64,000 bases of DNA from an uncultured Armatimonadota bacterium (GTDB lineage: Bacteria; Armatimonadota; Fimbriimonadia; Fimbriimonadales; Fimbriimonadaceae). Location of the stretch: NCBI GenBank assembly GCA_903899015.1, contig CAIUHP010000078.1, positions 1 to 64,000 of the forward strand. The letters run 5' to 3'. The notes under the pieces were generated by a model that was not told the DNA's origin, ran no database searches, and worked only from the letters and a program-made list of their open reading frames with translations. The position numbers and the translations under genes are program-made. This document shows positions 1 to 64,000 of the stretch, in pieces. The stretch's first letter is position 1; each line of letters begins with the position of its first letter.

Positions 1-240
1 ATCCAAGGACGAGAAAGACCAAGGCCCATCGCAAACAGCTCTTCAGATCTCATACAGAAATCATGGAACGAAAACTCGAAAAGTGTCTACTTCTATGCCA
101 AACCTACGCTGAACCTAACCCACACGAAATGAGAGAGAGCCATCCTTGCACTCCAACCTTCGGAATGCGGGCACTTACTTACAGTCTAAATAGGCTTCCG
201 TCAGCAAAACGTCAGCATCGTTTTGGGATCAATGTTGGAA

Positions 241-2382
241 CTACTTTGCTCCTTCCCAAGCAGACTTGAGCTCACAAACATGGCACGAAATCAATTCTGC
301 TTTGCCACCCATAACTGAGATTCCAAGGGTGTGGTTTTCTAGAGGGGCAATCGCCCCGCGGGGCATGTAGACCTGACCATTTTGACCAAAGATGTCCAGT
401 GACGTCCGATCCACAAGGAATCGCAATTGGACAATACCGTTTGCCGTTTTGAGGGCCGCCTTACTGTCACCACACGTGAGTTCTTGTTGAGCGACGTTGT
501 AATGCACGATGGTCCCTCGCAAGTTGAAGTTTAGCTCGCTGGCATCTCCGCACCGAATTTCCACCGTCATGTCGATCAGCTCTCCGTGCAATTGATGGAG
601 CGGATTCTCGCCGGGGTGAATGGTTTGAGCAGCGACGATTTGCTCCTTTTTTCTGAGGCCGACGAGTTCTCTAACCGGCACAGCAAATAATCTTAGCCCC
701 TCGTCCGTTTGATGCAGGGTGAGTTCGACGGGTGTTCCCATCATCTGGTTGAAAGGCATATCTCGTGTTTCTTGGGTAGCCCAAGGAATCAGAATTCGGC
801 GGCCGTCTTGTTTGGGAATTCCGTTATAGGTCTGTGACGCATACCAATTGTTACCGTGGTGCATGGTATGAGGTCCCGATTCCGAAGTGAAAGTCGTGCC
901 ATCAAATTTCCCAATAGAATAAAGGCCGTTTCCACCGTAAAACACCCAGCGCGTTTCGCCTCTCTGACCTTCAACGGGAATCTCGAAAAACTCAGGGCAT
1001 TCGCTTGCATTGGCGAGATGAACATCACTCATCTTTTCCCAATGTTTGAGGTTCTTGGAAGTAAAAAGCGCATAGTCGTTTCCATCGAGGTAAAGCGCCA
1101 TCACCCATTTCTTCTCGGGCGCATACCAGATGACTTTGGGGTCTCGATTTTCACCCGCAATATGGCTAAGAACTGGGTTGCCTTCAAACTTGGTCCAAGT
1201 GCGACCTCGATCGTTGCTGTAAGCGATCCCTTGCGTAAACGGTTTTCCAGCTGCGGTGAAGATGGTCACCATCGCCTTCTCCTTCCCCGTTTGGAAACCC
1301 GCCGAATTGGTTTCATCCACGACGGCTGAGCCTGAGAACATCGTGCCGTGAGAGTCAGGATACAAAGCAACTGGCAATTCGTGCCAATGCATCAGGTCTG
1401 AGCTAACGGCATGTCCCCAGTGCATGTTGCCCCAGCCCCAGCCGTACGGGTTGTGCTGAAAGAAAAGGTGGTATTCGCCATCGTGGAAGACTAATCCGTT
1501 CGGATCGTTGTTCCAACCTCGTCTCGGAGAAAAATGGAATTGCGGTCTGAACTTCTCGCGATAGAGTGTTTCAGCACCTTTGATTTGATTTGATTGGTCG
1601 ATCGATTTAAGACCCATCGAGTCGTCAGATAACTTATCAACCGTGATCGTCGCCTTGCTTCCTTTAAAAGGACCGATATCCATGAATGCCCACCAATCGG
1701 GCTTGCCATCGGCCAGCTCAATATCGAACGAGCGAGGTGGCTGCCCTTCAATCGCCACCGTCATTTGACGCTTTGGGCCAGCTGTCTTAACCGGAAAATT
1801 CAGGTAGGGCGAAGTTAAAGTGATCGTGCGGCTGGAGTTCATGATGATGGATGGAGGTTTCCGATTCGTTAGCAAAATATGGTCGACGTTGATGTGGCCC
1901 CAGCCTCCGGTTGCTTGATCCACAATTTGAATCACCGCAGTCTTTCCGACAAACTCTCGAACATCCCACGAGTCCGGGGCAAGATTCTCACTTCCACCCG
2001 GCTGATCATTGGGTCCGGTAGAAGTTCGCACGACTTTTCCTTCGACGAGCAAATTCATACATGTCTTCAGAGGATCTTTTCCGCCGCCGATGAGAAATGC
2101 GATGTAGCCTCGTTCAATTTTGAAAGTAGGTGATGCCAGCGTCCCAGTGGATCCATCACCACCGTAGTAGGAATTCACGAGCCCCTTTCCTTTGTATCCT
2201 CCGACTGCCATTTGTCCAGGCAATGTGCCCTGCGCGGGACCGGGACCAAACGCTGTGCCGGTAGTGGTCCAGGGAGCATACGTCGTTCCTTCAAAGTCCG
2301 CAATGACAATGTCGCTCGACTGTTGTGAGATGGGTGAAGGAAAGGCGACGCAATACGCGATGAACGCTAAAAGTGGAGTCAT
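241..2382 (-). CDS. Secreted GH32 beta-fructosidase (levanase/invertase type)
   Basis: Hydrolyses beta-fructofuranosyl linkages (fructans or sucrose) outside the cytoplasm. A short signal peptide (about 1-20) is followed by an N-terminal beta-sandwich-like module (about 25-175, starting 'ADFEG', as seen in levanases), then the five-bladed GH32 catalytic domain from about 275. The nucleophile motif WNNDPNG is at 290-296 (Asp293), RDP at 413-415, and the acid/base EC motif at 461-462 (Glu461), so all three catalytic acids are present. The tail (about 590-700) is the usual GH32 C-terminal beta-sandwich. It stands alone and is divergent from the SDR gene. A possible TATACT -10 lies at 2410-2415. 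Exact substrate is not decidable from sequence. Confidence 0.95.
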   Translation of the reverse strand: MTPLLAFIAYCVAFPSPISQQSSDIVIADFEGTTYAPWTTTGTAFGPGPAQGTLPGQMAVGGYKGKGLVNSYYGGDGSTGTLASPTFKIERGYIAFLIGGGKDPLKTCMNLLVEGKVVRTSTGPNDQPGGSENLAPDSWDVREFVGKTAVIQIVDQATGGWGHINVDHILLTNRKPPSIIMNSSRTITLTSPYLNFPVKTAGPKRQMTVAIEGQPPRSFDIELADGKPDWWAFMDIGPFKGSKATITVDKLSDDSMGLKSIDQSNQIKGAETLYREKFRPQFHFSPRRGWNNDPNGLVFHDGEYHLFFQHNPYGWGWGNMHWGHAVSSDLMHWHELPVALYPDSHGTMFSGSAVVDETNSAGFQTGKEKAMVTIFTAAGKPFTQGIAYSNDRGRTWTKFEGNPVLSHIAGENRDPKVIWYAPEKKWVMALYLDGNDYALFTSKNLKHWEKMSDVHLANASECPEFFEIPVEGQRGETRWVFYGGNGLYSIGKFDGTTFTSESGPHTMHHGNNWYASQTYNGIPKQDGRRILIPWATQETRDMPFNQMMGTPVELTLHQTDEGLRLFAVPVRELVGLRKKEQIVAAQTIHPGENPLHQLHGELIDMTVEIRCGDASELNFNLRGTIVHYNVAQQELTCGDSKAALKTANGIVQLRFLVDRTSLDIFGQNGQVYMPRGAIAPLENHTLGISVMGGKAELISCHVCELKSAWEGAK

Positions 2383-2500
2383 GGGATGTTCGAGCGACGA
2401 GACAAACCTAGTATAGGTGATCCACTTAGTCGGCTGGCAGCAAGTTGCATCTCAGAGAGTTTGCGTTACTGTCGGCTATCAAACTTACTAAACATCATTC

Positions 2501-2525
2501 ATAAACTGAACACTGTTCAGTTTAT
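2501..2525. promoter_or_regulatory. Perfect palindromic operator, probable TetR site
   Basis: An 11-base inverted repeat (ATAAACTGAAC / GTTCAGTTTAT) is separated by ACT and lies just upstream of the SDR-TetR gene pair. The size and position suit a TetR-family dimer site. It covers the expected -35 position of the promoter whose -10 is at 2530-2535, so bound protein would block RNA polymerase. The assignment to the TetR gene at 3423 is inferred from linkage. Confidence 0.75.
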
Positions 2526-2535
2526 GACGTATAAT
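2507..2535 (+). promoter_or_regulatory. Promoter of the SDR-TetR operon, nearly leaderless
   Basis: A consensus TATAAT lies at 2530-2535 with TGAACA (4 of 6 matches to TTGACA) 17 bases upstream at 2507-2512. Initiation about 7 bases after the -10 would give at most a few bases of leader before the ATG at 2546. No Shine-Dalgarno sequence is present there, so the mRNA is probably leaderless. Confidence 0.65.
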
Positions 2536-2545
2536 CAGTAAACAC

Positions 2546-3337
2546 ATGTCGGACAATCTACTCAATCGATACGGACCGTGGGCTTTGGTCACGGGAGCTA
2601 GTTCTGGAATTGGCCGAGCATTCGCGTACGAACTTGCCGAACGCAAATTCAACCTCGTTTTGGTCGCCCGAAGCAAAGACGTGCTCGAAGCAATTGCAAT
2701 CGAGATCAAGAGCAAATTTGCAGTCGAAGTTTGCGTTATCACTGCCGATTTGGGAAATTCGGCGGGTTCACGCGCGGTACTTGATCAGGTTGAATCGATG
2801 GAAATTGGATTGCTCGTAGCGTCTGCAGGTTTCGGCGGATCAGGTCCCTTTGTTGAGGGTGACGTCCTTCACGACCTCGATATGATTCAAGTCAACTGCA
2901 CCGCGTGCGTGGAACTGACTCACTCACTGTCTCAAAAGATGAAAGGCCGAAAACGAGGAGGCGTTATTTTGCTGTCGTCCCTTCTTGGTTGGCAGGGAGT
3001 TCCCCTTTCGGCCATCTACGCCGCTACAAAAAGCTTTATCCAGTCGTTCGCGGAGGCGATTCACATTGAACTTAAGCCGGATGGAGTCGACGTTTTAGCC
3101 GTCGCTCCTGGGCCAGTGGTTACCAACTTTGATCGTCGGGCCAATATGACGATTGAGAAGGGTGCGACACCCAAAATCGTTGCCCAGCAAGCACTGACGG
3201 CCCTTGGGAGGCGCTCAACAGTTGTGCCAGGGCCGCTGTCGAAATTGCTCACCTATTCCCTACTCGCCCTGCCCCGAGCCGTTCGAGTTCGGATAATGAG
3301 GCAAATCATGTCGGGGCTCTCTAACCATGGGAAGTGA
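2546..3337 (+). CDS. Short-chain dehydrogenase/reductase
   Basis: Classical SDR of 263 residues. The Rossmann cofactor motif TGASSGIG is at 16-23, the ASAG motif (counterpart of NNAG) at 92-95, the catalytic Ser at about 144-145 in 'LLSS', and the YxxxK pair at Tyr158/Lys162. An Arg following the second beta strand ('ARSKD', 41-45) suggests NADP preference. C-terminal residues after about 230 are hydrophobic/basic, as in fatty-acyl or steroid-type SDRs of the DltE/YqjQ group. It is first in an operon with a TetR regulator and controlled by the palindrome at 2501-2525. The substrate is unknown. Confidence 0.93.
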   Translation: MSDNLLNRYGPWALVTGASSGIGRAFAYELAERKFNLVLVARSKDVLEAIAIEIKSKFAVEVCVITADLGNSAGSRAVLDQVESMEIGLLVASAGFGGSGPFVEGDVLHDLDMIQVNCTACVELTHSLSQKMKGRKRGGVILLSSLLGWQGVPLSAIYAATKSFIQSFAEAIHIELKPDGVDVLAVAPGPVVTNFDRRANMTIEKGATPKIVAQQALTALGRRSTVVPGPLSKLLTYSLLALPRAVRVRIMRQIMSGLSNHGK

Positions 3338-3422
3338 GGTCAAACGGACAGGAAAACGAGTCCTACCAAAGCCAATTTCAGACGCAAATCCAAATTTGGA
3401 CACGACGTATACTGGCAACGTG

Positions 3423-4034
3423 ATGTCGAAGTCAGCGTCTCGACGCGAACGCGAGAAGGAGATTTTGAATAAGACAATCTTGCAAGCGGCAAGAGAGGTC
3501 TTAGTAAATCAAGGGCATGAAGCGATTTCCATTCGGCTGATTGCGGAAATGATTGAATATTCGCCGTCCGCGATTTACCTTCACTTTAAGGACCGAGGCG
3601 CCATTCTACAAGCGCTCATTGATGAGGGGTTTGACGAACTCTCCGCGTGTACTCGCAAGGTCAAGAATCCGGGTATAGCCGATGGTGTCCACCAAATGGG
3701 GCTCAACTACATCGAGTTTGCGGTGCAGAATCCGAGGCTTTACGAATTGATGTTCCATCCCGGTGCTCCAGAAGATCAAGAATGCCGTCGGCGAATGACG
3801 GACTCTCCCCCTGACTGTTTTGTGGCCCTCCTCGAAGCAGTTGAAGCGGGGCAAGCAGCTAAAGTTTTTACGCGGCTGATCCCCGTTCCCGTGCTTGCCT
3901 ATTCCCTTTGGGGACAGGTTCACGGCATCGCTTCGATTGCCATCGCGCGCCAATTTTTCTGGATTCCTGACGAACAGATCTCGCTTCTCTTTCGTGAGTC
4001 AACCCGCGCAATGATCGTCGGGCTTCAGCCGTGA
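3423..4034 (+). CDS. TetR/AcrR-family transcriptional regulator
   Basis: The N-terminal helix-turn-helix has the pattern 'ILQAAREVL...GHEAISIRLIA...SPSAIYLHFKDRGAIL', a textbook TetR DNA-binding domain. The C-terminal part resembles the WHG-type ligand domain (TetR_C). An upstream in-frame start at 3327 would overlap the SDR stop and add 32 non-conserved residues. I prefer the ATG at 3423, giving about 203 residues, the normal family size. Probable autorepressor of the SDR operon through the 2501-2525 palindrome. The inducer is unknown. Confidence 0.9.
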   Translation: MSKSASRREREKEILNKTILQAAREVLVNQGHEAISIRLIAEMIEYSPSAIYLHFKDRGAILQALIDEGFDELSACTRKVKNPGIADGVHQMGLNYIEFAVQNPRLYELMFHPGAPEDQECRRRMTDSPPDCFVALLEAVEAGQAAKVFTRLIPVPVLAYSLWGQVHGIASIAIARQFFWIPDEQISLLFRESTRAMIVGLQP

Positions 4035-4186
4035 TTGTCTTGCTGTAATATTTGGTGTTTCCGGAGAAGCCCTGCATAGTGGTTTCAGCCGTCAAAGTAG
4101 CCTGATCCTTCGTGGGACAGGGTCAGAGAATTAGGCATGACAAGAAGGCAACAATGACTTCCGGAGTCGGGCAAACAAAGAGAATC

Positions 4187-4618
4187 ATGACCATCCAAAA
4201 CCAGATCGACCAGTATATCGCCAGCCAAGCGGAGCCGAAACGGTGCGACCTGATGCTGTTGCACAAGACGATTCTGGAAACGAATCTCGGCTGCAAACTA
4301 TGGTTCTTGGACGGTAAGAATGAAGCAGGGAAGGTTGTTTCGAACCCGAATATCGGTTATGGATTCCGCACAATCAAGTATGCCGACGGTACAAGTCGAG
4401 ATTTCTTTCAGATTGGTTTAAGTGCAAACACGAGCGGAATATCAGTCTATATCCTTGGAATCTCGGACAAAGCCTATCTCGCCACCACGTACGGAGATCA
4501 ACTCGGCAAAGCCACGGTGAGTGGATACTGTATTAAATTCAAGAAGGTCTCTGACATCGACCTTGATGTTTTAGCATCAGCGATTCGGTTTGGATTTGAG
4601 AATCAGGAAGGGGCCTAA
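4187..4618 (+). CDS. DUF1801-family small protein
   Basis: About 143 residues. The opening 'IDQYIASQAEPKRCDLMLLHKTI' and the later 'IGYGFRTIKYADG' and 'GISVYILG' segments match the YdhG-like DUF1801 fold, a small alpha/beta domain of unclear function found in many bacteria. In-frame starts also exist at 4112 and 4154. The ATG at 4187 begins exactly where family similarity starts and has a purine-rich AAGAGAA stretch upstream. It follows the TetR gene after 150 bases. No catalytic residues can be named. Confidence 0.75.
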   Translation: MTIQNQIDQYIASQAEPKRCDLMLLHKTILETNLGCKLWFLDGKNEAGKVVSNPNIGYGFRTIKYADGTSRDFFQIGLSANTSGISVYILGISDKAYLATTYGDQLGKATVSGYCIKFKKVSDIDLDVLASAIRFGFENQEGA

Positions 4619-4627
4619 ACACTGGCA

Positions 4628-4647
4628 TGCGCCGCTTTCACGGCGCA
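4628..4647. terminator. Short GC-rich hairpin between convergent genes
   Basis: TGCGCCG and CGGCGCA form a 7-base stem around a 6-base loop, 10 bases after the DUF1801 stop and 75 bases from the end of the convergent DUF1003 gene. It has no U-tract in either direction, so function as an intrinsic terminator is uncertain. Confidence 0.4.
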
Positions 4648-4721
4648 CGGTATTGCATTGAGCCAGTGGTGCGACTTATTAACCCGACGGCTAGGGCAAT
4701 GGATGAACAAGTTGCCGAGAC

Positions 4722-5438
4722 CTATTTCGTTCGATTTTTGGCTAGCTCTTCGATCATTTCCATTTGCATTTGTTGGATCTCGAGAAGGTGCTTCCATTGG
4801 TCGTTTAGGAGCTTATCGAGTTTTTCGTTGATGATTTGGATTTCGATTTCGGCTTTGAGGTTGGTCTTGTAGTCGTTGTCGCCTCGCATACGATCTCGTG
4901 CTTCGCTTCGGTTCTGGCTCATCATGATGACAGGAGCTTGGATGGCGGCGAGGCAGGAGAGAACGAGGTTGAGGAATATGTAGGGGTACGGATCGAACGG
5001 TTTGCTCAACACCAGGGTCGTGTTTCCGGCCATCCAGAGGAAGAGGATGACCATGAAGATGGTGATGAATGTCCAACTTCCTCCGAATGCAGCCACTTTG
5101 TCAGCGACTTTCTCACCCCGAGTTGCCTGGGCGTCAAATTCCTTCTCCGAGTTCTTGGTGATAGTCTCTTGCTGGAGGAGGCTCTCAGCAACTTGGCGCT
5201 TGAGGTCACCCACTTCGGTGGACTCGTCTGCCGTTATGGTCTGCGCGTGCTTCACCCGCGCCTTGTTAAGCTCGTCCATACCGACGTAACCAGCAGGATC
5301 GAGATTGGGACAGGATTCTTTCAGCGTAGGAATCAGTGAATCTCGGATCAGGTCGACTGGAACGGCCTCACTGAGCGGTAAATCTCGGCCGCAGATCTGG
5401 CATTTGACGGTCATAAGCTTTTGTTTGGCGTGGTTCAT
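4722..5438 (-). CDS. DUF1003 membrane protein
   Basis: The N-terminal soluble part carries a CQIC pair (Cys13/Cys16) and a later Cys43, a possible metal-binding hook. A charged segment (about 60-115) follows. Two transmembrane helices lie at about 122-142 and 153-175, with the DUF1003 signatures 'FGGSWTFI', 'DPYPYIFLNLVLS' and 'APVIMMSQNR'. The C-terminal tail is a predicted amphipathic helix or coiled coil. DUF1003 proteins are widespread inner-membrane proteins without an agreed function. A TATAAT -10 (complement of 5457-5462) sits 18 bases before the start. Confidence 0.88.
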   Translation of the reverse strand: MNHAKQKLMTVKCQICGRDLPLSEAVPVDLIRDSLIPTLKESCPNLDPAGYVGMDELNKARVKHAQTITADESTEVGDLKRQVAESLLQQETITKNSEKEFDAQATRGEKVADKVAAFGGSWTFITIFMVILFLWMAGNTTLVLSKPFDPYPYIFLNLVLSCLAAIQAPVIMMSQNRSEARDRMRGDNDYKTNLKAEIEIQIINEKLDKLLNDQWKHLLEIQQMQMEMIEELAKNRTK

Positions 5439-5456
5439 GAGAGGTACTCGACCGTG

Positions 5457-5462
5457 ATTATA
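5457..5462 (-). promoter_or_regulatory. -10 element of the DUF1003 gene
   Basis: The complement reads TATAAT 18 bases before the ATG at 5438. No good -35 match is seen at 16-18 bases spacing. The motif is consensus but the assignment is by position only. Confidence 0.45.
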
Positions 5463-5979
5463 GAAGCTCGGTCGGAAATGGGAAAATGGAAGAGCCTATA
5501 GATCTCTCCAGAGGTTCATATGCTTGTTCGTAAATAGTTTCTGGTTAGTCCCGTACTAGCAGTGGACGAGTAAATTCCGGAAATTGATGATGTCTCGTAG
5601 CGGTTGCACGCTCTCCGAGAGAATGGGTTGATGTAGGCGAGTTGCTATTCAGGCTGCGTGGATGACATCTGAATTCGCGACTGCGTTTTCAACAAACAGG
5701 GGATTCTTGGCTCATGCCAAATTCACGATGTCAAAGGGTCTACCTAAGAGGCCTTGGAACTAGCCCTCAAGCCGAACTGGACGATCCCACGGATTAAGGA
5801 GTTTGTATGCCGCTCCGTATTCGACCGAAAAATTAAGTTGCTGGATTGAGGATCCTATTTATCGGTAAAAGCACTTCCAACAAGGCTCAACCTGACAACT
5901 CCAAAACACTGGCACAGGCTGACAACTTCCGACTTGTGCTCTTGAATGAGTTACAAAGCGTTCGTTATGAACCACCGAC
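5463..5979. other. Intergenic region, no gene recognised
   Basis: About 515 bases without a plausible ORF, tRNA or strong hairpin. The only local structure seen is a direct repeat of CTGACAACT (within 5890-5930). The region could hold the promoter for a short RNA, but nothing supports a specific call. Confidence 0.6.
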
Positions 5980-6444
5980 TTAAATAGGTTCCAGAACGAG
6001 TCGATGAGTGGCGTGATCAGGCGTCGATCGTGGATCTTCGGGCACAAACCCGAGTTGTTCGTAGAGTCGCGCAGCGTTTGGATTATCGGTAAATAAGACT
6101 ATTTCGTCAAAGGATTCTCTGGCGGACTTGACCAAAGTCTCGACTAATGCTTTGCCCATACCTCGGTTTCTGAAATCGGGATCGATATACACGCGCCTCA
6201 TTCGCCCTAACCTTTCCCTTTGCCGAGTCAGCCCGCCGCAACCTACCAATACTCCTCCAACTTCAATCATGAGAAGGGTTTCACCTTCATTTTGGAAGCG
6301 ATTGGTGCCCGAAAACCATTCGGAAAAAAGTCGGTCTATAAAGTTGAATCCTTCCGCCTTCGCCATTGGCATGAGGCGCCCAAGCAAGTCAGGATCGTGA
6401 CATGGCAGGATCTTTAGCTCCGTGTGGGACAAGTGGTCGGACAT
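5980..6444 (-). CDS. GNAT-family N-acetyltransferase
   Basis: 154 residues with the GNAT core. A beta strand 'GVLVGCGGL' (about 65-73) leads to 'RRVYIDPDFRNRGMGKALVETLV', the acetyl-CoA pyrophosphate-binding R/QxxGxG/A loop (RNRGMG, about 92-97). The C-terminal 'NPNAARLYEQLGFV' is the usual beta5/alpha4 segment. The acceptor cannot be predicted. It is monocistronic and divergent from the pilin gene. No clear Shine-Dalgarno precedes the ATG. Confidence 0.92.
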   Translation of the reverse strand: MSDHLSHTELKILPCHDPDLLGRLMPMAKAEGFNFIDRLFSEWFSGTNRFQNEGETLLMIEVGGVLVGCGGLTRQRERLGRMRRVYIDPDFRNRGMGKALVETLVKSARESFDEIVLFTDNPNAARLYEQLGFVPEDPRSTPDHATHRLVLEPI

Positions 6445-6566
6445 ATTTGCACCTAGTTCAACAAGAAATTGGGAGCGGTTTGTTAAGCATCGATTACCTT
6501 AAAATACGATGACATTCTCTTAACAGGTAGCCGGGATGATTGTGAGTGACCGTGTTTGGAGGTTAT

Positions 6567-7442
6567 ATGAATCGATCTATAAAAGGCTTTACTCTCATCG
6601 AATTACTCGTTGTTATTGCCATCATTGCAATCCTTGCCGCCATCCTTTTCCCCGTGTTCGCTCAAGCTAAGCTTGCCGCTAAGAAGACTGTTTCCCTTAG
6701 TAACACTAAGCAGTTGTCGCTTGCGATGAACATGTACATGAACGACAACGACGATACAACTGAACAGGAGCCATCCACTTCTCTAGACTGGTGGGGACCT
6801 ATGCTTCCTTACTTCAAGAGCGTTGGAATTCTATTGAGCAGCGAGCGACACGACAAAGACACCAATGCTGCTCGAAACGCTGCTGGCCTCTATGAACTCT
6901 CGGCCTATGGATATAACTGGGGTCCTTATGCATGGAACCTGGGCGGCCTTTTGGTGCCACCAAGCAATGGCAGCCACAGCAACAACGTCGGTGTCAACGG
7001 CACCGCAATCGTTGAACCAGCCAACACATTCCTGTTCGGCGACACGTACGATACTCCTCGCGCTACGATTGCGATTGGCTTTGCAGGTGACACATTTTAC
7101 GGAACATCCAACAGTGGACTTCGATATGGCGGAATGTTCAACTACGGATTCGTTGACGGCCACGCAAAGTCGATCCAGATGAAAGCTGGTGTCTGGAACG
7201 AGGCTTGGGAGCACTTCATCATCCCGGCCAATCCAATTTACTACGGTTCCTACTGCTCCGATCCAAATGCCGTGATCACGAACAATGCGGGCCAAGCCAG
7301 CAACTTTGACTCGGCCAATCCTACCTATGTATGTAAGGATGCAGCAAAGTGGGTACACGACAATATCACGACTCCGTGTGTTGCCGGCGCTCAGGCTACT
7401 GCGAATGGTGGCAGTTCAGGCGACTGTTTCTTCACCAACTAA
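6567..7442 (+). CDS. Type II/IV pseudopilin with N-terminal methylation motif
   Basis: A short basic leader (MNRSIK) is followed by [13 protein letters not shown], the prepilin peptidase cleavage/methylation site, and one hydrophobic helix running to 'FPVFAQAK'. The soluble domain ends with a conserved Gly/His/Asp motif ('[10 protein letters not shown]'), the 'H-X9-DG' type tail of pseudopilins abundant in Planctomycetes and Armatimonadota. Four Cys residues near the C-terminus may form disulfides. The ATG at 6567 has GGAGG at 6558-6562. An upstream GTG at 6546 lacks support. A terminator follows immediately. The exported role, pilus-like fibre or type II secretion, is not resolved by context. 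Confidence 0.93.
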
Positions 7443-7453
7443 CTTGAATCAAT

Positions 7454-7488
7454 GGCAGCTCTCGAATTTCGAGGGCTGCCTCGCATTT
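7454..7488 (+). terminator. Intrinsic terminator after the pseudopilin
   Basis: GGCAGC...GCTGCC (7454-7480), with inner CTCGA/TCGAG pairs, forms a long stem followed by TCGCATTTTC. It lies 12 bases past the stop codon and 9 bases before the next gene, so read-through may feed the small lipoprotein. Confidence 0.75.
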
Positions 7489-7496
7489 TCTGACTC

Positions 7497-7682
7497 ATGA
7501 AGAAATTTATCTTATTACTACCGGTTCTACTTCTGTTACCTCTGGCCACTTCACTGTGTGGCTGCAACGCAGAACCCGATAACACGCCTCTGCCAAAAGG
7601 ACAAGTTCCAGAGTGGCAGACGAAAATTGATAAGGCTCACGGGCACGCAAACAGTACGAATCCTGAGCTTGGAAACAAGTAA
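7497..7682 (+). CDS. Small lipoprotein of unknown function
   Basis: 61 residues. A basic n-region (MKKF), a Leu-rich core and a lipobox-like 'TSLCGC' with Cys at 22 and 24 indicate lipidation. The mature part is only about 38 charged residues. It lies directly behind the pseudopilin with a terminator hairpin between. The arrangement of a pseudopilin followed by a tiny lipoprotein suggests a linked surface role, but this is inference. Confidence 0.7.
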   Translation: MKKFILLLPVLLLLPLATSLCGCNAEPDNTPLPKGQVPEWQTKIDKAHGHANSTNPELGNK

Positions 7683-7704
7683 ACGAATTCCAGTGATGGC
7701 ACCT

Positions 7705-7740
7705 CTCCTTTCGATGCTCATCGGCGGGTATCGAAAGGAG
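7705..7740 (+). terminator. Terminator-like hairpin after the small lipoprotein
   Basis: CTCCTTTCGAT and ATCGAAAGGAG form a perfect 11-base stem with a 14-base loop, 22 bases after the lipoprotein stop. It is followed by TCTTTG only, a weak U-tract. Confidence 0.65.
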
Positions 7741-8072
7741 TCTTTGAATCATCCTGTGTCACGACGGTCTAATGGGCAGCTTAGTCCGTATGTTGGATTT
7801 GGGCCATATCTCTGATCACTTTGAGGAATTCAAGGTTGCCGAGCGATTACTTTCGGGTTTAAACCGAGCGGTCCATTCGAATAAGTCTCGCCGCCCAGAA
7901 GTTGCGAGATTGCAGGCGCTTCGTACCGAGGCTCACACTTTGCAAGCGTTCTGATTGGACCTTGCCCGTGGATAAGTGAAGTTCCTTAAAGCCCATCGCA
8001 CGGTTGAACCGGGACCGACGATACGTTTAGTGGACGAGCCTGCTATGATGAAAGCTTACGGTTCCATTGGCG
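7741..8072. other. Region between lipoprotein and sugar ABC operon
   Basis: About 330 bases. It contains one possible small ORF (7772-7954) and a TATGAT hexamer at 8044-8049, 23 bases before the ABC operon start, that could be its -10. No convincing -35 or repressor palindrome is visible. Confidence 0.45.
7772..7954 (+). CDS. Possible 60-residue helical protein
   Basis: An ATG-initiated ORF encoding a charged, helix-forming sequence with a C-terminal 'RRPEVARLQALRTEAHTLQAF' segment. Composition looks protein-like, but no family is recognised and no Shine-Dalgarno is present. Treat as tentative. Confidence 0.3.
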   Translation: MGSLVRMLDLGHISDHFEEFKVAERLLSGLNRAVHSNKSRRPEVARLQALRTEAHTLQAF

Positions 8073-9401
8073 ATGTCAAAACTGAGCGATTTATTCATTC
8101 CTGGGCTGATAGCGCTTTCCTTCTTGGCACTTGCAGGCACCGAACTTCGCGCTCATCCTAAGGACGATCCGGTCAAAACGCATATTGCGGTTTGGGTCGG
8201 CTGGAGCGGGTTCGAGTACGACGCTTTTCAGAGTGTGGTCGACGACTACAACAAGTCGCAAAACAAAGTCTTCGTCGATCTCCTTTCTATCACCGGAAAC
8301 TCGACCAAAACGCTCATCAGCACGTCGGCGGGTATTCCACCAGAGATCTCCTTGCTTAGTGCCGCTGAGATTCCGCAGTTTGCCGACGCAGGCGCGATCG
8401 ACGTTTTGGATGAAGATTGCAAGAAGTATGGTTGGACAGAAGATAAATACGTCCCTGGATATTGGGGAGTTATTCAATACCACGGGCATACGATGGCTTT
8501 GCCGGCTACCCCTTCGACCGTCGCCTTGCACTACAACACCGACATTTTGAAACGCTCCGGCTACGGCAAGCCACCCGAAACCATTGAAGAAATGGATGAG
8601 ATGGTGAATAAGATCACCAAAGTCGAAAACGGCAAAGTGAAAGTGGCAGGCTTTCTTCCCGCTGAACCAGGCTGGTGGCGCTGGAGTTGGGGACCCTATT
8701 TTGGCGGCCAGCTGTGGGACGGAAAATCGAAGATCACGATGAATACGCCCGAGAACCTACGGGCGATGAAATGGGTGGAGTCGTTTAGTAAGCGGTTCGG
8801 ACCCGCACAGATTCAAGCTTACAAAAGCGGATTTGGCGTTTTCGCCTCGCCGGAAAATGCGTTTCTGGCCGACAAAGTGGCGATGGAAGTGCAGGGCGTT
8901 TGGATGAACAACTTCATTGAGAAGTACAACCCAAAGTTGAAATGGAACGCAGCGCCATTCCCGTATCCCAAGGATCGGCCGGACCTGAAAGGGCATACCA
9001 TCATCGAGCAGGACATCTTTGTTCTCTTGAAGAACTGCAAGCACCGAGCCGAGGCCGTCGACTTCTTGGCTTACCTGCAGAAACAAGGACCGATGGAGAA
9101 GCTTTGTTTGGGGCAAAAGAAATCGTCGCCGCTTCGGGTCAAATCGGATGAGTTCTGGGCGAAGCAGGACAACCCTTGCATTCACCTTTTTGACGACATG
9201 GCGTACAACAAGAACTGCATTGCCACTCCGAAAATCGGCATTTGGCCCGAATATGAAGCGGAAATCGGGAATGCGATGGACGAGGTTTCGCTTCTGCAAA
9301 AGACACCCGAAGATGCGCTGAAGGCCATCGATGCGCGAATGCAACCCAAGCTCGATCAATATTTGAATCGATTAGAGAAGAGGAGAGAAGCCGGGAAATG
9401 A
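8073..9401 (+). CDS. Sugar ABC transporter substrate-binding protein
   Basis: A CUT1-type (UgpB/MalE-like, Pfam SBP_bac_1) binding protein. A signal sequence (about 1-27, no lipobox) is followed by 'IAVWVGWSGFEYDAFQSVVDDYNK', the usual first strand and helix of the family. Also visible are 'ISLLSAAEIPQFADAG', 'YHGHTMALPATPSTVALHYN' and 'ILKRSGYGKPPET'. An in-frame TTG lies at 8067, but the ATG at 8073 is better. It overlaps the first permease gene by 4 bases (ATGA), so the three genes form an operon. The sugar is unknown; the many nearby glycoside hydrolases suggest an oligosaccharide. Confidence 0.94.
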   Translation: MSKLSDLFIPGLIALSFLALAGTELRAHPKDDPVKTHIAVWVGWSGFEYDAFQSVVDDYNKSQNKVFVDLLSITGNSTKTLISTSAGIPPEISLLSAAEIPQFADAGAIDVLDEDCKKYGWTEDKYVPGYWGVIQYHGHTMALPATPSTVALHYNTDILKRSGYGKPPETIEEMDEMVNKITKVENGKVKVAGFLPAEPGWWRWSWGPYFGGQLWDGKSKITMNTPENLRAMKWVESFSKRFGPAQIQAYKSGFGVFASPENAFLADKVAMEVQGVWMNNFIEKYNPKLKWNAAPFPYPKDRPDLKGHTIIEQDIFVLLKNCKHRAEAVDFLAYLQKQGPMEKLCLGQKKSSPLRVKSDEFWAKQDNPCIHLFDDMAYNKNCIATPKIGIWPEYEAEIGNAMDEVSLLQKTPEDALKAIDARMQPKLDQYLNRLEKRREAGK

Positions 9402-10276
9402 TGCGTCGCAAAGAGGCCAGGGCCGGCTTTCTGTTTGCCTTGCCGTGGCTGTTTGGTCTGGTCGCGTTTATGTTCTATCCGTTGCTGATGTCGCTTTACT
9501 ATTCGTTTTGCGACTATTCAGCCTTGCGGTCGCCAGTGTGGGTCGGAGGGGACAACTATGTTGAGCTCTTTCACGACGAAGTTTTCTGGACTTGCGTCAA
9601 GAACACCCTGATTTACGCTTGCGTTTCGTTGCCTCTCAGCATGGTCGTGGCCATAGGTTTGGCGATGCTGCTGAACACCAACGTCAAGGGCATGACGGTT
9701 TACCGAACGATCTTCTTCATCCCTTCCCTTGTGCCGATGGTGTCGCTGGCGATGCTTTGGCTGTGGATCTTGAATGGCGACTATGGCGTGCTCAATACCG
9801 CGCTAGGTGCAATCGGGATTAAGGGTCCCAACTGGCTCAGTGATGTTGCTTGGACCAAGCCGGCGCTGATTCTGATGAGCGTTTGGGGGGTTGGCAATGC
9901 GATGCTGATCTACCTGGCCAGTCTGCAAGACGTTCCAACTTCGCTGCTGGAGGCCTCTGAGCTGGACGGTGCCAACGCGTGGCAGAAGACGCGGAACGTG
10001 ACGCTACCAATGATTTCTCCGGTGATTCAGTTCAATATGGTGATGGGAATCATCGGTTCGCTCCAAGTTTTTGCGATTCCATTCGTCATGTTTCCCGGGG
10101 GAACGCCCGCTCGATCGACCTATTTTTACGCGACCTACTTGTATGACAGCGCGTTTACTTACAGTCGCATGGGTTATGCCAGCGCGATGGGTTGGATCTT
10201 GTTCGTCGTCATTTTGTTGTTGACGCTGGTTGCGCTGAAGTTGAGCAATCGGCATGTCCACTACGGAGGCGTGTAA
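9398..10276 (+). CDS. Sugar ABC transporter permease (MalF/UgpA type)
   Basis: 292 residues with six predicted membrane helices. The first starts at 'AGFLFALPWLFGLVAFMFYP'. The EAA loop 'EASELDGANAWQKTRNVTLP', which docks onto the transporter ATPase, is present at about 186-205. It is the first of two permease subunits of a CUT1 importer. The start overlaps the binding-protein stop (ATGA), indicating translational coupling. Confidence 0.94.
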   Translation: MMRRKEARAGFLFALPWLFGLVAFMFYPLLMSLYYSFCDYSALRSPVWVGGDNYVELFHDEVFWTCVKNTLIYACVSLPLSMVVAIGLAMLLNTNVKGMTVYRTIFFIPSLVPMVSLAMLWLWILNGDYGVLNTALGAIGIKGPNWLSDVAWTKPALILMSVWGVGNAMLIYLASLQDVPTSLLEASELDGANAWQKTRNVTLPMISPVIQFNMVMGIIGSLQVFAIPFVMFPGGTPARSTYFYATYLYDSAFTYSRMGYASAMGWILFVVILLLTLVALKLSNRHVHYGGV

Positions 10277-10278
10277 CC

Positions 10279-11127
10279 ATGAAACGAAAGACATTCGAAA
10301 CATCGGTGACACACGTTGCGCTGGTGACACTGTCTTGCCTCTTTATCTTCCCATTCCTGTGGCTTTTGGACACGGCGGTGAAGCCGATCAGCGAGACGAT
10401 GAAGCAGCCGCCAGTCTGGATTCCGAGCAAGTTTGAGTTCGGAAATTTCTGGGAAGCGATCAATTACGGCTCCGACAAGGTGGGCTACATACCGTTTTTG
10501 GTTTACGCCGAAAACACCGTGATGCTAGCGATGCTCGTGGTGACGGGAACCGTGGTTTCAAACGCGATCGTGGCGTATTCGTTTGCGAGGGTCCGTTGGT
10601 GGGGTCGCGATCTCATTTTCGCCGTCACCCTGGCGACGATGATGGTGCCGTTTCCGGTGATGATGGTGCCCACCTTCACGATCTTCAAGTATCTCGGTTG
10701 GATTGGCACTTATCGCCCGCTATGGGTTCCAGCCTGGTTTGGAAGCGCATTTTCAATCTTCCTGTTGCGGCAGTTCTTCAAGACAATTCCGTTTGAACTG
10801 TCAGAGGCGGCCAAGATCGACGGGGCTGGGGAATGGACCATCTTCCGATCCATCATTCTCCCGTTGAGTAAACCGGCGCTTTCAGTCGTGGCATTGTTCG
10901 CGTTCATGGGCACCTGGAACGACTTTATGGGTCCGCTGATTTATCTACTGCGCCAGGAGACATTCACGCTTTCACTCGGACTAGAGTTCTATCACAGCAA
11001 AGCGGGCGGCACGCAGTGGAATCTGCTTATGGCCGCCACGAGCATCGTGATTCTGCCCGTTCTAGTGGTGTTCTTCTTCTGCCAGAGGCAGTTCATCAAG
11101 GGAATCTCGATTACGGGGATTAAGTAA
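10279..11127 (+). CDS. Sugar ABC transporter permease (MalG/UgpE type)
   Basis: About 282 residues with six helices. The EAA loop 'EAAKIDGAGEWTIFRSIILP' is followed by 'TWNDFMGPLIYL', a MalG/UgpE signature. The start at 10279 has GGAGG (10266-10270) ahead of it and lies two bases after the previous stop. An upstream extension to 10192 would overlap the first permease and is not needed. No ATPase gene follows, so the importer must share a general MsmX/UgpC-like ATPase encoded elsewhere. This is common for CUT1 systems. Confidence 0.93.
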   Translation: MKRKTFETSVTHVALVTLSCLFIFPFLWLLDTAVKPISETMKQPPVWIPSKFEFGNFWEAINYGSDKVGYIPFLVYAENTVMLAMLVVTGTVVSNAIVAYSFARVRWWGRDLIFAVTLATMMVPFPVMMVPTFTIFKYLGWIGTYRPLWVPAWFGSAFSIFLLRQFFKTIPFELSEAAKIDGAGEWTIFRSIILPLSKPALSVVALFAFMGTWNDFMGPLIYLLRQETFTLSLGLEFYHSKAGGTQWNLLMAATSIVILPVLVVFFFCQRQFIKGISITGIK

Positions 11128-11256
11128 GTCGCGTTTGAGCCGGACTCATATGCGTCTCTTATGATTTGACTCAGAGCAAAAGGATTAGCCAGATCTGGTG
11201 CGACGGTGCATCCATTAGACCCTCTCAACTGATTCCGGCTGCGGCACCCATGCAAC

Positions 11257-11748
11257 TTACGTTTCATCCACTCGACCGTCGATTCTTATGGTGGCTTTCA
11301 GCACATCCGCCAAAGTCTCAATTTGAAATAATTCGCCTTGAAGCACGAAATCGATGACCATCCCGTACGAACCCTCCAAAATCGACATGACAGCATAAGT
11401 TCCTGATGAATCCGATTTTAGTGAATAGAATTCTGCTTCCAATCCAAGAGCAATTTCCGACATTGCCTGCGACAACGGGTCTGACTTCCCCAACGGGATC
11501 AAACCTCTTGCCTTAATGTGGATATCAAGACGGGCGCTAGCCTCCATCAATACCTCATGATCGAGAACTAAGGGCTCAAGCCGCCAGAACCGAACGAGTT
11601 GGATAATTGGATTCATAGGCAGAAGTGCGTCAAACATCCTGCCCAAGCTGTCCTCACCATATGCTGAGAGCCTAATCATGGGAGCGAAGAGAGTTATCTT
11701 ATAACCCCAAAGCAATACTTCCTGAGGACCGTTTAGCATTGAGACCAC
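11257..11748 (-). CDS. Hypothetical protein
   Basis: 163 residues with mixed alpha/beta character, no signal peptide, membrane helix or recognised motif. Segments such as 'LSQAMSEIALGLEAEFYSL' and 'IETLADVLKATIRIDGRV' look like genuine globular protein. It lies 26 bases before a small membrane-protein gene's end on the same strand, so the two may be co-transcribed. I do not recognise a family. Confidence 0.6.
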   Translation of the reverse strand: MVSMLNGPQEVLLWGYKITLFAPMIRLSAYGEDSLGRMFDALLPMNPIIQLVRFWRLEPLVLDHEVLMEASARLDIHIKARGLIPLGKSDPLSQAMSEIALGLEAEFYSLKSDSSGTYAVMSILEGSYGMVIDFVLQGELFQIETLADVLKATIRIDGRVDET

Positions 11749-11774
11749 TCTGCCGCGCTGGGCCTGTTCACGAA

Positions 11775-12065
11775 TTACTTCTTAAACGCTAGATATATTT
11801 TTGTGGCGACTGTCTTCGCAAGGATTGTTACGCCAAGACTCGCGTAAAAAATAATGATGGGGGATAAGATCCTCGGGCCCCAATCACACCCCACGATTTC
11901 TGCAAGCCACCTAATTGTGGCAACTGACCACCAGCCAGCGCAGCCAATCGCAATCGAAAATAGTGATAAGCCAACTGCGAAAAACGAGACCGGTAACCTA
12001 TCACACTCTACTTTCGCTCTAACCTCATGCCACAAACCTGACCTGTTCCCCTTAGGTTGACCCAC
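11775..12065 (-). CDS. Small two-helix membrane protein
   Basis: 96 residues with a charged N-terminus and two membrane helices at about 28-52 and 63-88, ending in KK. The sequence is unlike any family I know. It lies upstream of the hypothetical gene at 11257-11748 on the same strand. Confidence 0.55.
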   Translation of the reverse strand: MGQPKGNRSGLWHEVRAKVECDRLPVSFFAVGLSLFSIAIGCAGWWSVATIRWLAEIVGCDWGPRILSPIIIFYASLGVTILAKTVATKIYLAFKK

Positions 12066-12258
12066 TTGAAGTGTGAATTCCGTCTGGAATCACATTCTCA
12101 TTTTGCCTTGAAGAAGTAAATTGGCGGTCTTCCTGGATGATCGAGGTTCCTTGGTGAATTAGTCACAAGTTCTTCCTTTGCTGTGAGTGTCCTGCGCTGT
12201 TAACGCACTTCTCAGCGACTGTACGCATCAGGTTGATTTCCAATCCGGTAAGGGCGGG

Positions 12259-13032
12259 TTACTTGCCCGAGCCCTTAACCTTATGCAACTCCCAATGCAT
12301 AACTGCCTTGACCTCACCTTTCGCGCCGCCGATGACGACCGTTTGGGTCTGGGTGTTGACTCCGTTAAGCGATTGAGGATGTGGAGGAAGGGTATCGGTG
12401 AACTTGATTGGGATGTCCATGCTCTGAATCCCAGACTCCGTTGGGTAGTCGGTCATCGTATGAACATAGCGGCACGGCAAGCTCCAGGCTGCAGTCACAT
12501 TGACCAGCATCGAATCTGCACCGTTGGCATGTTGGGACTTGAGTTCCATTTGTCCCGCCTGCAACGTGTACGGTGCGCTGAGGTCGGCTACCGGCCCATT
12601 GACTTTGAACGATTCCGCGATCGGCTCAACCTTTCCAAGACATCCTCCGCCTCCCAAGAAGTTATGGGTCAGCGTGTCCTGGACACTTACATCGTGCAGG
12701 TCTTCGACTTGGAAGTAGTATCCGCCTCGACCCTCGGTGTACAGGGTATCTCGCACGTTGTAGCCTCGGAAGATCGAGTAAATCTTCCCCTTGGCAACTC
12801 GATTGACCTCCCAAGTCTCATTGTCGTCTTGCATATGGCTCTCACCCTTGCCTTTGACTTCGAGGGTGAATGTTCCTTCGTAGAGGGGCGGAGTCCAATC
12901 GTGGATGACCAAAGGGAAGTACTTGGTCGTAAACAAAGAGGTGCGGTTGAGCATATCTGGCAAAACGGATTTGACCAGGGCAGGAATATTTCCGGTTGCC
13001 GTACTTGCGACTGCGCTAATCGCGTCGAGCAT
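12259..13032 (-). CDS. Hypothetical beta-rich protein
   Basis: 257 residues starting with an amphipathic helix, then a long beta-rich sequence ('YEGTFTLEVKGKGESH', 'TLQAGQMELKSQ', 'AAWSLPCRYVHT'). There is no classical signal peptide, and a stop codon directly precedes the ATG, which fixes the longest start. The opposite strand is open for 289 codons, but that translation is low-complexity shadow sequence. No family recognised. Confidence 0.6.
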   Translation of the reverse strand: MLDAISAVASTATGNIPALVKSVLPDMLNRTSLFTTKYFPLVIHDWTPPLYEGTFTLEVKGKGESHMQDDNETWEVNRVAKGKIYSIFRGYNVRDTLYTEGRGGYYFQVEDLHDVSVQDTLTHNFLGGGGCLGKVEPIAESFKVNGPVADLSAPYTLQAGQMELKSQHANGADSMLVNVTAAWSLPCRYVHTMTDYPTESGIQSMDIPIKFTDTLPPHPQSLNGVNTQTQTVVIGGAKGEVKAVMHWELHKVKGSGK

Positions 13033-13122
13033 TCAATTTGCTCAATATCTATATAATCGGCTCGGCTGGCAATTTCCTCGCATTTAGCGAAAGAAAGTGA
13101 AAAAGGTTGTTTCTGAGTCTGA

Positions 13123-13383
13123 TCACCATTCCACGTGTTCGCAGAACAGCACGCGGAAATATTGGACGAACCACCAAATGGAGCCCACCTGCAAACCAAT
13201 GATCAGTAGCACCATGAGCTTGTCAGCATGATTTGAAACCGCCCAGACGAAGGCGGTAAATAGCTGGCAGGAACCAGCCCTTCCCAGCAGAAAGAGATGA
13301 ATGATTTCCCCGCCAAGCCAATGCCAAAGAAGTCCGATGAGCCAGAGGACGAAGAGAATGAGAAATAGGTTTTCCACCCTCAT
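13123..13383 (-). CDS. Small membrane protein, N-terminus Lmo0937-like
   Basis: About 86 residues. The first 30 ('LFLILFVLWLIGLLWHWLGGEIIHLFLL') closely resemble the short Lmo0937/DUF5670 membrane-protein family, which are about 50 residues long. The rest ('GRAGSCQ...' and a second hydrophobic stretch) does not resemble that family, so the C-terminus may be a fusion or the result of an old frameshift. The ATG at 13383 is preferred over a TTG at 13404. It is divergent from the gene at 13408. Confidence 0.5.
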   Translation of the reverse strand: MRVENLFLILFVLWLIGLLWHWLGGEIIHLFLLGRAGSCQLFTAFVWAVSNHADKLMVLLIIGLQVGSIWWFVQYFRVLFCEHVEW

Positions 13384-13407
13384 ATATGATGCGACGAGAG
13401 TCAAAAT

Positions 13408-13980
13408 ATGAGGAATGAGGATCGGCGAAGAGTGAACACTGAGGATCGCAGGGCGGCGTTCATCAGGCGAATTGAAATCTACAATCCCGAAGATGCCGCA
13501 AGGAACGCGCTCAATTTAGCCGTTCAGACTCGGAAATATCCAATCTATTCGGACTCAGTTAGCTTCGAGGGCAAAGATCGTTTTCGTGCCTCAATAATCT
13601 CCGCGATGAAATCGCATGCGTCGATCTATCGTGAAGGAGTCGAAGAGGTTGATCATCTAAGGACCATTTCCCAACTGGCTAACTCCATGTCGAGTGACCA
13701 TGCGGAGGTTCTGATTGGCGGACGACTGAGAATTGGCACGGCCCAGAAAGCACTGAACCTGTTTCTAAAAACCATGTGGTGCCTCGAATCCGACTTCGCT
13801 ACGCCACCTCATTGTCCTGTTGATGGGATTGTGCTCAAGGAGTCCGCCATCTGGGGCAGTTGGACTCAACTCGACTCGATTGACACCTACTCGGAGTGGA
13901 TTTCGATCATCCAACGGCGAGCTAAGTTGGGTGGGTTTGACTCAATTGCCGAGTGGGAACTGGCGATTTGGAATCCCTGA
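13408..13980 (+). CDS. Conserved-looking hypothetical protein
   Basis: 190 residues, rich in Trp and charged residues, with no signal peptide. A central 'RIGTAQKALNLFLKTMWCLE' helix and 'PPHCPVDGIVL' give it the look of a conserved alpha-helical family; I cannot name it with confidence. The last 46 codons have a degraded second copy at 14996-15136. This suggests that a tandem duplicate once existed here. No Shine-Dalgarno precedes the ATG. Confidence 0.65.
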   Translation: MRNEDRRRVNTEDRRAAFIRRIEIYNPEDAARNALNLAVQTRKYPIYSDSVSFEGKDRFRASIISAMKSHASIYREGVEEVDHLRTISQLANSMSSDHAEVLIGGRLRIGTAQKALNLFLKTMWCLESDFATPPHCPVDGIVLKESAIWGSWTQLDSIDTYSEWISIIQRRAKLGGFDSIAEWELAIWNP

Positions 13981-14166
13981 AAAGCCAGCGTAGAACCCAT
14001 TCAGTTGAGAGCTTGGTCTGGGCGTTTAACTAGATACGGTGTCTAGCCTATCCAGAATCTTCCTTCTTTGGATTACCAATCAAACCCGCAAACAGAGCAC
14101 CAGTTGGTGGAATTTGCCGATTCTTGCTCAAAACGACGAGTCAAGAAGCGTATCCATCCCTGGCTC

Positions 14167-14772
14167 TCAGTTCATGTAGTTAATTCCGCTTGGACCCTGG
14201 TAACTTTCAGGTGCCCAACCAGTGTTGTATTTTCGTAATGCGACCTTACCTCTGCACACAGTCGCAGTAACTACTTTTCCATCTTCATCGGTGGTTGCAG
14301 CCCACTCAAAGCTAATTTCCGCCACCGCCTCGGTGGATGACGTGATTGAATAGCGATCCATCTTGCGCCAGTTAGTTCCTCGCGACGGCTTCCAACTTTT
14401 AGCCTGCCAGTCGTCAATGACGCTCAAAGCCGCTCTGGAGATTTCACCCTCCTCACTTGTATTGCCAGGGGAAGGACTTGGAGCCTCGGTTTGAGAACCG
14501 CTTGCTGGATAGCTTGTACTTTGGTCGCCGTTTGGGTTCACTGGAATTGTTGTTGGCTGCTGGGGCGATAGGGCTGCTGGAGGAGGTTGAGTGAAAGTCG
14601 CCTGCGGTGCACCGTGCTGAACGGGCTGACTCATGGCGGGGGTCGGTGACGGTGCCGACTGCGGCGTCGGCTTTTGGATCGGGCTCGGTTGGCAGCCCAA
14701 AACCATGCTCGTCACAACAAGGGCACCCACAATATTTCGAATTGAAAGCATCTGTTTCGTCAGCCTAACCAT
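14167..14772 (-). CDS. Proline-rich lipoprotein, hypothetical
   Basis: About 201 residues from the ATG at 14772, which has GGAG about five bases upstream. The signal peptide ends in the lipobox 'MVLGC', followed by a Pro/Ser/Gln-rich linker (about 22-110) and a small C-terminal globular domain ('AALSVIDDWQAKSWK', 'EISFEWAATTDEDGKVV'). The layout of lipid anchor, flexible spacer and domain suggests an envelope-attached protein. It is inserted between the gene at 13408 and its degraded copy. Function unknown. Confidence 0.75.
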   Translation of the reverse strand: MVRLTKQMLSIRNIVGALVVTSMVLGCQPSPIQKPTPQSAPSPTPAMSQPVQHGAPQATFTQPPPAALSPQQPTTIPVNPNGDQSTSYPASGSQTEAPSPSPGNTSEEGEISRAALSVIDDWQAKSWKPSRGTNWRKMDRYSITSSTEAVAEISFEWAATTDEDGKVVTATVCRGKVALRKYNTGWAPESYQGPSGINYMN

Positions 14773-15481
14773 CACACTCCGTAACCTTACCATCCAAAAT
14801 GACGGCTAACCTTCATCAAGTGAACGCAACCAATATGAATCCTAGTTTGGCCCTACGAATGCAAGATCACATCGACAAGGGATCATCTGTCACCCGACGT
14901 CACCAAAGAAACGGTTGCCCGCAAAGACATCCTTTGGAAATCCTCGTCGGCACGACAGGTTCTCCGCCCTTATAGTCGATGAGATTATTCTGTAGGAGGC
15001 CGGTATCTGGGGTAGCTGGACGCAACTTGATTCGATTGACACCTGCTCTGAGTGGATTTCGGTGAAACGAAGGCGAGCTACGTGGGGTGGGTATGGGTCA
15101 TTCGCCGAGTGGGATTTGGCGATTTGGAACCCTTGAATAGCCTACTGAAATCTTTCCCATGAAAGGGTAGGGCTTAGAAATGACGCCTCAACCAGACGCA
15201 TTTAGGTCAACATAAAGGTCAACATTGCTTGTGCTGATGCCCCTATGCGTTGTTCAAATTGGGCGCGGAAACACCAAAATTGAACCTCGCGCGGTCGGAG
15301 CCTAAATCCAACTTAAATCCCAGTCGATTTTTTCAATTCATGCCGACATTTGCCCTGAGCCTGCCGCCAAATCGAGTTTTCGAGATATTTATTGTGTGCG
15401 ACAGGCAATCGTATTGTGTGCGCACAAGGCATTCAACGGATCGAAAGGAAGCAAGTTTGAACCTAAAACTGCTGAATTTCT
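14773..15481. other. Gene-poor stretch before tRNA-Arg
   Basis: About 700 bases without an intact gene. It holds the degraded gene copy listed separately (14969-15136). The plus-strand ORF at 15250-15546 runs through the tRNA antisense and is a known type of false ORF. Confidence 0.6.
14969..15136 (+). pseudogene. Degraded 3' copy of the gene at 13408-13980
   Basis: Codons 14996-15136 read 'EAGIWGSWTQLDSIDTCSEWIS...FAEWDLAIWNP' then stop, colinear and gap-free with the last 46 codons of the intact gene (13840-13980). Upstream codons 14972-14992 (IVDEIIL) still match 'PVDGIVL', but a TAG at 14993-14995 replaces the Lys codon. Further 5' homology is lost. It is therefore a decayed paralogue fragment, not a functional gene. 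Confidence 0.85.
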
Positions 15482-15557
15482 TGGCGGCCTCGGAGGGACT
15501 CGAACCCCCGACGCCCTCCTTAGGACGGAGGCGCTCTATCCCCTGAGCTACGAGGCC
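15482..15557 (-). tRNA. tRNA-Arg (anticodon CCU), CCA encoded
   Basis: The complement folds into a complete cloverleaf of 76 bases. The acceptor GGCCTCG pairs with CGAGGCC, D-stem GCTC with GAGC, anticodon stem CCTCC with GGAGG around loop GTCCTAA (anticodon CCT), and T-arm GGGGG-TTCGAGT-CCCTC. The discriminator is G and the CCA end is encoded (15482-15484). It reads AGG codons. Confidence 0.97.
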
Positions 15558-15723
15558 GCGAGGCCTTAGTGTACTTGGTTCGGGAGGCTGGGTTCAAATG
15601 GCGGCCGCTTTTGAGATTTCTGAATCAAGTTATGCTTGGGGAGGTTACTGTTTTAACCTCTGAGCTTTCTATGCTTTGCTTATAGCTTGTTTGGAGGGAG
15701 GCGGTGTCGTCGTAGACCAGGAC

Positions 15724-16101
15724 CTAGATGAGTCGGGGGAATTGTCCGTGTTTGTCGATCACTTTCTGGATCATGTGGCCCATGAGGGAGTGGACGTCCA
15801 TCCGGCATTCGGGATCGCTGAATTGGAGTCCGCGCGAGTCCAGGTCATCCACCGATAGGGTGCCCATCTGTTGCATCCACGATTCGATCTCTTGCTCTAG
15901 GCTTCGGCAGAAGTCGACCAGGTTCGCTGGAGATTGTGGAATTACTTTGTGTTGCCAGTCGAATGCCCTCCACTGCCATCTACGCCCGGAAATTGTTCTT
16001 GAACTTGGTGCGGCTTGATGAAGTGTCGCATCCCAATGTTCGGGTTTCAACTTGCGACGTACTCGTTGTTGAGCGAATTCAGAAACGAGTGTTAGGTCCA
16101 T
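15724..16101 (-). CDS. Hypothetical protein, weakly DinB-like C-terminus
   Basis: 125 residues. The last third ('DVHSLMGHMIQKVIDKHGQFPRLI') has the spacing of the final helix of DinB/DUF664 proteins, which carry a metal-binding His and end with a 'HxGQ' motif. The N-terminal helix with the first metal His is not evident, and the protein is shorter than the usual 150-170 residues. It could be a truncated or diverged DinB-like protein or a false ORF. Confidence 0.4.
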   Translation of the reverse strand: MDLTLVSEFAQQRVRRKLKPEHWDATLHQAAPSSRTISGRRWQWRAFDWQHKVIPQSPANLVDFCRSLEQEIESWMQQMGTLSVDDLDSRGLQFSDPECRMDVHSLMGHMIQKVIDKHGQFPRLI

Positions 16102-16475
16102 GGGGCGGTTCTTTTTCAGATTCCTTTTGGATTAGAAAGGCGAGGTCTCTATGCTGAGTAGGAGAACATAGACCGTCAAGAATGGCGTAGCCTTGCCAAA
16201 TGGATGGAACTTATGATATTCCGCAGTCACGAACGGCGAGCCACTGGTTCTCGTTTAGGCATCTCTGCCTTATATCCGAAGATCAATGGGCGCCTTACGA
16301 ATCCTAATGGGAGCTTTGAAATTGAAAGTAGTCAGGAAAAAGGGAGTAAAACGCCGGTACGAGCCATCCGGCGGCTACGAAGTTCCTTAGGGTGGGTGTG
16401 ATCGCTTTGGGTATTTGGCACTGAAATCAAAACCGGGGTGCATCGCATCCCCGGTTTTGATTATTTTCTGACGGA
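16102..16475. other. Intergenic region upstream of tRNA side, one terminator
   Basis: About 370 bases. Apart from the hairpin at 16425-16462 I see no gene or conserved structure. Confidence 0.55.
16425..16462 (-). terminator. Terminator after the Hcp-like gene
   Basis: AATCAAAACCGGGG and CCCCGGTTTTGATT form a perfect 14-base stem with a 10-base loop, 13 bases past the Hcp-like stop. On the minus strand it is followed by TTTC, and on the plus strand by ATTTT, so it may act in both directions. Confidence 0.75.
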
Positions 16476-16931
16476 CTAGCCGCCCTTGTTCATCTGAATA
16501 TCCCAAAAATGGTCATCACTCATAGAGGTTGAACCATCTTTGTTCGTGGTGTATTGCTTGTATTCAATCTTGGTGAAGAAGATCGACAAGGTTTCTGTTG
16601 GGGCACCGCCTCCGTCAGAAGCAGACTCCTGGTAAGACACAATTGAAGCGTTTGTCAGCGTGTACGAGGCGGTCAGCACTTCGTTTGCATTCTGGTTCAC
16701 TTTGGTCAAGGACAGCTCGAGTTTGCCGAGAGTCTTGCCCGCTGCGGCTGCCAGCATTAGGCTCGGGCCGTGAAAAGTCGCTGCCTTCATTACGGTAAGT
16801 GAACTGAAGATAGGTTTTCCATTACCGGAATTGGTTACGCCCCAAGCGAACGACATCAGTTGGAACTGGTTTGGAAAGGCCTTCGATGTTGAATCGCCGG
16901 CAATGGTGGGAATTTGGAGTTAGATAGACAT
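16476..16931 (-). pseudogene. Hcp-family (T6SS tube) protein with stop at codon 4
   Basis: The open frame from 16856 encodes most of an Hcp/TssD beta-barrel ('FAWGVTNS', 'GPSLMLAAAAGKTLGKLELSLTK', 'PTETLSIFFTKIEYKQY', C-terminal 'FWDIQMNK'). Upstream in the same frame the missing first strand is present ('LQIPTIAGDSTSKAFPNQFQL'). An ATG at 16931 has an AAGGA ribosome site, but codon 4 is TAA (16920-16922) where Hcp proteins usually carry an aromatic residue ('MSIYL'). Either the gene is newly inactivated, a base was misread, or translation restarts inside. It lies 15 bases behind the kelch gene. No other T6SS gene is in the window. Confidence 0.75.
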
Positions 16932-16946
16932 GTTTAGAATCCTTAT

Positions 16947-17576
16947 TTAGAGAGGCTGAGCCTGTGATGTTCCGTAAACATGGATAACTTCCATGCTCCC
17001 GACGATGGCCTGAGAACTGCCGCCGACAATGTAAATACTCGAGCCGTCAAATACGGCGCAGTGGTCGTACCGAGGCTGATCAAGCGGCTCCGCGAATTGC
17101 CATTGGTTGGTTCTAGGATCGTAGACCTCGACAGATGCCGTTGCGTCCATCGACATCCCCCCTAAGACCACGACTCTGCCGTCTCTTAGAGCGACCATTG
17201 CATGACGGGCACGCGGAATGTTCATTGGCGCGACCGCAGTACATGTGCCGGTATTTGAGTCCACGATCATCGCGGAGGTCAGCGGAATTGGCATAACGCC
17301 ATCCGTCGGAGGAGCGCTATAGCCTCCAGAGACCATAATCCTGCCATCGGCCATGCAGACGGATGCAAGCATATATCGAGTGACCGGAAAATCACTGGAA
17401 ACCGACTCTGATGCCAGTGAGATTGTCGCTTTCTTAGTGAGTTTTCCGGTTGCGGAAAGGGCAGTAGGAATGCTCGCAACGATCGCAGCCGTAGCCGCTC
17501 CTAAAATGATTTGCCGCCTCGATATGGCGGACCTTTGATGGGGTGGGCTTGTTTCGTCTTCTTCTTGTTTGGACAT
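16947..17576 (-). CDS. Kelch-repeat protein with twin-Arg-like leader
   Basis: 209 residues. The leader 'ISRRQIILGAATAAIVASIPTALS' has an RR pair and a hydrophobic core, compatible with Tat export. Three to four kelch blades follow ('MADGRIMVSGGYS', 'LRDGRVVVLGGMS', 'FDGSSIYIVGGSS'). That is fewer than the five to seven needed for a closed propeller, so it may dimerise or be shortened. A good Shine-Dalgarno (AAGGAG) precedes the ATG. It is first in a two-gene operon with the Hcp-like gene. Partner and function unknown. Confidence 0.85.
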   Translation of the reverse strand: MSKQEEDETSPPHQRSAISRRQIILGAATAAIVASIPTALSATGKLTKKATISLASESVSSDFPVTRYMLASVCMADGRIMVSGGYSAPPTDGVMPIPLTSAMIVDSNTGTCTAVAPMNIPRARHAMVALRDGRVVVLGGMSMDATASVEVYDPRTNQWQFAEPLDQPRYDHCAVFDGSSIYIVGGSSQAIVGSMEVIHVYGTSQAQPL

Positions 17577-17767
17577 TCAGTTTGGACTCCTTGCGGGGGT
17601 TACATCACTATCCCGTCAGGATTGATACTCAAAAGATCCAAATGGGTATTTCTTGGAGGAAAACGACACTACGTTTCGGTAGAAGCTTGCACCCACTTAT
17701 GTATCGGGGCGATTTTGGTGCATGAAAGACCGTGACCGAGAGCGCATTGGCCTAGACGGGGCCAGAA

Positions 17768-18946
17768 TTAGGCTCCCACACTTGGGAACATGTTGGGCTC
17801 CCAGGTGTGGGTTTTTGGGTTGAAACGGTGGGTGGGTTTGGAGTCTTGGCGGGTACCGTTTCCGTCGACATACTGGGCTTTGATGGGTCGAGATTGACGG
17901 CTAGCGAAGAACGTTCTGGAGTCGATCGAGGTGGTAGTGACGACGTAGTTTGGGGAGATATCGTTCGTGCTGCCGGTGACGGATGTTAGTGATGCATCCT
18001 TGCTCACACCCACCAAAATAGGGTGACCTGCGTTTGGATTTTCGATGATGTTATTGTAGAACCGGGCAGATGTCAAGGGACCGGCTAGGTTTAGAACCGG
18101 CGCTATGTACTCGGTCATGATCTCGTTGTTGATGAGGTAAATCCGTCCGTCGCGTTCGCCTTTTTCTTGGCCGAAATTGATGACACTCTTATTCCCTTTC
18201 ATATCATGGGCTTTTTGGATGACATTGCCTAGAAGGAGAACATTCGAGTGCGGCCGGGTCGTGTCCCAGGACTCAACAAAGTCGAGTTCCCGATTCGAGG
18301 AATCGTGGATCCAACAATACTCGACTCTCACAAAGTGAGCCCGGCTCTTCAGGTTGTGTCCGGTAAGGCAGTCGTGGATATTGCAAAACTGAACGGTAAC
18401 GCTGGTTCCGCCAAGGTAGAGGTTATGATTGTATCCAGGGTCAGCAAAGTCGCCGTTCTTATAGATCTCGCAATGATCGATCCACTGATTAGATGCCGCG
18501 GTCGGATCACCGGGGGTACCGTTCGACATGATTCCCATGTCGTTGTTGTGAATATTGCAGTTGCGGACAGAGCAGTAGTTGGCACTTTGGATGCGGATGC
18601 CCGATCCGTTGTGTGAGCCATTGTGAGCCCCGTAGAGCTCAAGATTCTCAATTGAGACATAGTCGGCACCCGGATTCACTTGAATGATCGCGCGTGGAAC
18701 ATGGCCGATCCCGGAGTAATCGAAGTCGGAGCCATCAATCTTAACGCCGGGTTCTCCTACGATCCGCAGCCGTTTTTTTGTTACGTAGAGAGCGGTTCCC
18801 TTGTAATGATCGGGACTCGGATAGATGTGGATTTCGTCGCCCGCTTGCGCGGCTTCCATGGCGGTTTCGATCCTGGAGTAGACCTTATCGGGTCCGACTT
18901 CAAAGACCGATCGATGAGCAAGGAGCAAAGCCGCAGCGATCAGCAT
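17768..18946 (-). CDS. Secreted right-handed beta-helix protein
   Basis: 392 residues. A signal peptide ('MLIAAALLLAHRSVFEVG') is followed by the DUF1565/pectate-lyase-like entry motif 'YSRIETAMEAAQAGDEIHIYPS', then successive beta-helix coils such as 'RIQSANYCSVRNCNIHNNDMGIM' and 'VTVQFCNIHDCLTGHNLKSRAH'. This fold is used by polysaccharide lyases and glycan-binding proteins. Catalytic residues are not obvious, so enzyme activity is unproven. It is monocistronic, followed on the same strand by the kelch gene after 190 bases. Confidence 0.85.
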   Translation of the reverse strand: MLIAAALLLAHRSVFEVGPDKVYSRIETAMEAAQAGDEIHIYPSPDHYKGTALYVTKKRLRIVGEPGVKIDGSDFDYSGIGHVPRAIIQVNPGADYVSIENLELYGAHNGSHNGSGIRIQSANYCSVRNCNIHNNDMGIMSNGTPGDPTAASNQWIDHCEIYKNGDFADPGYNHNLYLGGTSVTVQFCNIHDCLTGHNLKSRAHFVRVEYCWIHDSSNRELDFVESWDTTRPHSNVLLLGNVIQKAHDMKGNKSVINFGQEKGERDGRIYLINNEIMTEYIAPVLNLAGPLTSARFYNNIIENPNAGHPILVGVSKDASLTSVTGSTNDISPNYVVTTTSIDSRTFFASRQSRPIKAQYVDGNGTRQDSKPTHRFNPKTHTWEPNMFPSVGA

Positions 18947-19025
18947 AAGGTGTGTGCCTCGTAAAGGAAGGAGAGCAGTTGGATCTTCCGAACCTATTCA
19001 AAAGATCCAACCACTCTCAGCGCGT

Positions 19026-19757
19026 TTAGCTTAAGCCTTTGGACTTGAAGAACTCGAAACTCTCTCGAACCGCTTCGATCGGATCGCCAGGAGACTCATC
19101 AAGCTCGATCGAGCCGTACTCGACACCCGCCGCGAGACAGGCAGGAATGATGGCATCCCAATCAAGAATGCCTTGACCGGCTGGACGCCACTGAGGAGTC
19201 TTGCTCGGATCGTAGTCCTTGAGGTGGACCATAGGCGTTCGGTCCGCGAATTTCTGAATGTATTCGACTGGGTCCGCGCCGCCAATATGGACCCATGCAA
19301 GGTCAAGTTGGGCCTTGAGGATATCGGGGCTCGTAGCACCGTAAAGAGCGACTAAACCGTCAGTTGCAAACTCAAATGCGTGGTTGTGATATCCCAGTTG
19401 AAGTCCCTGGCTCTTCAGCATTTGGCCAATCGGTTGCAGTTCTCGTCCAAATGCATCCCATCCGTCCTTGTAGTGTGCTTCGCCAATCCAGGGGACGACT
19501 GCGGTTTCGATCCCCATCGTTTTGCAGTTAGCAACCACTTCGTCAAAGTCGTCACGCATTTGCTCAAAGCCAATATGGCCCGCGCTGAACTTGAGGCCAC
19601 GCTCATCTAGCATGCTCTTCCACTCGGCGGCTGATTTGTCGTAGTAGCCGGCAAATTCGACGTACTTCAGGCCGATTTCGGCGACTTTGTCCAAGGTACC
19701 GGTCAAGTCCTGCGCGAGTGCGTCTCGCAAGGTGTAAAGCTGAAGTGAGATCCTCAT
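19026..19757 (-). CDS. Sugar phosphate isomerase/epimerase (AP endonuclease 2 fold)
   Basis: 243 residues of the xylose-isomerase-like TIM barrel family. The start 'MRISLQLYTLRDAL' is typical, as are 'EIGLKYVEFAGYY', 'LGYHNHAFEF' with a metal-binding His/Glu, 'LDLAWVHIGG' (Asp) and 'MVHLKDYD'. Such proteins isomerise or epimerise keto sugars or inosose in cytosolic catabolism. A paralogue is at 46057-46809. A CATAAT -10 on the minus strand lies eight bases before the start, so the message may be nearly leaderless. Confidence 0.92.
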   Translation of the reverse strand: MRISLQLYTLRDALAQDLTGTLDKVAEIGLKYVEFAGYYDKSAAEWKSMLDERGLKFSAGHIGFEQMRDDFDEVVANCKTMGIETAVVPWIGEAHYKDGWDAFGRELQPIGQMLKSQGLQLGYHNHAFEFATDGLVALYGATSPDILKAQLDLAWVHIGGADPVEYIQKFADRTPMVHLKDYDPSKTPQWRPAGQGILDWDAIIPACLAAGVEYGSIELDESPGDPIEAVRESFEFFKSKGLS

Positions 19758-19813
19758 TTGTAGGGATTATGGATCAACTTTGGCACGGTTGGATGCCCTT
19801 GAATGCACGAAAC

Positions 19814-19854
19814 AAAAAACCCCTCGTTCCCAATTTCGAATCGGAAGCGAGGGG
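19814..19854 (-). terminator. Rho-independent terminator of the gene at 19874
   Basis: On the minus strand CCCCTCG...CGAGGGG closes a hairpin that is followed directly by TTTTTTG. It lies 20 bases past the stop of the Pro/Lys-rich protein gene. Confidence 0.85.
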
Positions 19855-19873
19855 CTCAATTCTGGCTTTGCCT

Positions 19874-20164
19874 TTACGGTGCAGCTGGCTTATTCTCAGC
19901 CGGTTTATCCTCAGTCTTACCAGTTGGTTTGGAATCCTTGGGCTTTACATCGGCGGCCGGATTGTGAGCTTTCATCGGGCTGTTGCCAGGAGGGGTTGTA
20001 GGAGCCCCGGGCATCTTCGTAGGCGGGCCGGTCTTCTTGATGATCGTGAGTGGGACATCCTCTTGTGCCTTATCACTCTGCATGGTTGTATAAACCACGA
20101 AGCCTGAGGCACCAATTGCAAGTAGAGTTCCGACGATGACAAGCGGCTTTGCTGAATTTTTCAT
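19874..20164 (-). CDS. Small membrane-anchored Pro/Lys-rich protein
   Basis: About 96 residues from the ATG at 20164. One N-terminal hydrophobic helix (about 6-26) anchors or exports the protein. The remainder is disordered, rich in Pro, Lys and Ala, with 'PPTKMPGAPTTPPGNSP' as the densest part. No family recognised. It is downstream of the zinc-ribbon/TPR gene with a 78-base gap, and ends with a strong terminator. Confidence 0.65.
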   Translation of the reverse strand: MKNSAKPLVIVGTLLAIGASGFVVYTTMQSDKAQEDVPLTIIKKTGPPTKMPGAPTTPPGNSPMKAHNPAADVKPKDSKPTGKTEDKPAENKPAAP

Positions 20165-20242
20165 GATTGAAAATGAAGCCCACACAGTTGAGGGTATGGA
20201 TGTTTATACCCCCTGTCGGTGGACTTCGTCTCAAAGATGCTT

Positions 20243-21337
20243 TTACTGCCCGGTAGTGGTTGGCAGAGTGCTGTCACCTGAACTGGTCTGGGGTGGAGGA
20301 TTGGTTCCCAAGTCAACATTCACCTTAGTCGGCCATTCGTTTTGGAGAATGTAGTTGATCCACGCGTCAGGCGAATCCGCCTTTTGCTGCCATTCAGGCG
20401 TCTGAGTCTCTGCGAGTCGAGAGCGAGAAACGTCCGCGGTATAGCTAAGCTTGCCCGCGCGATTCGATCGAATGGTCACCATGGGTACGTCGGGCGAGAG
20501 TTCCAAACCCGATTTCGCCAAGATCGCCCCAATCTTTCGTTCGTCTTCGTCCACGTTCGATGTGTAGGTTAGGGTGAGGCTCTTCGTGCGCGGATCCAAC
20601 ATTGCACTAACCAAGTGGCTTCCCATCGCACTTTTATCGCTGATGAGTTGGAAGAGGTCATGGTCTTCAGATGAATTGGCAGGGGGTGCCACCGGAACCG
20701 TGTTATCCACCGGAGGAAGCGCCTGAGCATTGTCCAGTTGTTTATTAATGGTCTGGTTTGTGGCGGTGCTTACAGGAACCATGTCAGGGGTCGCCTTGAT
20801 CGGGGTCGAAACAACGGCTGGCTCTGAAACACCTGCAAACTTGCCGTGTCGAGCAGCATAAATCACCACGAGCAGAAGCACGATAGCGACTCCACTTAGC
20901 ATTCCGACTTTATTGATCGGCGCTTGACGACTTTCTGGCAAGCCAAGTTGTTCGATAGAAGAGATATGATCTCGCTCCTTGATTTGTTCCCGAACATCCT
21001 CGATTTTTTGAAGGTCGTTTGGCGATGTTGGATCGAGATCCAGGGCCAGCTCAAACCATTGGGCAGCCTGGTCCAGGAGGCCTTGGTCGCTGTAAATATC
21101 TCCGAGCAAGGAATGAGCGGCGACCGAATTCGGGAAACGCTTGAGCACGCTGAGGCATAAATCTTCAGCGGCTCGGAACTCTCCTCGCATCCGGAGCAGA
21201 TTGGCCCGGGCCAGTTCGGCGTCAAAGTTACTACTCATCGGATCAACGTCTCGAGGTGCCCCCAATTGAGCCCCACATTCTGGGCATACCGATAGCCCGT
21301 TGCTGACATCCGCTTGACACAGGTTACAGATTCTCAT
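20243..21337 (-). CDS. Zinc-ribbon, TPR and single-pass membrane protein
   Basis: About 364 residues from the ATG at 21337. The protein opens with a zinc ribbon 'CNLCQADVSNGLSVCPECG' (two CxxC pairs), followed by TPR-like helices ('AAEDLCLSVLKRFPNSVAAHSLLGDIY', 'AAQWFELALDLDP'), one transmembrane helix ('VGMLSGVAIVLLLVVIYAA'), a Pro/Thr/Val-rich linker and a C-terminal extracytoplasmic domain. Longer starts would overlap dut. The start is seven bases after the dut stop, so they are probably co-transcribed. Likely an envelope-stress or scaffold protein; function unknown. Confidence 0.8.
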   Translation of the reverse strand: MRICNLCQADVSNGLSVCPECGAQLGAPRDVDPMSSNFDAELARANLLRMRGEFRAAEDLCLSVLKRFPNSVAAHSLLGDIYSDQGLLDQAAQWFELALDLDPTSPNDLQKIEDVREQIKERDHISSIEQLGLPESRQAPINKVGMLSGVAIVLLLVVIYAARHGKFAGVSEPAVVSTPIKATPDMVPVSTATNQTINKQLDNAQALPPVDNTVPVAPPANSSEDHDLFQLISDKSAMGSHLVSAMLDPRTKSLTLTYTSNVDEDERKIGAILAKSGLELSPDVPMVTIRSNRAGKLSYTADVSRSRLAETQTPEWQQKADSPDAWINYILQNEWPTKVNVDLGTNPPPQTSSGDSTLPTTTGQ

Positions 21338-21344
21338 GTTGCGA

Positions 21345-21782
21345 TTACCGTCCCGTGCTGCCAAATCCGCCATTGCCGCGCTGAGTTTCATCAAGTTCGT
21401 TCACCAAGATCAAGGTGGCTTTTACGACTGGGCTCAGTACAAGCTGCCCAATTCGCTCGCCCTGTTTAAATTGGACTGCTTCCGAGCCAAAATTGATCAA
21501 GATGAGCTTCACTTCCCCCCTGTAGTCTGAGTCGATAGTCCCGGGGGTGTTCACCATCGATATGCCGTGTTTGAATGCAAGACCGGAACGAGGGCGAACC
21601 TGTGCTTCGTATCCAATCGGAACCGCGATCCGTACGCCCGTCGCGACCATTTTTCGCTCCATCGGTTGAAGTTCAAAGTCTTCGGAACAGCAAAGATCCA
21701 GCCCGGCGGCGCCTTCCGTCTGGTACGTTGGCATCGTAGCGGAATCAGAAAGCATAATCGGAACTTCAACGGAGTCAATCAC
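21345..21782 (-). CDS. dut: dUTP diphosphatase
   Basis: Hydrolyses dUTP to dUMP and pyrophosphate, keeping uracil out of DNA and supplying dTMP synthesis. All five trimeric dUTPase motifs are visible: '[11 protein letters not shown]' (1), '[11 protein letters not shown]' (2), '[14 protein letters not shown]' (3, with the catalytic Asp), '[12 protein letters not shown]' (4) and the C-terminal '[11 protein letters not shown]' (5, Arg finger). Its 145 residues are the standard length. The start is GTG. It is divergent from pxpB with 52 bases between. Confidence 0.97.
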
Positions 21783-21834
21783 AGGGATAAGTTACACCGT
21801 TCGTGCCCATTTTCGTCATATTCCTTGAAGAGAT

Positions 21835-22467
21835 ATGAAAGCCGAGCCACTTGGAGACTCCGCCTTGATCCTACGGGAACTCTCGCGCCCAGCTTATGAA
21901 GTCGCGGCAGCCATCCAGCTTGCCTCCATTCCAGGCGTGATCGAGGCAGTAGCAAGCTATGAGTCGGTCGGCATCTACTTCGATCCGGATAAGTTCGATA
22001 TTAAGGCTTTGTTGGCCTTCAAGCCTGAGGGTCATTCACAATCCGGCAAGGCTTACGTCGTCCCCGTTTACTACGAACTAGGCGAAGATCTTGGTGAGGT
22101 GGCAGGAGCAACTGGATTGTCGACGGAAGAAGTGATACGCCTCCACACTTCCGTCTCATATAAGTGTTACGCAGTGGGATTTTGCCCCGGCTTTCCTTAC
22201 CTTGGATATTTGCCTGAGGCTCTCGCAAGCATTCCTCGTCGTCCCTCACCACGAGTGCGGATCCATCCTGGTTCGGTCGCGATTGCGGGTCGGCAAACCG
22301 GGATCTATCCGATCGAGCGCCCGGGCGGTTGGTCGATTTTGGGGCGAACTCCACTTTGCATCGCAGATGTGGAAAGCGCATACTTTCCGATAGCAGCGGG
22401 CGACGAAGTTCAGTTCCGTGCGATCGATCGGGCGGAGTATGACGACCTGGTCGGGAATCGGTTATGA
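21835..22467 (+). CDS. pxpB: 5-oxoprolinase subunit PxpB
   Basis: Formerly KipI-like. Together with PxpC it phosphorylates 5-oxoproline (pyroglutamate) before ring opening by PxpA. The 210 residues contain the family motifs 'EPLGDSALIL' at the start and 'YAVGFCPGFPYLGYL', 'PRPSPRVRIHPGSVAIAG' and 'YPIERPGGWSILGRTP' in the CT_C_D domain. The stop overlaps the pxpA start (ATGA). Gene order is B-A-C. Confidence 0.95.
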   Translation: MKAEPLGDSALILRELSRPAYEVAAAIQLASIPGVIEAVASYESVGIYFDPDKFDIKALLAFKPEGHSQSGKAYVVPVYYELGEDLGEVAGATGLSTEEVIRLHTSVSYKCYAVGFCPGFPYLGYLPEALASIPRRPSPRVRIHPGSVAIAGRQTGIYPIERPGGWSILGRTPLCIADVESAYFPIAAGDEVQFRAIDRAEYDDLVGNRL

Positions 22468-23249
22468 CGGTATCGCAAATCGTAGGGCGCAAAACGATTG
22501 ATCTCAACGTCGACATCGGCGAGGGGTTCCCTTTTGATCGCGACCTCCTCCGATTCGCGAGTTCGGCAAACGTATGTTGTGGCGCCCATTCAGGGTCCCT
22601 GGAATTAACGCGAGAAACCATCGATCTCTGTTTGACTCAACGCGTACGCGTCGGTGCCCACCCTGGATATCCCGATCGTGAATCGATGGGAAGACTCGCA
22701 ATGAAAAGTGGCCAGGAGAGGATCTACTTAAAAAGCATTTTCGATCAGATGATCCAGTTCAAGCAGTATTGCGAGCCTGCTTACATGAAGCCTCATGGAG
22801 CTTTCTACGGCGACACCGCCATCGTCTTGCCCGCAAATTGGCGAACAGCGATCCGACAAGTCCCTCCCCCCGCCAGTGCTTACGAAGCGGGTGGACTTTA
22901 TCTCGCTCAATTCCCAGGGATTCAGTCGCTCACGCTCCTTCTACGCATCAACAAACTTCCTTTGATGGGTCTGAATGCGACGGCACACAAGGAAATCGCA
23001 TCAAGGGCGGGTACGAACTTAATTAAGGAAGGCTTTGGCGATCGAGGCTATTTGTCAAACGGAACCTTGATTCCGCGAGGCAGCATTGGCGCAATGCTAG
23101 CCACTGATGACGCAATCAAGGAACAGGTCTTGCGATTGGCTCCTGAAGTAGATTCGATCTGTTTGCATGGCGACACGCCCCATTGCTTGCAATATGCCGA
23201 ATTGGTTTTCAAAACCCTAGTCGACTCTGGCTACGGTGTGGGAATTTGA
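22464..23249 (+). CDS. pxpA: 5-oxoprolinase subunit PxpA
   Basis: LamB/YcsF family deacetylase-like barrel that hydrolyses phosphorylated 5-oxoproline to glutamate. The 'DLNVDIGEGF' start, 'NVCCGAHSGS', 'RVGAHPGYPDRESMGR', 'YMKPHGAFY' and 'CLHGDTP' are the conserved metal- and substrate-binding motifs. It is coupled by 4-base overlaps at both ends (ATGA and TTGA). About 261 residues is the family norm. Confidence 0.96.
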   Translation: MTVSQIVGRKTIDLNVDIGEGFPFDRDLLRFASSANVCCGAHSGSLELTRETIDLCLTQRVRVGAHPGYPDRESMGRLAMKSGQERIYLKSIFDQMIQFKQYCEPAYMKPHGAFYGDTAIVLPANWRTAIRQVPPPASAYEAGGLYLAQFPGIQSLTLLLRINKLPLMGLNATAHKEIASRAGTNLIKEGFGDRGYLSNGTLIPRGSIGAMLATDDAIKEQVLRLAPEVDSICLHGDTPHCLQYAELVFKTLVDSGYGVGI

Positions 23250-24073
23250 ACCTGACCTTAATTCAGAAATTCGGATTTGCGGAAGTTGTTGGCCCAGCTA
23301 TCGTTGGTCAGAGAAAGTTCGGAGTTCCGGTCGGAGGTGCATTTGACATTGAGTCGCACGAGCTGGCGAATGGGTTGGTGGGAGTAGACGCGGGAGCTCC
23401 TGTTTGGGAACTCGGAATGGCGCAGGCAAGATTTCGGTGTGAAATGCCAGGCTCGGTTTCTGTTATAGGTGCGCTCGCTAAGGTTCTAAAGTCCGACTCG
23501 GAGTGGGATAGTAATTCGGTCTTTGGAGTGGCTTCGGGCGAAGAATTTGTCGTTCAAGCTCCTTCAACCGGGGCTCGGGTTTATGTTGCATGGTCCCCGA
23601 TGCTTCGATCAGACGCGTCCCCACGCCGATTAATGGAAGCTCCTATGAGCGTTGCCGATCGAAATCACCTCCGAATCGTGCCAGGTCCTCAGTCAGAGTT
23701 GTTTGACTTAGGTTTATTGAAAAGAGGATTTACGGTGAGTCGAACGGGCAACCGGGTCGGAGTTCGACTCGATGAATCCATAGGTGCCCACAAAATCGAC
23801 TTACCGAGCGAACCTCAATGTGTGGGTGCGATCCAAGTCTCCAACGACGGCACACCGATCATCATCGGTCCCGACGGCCCCACCATCGGTGGCTATCCCA
23901 AAATCGGAGTCGTCATTACCAGCGACCTGAGCCGGGTGGGTCAATTGAGGCCCGGTGAATCGGTCGCGTTCGAACCTGTCAGCCTCGAACAAGCTCGTGA
24001 CATCAACACCGAGGCTCGTAAAGCCTTCAATAAGCGGCTGAGTCTTTTGCGACTAAGTTTAGGATCCTTGTGA
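23246..24073 (+). CDS. pxpC: 5-oxoprolinase subunit PxpC, TTG start
   Basis: Formerly KipA; second half of the ATP-dependent oxoproline kinase (CT_A_B domain). 'GFAEVVGPAIVGQRKFGVPVGGAFD', 'DAGAPVWELGM' and 'DGPTIGGYPKIGVVITSDL' are diagnostic. The frame is open upstream to 23183, but the start must be the TTG at 23246, which overlaps the pxpA stop as TTGA and begins where similarity begins, giving 275 residues. Ends 12 bases from the convergent uvrA stop. Confidence 0.94.
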   Translation: MNLTLIQKFGFAEVVGPAIVGQRKFGVPVGGAFDIESHELANGLVGVDAGAPVWELGMAQARFRCEMPGSVSVIGALAKVLKSDSEWDSNSVFGVASGEEFVVQAPSTGARVYVAWSPMLRSDASPRRLMEAPMSVADRNHLRIVPGPQSELFDLGLLKRGFTVSRTGNRVGVRLDESIGAHKIDLPSEPQCVGAIQVSNDGTPIIIGPDGPTIGGYPKIGVVITSDLSRVGQLRPGESVAFEPVSLEQARDINTEARKAFNKRLSLLRLSLGSL

Positions 24074-24085
24074 CGGACCTAATGG

Positions 24086-27000
24086 TCAGCTTTTCTTCTT
24101 CTTGCCGTATGACGCTTTGGTTTCAGCCGCTAAGAGTAGGGCTGGTTTTCGATCAATTTCCCTTTGGAAAATCTCGGCCAAGTAGCGCCCGGTATGACTC
24201 TGTGGCACTTTCGCCACTTCCTCAGGCGTACCCGTTGCCACGACATTTCCGCCTGCGTTGCCACCTTCCGGTCCCATGTCGATGAGATAATCGGCGGTCT
24301 TGATCACGTCGAGGTTGTGTTCGATAACAAGGACCGTATTGCCCTGCTCCACGAGTCGGTGAAGGACCGCGAGCAGCTTCTTCACGTCCTCAAAATGAAG
24401 TCCGGTTGTGGGCTCGTCAAGGATATAGATCGTATTTCCCGTCGATCGCTTCGAGAGTTCGGCGGCCAGTTTGATACGCTGGGCTTCGCCTCCCGACAGA
24501 GTCGTAGCCGGCTGACCCATTCGAATATAACCCAGGCCAACTTCTTGAAGGGTCTCTAGCTTTCGGAAGATCTTAGGAATGGGTTTGAAGTATTCGCAGG
24601 CATCGTCAATTGTCATGCCAAGCACTTCGGAGATGTTCTTGCCTTTATATTTGACTTCCAACGTTTCGCGGTTATAGCGCTTCCCTTTGCACACTTCGCA
24701 AGGAACATACACGTCAGGCAAGAAGACCATTTCGATCTTGAGAACGCCGTCACCCTTGCAGGCTTCACATCGCCCGCCTTTCACGTTGAAACTAAATCGA
24801 CCGTTTTTATATCCACGAATCTTGGCGTCTTGAGTCATCGCAAAGAGTTCGCGAATCATGTCAAAAGTGCCGGTGTAAGTTGCAGGATTCGACCGAGGGG
24901 TTCGCCCAATCGGAGACTGGTCGATGTCGATAACCTTGTCAAAATGGTCGAGGCCGGTAACGCCGTCGTGAGGTTCCCAGACGGTACGTGTTCCGTACAC
25001 TTCGTACATCAAGCGCGGAAAGAGGGTGTCCTGAATCAGCGTTGATTTACCGGAACCCGAAACACCGGTGACACATACGAAGAGGCCAAGCGGAATCTCA
25101 ATGTTGACGTTCTTGAGGTTATTGCCTCGAGCATTCTGAATCTTGATCCACTTGGGAGACAGAGTGACGGTCGTGCCTTTAGCGCCCTTTTTCGTACTCT
25201 TGGCTGGTTTGTCGATCACGAGATTATCGAATTTGCCAGAAGGCAATCGACGAGTGGTCGGAATCTCAATCTGCATCTCGCCGGTTAGATACTTCGCAGT
25301 TACCGCTTCGCTCTTGAGAAATTCCGCGACGGTTCCTTGGGCAACGATGAATCCACCGTGCTCTCCTGCACCAGGCCCCAGTTCCATAAGGTGGTCCGCC
25401 GCCATCATCGTCTCTTCGTCATGCTCCACAACGAGAACAGTGTTCCCAAGGTCGCGTAGTCGAACCAGGGTCTCGATCAGCTTGCGGTTATCCCGCTGAT
25501 GGAGTCCGATGGAAGGTTCGTCCAATATGTAAAGACAGCCCATTAGGCCCGAACCGATCTGAGTGGCAAGCCGGATGCGCTGAGCCTCTCCACCCGCTAG
25601 GGTGCGAGCATTTCGATCGAGCGTGAGGTAGCCCAAACCGACGTCGGTCAGGAATCGAAGTCGCTCGATAATCTCTTTAACAGCCCGCTCGCCAATCGCC
25701 ATCTGGCGTTTGTTCAGTTTGCTTGCGAGCCCAGAGAAGAACAGATAGGCTTCGTCGATCGCGAGAGTCGTGACGTGAGACATGTCTCGATCGCCAACCT
25801 TAACGCTGAGAGATTCCGGCTTGAGTCGCTTGCCCTTACAAACCGGGCAAGGCTTTGTCGACATGTACTGATCAAGGTCGCCCTTAACCCACTCACTTTC
25901 CGTGTTCTCGTACCGTTTGCGAAGCGCGCCCAGCACGCCGTCCCACTTGGTCTGGAAACTTCGCTCTCCTCGCGAGTACTTCATCTTGACGGTGATGGCA
26001 TCGGGCAGGCCGTTCCACACCGCAGCCATTCCTTCTTCCGGAATTTGGTTGATCGGTAATTTAGCGTCGAAACCCATTTTGAGTCCGACCGCATCCAACA
26101 TTTCCGGCCACCAATCTTTAACTTCTCCGGACTTATAAACGAACGGCAGAATGCCGCCATCGCGAAGTGATTTTGTGTGATCGGGAGCGACTAACTCGGG
26201 GTCAAATTCTGTTTTTGTACCGAGACCGGTGCATTCTGGGCAAGCTCCGTAAGGTGAGTTGAATGAGAACATTCTCGGTTCTAACTCGGGTAGCGAATAG
26301 CCACAGACCGCACAGGAATAGCTTTCAGAGAATAGGAGGTCCACGACTCCTTCTTGCTTGTCGGCCTGCTGCTCACTTTGTTGCGCGGCCAGCATCTTGG
26401 CCATTTCTGGAAGTTCCGTTCCCTTCGGAATTTCAATGGATAGCGTTACGAGCCCCTTACCCATCTTCAGAGCCGCTTCGATGGAGTCAGAAAGACGACG
26501 CTCGATTCCATCTTTGACGACGATACGGTCGACAATCACTTCGATGGTGTGCTGCTTATAGCGATCCATCGGAATGTCATCGGTTACTTCGTAGGTCTGT
26601 CCATCCACCCGCACACGGACATATCCCGCTTTATTGATATCCGTCAGAACCGATTTGTATTCGCCTTTTCGACCACGAATAACGGGGGCTAGAACTTGTA
26701 ATTTGGTTCCGTCAGGAAGGGACTTGGCGATGTCAACGATTTGGTCGGTCGATTGACGCTCAATTGGTCCATGGCCGTTGATACAGTACGGGGTACCCAC
26801 TCGAGCAAACAGGATTCGAAGGTAGTCGTAGATCTCGGTAACGGTTCCAACCGTAGACCGTGGATTCTTGCTCGCACTCTTCTGATCGATAGAGACAGCG
26901 GGGGAGAGACCGTCGATGTGGTCAACATCAGGCTTATCCATTTGCCCAAGGAACTGACGGGCGTAGGCGCTGAGCGACTCCACGTACCGTCGCTGACCTT

Positions 27001-27148
27001 CTGCGTAGATCGTGTCAAACGCGAGCGATGATTTTCCAGAACCGGATAAGCCGGTTATAACCACAAGCTTATCACGTGGTATTTCCACCGTAATGTTCTT
27101 GAGGTTATTCTCGCGGGCTCCGACGACTACGATCTTGTCTTGGGGCAT
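24086..27148 (-). CDS. uvrA: Excinuclease ABC subunit A
   Basis: DNA-damage recognition ATPase of nucleotide excision repair. The 1020-residue protein carries two ABC ATPase units. Walker A1 is GLSGSGKS at 33-40 and Walker A2 'GVSGSGKST' in the second half. Zinc modules 'CAVCGYS...CPEC' and 'CEACKGDG...CEVCKG' are intact, as are the two ABC signatures 'LAGGEAQRI' and 'LSGGEAQRI'. The -10 TACAAT (complement of 27156-27161) is only seven bases from the ATG, suggesting a leaderless message. No LexA-type box is seen in the 105 upstream bases. Confidence 0.98.
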
Positions 27149-27155
27149 GATAAAA

Positions 27156-27161
27156 ATTGTA
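27156..27161 (-). promoter_or_regulatory. -10 element of uvrA
   Basis: The complement reads TACAAT with seven bases to the ATG. The -35 region is poor. Initiation would fall on or next to the start codon. Confidence 0.5.
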
Positions 27162-27253
27162 CTGGAGACTTAGTAGACAGAGATGTACTTATTGTGCACA
27201 GAATGTGCTCAAACACTCAAGGTGCTACGAGAAGGAAATTTGAAAAATCTCGC

Positions 27254-27667
27254 TCACTTGAACAGGCGAGCATCTAATTCGGGGCGTACGATTTGCCCGT
27301 CCAATACTTCTAACGCTGGACCGTTAATGTACCAAGTGAATTCCTGCCCCATTTCAGTTCCGTTAAGGATCAGTCCATTTGGGATGGACAAGTTAACCCA
27401 CGCGTAACGCAGCGTATCTATTTCCCTACGACGGATGAGTTCGACGTTTAAGACGCGTGACTCGCATTCGGGCGATCCAGTAAGGATTCTTGCAAAACCA
27501 TAGGGTTTCGTTCTGCCAGTGGGCGAAAACTCAACCGTGCAAGCTTCAGCAAACTCAATGTCGCCCGCTTCATTCAGGATAACGAGCGGAGAACACTCCC
27601 AAACTCTGGGGTCGAGTGGAGTGGCAAAATCGACGTGAAGAAGCCTTCCGATCCACTGACGCAACAT
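27254..27667 (-). CDS. Hypothetical protein
   Basis: 137 residues, beta-rich, without signal peptide or membrane helix. Segments 'VNLSIPNGLILNGTEMGQEFTWYINGPALEVLDG' and 'VLNVELIRRREIDTL' look like a real globular protein. No family recognised. It lies 42 bases behind the beta-barrel-like gene on the same strand, with a hairpin in between. Confidence 0.6.
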   Translation of the reverse strand: MLRQWIGRLLHVDFATPLDPRVWECSPLVILNEAGDIEFAEACTVEFSPTGRTKPYGFARILTGSPECESRVLNVELIRRREIDTLRYAWVNLSIPNGLILNGTEMGQEFTWYINGPALEVLDGQIVRPELDARLFK

Positions 27668-27704
27668 GACACTACTAACTGCGTTTGAGTCCGAAAGGAT
27701 TCAA

Positions 27705-27725
27705 GCCGCCTAAAAGGCGGCTTTT
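27705..27725. terminator. GCCGCC/GGCGGC hairpin overlapping a stop codon
   Basis: A 6-base GC stem with a 5-base loop containing the stop of the gene at 27710, flanked by AAAA on the minus strand 5' side. On the plus strand it is followed by TTTT. It may separate the barrel gene from the downstream 137-residue gene, but the minus-strand U-tract is short. Confidence 0.4.
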
Positions 27726-29014
27726 ACGCCGAAGTTGATCGTGGTCGTTCTGAGGTAGCCGCTGGAGGGCACAGCACCCGTTCCAAATGCGACTGACAGT
27801 CGAACCGGAAATGGAATTCTTTTCTGCAAGCCAATCTTTGAGAATGGAATCTGCAGTTCGACGTCCGCTCGCGACTCCGTTCGCTTGGCACCAATACCTG
27901 GCGCGGAGCTACGATCGGGGAAGTACCAAAGGTTGCCGCCGAAGTGGAGCGAATAGTCCTTATCAATATCAGGCACGTCTTTCGCGGTCCAGAGGAAAAT
28001 CGGCTCCCACATCAAGGTCGCCGAACTTACCAAAACATTTGAGCGAGTGTCCCAATCGGGGATCGGTCCTTCGCGGCGATAGCGATCTTGAAATTGAAGT
28101 GGCACCAGGTACAGGCTTGCATCGCGAGAAGCGTTGACGGACTCTCCCATCCCGAAGCGAGTTCCGCGAACTCGAACCTTCGACACAATACCAACTGACC
28201 AGGATTGGTTATTGAAGGACTCACTGGAATCCAGCTTCACAAATGGCGAAAGGGGAACGGTGACAAAAACGTCGTCCAGCTTTCGCACCTTCTCTGCCAG
28301 GAGGATGGCCGAGAAGTAAGCCGACTTATCGGTCTTCGCGGTAGATAAAACGTTGATCGAAACAAAGTGGAGACGAGCTCCGATGAGTCCGGCATTGACA
28401 TCGGGTTTGTCGTAATTCAACGTGGCATGGACCACGAATTTAGAAGAGCCGTCTTCTAGCTGCTCATGAGGAGCGACCGAAATTCCTCCGATAGCGAATG
28501 TCTCGACGGGTGCGGGGCGATTGACATGAAGATTGAGGCCTTGCTCGTTGAGCACCACTGGGTCATCAATTCGAATACTGCGGCGCTTCCCGGCCCACAT
28601 GACCAGCAGACCGTCACCTTCATGAAGGCCAAGTTGATTGGCATCTACGTTCAGGACAAAATCGTTCCCCACTTTTGGTGCGGAAACAGAAGTCGGATGA
28701 TCGGGCAGTGCGTCGGGATAGGGATGAACAACTCCGTCCCGATTTTGACTGCCTTTCCACAGCCACCATGAGTCGGGTGAGGCAGGATCAGTAGTTTCAA
28801 ATTCGGGAAGATCAGCACGCGAGAGCGTCACTATAATCTGGCTCTGCTCTTTGCCATCATGACTTCTCTTTCCGACAAACTTGGCGGTAAACAGCCCCTT
28901 AACCGTCGTCACGTGACGATTTCGAATCATCAATGAAGATCGCTGCGCAAAGCCAATCGTAAAGGTTGTAACGAGAAGGGCTGATAACGCGATTTTGCCC
29001 AGCATTCTTGCCAT
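27710..29014 (-). CDS. Exported beta-rich protein, possible outer-membrane barrel
   Basis: 434 residues. The signal peptide (about 1-23, 'IALSALLVTTFTIGFA') is followed by alternating beta strands throughout and a C-terminal Phe ('GVKAAF'), the hallmark that the BAM machinery reads in outer-membrane proteins. Aromatic girdle-like strands such as 'DKDYSLHFGGNLWYFPD' support a barrel in the last half. The N-terminal half resembles an Ig-like soluble domain. No family recognised. It is divergent from the ECF sigma gene. Confidence 0.65.
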   Translation of the reverse strand: MARMLGKIALSALLVTTFTIGFAQRSSLMIRNRHVTTVKGLFTAKFVGKRSHDGKEQSQIIVTLSRADLPEFETTDPASPDSWWLWKGSQNRDGVVHPYPDALPDHPTSVSAPKVGNDFVLNVDANQLGLHEGDGLLVMWAGKRRSIRIDDPVVLNEQGLNLHVNRPAPVETFAIGGISVAPHEQLEDGSSKFVVHATLNYDKPDVNAGLIGARLHFVSINVLSTAKTDKSAYFSAILLAEKVRKLDDVFVTVPLSPFVKLDSSESFNNQSWSVGIVSKVRVRGTRFGMGESVNASRDASLYLVPLQFQDRYRREGPIPDWDTRSNVLVSSATLMWEPIFLWTAKDVPDIDKDYSLHFGGNLWYFPDRSSAPGIGAKRTESRADVELQIPFSKIGLQKRIPFPVRLSVAFGTGAVPSSGYLRTTTINFGVKAAF

Positions 29015-29146
29015 TCTCCGGTTCTACCCGAACGAGCCCATTCGTTTTTTCGTACACAACATGAAAGAATCTGCGATCATTTATGTATGGCGGGAACGCA
29101 GAGCCTATCGGGTTGCGTAATGCATTCCAACTAAGGTTTTCCTATC

Positions 29147-29743
29147 ATGCTGTTCGTTGGGGTTAAAAACAAAACTGCTGCGGTCGACGACAGACTCGAT
29201 TTATTTGAGAGTCTGATGAAAGACTCATACAAGCCAGCCTATGGTCTTGCTTACCGGCTTACCGGTAACGCAGCTGAGGCTGAAGACTTGGTTCAAGAAA
29301 CGTATGTTCGAGCCTATCGGTTCTTCCATCGTTTTGACGAGTCGCTTCCCTTCACCAGTTGGCTCTACCGAATCATGACGAACGCGCACATTGACTCTGT
29401 GCGAAGACGTGGACGGCTGCGAACCACTAGCCTGGATACTTCAGGCAACGATGGCGCGACGACTTGGGATATTGCGGATCAAGATGGGTCTCCTGACCGC
29501 TTGATGCTACAAAACTCGCTTGACGAGCCCGTTCAAAAAGCTTTACTATCGATGACACCGGAATTCCGAACGGCGGTCCTTCTTGCTGACATAGAAGGGT
29601 TAGCCTATGAAGAGGTTGCAGAAATCATGAAAACCTCAGTCGGAACCGTTCGGTCTAGAATTCATCGAGGAAGAAAGCAGATTCGTACGCATCTTTTGAA
29701 GCACGCCCCTCAAACATACAGGAGTTTCTGCGATGAACTGTAA
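29147..29743 (+). CDS. ECF-family RNA polymerase sigma factor
   Basis: 198 residues. Region 2 runs from 'KPAYGLAYRLTGNAAEAEDLVQETYVRAYRF' to 'SWLYRIMTNAHIDSVRRR'; region 4 is 'MTPEFRTAVLLADIEGLAYEEVAEIMKTSVGTVRSRIHRGRKQI'. Region 3 is absent, as in all ECF sigmas. Its stop overlaps the anti-sigma start by 11 bases. A candidate ECF-type promoter, GGGAAC (29092-29097) then CGTA (29116-29119) 18 bases on, could allow autoregulation, but the spacing is one or two bases long. Confidence 0.95.
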   Translation: MLFVGVKNKTAAVDDRLDLFESLMKDSYKPAYGLAYRLTGNAAEAEDLVQETYVRAYRFFHRFDESLPFTSWLYRIMTNAHIDSVRRRGRLRTTSLDTSGNDGATTWDIADQDGSPDRLMLQNSLDEPVQKALLSMTPEFRTAVLLADIEGLAYEEVAEIMKTSVGTVRSRIHRGRKQIRTHLLKHAPQTYRSFCDEL

Positions 29744-30194
29744 ATCGGTACAGAATCGCCTGTCGGCCTACTTGGATCGCGAATTAGGTGGAGACGAGTT
29801 GCTCCAGATTCGAGCCCATCTTTCCACTTGCAAAGAGTGCCGGGCAGAATCAGACGGGTTACGAGCCCTCAAGAGCCTTCTTGGTGGAGTGCCTTGCCCC
29901 GAGCCTTCAGAAGACCTCTGTGAGCGATTGACTGCGAACATGATGCGGCTCCGATATGAGGAACCCAAGCGAACCCTGAAAGTTTCTGCGGTTATGTTTG
30001 CCAGTGTTGCGGCCTGCTCCATGCTCGGAACGCTTTTCTTCATGAATTCGGGACTCGCCAAGTCGATCTGGCACGGGCGTACACCCTCCAGTGGTAAGGA
30101 CCTAGCCATCGCACAAAACGGAAATCCAGAAGCTATCACTGGCTCAGATCCAGCCGGCCCGATCATTTCAGCGGCAAACTTCGTTCCGCGCTGA
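29733..30194 (+). CDS. Zinc-finger anti-sigma factor
   Basis: 153 residues. The ZAS motif H-x3-C-x2-C is His29/Cys33/Cys36, with Cys3 as a possible fourth ligand, in an N-terminal cytoplasmic domain. A transmembrane helix (about 88-108, 'VMFASVAACSMLGTLFFM') is followed by a 45-residue extracytoplasmic tail. Such proteins hold the ECF sigma factor at the membrane until proteolysis frees it. The HtrA protease gene is the next gene downstream, which makes a signalling chain plausible. Confidence 0.92.
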   Translation: MNCKSVQNRLSAYLDRELGGDELLQIRAHLSTCKECRAESDGLRALKSLLGGVPCPEPSEDLCERLTANMMRLRYEEPKRTLKVSAVMFASVAACSMLGTLFFMNSGLAKSIWHGRTPSSGKDLAIAQNGNPEAITGSDPAGPIISAANFVPR

Positions 30195-30590
30195 CAAGCG
30201 GTCTGCCTTTCGTGGCGGAATCCCTTTTCTCAGTCTTGCATCAATAGCTTGATTGGGATATCTTTAGTAAGTTGGACCGGCGATTAGACGGCTGCGATGT
30301 CCGACCATTGACCCAGTTATAAATACTTGGAAACTTCCCAGTTTTAGCCTAGAAAATCTTAATTTGGAGTGGTAGTCGACGTGTTCAAGACGTAGTCAAT
30401 ATCAGAGGATGAACCAAATTAAAAGTGCGGAACTGTTCCGCCGAGATTCAGTGTTACGTGAAATAGATAGTTCAGGAGTTCGCGGATATTTAGTTCGATT
30501 GAACGATCGACAAGTGGAATAAACCAGTTCACTTCGTCGAGTTTGCGACTCACAGATGGACTAACTAGAAAATGGAGATCAACTAAAGAA
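30195..30590. other. Regulatory gap between anti-sigma and htrA
   Basis: About 395 bases with no ORF. It contains the perfect palindrome GCGGAACTGTTCCGC (30427-30441). No intrinsic terminator is evident after the anti-sigma gene, so htrA could be partly co-transcribed. Confidence 0.5.
30427..30441. promoter_or_regulatory. Palindrome GCGGAAC-T-GTTCCGC, possible operator
   Basis: A perfect 7-base inverted repeat with one central base, 150 bases before htrA. GGAAC is also the core of ECF -35 elements, so this may be a regulator site or a chance feature. No matching -10 at the right spacing is seen. Confidence 0.4.
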
Positions 30591-32174
30591 ATGAATCAAA
30601 GCAATCAACCCCAGAAGAGCCCATTCCTTGTCTTGGGTGCCGGCCTCACAATCGGCGCGATCAGCATGGCCGGTTTGTACGCTAGCGGCCTCCCATTCAG
30701 CAAGGCTTCAGCTGCCGACACTCACCTACCTGCCTTTCAGACACGTACCATTAGTGCTCCAAGCCGCGAAAGTGTCAGCGAGATGCGAAACCTGGACGCG
30801 TTCTACACCAATCTCGCCGAGTTCGTATCTCCGGCGGTTGTCGATATTCAAGCCACCAGCGGACGACAAATGGGTCCTAACGGTGAGCGAATGCCAACCA
30901 GCGGCGGCGAAGGATCCGGATTCATTCTTCGGCCCGACGGCTACATCGTGACGAACGACCACGTAGTTGCCGGTTTCGACAAGGTTAAGGTCATTCTTAA
31001 GGACGGTCGAGAATTTGACGGCAAAGTCACCCGAGCTCACGACAGTGACCTTGCGGTCGTCAAGATCGAAGCCAAAAACCTTCCAACTCTCGCATTTGGT
31101 GACAGTAACAAGCTTCGCCCCGGCCAGATGGCCATGGCAGTTGGTTCACCATTCGGCCTCGAGCAATCCGTTACCTACGGACATATCAGCGCCCTTGGTC
31201 GAGACAAGACTCTGATCGAGAATCGCTATTACCCAGACATGATCCAGACCGACACCGCGATCAATATGGGTAATTCCGGCGGACCACTCTGCAACATCGA
31301 TGGTCAAGTAATCGGCCTCAACACGGCTATCTACAGTCCATCAGGAACAAGCGCAGGAATTGGATTTGCCATTCCAAGCAATCAGGTCCGACTGATCGTC
31401 GATAAGCTGATCGAGAATGGAAAAGTCACCCGAGCTCAAATCGGTTTGATCCCTGAGAACTTGACGGACTACCAAAAACAACAGCGACACATTCAGGGTG
31501 GAGCTCTCGTCAAGGATGCTCCCGAAAATGGCCCTGCCGGCATGGCTGGTATCAAGAAGGACGATATTGTCGTCAAGGTCGGCCACACCCCCATTAACGG
31601 TCAGCTGGATCTTCGAAACGCGATGTTGGAGTACGCGCCAGGCACAAATGTTGACGTCGAAGTCGTTCGCAATGGTGAGCACAAGACTTTCAAGGTTAAG
31701 TTGCAAGCCCACCAGGAGATGACTGAAAGCCAGAGCCAAGGCATTGATGGACTCGGTTCTCCTCAGCAGCGCTTTAACCTGCCAAAAGGTTTTAATGCTC
31801 CTGATTTCTTCAAGGACTTCCCTGGAATGGGTACTCCACATCACCCACGATCGAAGACCTCTCCGACGAGCCCGGACGGTAAAGCACATCTTGGAGTTAA
31901 AATCGGCAACCTTACCGACGAAGCTCGCAAGCAGTTCTCCATCCCAGACGATGTCAAGGGAGCGATCGTTGGAGAAGTCGTACCTGGTTCCGTTGCAGAA
32001 GGTTTGGACCTTCAGCCGGGCGATGTCATCCAAGTCTTCGGTAGCAAGCAGATCAACAGCGCAGACGACCTTACCTCTGCCGTCGGCAGCTTGAAGTCGG
32101 GTGATACGCGACGCATTCGCTACAGCCGTTACTCCAATGGAGTGATGGTTGTCGATCGAGACGTCACCTTCTAA
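30591..32174 (+). CDS. htrA: HtrA/DegP-type serine protease with two PDZ domains
   Basis: 527 residues from the ATG at 30591. A single N-terminal hydrophobic helix (about 12-34) exports or anchors it. The trypsin-like domain has the triad His124 ('TNDHVV'), Asp153 ('DSDLAVVK') and Ser229 ('GNSGGPL'). Two PDZ domains follow (about 285-375 and 430-520), as in DegP. It degrades or refolds misfolded envelope proteins. A weak AAAGAA ribosome site precedes the ATG. A three-hairpin array terminates it. Its position behind an ECF sigma/anti-sigma pair resembles the RpoE-DegS logic. Confidence 0.95.
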   Translation: MNQSNQPQKSPFLVLGAGLTIGAISMAGLYASGLPFSKASAADTHLPAFQTRTISAPSRESVSEMRNLDAFYTNLAEFVSPAVVDIQATSGRQMGPNGERMPTSGGEGSGFILRPDGYIVTNDHVVAGFDKVKVILKDGREFDGKVTRAHDSDLAVVKIEAKNLPTLAFGDSNKLRPGQMAMAVGSPFGLEQSVTYGHISALGRDKTLIENRYYPDMIQTDTAINMGNSGGPLCNIDGQVIGLNTAIYSPSGTSAGIGFAIPSNQVRLIVDKLIENGKVTRAQIGLIPENLTDYQKQQRHIQGGALVKDAPENGPAGMAGIKKDDIVVKVGHTPINGQLDLRNAMLEYAPGTNVDVEVVRNGEHKTFKVKLQAHQEMTESQSQGIDGLGSPQQRFNLPKGFNAPDFFKDFPGMGTPHHPRSKTSPTSPDGKAHLGVKIGNLTDEARKQFSIPDDVKGAIVGEVVPGSVAEGLDLQPGDVIQVFGSKQINSADDLTSAVGSLKSGDTRRIRYSRYSNGVMVVDRDVTF

Positions 32175-32184
32175 GACAAACCAA

Positions 32185-32220
32185 GCGGGCTCCGTGGATT
32201 GCCACGGAGCCCGCTTTTTT
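32185..32220 (+). terminator. Strong terminator of htrA
   Basis: GCGGGCTCCGTGG and CCACGGAGCCCGC form a perfect 13-base stem around ATTG, followed by TTTTTT (32215-32220). It is 10 bases past the htrA stop. Confidence 0.95.
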
Positions 32221-32253
32221 ATGTGCGCCCTGTGCCGGGCGCACATAAAAAAA
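32215..32253. terminator. Bidirectional terminator, second hairpin
   Basis: TATGTGCGCCC (32220-32230) pairs with GGGCGCACATA (32237-32247) around TGTGCC. It is preceded by a T-run and followed by an A-run, so the transcript ends in U in both directions. Confidence 0.85.
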
Positions 32254-32288
32254 GATCCCGGCAGCTTAACTTGCCGAGATCTTTTTTT
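32247..32288. terminator. Third hairpin, terminator shared with the fur-like gene
   Basis: AAAAAAAGATC...CGGCA pairs with TGCCG...GATCTTTTTTT. It lies 13 bases past the stop of the minus-strand Fur-family gene and supplies its U-tract, while also reinforcing htrA termination. Confidence 0.9.
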
Positions 32289-32301
32289 GGATCGTAAACT
32301 C

Positions 32302-32784
32302 TTACTTAGTCATCGAGCCAGTGATTTCCACCTTGATTGTGGATGCTTCGAAGCCATGCTCAACAGCCTGCTTCTCGATCACTTCAATGATGGATGCTGG
32401 CAATTTGAGTTCCATAACGTTGCCAGTCTGCTCGCAAACCATAACCTCGGATCGGCGACCTGCACAGTCTGCCATTCGGCATGGGAAATATCCATCGACA
32501 ACGCCGATGTGATGAATAAGACCGACTTCCTGGAGGGTTGCAAGGATTCGATAAACGCTGACGACATCGATCTTACCGCCACCGGAAATGATCTTTTCGT
32601 GAATAGCATAGGCGCTGAGAGCCTTCAAGGTATCGGCAAGTGCGCGAATAACTTGGACACGTGGCATTGTAATTCGGTAGCCAGCGTTGCGCAATTCCTT
32701 AAGTGAATGCTCTTCGTAAACCTTAGCCTCTGTCATGACAGCCGGGGCCTGCACAATAACTTCTCGTGATCGTCTTTCTTTCAT
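32302..32784 (-). CDS. Fur-family regulator with altered metal motif
   Basis: 160 residues. The winged helix 'AGYRITMPRVQVIRALAD...YAIHEKI' and 'VSVYRILATLQEVGLI' is typical of Fur/Zur/PerR. The dimerisation domain, however, lacks the canonical HHHH-x2-C-x2-C segment: the corresponding stretch is 'GRRSEVMVCEQTG', with only one Cys retained, and the C-terminal CxxC is missing. Two extra Cys residues occur just before it ('CRMADC'). Metal or peroxide sensing may therefore differ. The -10 CATAAT (complement of 32791-32796) is six bases from the ATG, so the mRNA is probably leaderless. Confidence 0.88.
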   Translation of the reverse strand: MKERRSREVIVQAPAVMTEAKVYEEHSLKELRNAGYRITMPRVQVIRALADTLKALSAYAIHEKIISGGGKIDVVSVYRILATLQEVGLIHHIGVVDGYFPCRMADCAGRRSEVMVCEQTGNVMELKLPASIIEVIEKQAVEHGFEASTIKVEITGSMTK

Positions 32785-32790
32785 GGTGAT

Positions 32791-32796
32791 ATTATG
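32791..32796 (-). promoter_or_regulatory. -10 element of the Fur-family gene
   Basis: The complement reads CATAAT, six bases before the ATG. The -35 region is poorly conserved, as for the other short-spaced promoters in this window. Confidence 0.4.
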
Positions 32797-33020
32797 TACT
32801 ACGTTCCTTTAAGGCAGTTGTCGCCACTTTGCTTGCGATTCCTCATATTTGTCGGAACTGTCAAACATTTTAGCCGCTTCTGTATAGAATTATTTAGGCG
32901 TCTTCTAGCACACCTCTAAAATGTTTTAAAAAAACTAGGTTCCGTTGAACCTGAGTTTATGATATGATCTACTGCGAACAGTTCGGGCAGGCCGTAGGGC
33001 GAACCCACTGAGGAGGGAAC

Positions 33021-33215
33021 ATGCAGTTTTACAATTTAAAAACTCGATCGCACGTTGAAATTCCAGATTCCGACGTTCAAAAGATGAAGATGACCCGCAA
33101 AACGAAGTCGGGCGAACAGATTCGATATGCGCTCACCGCTACTTACGAAGGGAGCAAACTCTTCAAGTTTGTAAGCGAAGCCACTTACAATTCGTCCAGT
33201 GCAAAAGAGGCCTAG
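33021..33215 (+). CDS. 64-residue protein of unknown function, strong translation signals
   Basis: Begins 'MQFYNLKTRSHVEIP', is rich in Lys, Thr and Ser, and has no membrane helix or Cys. An excellent Shine-Dalgarno AGGAGGGA (33011-33018) precedes the ATG and a perfect palindromic terminator follows. Both suggest abundant expression. The repeated 'Lys-x-Lys-Thr' composition ('KMTRKTKSGEQIRYALTATYEG') suggests a basic nucleic-acid or protein-binding role, but no family is recognised. Confidence 0.75.
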   Translation: MQFYNLKTRSHVEIPDSDVQKMKMTRKTKSGEQIRYALTATYEGSKLFKFVSEATYNSSSAKEA

Positions 33216-33233
33216 AGTTTTTTTCCTACGTCC

Positions 33234-33269
33234 AAAAGGCATTAGGGCTTAAGCCCTAATGCCTTTTTA
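33234..33269 (+). terminator. Perfect palindromic terminator
   Basis: AAAAGGCATTAGGGCTT followed by its exact complement AAGCCCTAATGCCTTTT, then further T residues. It sits 18 bases after the stop of the 64-residue gene. The flanking A and T runs make it effective in both directions. Confidence 0.92.
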
Positions 33270-33454
33270 TTTTTATTACACCTACAACTCACTATTCATC
33301 GCTTAACCGAAGTCTGGCGCAGCACTCCATTCTCGATCGATGAAAGTGGGAAGTCGACAGCCCTTTCGATAAACTTCGTATCGAACGATCCGCTCAAACT
33401 TAAGGGCCTCTTGAGGGCTCCTACCCTCCCAAACCGGTAGAATCTTCATTCCGA

Positions 33455-34654
33455 ATGAGCATCGAAGAACAATTAGCCATCCTGCGACGCGGCACGACCG
33501 AAATCATCAGCGAAGCAGACCTGAAGAAGAAGTTGGAGAAGGGCACCCCACTGCGAGTCAAGCTAGGTGTAGATCCTACTGCCAAGCACGTCACGCTGGG
33601 TTGGGCGGTTGTTTTACGCAAACTTCGTGACTTCCAGCGACTCGGGCATACTGCCTGTCTCATTATCGGAGACTTCACGGCTCAGATCGGCGACCCGAGC
33701 GGCAAAAACAAGACCAGACCTCAGCTCACACGAGAAGATGTCCAGGCGAACGTCGATGCGGTTATGGAACAGGTCGGAACCATTCTCGACCGCGAGAAGA
33801 CCGAGATCTATTTCAACAAGGATTGGCTGGGCAAGATGACCTTTGAAGATGTCATCAAGCTTTGCTCGCGCTATACGGTTGCTCGCATCTTGGAGCGGGA
33901 CGATTTCACGAAGCGCTTAGAAGAGCATCGACCGATCGCGATGCACGAAATCCTGTATCCCTTGTGCCAAGGCATGGACTCCGTCGAGATTAACTCGGAT
34001 GTCGAAATAGGTGGCAACGACCAAAAGTTCAATAACCTCGTAGGACGCACGCTGATGGAGCAATACGGACAAGAACCTCAAGTCGTGGTTCTATGCCCCT
34101 TATTGGTCGGTACAGACGGCAAAGAGAAGATGTCTCAGTCGCTAGGCAACTATATCTCGGTCATTGATGTTCCCAACGACATGTATGGCAAGACTATGTC
34201 GATTCCGGACGACATCATTGAGAACTACTTCGAGCTCGCTACAGACGTCCCTATGGATGAAGTCAAAAAGCTGCTTGCGGAGACTCCTAACCCTCGCGAT
34301 GCGAAGCGACGACTCGCCCGCGAAATCGTTGCGCTCTACCATGGTGAAGCAGCCGCTCAGGAAGCGGATGACTATTTCATCAACACTTTCAGCAAGCGTC
34401 AGCAGCCGGTAGAAGCGGAAGAGGTGGCGATTCCCGAAGCGGTAATAGAAGACGGAAGCGTGTTCATACCCGCACTCATCGCGGCCCTTGGTCTAGCTAA
34501 GAGCAATAGTGATGCTCGCCGCCACATGGAAGCGGGAGCAGTTTCGTTAGAAGCAGAAAAGCTGACCGATCCCAAGCTCAAGATTCAGGTGGCTGACTTG
34601 ATTGGGAAAACGCTTCGCGTGGGCAAACACCAGTTTCGAAAGCTTGTCGCCTAA
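33455..34654 (+). CDS. tyrS: Tyrosyl-tRNA synthetase
   Basis: 399 residues. Class I signatures are HVTLG (45-49, the HIGH counterpart) and KMSQS in 'GKEKMSQSLGNY', where the usual Lys after Ser is Gln. 'IGDFTAQIGDPSGKNKTR' is the tyrosine/ATP site. The last 60 residues form the S4 RNA-binding domain ('SNSDARRHMEAGAVSLEAEKL'). It belongs to the TyrRS group with KMSxS variants found in many non-proteobacteria. A TAGAAT -10 at about 33434 gives a very short leader. Confidence 0.97.
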   Translation: MSIEEQLAILRRGTTEIISEADLKKKLEKGTPLRVKLGVDPTAKHVTLGWAVVLRKLRDFQRLGHTACLIIGDFTAQIGDPSGKNKTRPQLTREDVQANVDAVMEQVGTILDREKTEIYFNKDWLGKMTFEDVIKLCSRYTVARILERDDFTKRLEEHRPIAMHEILYPLCQGMDSVEINSDVEIGGNDQKFNNLVGRTLMEQYGQEPQVVVLCPLLVGTDGKEKMSQSLGNYISVIDVPNDMYGKTMSIPDDIIENYFELATDVPMDEVKKLLAETPNPRDAKRRLAREIVALYHGEAAAQEADDYFINTFSKRQQPVEAEEVAIPEAVIEDGSVFIPALIAALGLAKSNSDARRHMEAGAVSLEAEKLTDPKLKIQVADLIGKTLRVGKHQFRKLVA

Positions 34655-34747
34655 AGCGAGGGCTTTCCTGAGTGCCTTCTTAGCGAACTTAGCGGGTTGC
34701 GGCTTGCGCATCGGTTCGTCAGCCTCGTAATATGCCTTATGCCCCAA

Positions 34748-36895
34748 ATGTCTGTGCGACTTACATTCGCATCGCTTCTTTTCGCCTGCACTAGCATCGG
34801 AGCACAGGCTCAAGACACACTTCAGACCATGCCGCGTTTCGACCGCTACGAGAAGCTTCGCAAAGAGATTTCTGGATCCATCATTCGAGGGGCAATCAGC
34901 CCTCGTTGGAGCGCTGATAGCCAGTCCTTCGTGTACAGCGTGGATACAAAGAACTATAAGTTCGATATCAGCACCGGTAAGGCAGAAGAAACAACCGAAG
35001 CGGGATCAACCGTCTCAACATCACCTGGTCGGCGAGGCGGACAGCGCGGGACCCGAGGTGCGCCTGAGCGAGGACGTCAGTTTTCAGTCGCAGTCAGCGA
35101 AGACGGCAAGCTTAAGGCGACTACTCGAGGCCGCAACGTCTATATCAGTGACGCGAACGGTAAAAAGGAATTCGCCATCACGACTGAAGGGAGCGTCGAG
35201 AATCGACTGAAATATGGTGTTGCAAGTTGGGTCTACGGCGAAGAACTCGGAGTGCGGGAAGCCATGTGGTGGTCACCTGACGCCAAGAAACTGGCGTTCT
35301 ACAAATTTGACGAGTCGCAGGTCAAGGACTACTTCCTTCAGTACGACCAAACCAAAATTCAAGACACGCTGGACACCGAAGCCTATCCGAAGGCGGGCGC
35401 GCCAAACCCGATCGTAACGCTATACGTTTACGATCTCGAATCGAAAAAGACGACGACAATCGACACGAAGTTTGCCGACCCGATCCTAGGGGAATATGTG
35501 TACGATGTCCGTTGGTCCGCGGACGGAACGGAGCTTTATTACAATCGAACCGATCGAAAGCAGAAGACCTTGCAGTTCTGCGCTGCCGATCCGACGTCTG
35601 GGGTCAGTCGCCTCGTTGTTGAAGAGCATCAGCCTCAAAGCTGGGCAAACAACCACCCAATCGTTCAATTTCTTGAGGACAAGAAGACCTTCATCTGGGA
35701 ATCTGAGCGCAACGGTTATAAAAATCTTTACTTGTATGACCTAGCCGGCAAGCTCATTCGACCGATCTCCCAGAATGAATATGACCTAACTGGAATTGTC
35801 ACCGTTGACGAGAAGAAAGGCTTGGTTTACTACCGATGTCGAAGCGGAAATAGCCCTTACCTCGAACAGCTCAACAGCGTGAACCTAGACGGCACCAATA
35901 ATCGCCGACTAACCGATCCCGCATTTAGCCACACAGTCACTCTCTCACCAGACGGCGAGCATTTCGTCGATGTCATGCAACGGATTGACGTTCCTCCAAC
36001 CACAATTCTGTGCGACAAGGAAGGCAAGAAGGTCGCTGAAATCATGAAGAGCGACCTCGGTAAATTCAATAACCTGCACCTCAGGAAAACCGAGCGCATT
36101 TCGTTTCTTGCGGCGGACGGCAAAACCACTTGCTACGGCACTCTTCAGTTCCCTTCCGATTTCAACCCTCACCACAAGTATCCCGTCGTGGTATCGGTCT
36201 ATGGCGGTCCGGAATCAAGCGGAGGGCCCGAATCCTTCATGTTGCCCAACCCGATTACGGAGCTTGGGTTTCTCGTTGCTTCGTTTGACGGTCGTGGAAC
36301 GAGTGGACGCGGCAAAGCATTTCGTGATGCGATGTACGGAAAAATGGGCATCGTCGAGATCGATGACCAAGCGGCAGGAGCTAAGTCGCTGACCAAACTT
36401 CCCTACGTGAACGGTCGCATCGGAATCTACGGCACGTCTTATGGCGGATATTCCTCTCTCATGTGCCTCTTACGGTACCCAGACGTGTTTAGCGCCTCAT
36501 GCTCCAGCTCAAGCGTTACCGACTGGTTGAACTACGACTCGATCTATACCGAGCGTTCGAATGGCCTTCCGGACGAAAGCGAAAATAAGGCTGGCTACGA
36601 TGCGGGACGCGCGGCCAATTACGTCAAGCAACTGAAAGGCAGTTTGATGCTTTACTACGGCACCGCCGACAACAACGTGCACCCAAGCAACACTCTCCAA
36701 CTAATCCAAGCACTGGAGTCAGCAGGTAAGCACTATGACCTGCAGGTTGGGCCGGATAGAGGCCACACTCAAGTGAACACTAACCGAATGTGGGAGTACT
36801 TCATCACTCACCTCATTCTCGAAAAGAAGAAGGAAGACGTTCTCAAGTCCACACTTCAAAAACGCTCAAAGAACCGAGCCACCGTTTCAGGCTAG
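34748..36895 (+). CDS. Secreted S9 (DPP4-like) serine peptidase
   Basis: Starts at the ATG at 34748, because a signal peptide ('VRLTFASLLFACTSIGAQA') begins there; longer starts back to 34697 add non-conserved residues. An eight-bladed propeller (DPPIV_N) occupies the first two-thirds. The alpha/beta-hydrolase domain has the nucleophile in GTSYGGY, the Asp in 'YGTADNNVHPSN' and the His in 'DRGHTQ'. DPP4-like enzymes release X-Pro dipeptides. The Pro-dipeptide glutamate pair is not clearly resolved, so specificity is unproven. A GC-rich hairpin (36871-36904) overlaps its stop. Confidence 0.92.
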   Translation: MSVRLTFASLLFACTSIGAQAQDTLQTMPRFDRYEKLRKEISGSIIRGAISPRWSADSQSFVYSVDTKNYKFDISTGKAEETTEAGSTVSTSPGRRGGQRGTRGAPERGRQFSVAVSEDGKLKATTRGRNVYISDANGKKEFAITTEGSVENRLKYGVASWVYGEELGVREAMWWSPDAKKLAFYKFDESQVKDYFLQYDQTKIQDTLDTEAYPKAGAPNPIVTLYVYDLESKKTTTIDTKFADPILGEYVYDVRWSADGTELYYNRTDRKQKTLQFCAADPTSGVSRLVVEEHQPQSWANNHPIVQFLEDKKTFIWESERNGYKNLYLYDLAGKLIRPISQNEYDLTGIVTVDEKKGLVYYRCRSGNSPYLEQLNSVNLDGTNNRRLTDPAFSHTVTLSPDGEHFVDVMQRIDVPPTTILCDKEGKKVAEIMKSDLGKFNNLHLRKTERISFLAADGKTTCYGTLQFPSDFNPHHKYPVVVSVYGGPESSGGPESFMLPNPITELGFLVASFDGRGTSGRGKAFRDAMYGKMGIVEIDDQAAGAKSLTKLPYVNGRIGIYGTSYGGYSSLMCLLRYPDVFSASCSSSSVTDWLNYDSIYTERSNGLPDESENKAGYDAGRAANYVKQLKGSLMLYYGTADNNVHPSNTLQLIQALESAGKHYDLQVGPDRGHTQVNTNRMWEYFITHLILEKKKEDVLKSTLQKRSKNRATVSG

Positions 36896-36904
36896 GCTCG
36901 GTTC
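36871..36904. terminator. Hairpin at the convergent peptidase/argH junction
   Basis: GAACCGAGCC (36871-36880) pairs perfectly with GGCTCGGTTC (36895-36904) and spans the peptidase stop. No U-tract follows on the plus strand. It also precedes the convergent argH stop, so it may serve both genes. Confidence 0.45.
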
Positions 36905-36914
36905 AAAGCTCCAA

Positions 36915-38303
36915 CTAAGCAATTGTGTGGAAGCCTTCGGCTTCCCACAACCTGCGTGCATGAGCAATCTGAGCCTCAATCGCTTTAGGGCCAGGCGCAC
37001 CGAGTGATTCGCGGCGTTTGACGCTTCCTTCGGGCTGGATGACGCTGAGCGCTTCAACCGGTACTTCGGGTGCCATCTCGGCCAGAGTCTCTTCCGTCAG
37101 GTCTTCTAGAGTGCAATTCAAGCGGTTGCAGCCGACAACGATCTTGCCTACGATCTCATGGGCTTGGCGGAACGGAATTCCGGTTGAAGCTAGATAATCG
37201 GCAAGGTCGGTGGCGGTTGAGAAATCTCCTCTCACCGAAGCCGCCATGCGATCGAGTTGCCAATCGGCAGACTCCAACATCAGATGCATCAGCTTGATCG
37301 AGTCCTTCACCTTTCGCATCGAGTCGAATAATGGAGGCTTATCTTCTTGAGTGTCTCGGTTGTAGCCAAGCGGCAGCCCCTTCATCGTGGTTGCGAGGGT
37401 CGTCCAGTTCGCCAATGCTCGACCGGTGCGTCCTCGAATAAGCTCGGCCATGTCCGGATTTCGCTTCTGAGGCATGATCGAGGAGCCGGTTGTTACCGAA
37501 TCGCTCAGCTTGAGGAACCCGAATTCTCGACCGCTAAATAGGACGATCTCTTGAGACATGCGGCTCAAGTCGATCATGATGAGTCCGCACAGGTGGAGAG
37601 CATCAAGTAGATAGGATCGATCCGAAGTCGCATCCAGCGCGCTTGGAATCGGCGCGATGAATCCCAACTCGCTGGCTGTTGCATGTCGGTCAATTGGGAA
37701 GCTCGTCCCGGCAAGTGCAGCCGAGCCAAGTGGGCAGTAGTTTGCCAATTCGAACAACCGTTCGGCTCGCCATCCATGCCGCTGGAGCGACCAGAAGTGG
37801 GCCATTAGATGAAATCCTAAGGTGATCGGTTGTGCGCGCTGCTGGTGGGTATAGCCGGGCATAAGGGCCGACTTATACATTTCGCCCTGGTCAAGCAACA
37901 AGCCCTGAAGCTTCTTGATCAAATCGAACACGACGAGCAGTTCGTTATGCAGATACAGTCGCGTGTCCGTCGCGACTTGGTCGTTTCGAGATCGCGCGGT
38001 GTGCAACTTGCCCGCAGTAGGGCCAATGATCTCGTGAAGCCGGACCTCGATCGCAGTGTGGACGTCTTCTACGTCGAGATGGAGAAATTCCGGTCCTTCT
38101 TCGTGAATTTTCTCCAGGCCGTCGATGATCAGCTTGGATTCTTCTTCCGTAATGATGCCTTGCGCACCCAACATGCGTGCATGAGCGACCGAACCAATTA
38201 TGTCTTCTTGCCAGAAGTTTAAATCGGTCTCAATCGACTGTCCGAAACGATCGACGAGTTCCGATGTCGTTTCGGTAAATGCACCACCCCATTGCTTCTT
38301 CAT
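36915..38303 (-). CDS. argH: Argininosuccinate lyase
   Basis: Last step of arginine synthesis, cleaving argininosuccinate to arginine and fumarate. The 462 residues contain the fumarase-superfamily signature 'GSSIMPQKRNPD' with the catalytic Ser, 'TARSRNDQVATD' and 'MPGYTHQQRAQP' motifs. The start is placed at 38303 ('MKKQWGGAF'), where family similarity begins. The extension to 38348 is unsupported. No other arg genes are nearby, as is common when arg genes are scattered. Confidence 0.97.
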   Translation of the reverse strand: MKKQWGGAFTETTSELVDRFGQSIETDLNFWQEDIIGSVAHARMLGAQGIITEEESKLIIDGLEKIHEEGPEFLHLDVEDVHTAIEVRLHEIIGPTAGKLHTARSRNDQVATDTRLYLHNELLVVFDLIKKLQGLLLDQGEMYKSALMPGYTHQQRAQPITLGFHLMAHFWSLQRHGWRAERLFELANYCPLGSAALAGTSFPIDRHATASELGFIAPIPSALDATSDRSYLLDALHLCGLIMIDLSRMSQEIVLFSGREFGFLKLSDSVTTGSSIMPQKRNPDMAELIRGRTGRALANWTTLATTMKGLPLGYNRDTQEDKPPLFDSMRKVKDSIKLMHLMLESADWQLDRMAASVRGDFSTATDLADYLASTGIPFRQAHEIVGKIVVGCNRLNCTLEDLTEETLAEMAPEVPVEALSVIQPEGSVKRRESLGAPGPKAIEAQIAHARRLWEAEGFHTIA

Positions 38304-38453
38304 ACCGGGGGTTATGTTATCCAATGTTTCACCGATTTCGTTGCACATTTGTGGGTGACACCCGTTTCCGAACCCAGGAAAGAGCCTAAGAAAGTCATTT
38401 CAGACCACCTTTTCTTCGGTTTGCGAGAAACTAGGAAAGAAACACCCGTCAAG

Positions 38454-41075
38454 ATGATGACTATGCGCGCCGCACTTATCATTTGTTCCATCCTTCCGGC
38501 CGTTGCCCTTGCAGGACCTTACACATTCACCACTGGAAACGTACGTATCCAGCTCATTTCCCCTCATCTCGTACGTTTAGAACTTAAAGGTCCAAGAGGA
38601 TTTGAGGATCGAAAGACATTTACGGTCATCGATCGTGATTTTTCGAAGGTAAAGGTCTCCATTAGCCGCCAAGGCGAAAATATTCTTCTTCAGACCGATG
38701 AATATTCGATCTTGATGCCGAAAAATGCGATCACCTTACGTGACGTTCAGGTTTTGGATGCCTATAACCAGACCGTCTACCAAAATGACGGATCGTTACC
38801 ACCTACTTCTTATTTGCCCGCTCCCGGATTTCTCAAACCTGCCTGGGTTCTGGCAGACAATCCACGGCTCGTTCCCCCTGCCTGGGGGGCGACTCCCGCT
38901 CCCAAGTCAGGTGACCCGGCCTTAACTCAAACATCGGGTTGGGATAATCGAAACGACGCCCCTGACATTTATGTCTTCATCCCAGGAAAATTGGGTTACG
39001 CCCAAATTCGATACGATTTCCTCAAATTAACCGGTCCGATTCCGAAGCCGCCGCTTTCAATCTTAGGATTTATTGACAGCCGTTACCATCCTTACACGGA
39101 AAAAGAAGCGCTCGATTCTATCGGCACCTATCGAACGAAGAGGATTCCTCTCGATACATTCGTAGTGGATACCGATTGGCGGATCAATGGCTCAGCCGGT
39201 TATGCAGTGGAACCTAAGTTCTTCCCCGACATGCCGAGATTCATTCAAGAGGCTCATGATCGACACGTCAAGTTGATGTTCAACGATCATCCCGATCCAA
39301 AGGCACCAGGAGCAACCGATCCCAAGGAATTGGAATTTCGATGGGAAGGGCTCACGAAGCTTTTGAATATGGGAATGGACATTTGGTGGTACGACCGCAA
39401 CTGGTCGACGAGCCTTGTGGAACCCATGCCAGGCATCCGAAAAGAAGTTTGGGGGCAGCGGCTTTACCACGACATCACCGAGCGCGCCCGTCCTACCGAG
39501 CGCCCTTGGATCATGACGAATGCTCAAGGTATCGATAACGGGATTGAACATGCTCCGCCTCAAGCTGCCGGCCACCGATTTCCGATGATGTGGACGGGTG
39601 ACACCGGTTCTCAATTCGACTATCTTCGCCGAGGAGTCGAAAATGGAGTTTCACGAGGCATTTTAGCCTTGCAGCCGTACACCCACGAGGATTTGGGCGG
39701 TCACACCGGGCCGACACCTTCTCCCGAACTTTACATTCGGTTCCTCCAATATGGGTGTCTGTCCCCAATTACTCGCGTTCATTGCACGCTTGGGCAAGAT
39801 AGGCATCCGTGGGCGTTCGGACCAGAGGCCGAGAAAGTCGTCACGGACTTCATCAACCTTCGCTACCGACTGCTTCCTACCCTTTACACCGCGGCTCAGC
39901 ATGCCACCGACGATGGGTCACCGATTTTGCGCAGGTGCGATCTTTTTTGGCCAAGTTTTGCGGAAGCCGCACACAACGACCAATACATGCTCGGTGACGA
40001 TATTTTGGTTGCTCCCATCATGACCAGCATGAAGGGCGAGCCGAACTCCATTCCCTCATCCATGTTTCGAACGCCCCTTGGCGCACCCGGGTTGGAAGCA
40101 CAGTACTTTGACAACGCCACCTTGCAGGGAACGCCGAAGGTTGTGAGAACAGATGATCATATTGATTTCGATTGGGGAACGGACAAGCCCGCCAACGAAA
40201 TACCCAGTCAGAATTTTTCAGTTCGCTGGACAGGCCTTTTAGGCCCGGTTCCATCAACGGGTGATTATCGAATCACGACCAAGAACGACGATGGAATCCG
40301 AATATACGTCGATAACAAATTGCTCATTGACGACTGGAAGCCGGAAGATGGGGCTTTTAATCAAGCCACTTTGCATTTGGAAGCGGGCTCTTCCCACTCG
40401 ATTCGGGTCGAATTCATGCAACTTACCGGTGGTGCGATTTGCAAAGTTGGCTGGATGCTTCCAGAGGACAAGGAAGTGACCCAAACGCAGCGATCGGTTT
40501 GGATTCCACCGGGAACTTGGCAGGATCTTTGGACCGGCGAAACCGTGACCGGACCGAAGTCAATCGTCGCGTCTGCGAGTATCAGTCAGATTCCGATGTG
40601 GGTCGAGCGAAGCGGCATTGTACTAACAGGACCTGCTTTGCAATACACGAGCGAAAAACCGATGGACCCTATCATTGCCGATATTTATGTAGGTGATGAG
40701 GCTTCAACGATGCGCGAGTTGGTGGAAGACGACGGACACTCGACCGAATATATCAAGAATGCGGTCGCACGCACGGAGGTTGAATATTCGCGAAAAGGAG
40801 CTTATGCCGGGATTCGCTTCGGAGCCACTAAGGGTACTTACGCTGGGATAAAGTCCACTCGAAAATGGATTGCGCGATTCCACTTGCCCAAGGGAATCAG
40901 TGCCAACACCGTGCGAGTCGACAACAAACTCGTCCCATTTAAAGCAGAAGCTCATCGCGACGTGCAGATGCCATTTATGCCAGGAGCGGGCCCCGCCGAA
41001 GGAGATGTCGTTACCATTGAGCTATCTCCCGAGTCGATACGCACACAGCGTTCCGTGGTCATTGAATTGAAATAA
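38454..41075 (+). CDS. Secreted GH31 alpha-glucosidase-like enzyme with PA14 domain
   Basis: 873 residues. A signal peptide ('MRAALIICSILPAVALA') is followed by the GH31 N-terminal beta domain, then the TIM barrel with 'FVVDTDWRINGS' and the nucleophile region 'DIWWYDRNW' (Asp314). 'APIMTS' and the distal beta domain follow. A PA14 domain ('GLEAQYFDNATLQG' to 'YVDNKLLIDDW') is inserted near residue 570-690 and ends with 'GGAICKVGW'. PA14 modules bind sugars. A GGAAAG ribosome site is about 14 bases upstream. A start at 38292 would add a sequence without signal character. Confidence 0.93.
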   Translation: MMTMRAALIICSILPAVALAGPYTFTTGNVRIQLISPHLVRLELKGPRGFEDRKTFTVIDRDFSKVKVSISRQGENILLQTDEYSILMPKNAITLRDVQVLDAYNQTVYQNDGSLPPTSYLPAPGFLKPAWVLADNPRLVPPAWGATPAPKSGDPALTQTSGWDNRNDAPDIYVFIPGKLGYAQIRYDFLKLTGPIPKPPLSILGFIDSRYHPYTEKEALDSIGTYRTKRIPLDTFVVDTDWRINGSAGYAVEPKFFPDMPRFIQEAHDRHVKLMFNDHPDPKAPGATDPKELEFRWEGLTKLLNMGMDIWWYDRNWSTSLVEPMPGIRKEVWGQRLYHDITERARPTERPWIMTNAQGIDNGIEHAPPQAAGHRFPMMWTGDTGSQFDYLRRGVENGVSRGILALQPYTHEDLGGHTGPTPSPELYIRFLQYGCLSPITRVHCTLGQDRHPWAFGPEAEKVVTDFINLRYRLLPTLYTAAQHATDDGSPILRRCDLFWPSFAEAAHNDQYMLGDDILVAPIMTSMKGEPNSIPSSMFRTPLGAPGLEAQYFDNATLQGTPKVVRTDDHIDFDWGTDKPANEIPSQNFSVRWTGLLGPVPSTGDYRITTKNDDGIRIYVDNKLLIDDWKPEDGAFNQATLHLEAGSSHSIRVEFMQLTGGAICKVGWMLPEDKEVTQTQRSVWIPPGTWQDLWTGETVTGPKSIVASASISQIPMWVERSGIVLTGPALQYTSEKPMDPIIADIYVGDEASTMRELVEDDGHSTEYIKNAVARTEVEYSRKGAYAGIRFGATKGTYAGIKSTRKWIARFHLPKGISANTVRVDNKLVPFKAEAHRDVQMPFMPGAGPAEGDVVTIELSPESIRTQRSVVIELK

Positions 41076-41366
41076 ATGGTTGTCGGAACCCTCGAACTAT
41101 CTATTCGAATCGACGGCGCTTTTTCTCTGAAGGATAAGCGCCGAGTAATTCGGAGCCTAATGGACCACGCTCGTCGAGACTTCCATGTTTCAGCCGCCGA
41201 AGTCGGCGATCAAGATCTATGGAATAGCGCACTCATCGGAATTGCATGCGTAAGCAACGATGCCATTCACTTGGAGAGCATCCTCCAAAAAGTCGTTGAC
41301 CTCTTTGACGCGCATCCCGAAATCGCTGTCGAGAGCACCGACAAGCGCATTGAACGCTGGCCGTAA
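41076..41366 (+). CDS. DUF503 (YlxP-like) protein
   Basis: 96 residues with the family pattern 'VVGTLELSIRI', 'SLKDKRRVIRSLMDHARRDFHVSAAEV' and a C-terminal 'IERWP'-type tail. YlxP proteins usually sit near rbfA and infB and are thought to help ribosome maturation. The ATG directly abuts the GH31 stop (TAAATG), so expression may depend on that message, an unusual partner for a YlxP gene. Confidence 0.93.
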   Translation: MVVGTLELSIRIDGAFSLKDKRRVIRSLMDHARRDFHVSAAEVGDQDLWNSALIGIACVSNDAIHLESILQKVVDLFDAHPEIAVESTDKRIERWP

Positions 41367-41383
41367 CTAAGGTCCAACGAAAA

Positions 41384-41420
41384 AAAAATCCCTCCAGCCC
41401 GATTGGGTTGGAAGGATTTG
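41384..41420 (-). terminator. Terminator of the IscA-type gene
   Basis: On the minus strand AATCCTTCCAACCC pairs with GGGCTGGAGGGATT (one mismatch or wobble) around AATC, followed by a run of T. It lies 19 bases past the gene's stop. Confidence 0.85.
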
Positions 41421-41438
41421 TAATCGGTGAATGTCGTC

Positions 41439-41861
41439 TTACTTGCAGCCGCAGCTGCCACAGCCGCCGCCAGCTCGCGTATCTAAGCCTGCCATCGCTT
41501 CGTCTTCGGTTGAGAATGACGAACCGCATCCGCATGACTTCACGGCCTTCGGATTCTCGACTTTGAATCCGCCACCAAGAACGTCATCGACGTAGTCCAC
41601 CACGGACCCGACCATGTATCGGAGACTGAGTTCATCGACATAGATCTTGATGCCTCGATCGACTAAAACTTTATCACCCTCTTCAGGGGGATTCTCGTCA
41701 AGTGCCATGCCATAGCTCAGACCTGAGCATCCGCCACCGGCGACCCAGACTCGCAATGCCGCTTCCGATTTGTCGTTGTCCACTAACATGGACTGTAGTT
41801 CACTTGCGGCACGATCCGTAAGTGAGATCTCTGAGACTGAAACCTGCTCCTCAACTGCCAT
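41439..41861 (-). CDS. HesB/IscA-family iron-sulfur carrier
   Basis: About 140 residues from the ATG at 41861, which has a GAGGA site about eight bases upstream. The A-type carrier has the three cluster-binding Cys: one in 'GGGCSGL' and the pair in 'SCGCGSSF'. The C-terminus adds a 'GGGCGSCGCK' tail, a second Cys-rich cluster not found in ordinary IscA/ErpA. A second A-type protein without the tail is at 63167. Function: delivers Fe-S clusters to apo-proteins. Confidence 0.93.
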   Translation of the reverse strand: MAVEEQVSVSEISLTDRAASELQSMLVDNDKSEAALRVWVAGGGCSGLSYGMALDENPPEEGDKVLVDRGIKIYVDELSLRYMVGSVVDYVDDVLGGGFKVENPKAVKSCGCGSSFSTEDEAMAGLDTRAGGGCGSCGCK

Positions 41862-42031
41862 TCTTAATTCCTCGATACTCATCTTATCTTACGCGAGTCA
41901 GAGCCGATTCAGCGCAGACAATTCGTTGTCCTAGGACCGCGAACGCCAATGTGCCTAAGAATCTTAGAAAATTCAAGGGATTCTGTCTGATCCTCCGAAC
42001 AAGTAGCGTGATTTATCGTTCAGCTAATTTG

Positions 42032-42799
42032 ATGGCCCTTGGGATATTCGATTGGGGAACGGGTGGGCTTGGTTTGCAAAAAGCCCTTCGTGAGATTCGT
42101 CCGGATCTTGACATGGTGTATGTCGGCGACGTGGGAACGGAGGCTTACAGCTTGCTGAGTCGGGAAGCGCTTGCGGAACGCGTCGAACAGATTCTTCAGG
42201 CGTTTGCCCAAATGGGAATCTCGCGCGTACTCTTGGCCGGACACTCGGCGAGTACAGCGATAGCGGACGTTCCGGTCCCCGGTGTCGAAATTTCCGGAGT
42301 CATTGAGCCGACCCTCCAGACCATGCGGACCAAGCAATTCAAAGAAGTTGGAGTGATTGGGGGCCGAAGAGCTATTTTGTCAGGAGCTTATGGTCGCTCT
42401 TTGCGAAAGCAACGCTTCATGGTCGTTCAGCGCGTTTCTCTTGACCTCGCCGATGTGATTGAGTCGGGAAACAGTCAGACAGAAGAATTAGAGGATCTCG
42501 TCCGCGCCCTTCTCGAGCCCTTGGCGAAATCGGATGGATTACTTCTGGCGAATACCCACTACTCGTTGATCAGCCCGATCATTCAATCCGTGCTCCCGAA
42601 AGCAGAGATTATCGATCCAACTCGGGATACTGCCATATCGGTCGCTAGCCAGTTACCGATCTTTCAAAATGCAAGTGGAAAGTCGAGTTTCTACACCACG
42701 GGGGAAGCTTCTGACATGAAACGGAAAGCACGCGCGCTCTATGGTCTGTCGGCTGACTTCCACCACCTCGCCCTAAATGCGCCCGGCATGGCAGCCTGA
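42032..42799 (+). CDS. MurI-like (Asp/Glu racemase family) protein lacking both catalytic Cys
   Basis: 255 residues from the ATG at 42032. It clearly has the glutamate racemase fold: 'GIFDWGTGGLGLQKALRE' (canonical FDSGVGG), 'GDVGTEAYS', 'GVIEPTLQTMR', 'VGVIGGRRAILSGAYG'. In MurI the two catalytic Cys sit in ACNTAS and GCTHYP. Here these are 'AGHSAS' (Gly70, His71) and 'ANTHYS' (Asn174), and the FDS Ser is Trp8. Two-base racemisation by Cys is therefore impossible. It may be a non-catalytic regulator or a different enzyme. The cell must have another MurI. The next gene encodes a thioredoxin. Confidence 0.9.
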   Translation: MALGIFDWGTGGLGLQKALREIRPDLDMVYVGDVGTEAYSLLSREALAERVEQILQAFAQMGISRVLLAGHSASTAIADVPVPGVEISGVIEPTLQTMRTKQFKEVGVIGGRRAILSGAYGRSLRKQRFMVVQRVSLDLADVIESGNSQTEELEDLVRALLEPLAKSDGLLLANTHYSLISPIIQSVLPKAEIIDPTRDTAISVASQLPIFQNASGKSSFYTTGEASDMKRKARALYGLSADFHHLALNAPGMAA

Positions 42800-42869
42800 C
42801 GGTGTTACAATAGACGTCTGAGGAAACAGAACGAGCGAATAACACGTTAGACTTCCTTAGGTACGCGCT

Positions 42870-43343
42870 ATGAAGAATCTTTCTCGACTCGTCATCACCG
42901 CTTCAATGGCCCTAGTGGTCGTAGCAGCAGCCTCCGCTTCCAGCAATCTTTGGCTTACTTCGTACAAAGATGCGGTCACACAATCCAAGAAGACGGGCAA
43001 GCCGATCATGGTGAATTTCACGGGAAGTGACTGGTGCCATTGGTGCATTCAACTTGATGATGAAGTCTTTAGTAAGCCCGAATTTAAAAAGTGGGCTCAA
43101 AAGAATGTAGTGCTACTTGAGCTTGATTTCCCTCAGCGGAAGGCACTCCCTGCAGCCTTGAAGAAGCAAAACGACGAGTTGGCGAAGAAATACGCGTCAG
43201 TCGTTCCAGGATTTCCCACCATTCTATTCTTGAAACCGGACGGATCGGTGTTTGGAAAGTACGGATACGATCCAGGTGGAGCAAAGAAGTGGACTGAAAT
43301 GGCTTCTCGACTTCTTCCCGGACATAAACCGGCCACTCGATAG
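42870..43343 (+). CDS. Secreted thioredoxin-fold protein
   Basis: 157 residues. The signal peptide (about 1-23) is followed by 'DAVTQSKKTGKPIMVNFTGSDWCHWC' with the CxxC active site Cys56-His-Trp-Cys59, of the DUF255/thioredoxin_7 type. A conserved cis-Pro segment 'VPGFPTILFLKPDG' completes the fold. The 'WCHWC' motif suggests a thiol-disulfide or reductase role in the periplasm. It follows the MurI-like gene after 70 bases and may be expressed with it. Confidence 0.93.
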   Translation: MKNLSRLVITASMALVVVAAASASSNLWLTSYKDAVTQSKKTGKPIMVNFTGSDWCHWCIQLDDEVFSKPEFKKWAQKNVVLLELDFPQRKALPAALKKQNDELAKKYASVVPGFPTILFLKPDGSVFGKYGYDPGGAKKWTEMASRLLPGHKPATR

Positions 43344-43403
43344 TTTTTTATTTTCCACCGATACGATGTGATTTCATATCGGCATGACTATTTCTTGCCC
43401 TCG

Positions 43404-44678
43404 ATGACATTGTTGCTGCCTTTCGCGATTGCGCTTCTATCCAAATCCGAACCTGTTCGACCGACTCAGCTAAAACCGCTCAACGAACGGCAGATGAGTT
43501 GGTGGCGCGATGCCAAGTTCGGGATGTTCATTCATTGGGGTGTCTATGCCATTCCTGGGAAAGGTGAATGGTACATGAATAGCGCTCACGTTCCAGTAGA
43601 CGAATATCGCAAATTGGGTGACCAATTTGAGCCTAAGTTTTGCGACCCGAATCGATGGATTCAGATCGCGAAATCGGCGGGAATGAAGTACACCGTGCTC
43701 ACCGCTCGACACCATGACGGCTATGCACTTTGGAACAGCCCCTCCAGCATTGATCGTTTCACAAGCACGGCGATGGCTGCAAAGAGAGACTTTATTCGGG
43801 ACTACGTTATCGCTTGCCGCAAGAACCGGATGCCGGTCGGTTTGTATTACTCACTGATGGATTGGCGGATTCCAGGCTATTACAAGCCCCATGAGTTGCC
43901 AGAGAGTGCTCAAGCCCTTAAAGATCAGTGCTACGGTCAAGTTCGGGAGCTCACGCGGAATTACGGTCCGATTGATATTTTGTGGTACGACGGTGGCTGG
44001 CTTAACATGCACGGAACCGACGCAGATGCCGCATGGCTTTGGGAGCCCGATAAGCTTAACTCCCTCGTCAGAAAAGCCAATCCGAGAACGGTCATCAATC
44101 CCCGATCGGGTTGGGGCGGAGATTTCGATTGTGAAGAAGGCGGCTCGGAAGTCACAGGACGAATTCGAACGCGTCCCTGGGAAAAGTGTCTTAACCTCAA
44201 TCAGACCACGTGGGGCTATAACCCGATTCAGAATTTGATGAGTACAAACGAGGTGCTCACCATGCTCATCAACACCGCAGTGCGGGACGGGAACATGCTC
44301 CTCAACGTTGGCCCCGATCCGGATGGAGTTATCCCTCCTACCCATGCCGCAAGACTCCGAGAAGTGGGACAGTGGCTCAAGAAATACGGAGAGAGCATTT
44401 ATGGCACTCGAGGCGGGCCTTTGCAACCGGTCGACCACCAATACGGCACCACATATCATGGCAAATCCATCTACGTGCACTGCTTTGGTGCCCGAGATGG
44501 AGTCACGATCGGATTGCCGCATATTGACGCTCGCATCCTGAAGTCAACGTTGCTAACTGGTGGCAAGGCGGAGGTCGAGCAATCGGCGTTTGCGATTACG
44601 ATCCGTTTAAGCCGTCTGACCCAGACCACCCCAGACACCATCGTGCGCTTCGATTGCGATCGAGAAATTGGGCGGTAA
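43404..44678 (+). CDS. GH29 alpha-L-fucosidase
   Basis: About 424 residues from the ATG at 43404, which starts a signal peptide ('MTLLLPFAIALLSKSEP'). GH29 hallmarks are 'WWRDAKFGMFIHWGVYAIPGKGEWY', 'SAGMKYTVLTARHHDGYALWNS' and the nucleophile-containing 'IDILWYDGGW'. 'NMLLNVGPDPDGVIP' is also typical. It removes terminal L-fucose from glycans. A GTG start at 43368 is not preferred. It lies 60 bases after the thioredoxin gene. Confidence 0.94.
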   Translation: MTLLLPFAIALLSKSEPVRPTQLKPLNERQMSWWRDAKFGMFIHWGVYAIPGKGEWYMNSAHVPVDEYRKLGDQFEPKFCDPNRWIQIAKSAGMKYTVLTARHHDGYALWNSPSSIDRFTSTAMAAKRDFIRDYVIACRKNRMPVGLYYSLMDWRIPGYYKPHELPESAQALKDQCYGQVRELTRNYGPIDILWYDGGWLNMHGTDADAAWLWEPDKLNSLVRKANPRTVINPRSGWGGDFDCEEGGSEVTGRIRTRPWEKCLNLNQTTWGYNPIQNLMSTNEVLTMLINTAVRDGNMLLNVGPDPDGVIPPTHAARLREVGQWLKKYGESIYGTRGGPLQPVDHQYGTTYHGKSIYVHCFGARDGVTIGLPHIDARILKSTLLTGGKAEVEQSAFAITIRLSRLTQTTPDTIVRFDCDREIGR

Positions 44679-44700
44679 CGAGGCGCTTGCTACCAACGCG

Positions 44701-45789
44701 TTAGAACAGGCTTTCGCAGTGCTCCATTCGTGCTCCGTTTTCGTCGCAGACGGCGTAATTTGCGCCTCCCGAGAGCGTGAGTCCTGCGTGTCTTCCTTTG
44801 GCGTCCAGCACGTAGAACTGCAAGCCAAAATTCGGATGGCCAACTTCATTGAGCAATCGCTTTTCGACGGTGTTCTTGGCCACACGTTTGAGCGCTTCCA
44901 TTCCTGCGTCTTTCGGATGCTTCCCTCGCCGAAGTTCTTCCACGATCAGATAGGAGCAGAGGTTATAAAGGTTGGCTTCGCCTCGACCCGTTGACCCGGC
45001 AGCACCAACTTCGCCATCAACGTAAAGGCCCGCTCCTAAAATGGGTGAGTCTCCCACGCGGCCGGGGATCTTAAATGCCAGGCCACTGGTGGTTGTAACG
45101 CCGCAAATCTCGCCTTTCTCGTTGATGCCGTCGCAGTTAATTGTTCCGTAAACATGCTGTCGCTCCAGATACCCTTCCTCGGACATTTGGAGGGCGACTT
45201 CGAGGCCCTTAGTTTCTCGCTGCTTCGGATCAAGATAGTGCTCCTTATCGGTACGGCGCTTCCATTCCAACCAGACTTTTCTTGACCTTTCGGTATTAAG
45301 ATCTGGCTCGATGGTGTATCCCAAACTGCGGGCGAAGTCTTGGGCCCCTTTTCCGACTAGGAGGTGATGGTCGGTTTGGCTCGCAACTTCCCTGGCGATT
45401 TTGGACGGCGTGCGAATACCCTCGAGGCCCGCCACACCTCCAGCCCATTTTTTGGGTCCGTGCATACAGCAAGAATCGAGTTGGACCACACCCTCGGCAT
45501 TGGGAATTCCACCGTAACCCACGGATGTTTCGTCGGGATCGAGTTCGAGAATATTGACGCCTTCGATGAGCGAGTCAAGCACATCCGTTCCACTCGTCAT
45601 GAGACGGAAGGCCTTTTGAACACACGTTTCGGTCCCACCGTTCTTAAACGAGTTGCCGTTACCGGAAGATATGACGACAGGCTTAACTCTTCCCCGTATC
45701 ATTATTTCTGGGAATGCTCGGGCAAGTGGGGCGACGGCTAAGCTTGCCGATCCTGCAAGAAGAGTACGGCGTGACAATCCACGATTCAT
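44701..45789 (-). CDS. N4-(beta-N-acetylglucosaminyl)-L-asparaginase-like Ntn hydrolase
   Basis: 362 residues of the T2 (glycosylasparaginase/isoaspartyl peptidase) family. A twin-Arg leader ('LSRRTLLAGSASLAVAPLARA') points to Tat export. The nucleophile Thr would be Thr216 in 'YGTINCDG'. The usual preceding Asp (HDT) is Gly215, which may slow autocleavage. 'ICGVTTTSGLAFKIPGRVGDSPILGAGLYVDGEVGAAGSTG' matches the family core. Glycosylasparaginases split GlcNAc-Asn from N-glycan remnants. A TAGACT element on the minus strand lies seven bases before the ATG. Confidence 0.9.
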   Translation of the reverse strand: MNRGLSRRTLLAGSASLAVAPLARAFPEIMIRGRVKPVVISSGNGNSFKNGGTETCVQKAFRLMTSGTDVLDSLIEGVNILELDPDETSVGYGGIPNAEGVVQLDSCCMHGPKKWAGGVAGLEGIRTPSKIAREVASQTDHHLLVGKGAQDFARSLGYTIEPDLNTERSRKVWLEWKRRTDKEHYLDPKQRETKGLEVALQMSEEGYLERQHVYGTINCDGINEKGEICGVTTTSGLAFKIPGRVGDSPILGAGLYVDGEVGAAGSTGRGEANLYNLCSYLIVEELRRGKHPKDAGMEALKRVAKNTVEKRLLNEVGHPNFGLQFYVLDAKGRHAGLTLSGGANYAVCDENGARMEHCESLF

Positions 45790-45829
45790 GCCACGCAGTC
45801 TAACCGATTAGATGGATAATTGACTTCAT

Positions 45830-46045
45830 ATGAAGAAGAAGCCCCTGTCTTTTGGGGTTGGCCTTGACTTGACAACTCTAGCTTTCTTGGCATGCAATTT
45901 CAGCATGATAGGTAGTTCATGGGTGCGTCCACAAAAGGTGATCAAGGTCCAAATGCCTCCCGCAATCACGATTGTAGGAATCCTCGTTCTTGGAGCAACG
46001 ATTCTGTTTATCGAGCTACGCTTTCGCTCACCCAAAACACCCTAG
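45830..46045 (+). CDS. Small membrane protein, hypothetical
   Basis: 71 residues with two predicted membrane helices (about 12-30 and 44-63) and a C-terminal positive tail. The ATG is 9 bases after a GATAAT -10-like hexamer, so it could be leaderless. It is divergent from the Ntn-hydrolase gene with 40 bases between. No family recognised. Confidence 0.45.
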   Translation: MKKKPLSFGVGLDLTTLAFLACNFSMIGSSWVRPQKVIKVQMPPAITIVGILVLGATILFIELRFRSPKTP

Positions 46046-46056
46046 GTTGATCTGAA

Positions 46057-46809
46057 CTAGACGGGTTTGTTACCCACGGCAAGTCCGTTTCCGACAAGAT
46101 ATTTATAGCTTTGCTCTACCGCTTCCATCATGTCGGTTGCGCAGAAGTCCATTTCCAAAATGAGCCAATTGGGATCACCCCCGCGGATGGCGTCGACGAG
46201 GTCTACTTTTCCCGAGCCAGCAGCGGTCATCGGCTCATCGCGGACCATGGGACCGTCTTTCACGTGCAGGAGTTTCACACGATCTTTGAATTTTGTGACC
46301 ATGTCTCCTGCTCGGTTTGCGCCGAAGTTAGTCGCCCAATAGGTATCGAGTTCGAGTGTTACAAGCGGGCACTCGTCTAACATCCATTCGATTGCGAGTC
46401 TTCCTTCCACAATCTCGAATTCCCAATAGTGGTTGTGGAGACTAAACGACAGTCCTGCTTCACGAATGATTTGCGCGACCTCGTTGAGTTGCTTTGCCGT
46501 TTCTTTAATCGCGTCAACGGAAGCGAATTCCTTGGTTCCAAAACCGCATACAGTATCGGAAACACCTAAATCGCGAGCGTTCTCAATAAATTGGTGAACG
46601 GTTTCAAGGGTTGGAACATCGCCGAAGTAGGAGGAAACTTTCATTCCCATATCTTCGGTGGTTTGACGAAACTGCTTGAACGACATACCAAATCCATGCC
46701 CTTCGACTCCTTTAAACCCGATGTCTGCAAGGCGTTGGAGAACCGGAAGGTGATTGCCATTTTGCATGGCATCGCGAAGAGTATAGAGCTGTATCGACAG
46801 TGGTTTCAT
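46057..46809 (-). CDS. Sugar phosphate isomerase/epimerase
   Basis: 250 residues with the AP-endonuclease-2-like TIM barrel. 'MKPLSIQLYTLRDAM' matches its paralogue at 19026. Metal-site segments 'SLHNHYWEFE', 'VTLELDTYWA', 'VKLLHVKDGP' and 'LEMDFC' are present. It is third in a minus-strand gene set with the aldo/keto reductase and the Gfo/Idh gene, which suggests one sugar-catabolic pathway. A GAGGAT ribosome site is five bases before the ATG. Confidence 0.92.
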   Translation of the reverse strand: MKPLSIQLYTLRDAMQNGNHLPVLQRLADIGFKGVEGHGFGMSFKQFRQTTEDMGMKVSSYFGDVPTLETVHQFIENARDLGVSDTVCGFGTKEFASVDAIKETAKQLNEVAQIIREAGLSFSLHNHYWEFEIVEGRLAIEWMLDECPLVTLELDTYWATNFGANRAGDMVTKFKDRVKLLHVKDGPMVRDEPMTAAGSGKVDLVDAIRGGDPNWLILEMDFCATDMMEAVEQSYKYLVGNGLAVGNKPV

Positions 46810-46847
46810 GAGATCCTCGATGTTCCAATAATTGTTAGTTGCGCCTG

Positions 46848-47768
46848 CTACTCTGCAGTGCCATTTTCCAGATAATCCAGTTCAGCCTGAGTCAGCACGA
46901 TCTCAAGCGCTTCGATATTCTGGTGAATCTGCTCGACATTGTTCATGCCTGCCAACGCCCAAACGTTGAGCGGCTGATTCAGTGTCCATGCGAGAGCGAG
47001 ATGGTTCACGGTAGTCCCCTTCTCTTCCGCCATTTTTTGGAGTCGCTCCAAACGTGCGAAGTTGGTAGGGTTGTGATAGACACGCTTTACGTCGGCAGAA
47101 TCGATCTGAGCAAAGAATCCGCCACCCGCCGAGGACCACGCGAAGAGGGGGAATCCGGTTTTCTCGTACCAGTTTCGACCTTCTCGATCCACCTGATAGG
47201 CTTCCCACCACATCGGTTCGTTGGCAAGAGCTAGGCTCAGGTTGGGACTGCTCGCGGAGAACCCTTGCAAGCCATGCTTTTCGGCATATTCATTTGCTTC
47301 CGCGATGCGAGTATGGTGCCAGTTGGAACCGCCGAATGCCTTCACTCGACCGGCTGCGAGATGCTCGTTGAGCCACTCGACGACTTCACCGGCTGGTACA
47401 CGGACATCATCGCGGTGGAGGACATAAAAGTCAGAGTAAGAAACGCCTGCTCGCTCAAGATTGCCGAGCAGATCATGATCCAGATCCGCCTTGGTTACGC
47501 GGCGTCCGGCATCGCTATTGTCTGCGTGGTGATTGCCCTTATCAAACCGAATAAGCGCATCCTCTCCGCGAGCCTCATAGTAGCTCTTAAGAACACTGGC
47601 AAATCCAGGACCATAAACATAGCTGTTGTCGATAATGTTTCCGCCAACGGCTCGATACTCGTCTAGCAGTTCAAATGCCTTGACGTTGTCGTTTGTTGGA
47701 AGCTGAATGACACCAAAAACCAGTTTCGAAATCTCTTTATCTAAGTGAGGGACCTTTCCGTACTTCAA
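46848..47768 (-). CDS. Aldo/keto reductase, TTG start
   Basis: About 306 residues. AKR-fold motifs are 'SKLVFGVIQL', 'NIIDNSYVYGPG', 'LERAGVSYSDFYVLHRDD', 'KAFGGSNWHHTRIAEA', and 'HLALAWTLNQP'. The catalytic Asp-Tyr-Lys-His set is partly visible. The frame is open to 47867, but the real start is a TTG at 47768 that overlaps the Gfo/Idh stop as TTGA and begins the conserved 'KYGKVPHL'. The operon order is Gfo/Idh, AKR, isomerase. Confidence 0.9.
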   Translation of the reverse strand: MKYGKVPHLDKEISKLVFGVIQLPTNDNVKAFELLDEYRAVGGNIIDNSYVYGPGFASVLKSYYEARGEDALIRFDKGNHHADNSDAGRRVTKADLDHDLLGNLERAGVSYSDFYVLHRDDVRVPAGEVVEWLNEHLAAGRVKAFGGSNWHHTRIAEANEYAEKHGLQGFSASSPNLSLALANEPMWWEAYQVDREGRNWYEKTGFPLFAWSSAGGGFFAQIDSADVKRVYHNPTNFARLERLQKMAEEKGTTVNHLALAWTLNQPLNVWALAGMNNVEQIHQNIEALEIVLTQAELDYLENGTAE

Positions 47769-48757
47769 GCCTTCATCTCCATTGCAAAATGTAATCCGGC
47801 GCTCGCGCGCAGCATGTCGAGTGCCTTCATATTCTCGATTGTGTCTTCGAGGGTCATGTATGGACATTCCTTCGCATCGATAAATTCGGCGACTGTGTCG
47901 GCTTCGATGGCGTAAAGCTCGTCGTTGGTCGACTCATACTTGAACACCTGAGGCTCTTCGCCTCGTTTGTTCAACGTGATGACGCTGCTGTGAACTTTCC
48001 ACGGGTCGGAAATATGGATTGAGCCGTTTGTGCCGTAGATCCAGACTTCATTTTTGAGTCCGATGTGGATTCCGGTGTTGAAGCTAGATGTGAACTCACC
48101 TGGGAACTTCATCGCACCCGATCCGAACTCGTCATAGCCACGGTCTCCGATGAATGCACAGTAGTCGGCCTTGATCGGTTCTGCTCCTGCAATGAGTCTC
48201 GTCATAGAAACGCAGTAAGTTCCAACGTCCATCAGTCCGCCGCCGCCAAGAGCTCCTTCGGTTCGGAAATTGGTCCATTCTTTACCAGCATGGAATCCGA
48301 ATTCTGCATTCACAACTTTAACGTCGCCGATTGCCTTCTCAGCAAGCAGTTCCTTCAGCTTGAGCGTTTGTGGATGGCAACGATACATGAAGGCTTCCAT
48401 GAAGAAAACCTTGTGTTTGCGGACTTCATTAAGCGCTCGCTGCGCCTCAAGTGCATTCAGTGTGAACGGTTTTTCGCAAAGAATGGCTTTGCCAGCCTCC
48501 GCGCATTTAATCGTCCACTCGTAGTGCATGTGGTGAGGCAGAGCGATATAAATCGCGTCCACGTTCGGGTCGTTTAACACTTCGTCGTAAGAGCCGTAGG
48601 GCGTTCCACCGTAGGTTTCGGTGAACTTCTGCGCACTTTCAAGCGTGCGCGATCCTACTGCCGTTAGGGTTCCCGTTTTGGAAACCTTAAGTCCTCCGGC
48701 GAATTGTCGAGCGATGCCGCCCGTCGCCAATATTCCCCAATTCAGCTTATCTGCCAT
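47765..48757 (-). CDS. Gfo/Idh/MocA-family oxidoreductase
   Basis: 330 residues. The nucleotide-binding start 'WGILATGGIARQFAGGL' and 'AIYIALPHHMHYEWTIKCAEAGKAILCEKP' (EKP is the catalytic Lys motif) are typical of NAD(P)-dependent sugar, inositol or dihydrodiol dehydrogenases. 'GGGLMDVGTYCVSMTRLI' is the substrate-domain signature. It is first in the operon with the aldo/keto reductase and the isomerase. The substrate is probably a modified sugar. Confidence 0.93.
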   Translation of the reverse strand: MADKLNWGILATGGIARQFAGGLKVSKTGTLTAVGSRTLESAQKFTETYGGTPYGSYDEVLNDPNVDAIYIALPHHMHYEWTIKCAEAGKAILCEKPFTLNALEAQRALNEVRKHKVFFMEAFMYRCHPQTLKLKELLAEKAIGDVKVVNAEFGFHAGKEWTNFRTEGALGGGGLMDVGTYCVSMTRLIAGAEPIKADYCAFIGDRGYDEFGSGAMKFPGEFTSSFNTGIHIGLKNEVWIYGTNGSIHISDPWKVHSSVITLNKRGEEPQVFKYESTNDELYAIEADTVAEFIDAKECPYMTLEDTIENMKALDMLRASAGLHFAMEMKA

Positions 48758-49143
48758 GTTCGGCTAGGAGCTTACACCGTACGCAAGACCGAGCGAACAC
48801 GATCCGCCATTTTCCTTCCATTTGCTCAGAATTGCTTGCTTATCTTGAGTCTTTTTGTGGCCCTTAAATGGAATCGTGCGTCGGTTTGCAATAGGAACTC
48901 GGAATTTATTCTAATGCCATCCAGTTTCCTTCCTCTTTGAATAAGCATGGACAAATTCATTGGCTCGCTGTCAAAGTTGCGGTAGCCCACGATCTATACA
49001 GCGATCTTTCTAATGCGCCCCGAATGGCGCCCGTGAACAAGCTGTGGCCCAAAAGCCAAACTTTCCTCTCACGCAAAACTCAAATGGTGGCCGAACGAAA
49101 AACAGGTTGGCATTAGATTTCAGTCCGCGTAGCCGTGAGAAGA
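48758..49143. other. Intergenic region, no gene recognised
   Basis: About 385 bases between the Gfo/Idh start and the end of the nine-gene operon on the minus strand. No strong terminator or ORF is seen, and the operon ends without an obvious hairpin. Confidence 0.5.
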
Positions 49144-51948
49144 TTATTGGTCGCGTTTGCGTTTGGCGTCTAGCAGACTTTGTGCGGCGGACCTGGGTTG
49201 GGTGGTGGTGGAGACGGGGCGGTCGGCGGTTGGGGTGTTGGGAAGGATCACTTGGCCACTGGGGGTGGGTGAGCTTTCTTTTTGCGCCCGCTGTTTAGCT
49301 TCGTGTAGGCGGCCCACGACGACTTCTTGTTGGGACTCGGATGGGACTGGACGACGCTCGAGGCGCGCAAGTAGCTTCGCCATGATCTCACCTAATGGTA
49401 GGGCCAGTCGACGGACGCCAACATCGAACGGCAGCAAGATAGCGGCCATCATTAATAGGATCGGCCAGAGTTCGGAAATTGAAGCGCCTGGATTCGCGAT
49501 CTTGCGAAGGGCTTCAAGAGGTTTGCTAATCCCCAGACCGCCCGTTAATTTGCTCATCCGGGCAAGTAACGGGCTGTTGGCTCGATAGGTCCGATACTCG
49601 GGAGGATAGGGGACGGAGAATCCAGTTGCAGCGGTTCGTTTCCCACCGGCCGGATCAGGTTCTGCGACGGTCACAATGTAAGTGCCAATTCCACTGGCAT
49701 CAAAGCTGGAGGAATAAACACCGGGAGCTTGCTCATCTAAATTCAGCTCTTTGAATGTTCCGTTTGGAACAGCAACTCGGATGGAGGCGTTATTCGATGA
49801 CAACGGATTTCCGAGACGGTCGAAGGCTTTGACTTCCACCTTCCCACGGCCACCTTCTTCATGAACCGCGACCTGATAGTTATTGAGAGTCGCTCGGCGG
49901 CTGATCGCACGGACCGCTTGGGACCAGAACGCACCGAATCCAGGCCATCCAATCCATTTCGCTGCCCATCGCGATTTCGCGTCGCTGGTAAAGGCAAGGG
50001 TTGTACCCAGGCCGTACTGCCATGTTGCGAGAAGGGGATCGTCTTTTCCTGTTCGCATCCCCACTGATGAAAGAGGCCTGGAATCGGTGAGACAGTAGGC
50101 GAGAAGGGGTGGAACACCCTCGTCTTCGATACCCCTTAGAATCTCTTGCCCCACAACCATTTTGGGAATGAAAGCTCCCTCCTCAATCGCAGACCGAGCG
50201 ATGATCGAAGTGTCTTCAGTCATGATCGCGGGGAGTTTGCCCGCTTTATCGGCGAGGTAGAAGCGCCCGCCACCAACTAGGGCTAGTTGCTTGAGGAAGT
50301 TGACATCCTTTCCATCGCCAATTGCGACGACGGAGGTTGTGATCTTGTGCATCCTCATGCGAGCAGCAATTTCGAGACAACCTTCTTGAGTATCGACGTC
50401 GTTCCCATCGGCGAGCAGGAGAAAATGCCGGACTTGGGTGTGCTCGGCATTTAAGACTTCTTCGCCTTTGAGCATGGATGGCTGGGCATAGATGCCACCT
50501 CCGCCCACGTACAACTTCTCAATCTGATTGATGATGGCTGCCTTGTCTGTAAGCTGCTGCATAGGCGCAACAAACTCGATTCCGTCGGTACTGCCGGCGA
50601 CGCCCACTCGATCTTGAGGAGACATCATCTTCACCGTCTCTTCAGCCGCTTTCGCAGCCAATCGGATCTTTTGAAAGCCGTCTTCCTCCATCCCCATCGA
50701 GCCAGATGCGTCGATCATGATCGCAATGGAAGTGCTTGGAAAGGTCTTTCGCTGTCGAATGTTGAGATCAACCGGCAGAGCGTCTGCAATCGGGCTGCCG
50801 TAGTATCCACCCGGCAAAAAGGAGTTCTCTCCACCGACCATAGCCAAGCCAATTCCACTGTCTCGCACCGCGCTTTCAAACAACTTCATTTGGCTGGTCG
50901 TAAAGGCAGAAGCGTTGATATCGTTTAGGATGAGTGCGTCGTAAACCTGCAGGTCTTCGGCTTTGGAAGGGATTGCGGCTCGCCCCACAACGTCTGTAGT
51001 CAATCCGTTCTTTCGCAGGGCATCCGCGAGTTCACTCTTGCCGGCACTTTCTTGGAGCACCAGGACACGTGGCTTTCCACGGACGGCAACAAAACCAAGA
51101 CCAACGTTATTTCGATTATCAAGGTCGTGATCGGCACGCAATGTCGCTCGGTATCGGTGGAATCCGGTGTCGGGTAGCTTTTCGCTCACTACCACGGAGC
51201 TACGTCCTGCTGCCAACTTTACCGGAACTTGCTTCACGAGGATTCCGTCCCGGTCGATGTCGATCATGCCGTTTTGCTGGACGGTGGAGTCCACCAATAC
51301 GTGCAGGTCAAACGGTTGATCGACTCGAACTTCCGACGGAACTTCGACCGACGCTACCGAAGCTTCACCCGCTCGATCACCGAGCCCGAGAACAACGTGA
51401 TCGATAGGAATGCCATCACTCGCGGCAACTTGTGCCGCCTCGGAAAGATCTCCGTTGGTTTCATCACCATCGCTGAGAACAACAATCCTGCGCGCCTTGC
51501 CCTCAGGAAAAGAGGCAGAAGCAAGACGAATGGCGCTAGCCACATCTGTTGCGGAGCCATCGATTTGACTCAGGATACGACCCACGTCATGACGTCCACT
51601 TGGAGCGGCATCAATCACCGCTTCCTTGCCGAAGGCAATCACGCCTGCAACGTCATTCGGTGCGAGGTTCCGAATGGCATCAGCGACAAACTTCTCGGAC
51701 TTCTGACGGTCGACATCGCTGATGGAGTCGGATCGGTCGACCAGGAACATCGTGCAAAGCCCCACATTGGGGCGTCTTGCTTCGGGCCCCGAAAGGGCAA
51801 TGACAACGAGTCCGAGCAACACGCCCCGAACGACGAATGCAAATCGTTTTCGGCCCTTCGCCATCCCGTGAATGTGCCGATAACTCAGTAATAACCCAAC
51901 GATCAGTGGGATCAGTAGGAGGAGGTAGATCGGCTGGGTGAATCGCAT
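49144..51948 (-). CDS. Membrane protein with two VWA domains and a GATase-like domain
   Basis: About 934 residues. Two N-terminal helices ('QPIYLLLLIPLIVGLLL', 'FVVRGVLLGLVVIALSG') precede a first VWA domain with a degenerate MIDAS ('DRSDSIS'). A GATase-like segment follows ('VYDALILNDINASAFTTSQMK', 'LAMVGGENSFLPGGYYGSPI'), then a second VWA with a good MIDAS ('IDASGSMG'). A membrane helix near 800 and a Pro-rich C-terminal tail complete it. This architecture occurs in Planctomycetes and related groups. The start overlaps the preceding stop (ATGA). It is last in the nine-gene operon. Confidence 0.88.
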   Translation of the reverse strand: MRFTQPIYLLLLIPLIVGLLLSYRHIHGMAKGRKRFAFVVRGVLLGLVVIALSGPEARRPNVGLCTMFLVDRSDSISDVDRQKSEKFVADAIRNLAPNDVAGVIAFGKEAVIDAAPSGRHDVGRILSQIDGSATDVASAIRLASASFPEGKARRIVVLSDGDETNGDLSEAAQVAASDGIPIDHVVLGLGDRAGEASVASVEVPSEVRVDQPFDLHVLVDSTVQQNGMIDIDRDGILVKQVPVKLAAGRSSVVVSEKLPDTGFHRYRATLRADHDLDNRNNVGLGFVAVRGKPRVLVLQESAGKSELADALRKNGLTTDVVGRAAIPSKAEDLQVYDALILNDINASAFTTSQMKLFESAVRDSGIGLAMVGGENSFLPGGYYGSPIADALPVDLNIRQRKTFPSTSIAIMIDASGSMGMEEDGFQKIRLAAKAAEETVKMMSPQDRVGVAGSTDGIEFVAPMQQLTDKAAIINQIEKLYVGGGGIYAQPSMLKGEEVLNAEHTQVRHFLLLADGNDVDTQEGCLEIAARMRMHKITTSVVAIGDGKDVNFLKQLALVGGGRFYLADKAGKLPAIMTEDTSIIARSAIEEGAFIPKMVVGQEILRGIEDEGVPPLLAYCLTDSRPLSSVGMRTGKDDPLLATWQYGLGTTLAFTSDAKSRWAAKWIGWPGFGAFWSQAVRAISRRATLNNYQVAVHEEGGRGKVEVKAFDRLGNPLSSNNASIRVAVPNGTFKELNLDEQAPGVYSSSFDASGIGTYIVTVAEPDPAGGKRTAATGFSVPYPPEYRTYRANSPLLARMSKLTGGLGISKPLEALRKIANPGASISELWPILLMMAAILLPFDVGVRRLALPLGEIMAKLLARLERRPVPSESQQEVVVGRLHEAKQRAQKESSPTPSGQVILPNTPTADRPVSTTTQPRSAAQSLLDAKRKRDQ

Positions 51949-53771
51949 CAGCTCTTCCTCGCGAAGAGCCACCACTCAGCTCCAAGGACCATCAAACAAA
52001 GTAAAGCGATCGGACGCCAAAAGTCGGCAAATCGGAGAGGCGACGCACTTGCTTTGACTTGTCCACCACCGAGATCCAGCCCTTTTTCGGGCCGAATGTT
52101 AGAAGCTCGATCACTGCGGAGGGTCGCGTAGATTTTTTTAGACTTACCGTCGACATCAAGTCGGTAATTACCAACCATCATGGTGTCTCGCACAACGAGG
52201 GTTGCTCCCGTTGATTTGAGCGTTCGAGTCTCGCCGTTGGGCATCGTCAATCGCCCGCCGCTCGTCGTTGGAAGGCTAAATGGCTGTCCCGTCTTGACAC
52301 TCAAGAGGGCGCTAGAAGCTCCTCCGGCAAGGAAATCCAACGCATTGGCTACAAATATTGGAAATCCGATTTGGAGCGGGAAATCCGAATTCATCGGTTC
52401 GAAACTCACGAAAATCTGCCGTTTGCCCGGTTCTTGAGCGGTGACAACGAGAGGGCCGACACTCGTGAGGGCTAGAACTTCCCCGTTGGGTTTGGGCGCG
52501 ACAATCGTTTGACGATCAATAAAGACGGGCTGGAGGTTCACACTTTCTAGAAGGGCTTTCTTTTCGGCGGACACAAATTTCGGCTTTGCGGCGGAGCCCT
52601 TAGCAGTTACGGGAGAGCTCATTCCAACGGCTCCAAAAGTGAGGACTCCTCGGGATTTCACCAGTTGTTCGGGGATACCGTCAAAAACCACGACGTCGTA
52701 CTGGCTCGCACCTCCCGACCCCAGTTCGGTCGCGGGAACTTCAGTGGCTTTATCGAGGGTGACTCTCGGGTCGAGGGCTAATGCTCGCTCCAGAAAAAGA
52801 TTGCCTTTCGAGATCAAAAGCACCCTTAGAGCGGCGTTGGGATCGGTAATAGCAACCGCGTAGTTGTCACTCTTCAGAAAATCGGGCGCATCAAGCTTGG
52901 CCTCAAAAACTCTTGCTCCGGCGGGTGCCTGAATCGTACGGCCCCACTGGCCGTTTGGAGCTATCATCGGGCTCTTAACCGAGTCAATTACTTTTCCGTC
53001 TGCAAACAGGCTGAGCGTTCCGGCATTGGCATGCGAACCATGGTTTTTGATGCCACAGAAGAGTTGGCGGCCACTTGTAGTTTCGGCAGTTCCAAGCGCA
53101 CTAACCGACAGATTGTCATCCATCTCCCCAATACATCGATAGACCAACGCAGCCTTACCCTTCGAGAAGTTAGAGACCTTTTCAAAATCGCCATCTGACA
53201 TCAAGACAATTCGGGCACCATCGATCCCTCCCACGAGTGCGGATGCCAAACGTAGTGCCTCCCCAACCTGCCCTTCCGCATCGGTTGGCTGCACGGTTTC
53301 CAGGGAAGCAAGTTGTCGTGCGGGATCAGAACTGAGAGGAGACACGACTCGAGGCGTCGGTCCGGCTTCGATGATTGCAACGCGGTCGGAAGGTTTCGCA
53401 CTTCGAATGGCTTCTTGAGTCAACCGCTTTGCCTCAAAGAAGCGCGAAGGTTTGACATCGGTTGCCGACATGCTGGCGGATGTGTCGATGACGAACACCG
53501 TAACCTCGCCGACCAAACCCTTTTGCTGGGTTTGAGGCTTGGCAATCGCAAGCAAGATGGCCATTAAGGCGAGCAATTGGAGAAAGAGTAACCAATTGGG
53601 TTTCAGCTTTTGGAAAAGTGTGTTGGCGCGAATCTCCTCGACTCGATCGGGCCAGAGAAAAGTCGCAGGCACTTTCAAGTCACGGCGGCGCATCTTGAGG
53701 AGATACAAAACCAGAATCGCCCCACCGAATGGGAGGAACCAAAGGAGCGCAGCCGGGGCTTGGAACGTCAT
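51948..53771 (-). CDS. BatA-type VWA-domain membrane protein
   Basis: About 607 residues. The BatA N-terminal domain ('FQAPAALLWFLPFGGAILVLYLLKMRRR', 'LQLLALMAILLAIAKPQ') is followed by a VWA domain with MIDAS 'DTSASMS' and 'VVFDGIPE'. A long beta-rich extracytoplasmic part and a C-terminal helix end the protein. It overlaps the DUF58 gene by four bases (ATGA) at its start. Bat proteins of Bacteroides partner with MoxR ATPases. Confidence 0.92.
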   Translation of the reverse strand: MTFQAPAALLWFLPFGGAILVLYLLKMRRRDLKVPATFLWPDRVEEIRANTLFQKLKPNWLLFLQLLALMAILLAIAKPQTQQKGLVGEVTVFVIDTSASMSATDVKPSRFFEAKRLTQEAIRSAKPSDRVAIIEAGPTPRVVSPLSSDPARQLASLETVQPTDAEGQVGEALRLASALVGGIDGARIVLMSDGDFEKVSNFSKGKAALVYRCIGEMDDNLSVSALGTAETTSGRQLFCGIKNHGSHANAGTLSLFADGKVIDSVKSPMIAPNGQWGRTIQAPAGARVFEAKLDAPDFLKSDNYAVAITDPNAALRVLLISKGNLFLERALALDPRVTLDKATEVPATELGSGGASQYDVVVFDGIPEQLVKSRGVLTFGAVGMSSPVTAKGSAAKPKFVSAEKKALLESVNLQPVFIDRQTIVAPKPNGEVLALTSVGPLVVTAQEPGKRQIFVSFEPMNSDFPLQIGFPIFVANALDFLAGGASSALLSVKTGQPFSLPTTSGGRLTMPNGETRTLKSTGATLVVRDTMMVGNYRLDVDGKSKKIYATLRSDRASNIRPEKGLDLGGGQVKASASPLRFADFWRPIALLCLMVLGAEWWLFARKS

Positions 53772-54649
53772 CGGACCCACCCTTCCCGCTTCCAGACCGA
53801 TTGCAGTACCTTTTCGACTGTAACGTCGGATTGCACAAGTGCGTACCTGCCTCCGATGCGAAGGATTGAGTCCGCAATGGCCTTGTTATGCTCCGCTAAC
53901 CGCCGCCGATATTCTTTCAGCGCGTAACTGTTTGCCGTAATCTCAGTCGTTCGGTTGGACTCCACGTCAATCAATCGAAGGTCCCCTTCCAACTCGGGAT
54001 CCATTTCGGGCTGACTGAGGATTTGAAGGAAGAGCACTTCATGGCCGCGACCACCCAGCCCTCGTAACGCGAGGGGGATTTCAGGGTCGAGTCCATCGGA
54101 CAGTAGGACGACGACTCCCGTTCTCGCAGATGAAGCGGTGAACGCTCGCAAAGAGCTTGCCAGCCCTTCCGCGGCCGTCTCGATTTCCCGTGGTTGCGTC
54201 ACCCAAGCGGATAGTCTTGGATAATTAGCACGGCCCCTCAGGGTCGGAAACTTGGCTTCGCGCTTTCCCAAATTTCTTGGAATCACACCATCGCCTCCAT
54301 TCAGCGCGATGTAGCCCAAAGCGCAAGCTAGCTTTTGAGCAGCTACATACTTTGAAGGCTCGCCAAAGGCCATGCTTGCCGATCCATCGACAAGAAGGTG
54401 GACGGCAAGATCTTCCTCGTCGCGATAAGTCCTCATGACGGGCGCATCTAGCCGGGCAAGAACGTTCCAATCCAGATGCCGAAGGTCGTCACCTTCTGAA
54501 TACTCTCGATAATCGGCGAATTCGATACTGATCCCTTTCTTAGTCGTCAGCCGCTCACCACGAACTTTGCCTCCGAACGACTTGCGCGGATTGATGCGCA
54601 AGCCATCCAGGAGCCTAAATTCTCTTGGTTCCAGGAGCATTGTTGTCAT
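53768..54649 (-). CDS. DUF58 protein (BatB/YeaD2-like)
   Basis: 293 residues. The DUF58 signature 'EFADYREYSEGDDLRHLDWNVLARLD' is followed by a VWA-like fold with 'LLVDGSASM' and 'VVLLSDGLDPE'. DUF58 proteins are encoded next to MoxR ATPases almost everywhere, usually as the link between the ATPase and its VWA clients. It is 20 bases after the MoxR stop and overlaps the next gene (ATGA). Confidence 0.95.
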   Translation of the reverse strand: MTTMLLEPREFRLLDGLRINPRKSFGGKVRGERLTTKKGISIEFADYREYSEGDDLRHLDWNVLARLDAPVMRTYRDEEDLAVHLLVDGSASMAFGEPSKYVAAQKLACALGYIALNGGDGVIPRNLGKREAKFPTLRGRANYPRLSAWVTQPREIETAAEGLASSLRAFTASSARTGVVVLLSDGLDPEIPLALRGLGGRGHEVLFLQILSQPEMDPELEGDLRLIDVESNRTTEITANSYALKEYRRRLAEHNKAIADSILRIGGRYALVQSDVTVEKVLQSVWKREGWVR

Positions 54650-54669
54650 GCGTTGGCAATCAAACGGTC

Positions 54670-55662
54670 TTAGACTTTAATCGGATCTCGATCTTGGGTA
54701 TCAACGAATTCTTGAACTTGACTAAGTACTTTGTCCGCCGTCATTCCATCGGCCTCGGCTTCGAAGTTCAAGAGGATACGGTGCCTCAGCGCAGGTTTAA
54801 GCGAAGCTCGGAGGTCGTCTTTGGAAACGTTGAATCGACCGGCTAAAAGCGCCCGAACTTTTCCCGCTGTGATTAGGGATTGCGCTCCTCGTGGTGAAGA
54901 GCCGAATCGGCAATATCGCTGGGCAACCGGCGACGAACCCTCACCTTCCGGGTGGGTAGCGACAATGAGTGAAAGGCCGTAATCGAGGACGGCATTTGCG
55001 ATGGGCACTTCGCGAACGATGGCCCGCAACCGTAAAACATCTTCTTTCGTTGCCACCGCCTGAGGTTCTTGCTCCTGGCTTCCGGTCGTGCGATTGACGA
55101 CCTCTCGGAGTTCGTCTTTAGTCGGATAAGGCACGATCAATTTGAAGAAAAACCGGTCCAATTGGGCTTCTGGCAGCGGATAGGTTCCTTCTTGCTCAAC
55201 CGGGTTTTGAGTGGCCATGACCAAGAACGGCTCTTGAAGTTCATACCGTTTCCCTCCCACCGTTACGGACCGTTCTTGCATCGCTTCCAGCATGGCGGAT
55301 TGAGTTTTGGGAGTTGCGCGGTTGATTTCGTCCGCTAGAACGATGTTTGAGAACACCGGACCCCGTCGAAACTCGAAGATCCGCCCTTCTCCAAGAACGT
55401 TCGTTCCGGTTACGTCCGCAGGCATCATGTCAGGCGTAAATTGAATGCGGCTAAAGTCGAGTGATAGGGCTCTTGAAAGGCTTCTGACTAATAACGTCTT
55501 GCCAAGCCCCGGCATACCTTCCAGTAGGACGTGACCGTTGGCAGCAAGTCCGACAAGGGTTGATTCCACGATTTCGTGTTGACCGACGATAACTTTTTGC
55601 ACCTCGGAGCGAACTCGCTCGAAGGTCTCACAAAACCACGTTGCATCTATTTGTTCGGACAT
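54670..55662 (-). CDS. MoxR-type AAA+ ATPase
   Basis: 330 residues. Walker A GMPGLGKT is at 49-56, Walker B 'NIVLADEINRA' at 106-116, sensor 1 'MATQNPVEQEG' and the Arg finger region 'QLDRFFFKL' follow. MoxR ATPases act as chaperones for metal insertion or assembly of VWA/Bat complexes. It follows the coiled-coil gene by five bases. Confidence 0.97.
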   Translation of the reverse strand: MSEQIDATWFCETFERVRSEVQKVIVGQHEIVESTLVGLAANGHVLLEGMPGLGKTLLVRSLSRALSLDFSRIQFTPDMMPADVTGTNVLGEGRIFEFRRGPVFSNIVLADEINRATPKTQSAMLEAMQERSVTVGGKRYELQEPFLVMATQNPVEQEGTYPLPEAQLDRFFFKLIVPYPTKDELREVVNRTTGSQEQEPQAVATKEDVLRLRAIVREVPIANAVLDYGLSLIVATHPEGEGSSPVAQRYCRFGSSPRGAQSLITAGKVRALLAGRFNVSKDDLRASLKPALRHRILLNFEAEADGMTADKVLSQVQEFVDTQDRDPIKV

Positions 55663-55667
55663 AGGGG

Positions 55668-57377
55668 TTATCCTTTCTTGGAATCGGTCAGGCTCTCGAA
55701 ATATTCTTTGACTCGCTTTTGATGTTCCTTGGGAATCTGTTGACGATCTAACGCCGACTCAGCTTTCTTGGCGTAGCTTGGCAGAACATTCTGATAAGGA
55801 ACGCTGGACCGGTTTCCAACTAAACTTGGAGCTTTGATCTCAACGTAGGCTTGGGGACCGGTGGCTTCGCGTGCTTGACCCGAGATGACGCTCGTGGTTG
55901 TTTTGCCTTTACTCTCCGCGGCTTTGTCGAGGTGATAGACCTTGCCACTGTCACCGTGCCATATGTCTTCCGTTGGGGCACCTGGTCCGGGAGGTGAGGT
56001 CAAGCCCATGGAAAGCAATCCGTTGATGCCAGAAGAAAGTCCATTACATCTTCCGAGACGCTTCGCTTCAAGCATTGCTTGAAGCAAAGCGTCAAGATAT
56101 TCTTTCATCGCCTTAGGATCCTTGAGCTTTTGTGCCAGTTCTTCAAGTTCCTTTCGGAGCGCTTCACGCTCGGCATCGGTCATCTTTCCCTTGCCGCTCT
56201 GGGAGGCCGACTCAGCATCTTGTTCCAGCTTTCGAGCAAGATCCATGATCTGCTTGTAAATCGGGTCTTCCATCATCTTCTTGAAGATGTCTCGAGCCTC
56301 TTGCGACATTTCAAGCGCCTTTTGCATTGCTTGGTTTTCGAGTTTTTTAGCCTCTAATGCTGAGATCGCCTTCTGAATCTCGCTCTTTTCCTTCTCAAGT
56401 TTCTTCCTTTCTTCGGGGGTGAGCTTAGGGTTCGCGAGCTTCTTGTTGATCACATCGAGTTGCTTCTTGAGTTCGTCAAGCTGCTTCTGAATGTCCTTAG
56501 CTTCCTTCTTTGCCTGGGCAAGTTTTTCTTTTCGATCGGCAGCCGACATCGATGCCATCTGAGCGGCAAGATCGTTAAGACCTGCTTTCTGGAGCTCTCC
56601 CTTCTCCATTTGCCCGCGGATCGTTTCGGCTTGAGCAAGACTCTGCTGCGCAGATTGAGCAGCCATCTTGGCCAGCTTTTCTGCTTGCTCATTCAGCTCG
56701 TTTGCTTTTTGCAGCGACTCTTCTTTGGTGATATGCGCCTTTTCAAGTTCCCGCTGATACTTGCGCATCTCGTCGGCAAGCTTCTTTTCTGCTTCGCTCA
56801 TTTCCGACTTGGCTTCGGGAGTCTCAAAGTTCTTTTTGGTTATCCTCTCAACGGTCTTGCCATCTTTCTTAAGCTCTTCTTGAGCCTTTCGGGCATCTTC
56901 GCCAAGCATGATCGGCGTGTTGCCGAGCAGGAAAAGCATAGCCGCCAGAGCGTTCAGAACCAACGCGCCGCCGTGCCAACGTCCGAAGCGAATCGGGAAC
57001 ACTTTGTTTGGCTGCAAGGTCAGAATTTTTTCTTCTGCGTCCAACTGCAAGGCATCATCAAACGAATGCTCGCCACCCTGTCGTTCTCGAGCGGTTGTCA
57101 AGCGATCTTCGAGACCGGCCCGTCGATCAATACTCGCCGCAAGAGCCGCTTGGGGAACACGAAGCAAAGCGCCCGCCATTAATCCGGCAAGCGCGGAAAC
57201 TCCCAAGACTGCGCCCATCCAAGACCATTCGGTAAAAAGAACTCCCCGCCAATCGAGGAGCGCCCACACCGCACAAGCACCAGCTCCCAAACAAGCGCCG
57301 ATCGCCATGCCTCTCCACGATCTTACAATCCTGACCCGGACCTCAAACTTCTTAAATCGACTAGTTAGGTTGGACAT
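55668..57377 (-). CDS. Membrane-anchored coiled-coil protein (DUF4175-like)
   Basis: 569 residues. Three N-terminal membrane helices ('GMAIGACLGAGACAVWALL', 'WMGAVLGVSALAGLMAGALL', 'GALVLNALAAMLFLLG') are followed by about 250 residues of Lys/Glu/Gln/Ala-rich coiled coil (about 165-415; heptads such as 'LAKMAAQSAQQSLAQAETIRGQME'), then a Gly/Pro-rich and a C-terminal 'KEHQKRVKEYFESL' segment. Similar proteins lie next to MoxR operons in Bacteroidetes and Planctomycetes. The start overlaps the permease gene by 17 bases. It may be a long scaffold for the complex. Confidence 0.88.
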   Translation of the reverse strand: MSNLTSRFKKFEVRVRIVRSWRGMAIGACLGAGACAVWALLDWRGVLFTEWSWMGAVLGVSALAGLMAGALLRVPQAALAASIDRRAGLEDRLTTARERQGGEHSFDDALQLDAEEKILTLQPNKVFPIRFGRWHGGALVLNALAAMLFLLGNTPIMLGEDARKAQEELKKDGKTVERITKKNFETPEAKSEMSEAEKKLADEMRKYQRELEKAHITKEESLQKANELNEQAEKLAKMAAQSAQQSLAQAETIRGQMEKGELQKAGLNDLAAQMASMSAADRKEKLAQAKKEAKDIQKQLDELKKQLDVINKKLANPKLTPEERKKLEKEKSEIQKAISALEAKKLENQAMQKALEMSQEARDIFKKMMEDPIYKQIMDLARKLEQDAESASQSGKGKMTDAEREALRKELEELAQKLKDPKAMKEYLDALLQAMLEAKRLGRCNGLSSGINGLLSMGLTSPPGPGAPTEDIWHGDSGKVYHLDKAAESKGKTTTSVISGQAREATGPQAYVEIKAPSLVGNRSSVPYQNVLPSYAKKAESALDRQQIPKEHQKRVKEYFESLTDSKKG

Positions 57378-58983
57378 CGTAGTTCCTCAATGCGACCATT
57401 TTTGATCGGATTCTCTTTTCGGCGATTACAGCCATAACGGCCGCCATCGCGGCAAGTACTAGACCGTAGGCAAGCGCGATATCGGCTCTGGAAAAGTCAC
57501 TCGTCGACATAAATGGACTCATCACATACAGATTCCATGGGCCAGGATTGGCATCATCCGTGAAGGTCCCAACAAGTGCGACTAAGAACGGATAGGGGAT
57601 GACAACAAGAAGAACGAAGAGCGCGAAAACCATCATTCGACTTGTTTTTAGGCCCGCGAAAAACGATGAGATGAGGCGCCCAAGCGCCCAGAAAAAAGTC
57701 CAGAAAGCGGTGACATAAAAAGCGAACTCCCAAAAGGGAGCACGGAGAGCGGACTTCGCTCCAAACCAGCAACCGACATTCCAAGCAACAACCAAGGTGC
57801 CGATGATTGCAAGTAGAAACGGCAATCCACCGGCCGGAGTTCCGTCTACGATGTTCTTAAGCTTGAACACCCCGTTCGGCCAATAGCGCTTTTCACGGTC
57901 GAATCCAAAACACGCAATGAACGGCACGAAAATTAGTAGCGGAGCAGTACAAAGCGCTAGATACTGCCCCTGTTCCTGGGCAAATCGTAGGCTCTCTTCA
58001 ACGGGAGCGATGGGAGCGGTAACCGCAGTTGTGCTCGCTGATGAAACGGGAGTGAAGGCTGGGCGGGCATTCCAACTGGGAAGCAGGGCAAATGTGGCGA
58101 TGTAGATGAGCGCATAGATGCGCAGCCCCTTGATTTCTTTTCCACCACTTGTCCCTAACACGGAGCCAGCACCCAGGAGCAAAATCTTGCTCGCAAGCAG
58201 GGTAAATGCTAATACGAATATCCAGTTCGGCACGTGAAGACTTCCGACCTGAGTGTAGGTGTGGGAAGTATCCAAAACCGAAAAGGGGCTCATGCTGACC
58301 CACCAAGATGCTTCATTATCTCGCGACGCACCGAACATTCGTCCGAGCGTATAGCTTGTGGAAAGGAGAAAAGTGAATCCACTGTATACGAAGGCCCCGA
58401 CGTAACTCCAAATAATCGCTGAGACTGGCTTGCTCGCCAAAGTTGACATGAGTAGCGCGAAGGAGGTGAGAACCAGCCCAAACAAGGACATTAACACATA
58501 GGCAATGAGGACGTCGGACCAGGATGCTCCACCCAGTACAACTGAGGCAGCTGTGATCGGCAGAGCCAAGACCAATAGCATCCACGTGTAGCGAAAACTG
58601 CTCATGACTTTGCCGACCAAGTAATACTTGGGCGACACAGGAGCCGAGAAAATGAGATCGAGCGACTGCCTGTGACGTTCGGTGACGACGCTCGTCGCGG
58701 TTAGTCCGGGGGCCACGATGGCGACCGCGAATCCAAGTAGGATCATGATCGTCGAGGTGAATTGGCGAAGTTGAAATTGGGCTTGAACGAGCGTAAATCC
58801 CGTGCGATCGGCAGTTTGTGAGTAAACAAACATTGCGATCCCGATCAGGATGATGAGATATAGCCCGAAAAGGATGACTGAGCGGCTTCCACGCAGTTGG
58901 ACTCGATAGTCCCGCACGCTTGAAGCATTGCCAATGTAGACACTCTTGGTCCCGGAAAGCCAAGTGCTCAGCCACGATCCCAT
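57361..58983 (-). CDS. ABC-2 type transporter permease, large subunit
   Basis: 540 residues with about ten to twelve membrane helices. The first third is an ABC-2 permease core ('LTATSVVTERHRQSLDLIFSAPVSPKYYLVGKVMSS'), and the second half is an extra set of helices. Related to GldF/NosY-type exporter subunits. The start overlaps the ATPase stop by one base (TAATG). Confidence 0.9.
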   Translation of the reverse strand: MGSWLSTWLSGTKSVYIGNASSVRDYRVQLRGSRSVILFGLYLIILIGIAMFVYSQTADRTGFTLVQAQFQLRQFTSTIMILLGFAVAIVAPGLTATSVVTERHRQSLDLIFSAPVSPKYYLVGKVMSSFRYTWMLLVLALPITAASVVLGGASWSDVLIAYVLMSLFGLVLTSFALLMSTLASKPVSAIIWSYVGAFVYSGFTFLLSTSYTLGRMFGASRDNEASWWVSMSPFSVLDTSHTYTQVGSLHVPNWIFVLAFTLLASKILLLGAGSVLGTSGGKEIKGLRIYALIYIATFALLPSWNARPAFTPVSSASTTAVTAPIAPVEESLRFAQEQGQYLALCTAPLLIFVPFIACFGFDREKRYWPNGVFKLKNIVDGTPAGGLPFLLAIIGTLVVAWNVGCWFGAKSALRAPFWEFAFYVTAFWTFFWALGRLISSFFAGLKTSRMMVFALFVLLVVIPYPFLVALVGTFTDDANPGPWNLYVMSPFMSTSDFSRADIALAYGLVLAAMAAVMAVIAEKRIRSKMVALRNYDVQPN

Positions 58984-59909
58984 TAGTTGACGGCTCCTGT
59001 CGTGAGCTTAAGGAATACGTCTTCCAAGTCAGCGGAATCTTCTCGAAATGCGGCCAGCCGGAACCCTTTGTCAACGAGCAAGGCAACAATGTCGGCTTGG
59101 GCCTCGATGTCTCCAACAAACTCAATTCTGAGTTCGCCATCGACTAGCTTAGCGTCCACGACGCTTGGCAGTTGGATCAATGTTTGCATCGCAACTTCAG
59201 GATCTTTCAGAACATGCGCGGCAAAAACACGATGGGGTTGGATATCTTTTACGATCTGGCTGACCGGACCAAAGGCGAGTAGCTCTCCACGCTCGATGAT
59301 GCCAACCGTGTTGCAAAAGTCGGCGAGTTCGGGAAGGATGTGGGAGGAGACGATGACGATCTTGCCCATTCGACCCAACTCGGCAATGAGTTCCTTGAGC
59401 TCGGCACGGGCTCGGGGATCGAGTCCAGACGCAGGTTCGTCAAGGAGTAATAGAGCCGGATCATGCACCAGGCATCGCGCTAAACAGAGTCGTTGTTGCA
59501 TGCCTCGTGAGAGGGATTGAACGAAAGCCTGCCGCTTTACGGTGAGGTTCGTCAGTTCAAGGACACTGTCAATAATGCCTGGTCGCTCTTTGACGGGGAC
59601 CTGGTAGATCGCGGCGAAGAAGTCGAGATACTCCCACACTTTTACATCGTCATAGAGCCCGAAGAAGTCAGGCATATAGCCGATCATCCGGCGGACAGCC
59701 ATCGGGTCTTTTCGAACGTCGGCCCCGTTCAAAACAGCGGTTCCCGAGGTCGGCTCGAGTAGAGTCGCAATCATGCGGATCGTCGTGGTTTTGCCAGCTC
59801 CGTTCGAACCGATAAACCCAAAGATATCACCGGGGTTGAGATTAAAGGAGATGCCTTTAACTGCGGTCAGCCCTCCATATTCTTTTCTCAGACCTTTGAC
59901 TTCAAGCAT
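58983..59909 (-). CDS. ABC transporter ATP-binding protein
   Basis: 308 residues. Walker A GSNGAGKTT at about 34-42, signature 'LSRGMQQRLCLARCLV', Walker B 'LLLLDEPASGLD', and H-loop 'IVSSHILPELADFC'. The C-terminal 80 residues resemble the DUF4162 tail of NatA/GldA-type exporters. It overlaps the first permease gene by eight bases and the large permease by one. Confidence 0.97.
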   Translation of the reverse strand: MLEVKGLRKEYGGLTAVKGISFNLNPGDIFGFIGSNGAGKTTTIRMIATLLEPTSGTAVLNGADVRKDPMAVRRMIGYMPDFFGLYDDVKVWEYLDFFAAIYQVPVKERPGIIDSVLELTNLTVKRQAFVQSLSRGMQQRLCLARCLVHDPALLLLDEPASGLDPRARAELKELIAELGRMGKIVIVSSHILPELADFCNTVGIIERGELLAFGPVSQIVKDIQPHRVFAAHVLKDPEVAMQTLIQLPSVVDAKLVDGELRIEFVGDIEAQADIVALLVDKGFRLAAFREDSADLEDVFLKLTTGAVN

Positions 59910-60723
59910 TCTTATCCCCTTGAGGCAAGAACTTCACTTCATTTTCAGCGAAATTCAATGTGTTTTCGGCCCATGCCAGTAAGACGAGTGATAGAAAAAT
60001 GTAAACAAACGTTTGGGGCCAACCCCAGGCACTCACGACCTTGTTTTGCTCATCCGTCATCGTTAGGTGAGACAGCACCGTGAATGGATGCAGATACAAG
60101 AACGGATCACCCGATAATCGATCGATCCCGGCGCCATAAGTGAGGGCGGGAAAAACAACGAGTGCGACGGTAAGGATTCCTAACACTGCTCCCAGAGCCA
60201 TCAGGCCGCGTTTCACCCGAGCGCTAAACAAGATGGTCAGGGCACAGACAGTCATGAGAAACGAAAAGGAAACGAAGGTCGCCTCAAACAGATTCCACCA
60301 GTTCGTGTCTTTGTAGCCAAAAGCTGCGATCAAAATCGGTATTTGGAATAAGCCCACCGCGATGCTCAGCGCCGCCATCGCACCCATGAATTTTCCGCCT
60401 ACGATTTGGAATTTGGTAATTGGCGCGGCAAGAAGCAAGTCCCAGCTTCGCCGTTCTCGTTCGTGCGCGATTGAACCGTAGAGCATCATCGGCGCGAACA
60501 CGGTTAGAACCGCCGTTTCAAACATAACAATTGATATCGGGTTCATCGCTTCGCGGTTTTCCTCCACGATGAGCACGAAACCGGCATAGCCCAGGAGCAC
60601 GAGAGTGAGGATGACCGAGTTACCGGGGTTGCCCGTTGAAAATGAGAAATATCGACGGCGGAACCGACTTATCTCGACGAGCATCGGGTTGTGGACAAAG
60701 ACATCAAGGAACCGTTCCTTCAT
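59902..60723 (-). CDS. ABC-2 type transporter permease, small subunit
   Basis: 273 residues with six membrane helices. The conserved 'SIAHERERRSWDLLLAAPITKFQIVGGKF' is the ABC-2 coupling segment. It overlaps the 637-residue secreted protein gene by four bases (ATGA) and the ATPase by eight. Together with the ATPase and the 540-residue subunit it forms a heteromeric exporter. Confidence 0.93.
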   Translation of the reverse strand: MKERFLDVFVHNPMLVEISRFRRRYFSFSTGNPGNSVILTLVLLGYAGFVLIVEENREAMNPISIVMFETAVLTVFAPMMLYGSIAHERERRSWDLLLAAPITKFQIVGGKFMGAMAALSIAVGLFQIPILIAAFGYKDTNWWNLFEATFVSFSFLMTVCALTILFSARVKRGLMALGAVLGILTVALVVFPALTYGAGIDRLSGDPFLYLHPFTVLSHLTMTDEQNKVVSAWGWPQTFVYIFLSLVLLAWAENTLNFAENEVKFLPQGDKNA

Positions 60724-62633
60724 GGTCGAGTGACCTCCAGATTGGAGAACAGATAGAGTTTAGTAAGTGAGCGAGCCTTCACTTCGGTACCGATCTGAGG
60801 TCCTGGTCGAAAGCCAATCAGGTTTCCAGTGAGGGCGACTCGTTTGCGACGCAGGAGGAACATTCGTATGTCACCGGGGCCATTGTTATCCGAGATCGAG
60901 TCATTGGTGAAATGGACAGGAATGGTCTTCGTAACTCCCGGCTCCATCTTTCCAATTTTGATTTCGTTTTTTCCAACGTAGAGCGTTGCCTCTTCCAAAG
61001 AGTAAGGTCCGGTGTCGGATATTTCGCATCGAGCAGTATCTGGGCCAGTCTTGGTCAGTTGAGCGTGGAACCACTTGCCAATGGGGACTCGTTGTCGATA
61101 GTCAATTTTCCGAAACGCTAAGTTATCGGCAACCAATGTTGGAATGCGAATCTCTCCATCATCCACCGATTCGACTTCCATCATCGCGAGGGCCGCGCCA
61201 TAGCCCTGATCCTCAATACCTTGAAGTGAATCGACATACGATAACTTCAAATCATAGGAGCCAGCTCGAGGAACAAACATCTCGGTGCTACCAGTAAACA
61301 GGGCTTCGTCGCTTCCCTCTTGGCCAATGATCAAGCCTGTCGTCGCGGTCGACATCTTCGCACTATAAAGAGATGCAGCGGAAGTAAACAGGATCGCCGC
61401 AAAGCCAAGACTAATAACGGGAGCGGTAATCCACGCCAATTCTCCCCTTTTCAGTTTTTTGAGAACAAGGAAATTGACCGGGATAACAACGACAAAATAA
61501 CAAGCCAAGATGAGAAACATCCGCCCAGCAGGTGGAAGTTCGGTGCTAAATGGATCGTCTGTAACGCCAGTTGTTGGCGGAATATATCTCGTTGAACCGG
61601 CACCAGGCCCTACGATGCCTGATTGCGGGCTGATTGTCGCCGCGGTCGCTAGGAAATTGGAAGCGGTTACATTCTCACCGACTCGCATGAGCTTTACAAC
61701 GACTTCTTTTCGACCTTCCCACTTATCCATGGGAGATTCAAAGGGATTAAACGAGAAGTACGTGACGTGTCCCAAGCCATACGTTCGGTCGGCGGTGAGT
61801 AAGAGAGATCCTTCCTTTCGACTCGTTGTGCCTTCAAGCGGAGTTCCCGTCATGATCGTCATCGCCGGGGCACGGGAGTTCGCAAGCTCAGATAGGCTTT
61901 GTGAACTTGCCATCTGAGCGAGATGAAATCCGGAAGCGGGCAATAATGGAATCCATCGGGGGTCGGTTAGAATCGGTGCGGAAGCTCCACCGAGGAAGAC
62001 AATGGAGCGTCCGTTGGCTACCCAAAGCTTGATCGCATCGACTTGTTCATTGGTGAGGCGTTCCGATCCGGAACCCAATACGATCGTGTAGATCCCGGTG
62101 TAGCCTAACGGACGGGCGGGTGCGTTTTCGGGTCGAACGTAGGTATCCAGCAAAGTGGCACCCATTTGGTTGTTCGGATTCTCGGGGCCTTCAACGTTTG
62201 AGACTTGGCTTTTAGTCGACTTAATGAAAGAGAGTTCTCCCGGAACATCTCCAATCATCATCACGTGGAGCCCTTCACTGGTTACGCCTGGCACCATGAA
62301 GGAAAAGTTTTGGTTGCCTTGGTCAGTTTCAAGCCGGAACTGAATGTCGTTGTATTGAACGAACGGGAAAACGGTTATGCGCTTGTTTGCGCCACGGGGA
62401 AGTTCGATCGGGTAGGTAACTCCTCCACCTTGGCTGGAGACTCGCAAGAGCCCTCGCGCGTCTGCACCTCCATTTTGGATCGTAACATCGAGCGGAAGGA
62501 TCGCACGACTAGGCAATTCACCCTCGAACGAAGGTCTTACGGATACCTTATAAGGATCAGAGCCCCAGGCTGGCGCAGCGATAGCCGCAACCACCAAAGG
62601 AATTAGCAATATCTTGCCGAATCGCACCTTCAT
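60720..62633 (-). CDS. Exported membrane protein with GATase-like fold
   Basis: 637 residues, first in the operon. A signal peptide ('ILLIPLVVAAIAAPAWG') precedes an Ig-like beta domain (about 30-120). A GATase-like domain follows ('GYTGIYTIVLGSGSERLTNEQVDAIKLWVANGRSIVFLGGAS', 'TDPRWIPLLPASG'), then two membrane helices (about 395-445, 'MFLILACYFVVVIPVNFLVLKKLK') and a C-terminal extracytoplasmic beta domain. Layout resembles the GldG-type extracellular subunit of ABC-2 exporters (DUF4350-like). A signal-level promoter was not identified in the 199 upstream bases. Confidence 0.85.
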   Translation of the reverse strand: MKVRFGKILLIPLVVAAIAAPAWGSDPYKVSVRPSFEGELPSRAILPLDVTIQNGGADARGLLRVSSQGGGVTYPIELPRGANKRITVFPFVQYNDIQFRLETDQGNQNFSFMVPGVTSEGLHVMMIGDVPGELSFIKSTKSQVSNVEGPENPNNQMGATLLDTYVRPENAPARPLGYTGIYTIVLGSGSERLTNEQVDAIKLWVANGRSIVFLGGASAPILTDPRWIPLLPASGFHLAQMASSQSLSELANSRAPAMTIMTGTPLEGTTSRKEGSLLLTADRTYGLGHVTYFSFNPFESPMDKWEGRKEVVVKLMRVGENVTASNFLATAATISPQSGIVGPGAGSTRYIPPTTGVTDDPFSTELPPAGRMFLILACYFVVVIPVNFLVLKKLKRGELAWITAPVISLGFAAILFTSAASLYSAKMSTATTGLIIGQEGSDEALFTGSTEMFVPRAGSYDLKLSYVDSLQGIEDQGYGAALAMMEVESVDDGEIRIPTLVADNLAFRKIDYRQRVPIGKWFHAQLTKTGPDTARCEISDTGPYSLEEATLYVGKNEIKIGKMEPGVTKTIPVHFTNDSISDNNGPGDIRMFLLRRKRVALTGNLIGFRPGPQIGTEVKARSLTKLYLFSNLEVTRP

Positions 62634-62821
62634 AAGCTCAGCCTGTCTTTCGTGTGACGGTTCTTAGTATGCAGAACGTTTGCCAATATTTTACAATTCG
62701 CAAAAGCGAGAGGTTCCAATCTCCTTTGGTGGGTTTTCCCTCGCTCGAACCTTAAACTTATTTCACGCAGAATCTCCACTTAAATAGGAGTAGCCCTTCG
62801 AAAATGTCATGCGACCATAGC

Positions 62822-62827
62822 TACAAT
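62822..62827 (+). promoter_or_regulatory. -10 element of the CsaA-like gene
   Basis: TACAAT ends five bases before the ATG at 62833, so transcription would start at or on the start codon. A degenerate TTCGAA lies about 19 bases upstream as a possible -35. Confidence 0.45.
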
Positions 62828-62832
62828 TTCCT

Positions 62833-63162
62833 ATGATTGAATGGGCTGACTTCGAAAAGGTTGAGATGCGCGTGGGAACGATTCTTCGCGCAGAGGAATT
62901 TCCTGAAGCTCGGAAGCCTGCTTATAAGTTGTTTCTCGACTTTGGAGAGTTTGGAATCAAGCAGTCAAGCGCTCAAATCACGAAGGTTTACTCGCTAGAG
63001 GAGTTACCCGGAATGCAAATTATTGCGGTGACAAACTTCCCGGCCAAGCGAATTGCGGGATTCGAATCTCAAGTGTTGGTGTGCGGGTTTGACCGCGCTC
63101 CGGGCGAAGTTGTTTTGGCTCAACCGGGTCGCGAAGTGCCGAACGGAGCGCGACTCTACTAG
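62833..63162 (+). CDS. csaA: CsaA-like tRNA-binding-domain protein
   Basis: 109 residues of the Trbp111/CsaA fold ('[33 protein letters not shown]', '[15 protein letters not shown]', 'VLVCGFDR'). CsaA forms dimers and acts as a chaperone-like tRNA- or preprotein-binding protein. It is divergent from the nine-gene operon and ends 4 bases from the convergent IscA-type gene. Confidence 0.94.
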
Positions 63163-63166
63163 TAAC

Positions 63167-63547
63167 CTAAGAGTTTGAAGATCTCGGGGTAAAGCTGGTG
63201 CCACAACCGCAACTTTTGCCGGCATTTGGATTATCGAATTTGAACCCGCCACCAATGAGATTGCCGGTGTAATCAAACGTGCTGCCACGCAGGTAAACCG
63301 CTGACTTGGCGTCACAAACAATCTTCACACCGTCGAAATCGTGCTCGATATCGACGGCCTTGTGATTGGTGTCGAGCTTCATGACGTACTCCAGTCCGCT
63401 GCACCCACCACCTTTGACACCGAGTCGCAAAAATACGTCCGGGCGTGGGTCTTTAGCGACTAGTCGCTTTACTTGAGCGATCGCTTTCTCAGTTACCGAG
63501 ATCGGAAAGATCTCATTGTCGGCGGTGGTTGTTTGTTCCATAGTCAC
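63167..63547 (-). CDS. HesB/IscA-family iron-sulfur carrier
   Basis: 126 residues. The A-type carrier motifs are 'GVKGGGCSGLEYVMKLD' and the C-terminal 'SCGCGTSFTPR' with the two cluster Cys. Unlike the paralogue at 41439 it has no extra Cys-rich tail. The start overlaps the Rrf2 stop by four bases (ATGA), so it is co-transcribed with an IscR-like regulator. Confidence 0.95.
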   Translation of the reverse strand: MTMEQTTTADNEIFPISVTEKAIAQVKRLVAKDPRPDVFLRLGVKGGGCSGLEYVMKLDTNHKAVDIEHDFDGVKIVCDAKSAVYLRGSTFDYTGNLIGGGFKFDNPNAGKSCGCGTSFTPRSSNS

Positions 63548-64000
63548 GAAAGAATGGTCTGGAGCCGTCGAGGCTCACTGAACAGTTGGACATTGCTCGC
63601 TGGCTCTTTTTGCTGCATAAGGTCCGCGAGCGTAATTTTGTAGATGACGTTGTCGACTGCGGTCTGAACAACTTGCCACACCGATCGGACACTGCAGTCA
63701 ATGTCGTGGGTGCAAATCGAGTTGTGCCCCGCGTGCTTATTACAGAACTCAGCGTCGTAAAGCTTGCCACCGAGAGCCGTCAGGACATCGCCAAGGATAA
63801 TTTCTTTTGATGCTCGCGCGAGCGTATAGCCGCCTGTTTGGCCACGCGTACTTTTGATGAAACCGCCCTTGCGCAAGATCATCATGAGCTTGGCGACGTG
63901 TGGTTGAGTCAGCCCTTCAAGCTTGCTGATCTCCAAAATCGTCATGCTGTCATCTGGACCTATCCTAGCAATTTGCAAAAGGCACCGCAGGCCATATTCT
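63544..64000 (-). CDS. Rrf2-family (IscR-like) regulator, truncated by window edge
   Basis: The reading frame runs past the TTG at 63978 to the window end, with 'EYGLRCLLQIARIG' being the normal start of the Rrf2 winged helix, so the 5' end is missing. 'LTQPHVAKLMMILRKGGFIKSTRGQTGGYTLA' is the DNA-binding wing. Three Cys at positions fitting the IscR cluster site ('FCNKHAGHNSICTHDIDC') suggest Fe-S or iron sensing. With the IscA-type gene it forms an iron-sulfur operon. Confidence 0.93.
   Translation of the reverse strand, partial: EYGLRCLLQIARIGPDDSMTILEISKLEGLTQPHVAKLMMILRKGGFIKSTRGQTGGYTLARASKEIILGDVLTALGGKLYDAEFCNKHAGHNSICTHDIDCSVRSVWQVVQTAVDNVIYKITLADLMQQKEPASNVQLFSEPRRLQTILS

What the first reader, a model, noticed from the sequence alone, without database searches (positions are those of the whole stretch)
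16476..16931. Hcp-like gene with a TAA at codon 4 but an otherwise intact frame
Seen directly: an ATG at 16931 with an AAGGA ribosome site is followed by TCT-ATC-TAA-CTC-CAA, and the same frame then reads a complete Hcp N-terminal strand and the rest of the protein without another stop. Hcp proteins commonly begin with an aromatic residue at this place, so one base change (TAT or TAC to TAA) explains it. Either a fresh nonsense mutation, an assembly error, or recoding/reinitiation.
Basis: partly seen in the sequence, partly recalled or inferred. Interest (0 to 1): 0.65.

Follow-up and report, generated by a model that had tools for sequence, protein, structure and literature searches.

The report
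Hcp-like gene broken at codon four
A bacterial gene for a tube-type (Hcp-like) protein carries a stop signal almost at its start, where its relatives have an aromatic amino acid; this is most likely a recent, ordinary disabling mutation (or a sequencing slip), and the more interesting point is that the gene belongs to a conserved, undescribed two-gene pair.

Summary
On the minus strand an ATG (16931) with a good ribosome site is followed by TAA at codon 4 (16922-16920). The same frame is then open for 147 codons that match Hcp (PF05638, 63 bits). The stop sits on a conserved aromatic position: 11 Tyr, 3 Phe and 2 Leu in 16 Armatimonadota relatives, all intact and starting upstream; none starts near 16856. 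Of 25 matches in 291 genomes of the phylum, only this one has an in-frame stop. It is the only Hcp-like gene in its genome. A recent single-base nonsense mutation is the best explanation; a base-call or assembly error cannot be excluded without reads. Nothing supports recoding, and reinitiation at 16856 would drop the first strand. Two additions: the gene does not look like a type VI secretion gene in context (no VipB in 20 genus genomes, no phage sheath in this one), and it belongs to a conserved pair with a short Tat-signal Kelch protein (17 pairs in 16 genomes, four families). That pair was not found in the papers searched and is the part worth following. The stop codon itself is ordinary.

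The parts
16476..16931 (-). Hcp-like gene (PF05638) with in-frame TAA at codon 4
16920..16922 (-). in-frame TAA; Tyr/Phe in 14 of 16 relatives at this column
16940..16944 (-). AAGGA ribosome-binding site, 8 nt before the ATG
16476..16856 (-). 126-codon ORF from the next in-frame ATG; no ribosome site before it; lacks the first strand
16947..17576 (-). intact upstream partner: Kelch-repeat protein, 209 aa, with a twin-arginine (SRRQIILGAA) signal-like N-terminus

Best explanation
An Hcp-like gene of an Armatimonadota bacterium (same genus as a Fimbriimonadaceae MAG) has been hit by a single-base nonsense change at codon 4, at a position where most relatives have Tyr. Ribosomes that start at the normal ATG make a tripeptide and stop, so the allele is null or nearly so. 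The change is recent, since the other 147 codons carry no second lesion. Shown: the stop, the homology right after it, the Tyr/Phe column in relatives, the intact partner gene. Inferred: that the change is real in the organism, its recency, and loss of function.
For: Stop and open frame. Homology begins before the internal ATG and includes the N-terminal strand. All 16 relatives next to a Kelch gene have an intact frame with an upstream start; column of the stop: 11 Y, 3 F, 2 L. Only 1 of 25 matches in the phylum has an in-frame stop. Chance that 441 neutral bases stay free of a second stop or frameshift falls to 5-14% at 5% divergence (assumed indel rates). Identity of the window copy to G008 and G017 (39.6, 37.5%) is like that between those two (40.0%), so there is no sign of long decay.
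Against: No second genome of the species and no reads: a base-call error would look the same. No expression data. Loss is not shown to be tolerated in this strain, although 13 of 20 genus genomes lack the Kelch-linked form altogether, so it is dispensable at genus level.
Confidence: 0.7

Rival explanations
1. Base-call or assembly error: the organism has a sense codon at this place and makes a normal Hcp-like protein.
For: Exactly one lesion in a gene that is otherwise intact and conserved, with an intact partner gene and ribosome site. The genome is in 119 contigs.
Against: A substitution error outside a homopolymer, well inside a 160,818-base contig of a 99.87% complete assembly, is uncommon; inference, no reads seen.
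Confidence: 0.2
2. Reinitiation at ATG 16856 makes a 126-residue protein that still works.
For: An in-frame ATG lies 63 bases after the TAA; many genes of this window have no clear ribosome site, so starts without one occur here.
Against: No ribosome site; the product would lack the first strand; no relative starts there; Pfam match starts only at position 41.
Confidence: 0.06
3. Programmed readthrough or recoding of TAA.
For: Only that the downstream frame is intact.
Against: All 16 linked relatives have a sense codon there; TAA is an ordinary terminator here, for example of the partner Kelch gene at 16947-16949.
Confidence: 0.03
4. The gene truly begins at 16856 and the upstream similarity is accidental.
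For: None beyond the ORF call.
Against: Homology to relatives and to solved Hcp structures runs from the first residues after the stop.
Confidence: 0.01

Closest known systems
Hcp / TssD, tube protein of type VI secretion (PF05638; P. aeruginosa Hcp1, PDB 1Y12)
   Same: Above the curated Pfam cut-off; a profile of the window protein with G008 and G017 matches 1Y12 at E 5.3e-27 over nearly the full length; a weak predicted model still finds Hcp chains first in the PDB.
   Different: Below NCBI's TssD cut-off (24.6 against 58.9 bits); no VipB/TssC in the genus; no Phage_sheath_1 in the genome; stands beside a Kelch gene; frame broken at codon 4.
Bacterial pseudogenes by nonsense mutation
   Same: One stop codon in an otherwise intact, conserved frame.
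   Different: Nothing special apart from the very early position and the lack of any further lesion.
Kelch-repeat proteins (PF01344, PF13964), for the partner gene
   Same: Kelch motifs well above cut-off.
   Different: Short (209 aa, too few repeats for a usual six- or seven-blade propeller on its own), Tat-type N-terminus, neighbour of an Hcp-like gene.

Membership tests
Hcp family (PF05638) | profile match above curated cut-off | tested here: met
   63 bits against 23.5
Hcp family (PF05638) | Hcp fold (beta barrel, hexameric ring) | tested here: inconclusive
   AlphaFold model from two sequences has pLDDT 58, N-terminus under 50; top PDB matches are nearly all Hcp or Hcp fusions, TM about 0.4-0.6; ring formation not testable
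Type VI secretion tube protein TssD | NCBIfam TIGR03344 above cut-off | tested here: not met
   24.6 against 58.9 bits; G017 relative 54.1, also below
Type VI secretion tube protein TssD | contractile sheath (TssC/VipB) in the genome | tested here: not met
   0 of 20 genus genomes, E. coli control rings; no Phage_sheath_1 in own genome either
Nonsense pseudogene | intact homologues with a sense codon at the stop position | tested here: met
   16 relatives, 11 Tyr, 3 Phe, 2 Leu
Nonsense pseudogene | the stop is real in the organism and abolishes the product | not testable with these tools
   no reads, no second strain, no proteome
Programmed recoding | stop conserved among relatives | tested here: not met
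   1 of 25 matches has a stop

The most novel reading that the evidence does not exclude
The broken gene is half of an undescribed two-gene module of Armatimonadota: a short Kelch protein with a Tat-type signal and a signal-less Hcp-like tube/ring protein, working outside type VI secretion, for instance as a carrier or chaperone ring for the exported partner. The window strain would then be a natural knock-out of one half.
Probability: 0.5. Interest if true: 0.45.

Novelty: new member of a known kind. Interest (0 to 1): 0.22.

Why it matters
The stop itself matters little: it is one more early nonsense change, and a caution that automatic annotation would call a false 126-residue Hcp starting at 16856. 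What could matter is the setting: Hcp-like proteins are usually annotated as type VI secretion parts, and here a conserved branch of them travels with a Kelch gene across a phylum, with no sheath gene found in the genus. That makes the type VI label unsafe for this branch and gives a testable pair of unknown function.

Tried and rejected
A second Hcp copy in the same genome that could compensate: none (a 34-residue hit at E 0.04 is noise). Phage records: one 2.9 kb unannotated Salmonella phage record with a 28.5% match, uninformative. Anti-phage defence library: no match for either gene. Literature for Hcp with Kelch, or Hcp in Armatimonadetes/Fimbriimonas: nothing relevant. Folding the Hcp-like and Kelch proteins with two-row alignments gave weak models (pLDDT 58 and 56). 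Other start codons between the TAA and 16856: no ATG, GTG or TTG there, only ATT and CTG codons far from the ribosome site; rejected (read).

Full report
Observation. The minus-strand sequence reads TAAATAAGGATTCTAAAC-ATG-TCT-ATC-TAA-CTC-CAA-ATT. The ATG is at 16931, the stop at 16922-16920, and the frame then runs 147 codons to TAG at 16478-16476. The part after the stop matches Pfam PF05638 (Hcp) with 63 bits from profile position 2 to 128, whereas the ORF from the next ATG (16856) matches only from position 41. So the coding homology begins right after the stop, and 16856 is not a natural start.

Relatives. The window lies in a 160,818-base contig of a 4.94 Mb genome, 119 contigs, 99.87% complete. 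A same-genus relative (G017) is the record of a named Fimbriimonadaceae MAG, which places the genome in Armatimonadota. In the same genus G008 (41% identity), G017 (38%) and G005 (34%) have intact genes starting MPIYMNLQGIEGDSTS, MPIYMRIPGFTGE and MAIDCYLQIPSLNSES, against MSI*LQIPTIAGDSTS in the window. Without any gap, the stop falls on the Tyr of MPIY in G008 and G017. Among 291 genomes of the phylum there are 25 matches to the eight-row profile; only the window's has an in-frame stop. For the 16 relatives that sit beside a Kelch gene, the column holds Tyr in 11, Phe in 3 and Leu in 2, the latter directly after a Tyr or Phe (placed by MAFFT for 14, by eye for G132 and G100). In P. aeruginosa Hcp1 (1Y12) the profile puts a Phe there. 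A single-base change of a Tyr codon is therefore the simplest history.

Mechanism. With an AAGGA site 8 bases before the ATG, ribosomes should begin at 16931 and stop after three codons. The next in-frame ATG, 63 bases after the stop, has no ribosome site, although several other genes of the window also lack one, so weak reinitiation cannot be excluded; its product would lack the first strand of the Hcp fold. There is no intact second copy in the genome. The allele is thus most likely null or nearly null (inference). It looks young: under neutral drift the chance of escaping a second stop or frameshift in 441 bases falls to 46-30% at 2% divergence and 14-5% at 5% (indel rates of 0.05 and 0.1 per substitution are assumptions). 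Identity to relatives shows no extra divergence. Recoding has no support: the stop is unique to this genome, and TAA is an ordinary terminator here (the neighbouring Kelch gene ends with it).

What remains open. Base-call error and real mutation give the same letters. No reads, no second genome of the species, and no expression data are held.

Setting. The upstream gene, 16947-17576 minus, encodes a 209-residue Kelch protein with a twin-arginine N-terminus (by eye). A Kelch gene of this kind lies beside an Hcp-like gene in 17 cases in 16 genomes, in the family of the window and in three others, f11, f13 and f15. Of 18 Kelch matches at E up to 1e-20, 16 are paired; the other two lie in longer open frames, and the flanks held for them are short. 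Most pairs run in the same direction; three are on opposite strands (G004 and both of G005). The linked Hcp-like proteins start directly at the first strand, while the unlinked relatives that I inspected mostly carry a longer, signal-like N-terminus (by eye). TssC/VipB is missing in all 20 genus genomes with the E. coli control ringing, and Phage_sheath_1 is missing in this one; the protein is also below the NCBI cut-off for TssD. So it is Hcp-like in sequence but fails tests for a type VI tube protein. What the pair does is unknown; a ring or tube protein helping an exported Kelch partner is a guess. No paper on it was found in the library.

Verdict. Observation confirmed; an ordinary recent nonsense change is the best reading (0.7), an error the next (0.2). 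Interest low for the stop, moderate for the pair.

Noticed in passing
16476-17576 minus; L023, L024, L025, L039-L047, L050, L052, L057, L069: Conserved pair of a short Tat-signal Kelch gene and an Hcp-like gene in Armatimonadota, 17 pairs in 16 genomes, with no type VI sheath gene found in the genus.
   Followed up: partly
L012, L013, L018, L019, L021, L022: Several genus genomes carry other Hcp-like proteins with signal-like N-termini, not beside a Kelch gene within the flanks held.
   Followed up: no
15482-15557 minus: tRNA-Arg (CCT), the only tRNA gene found in the window.
   Followed up: no
12259-27148: Many likely genes here have no clear ribosome site before the start codon.
   Followed up: no
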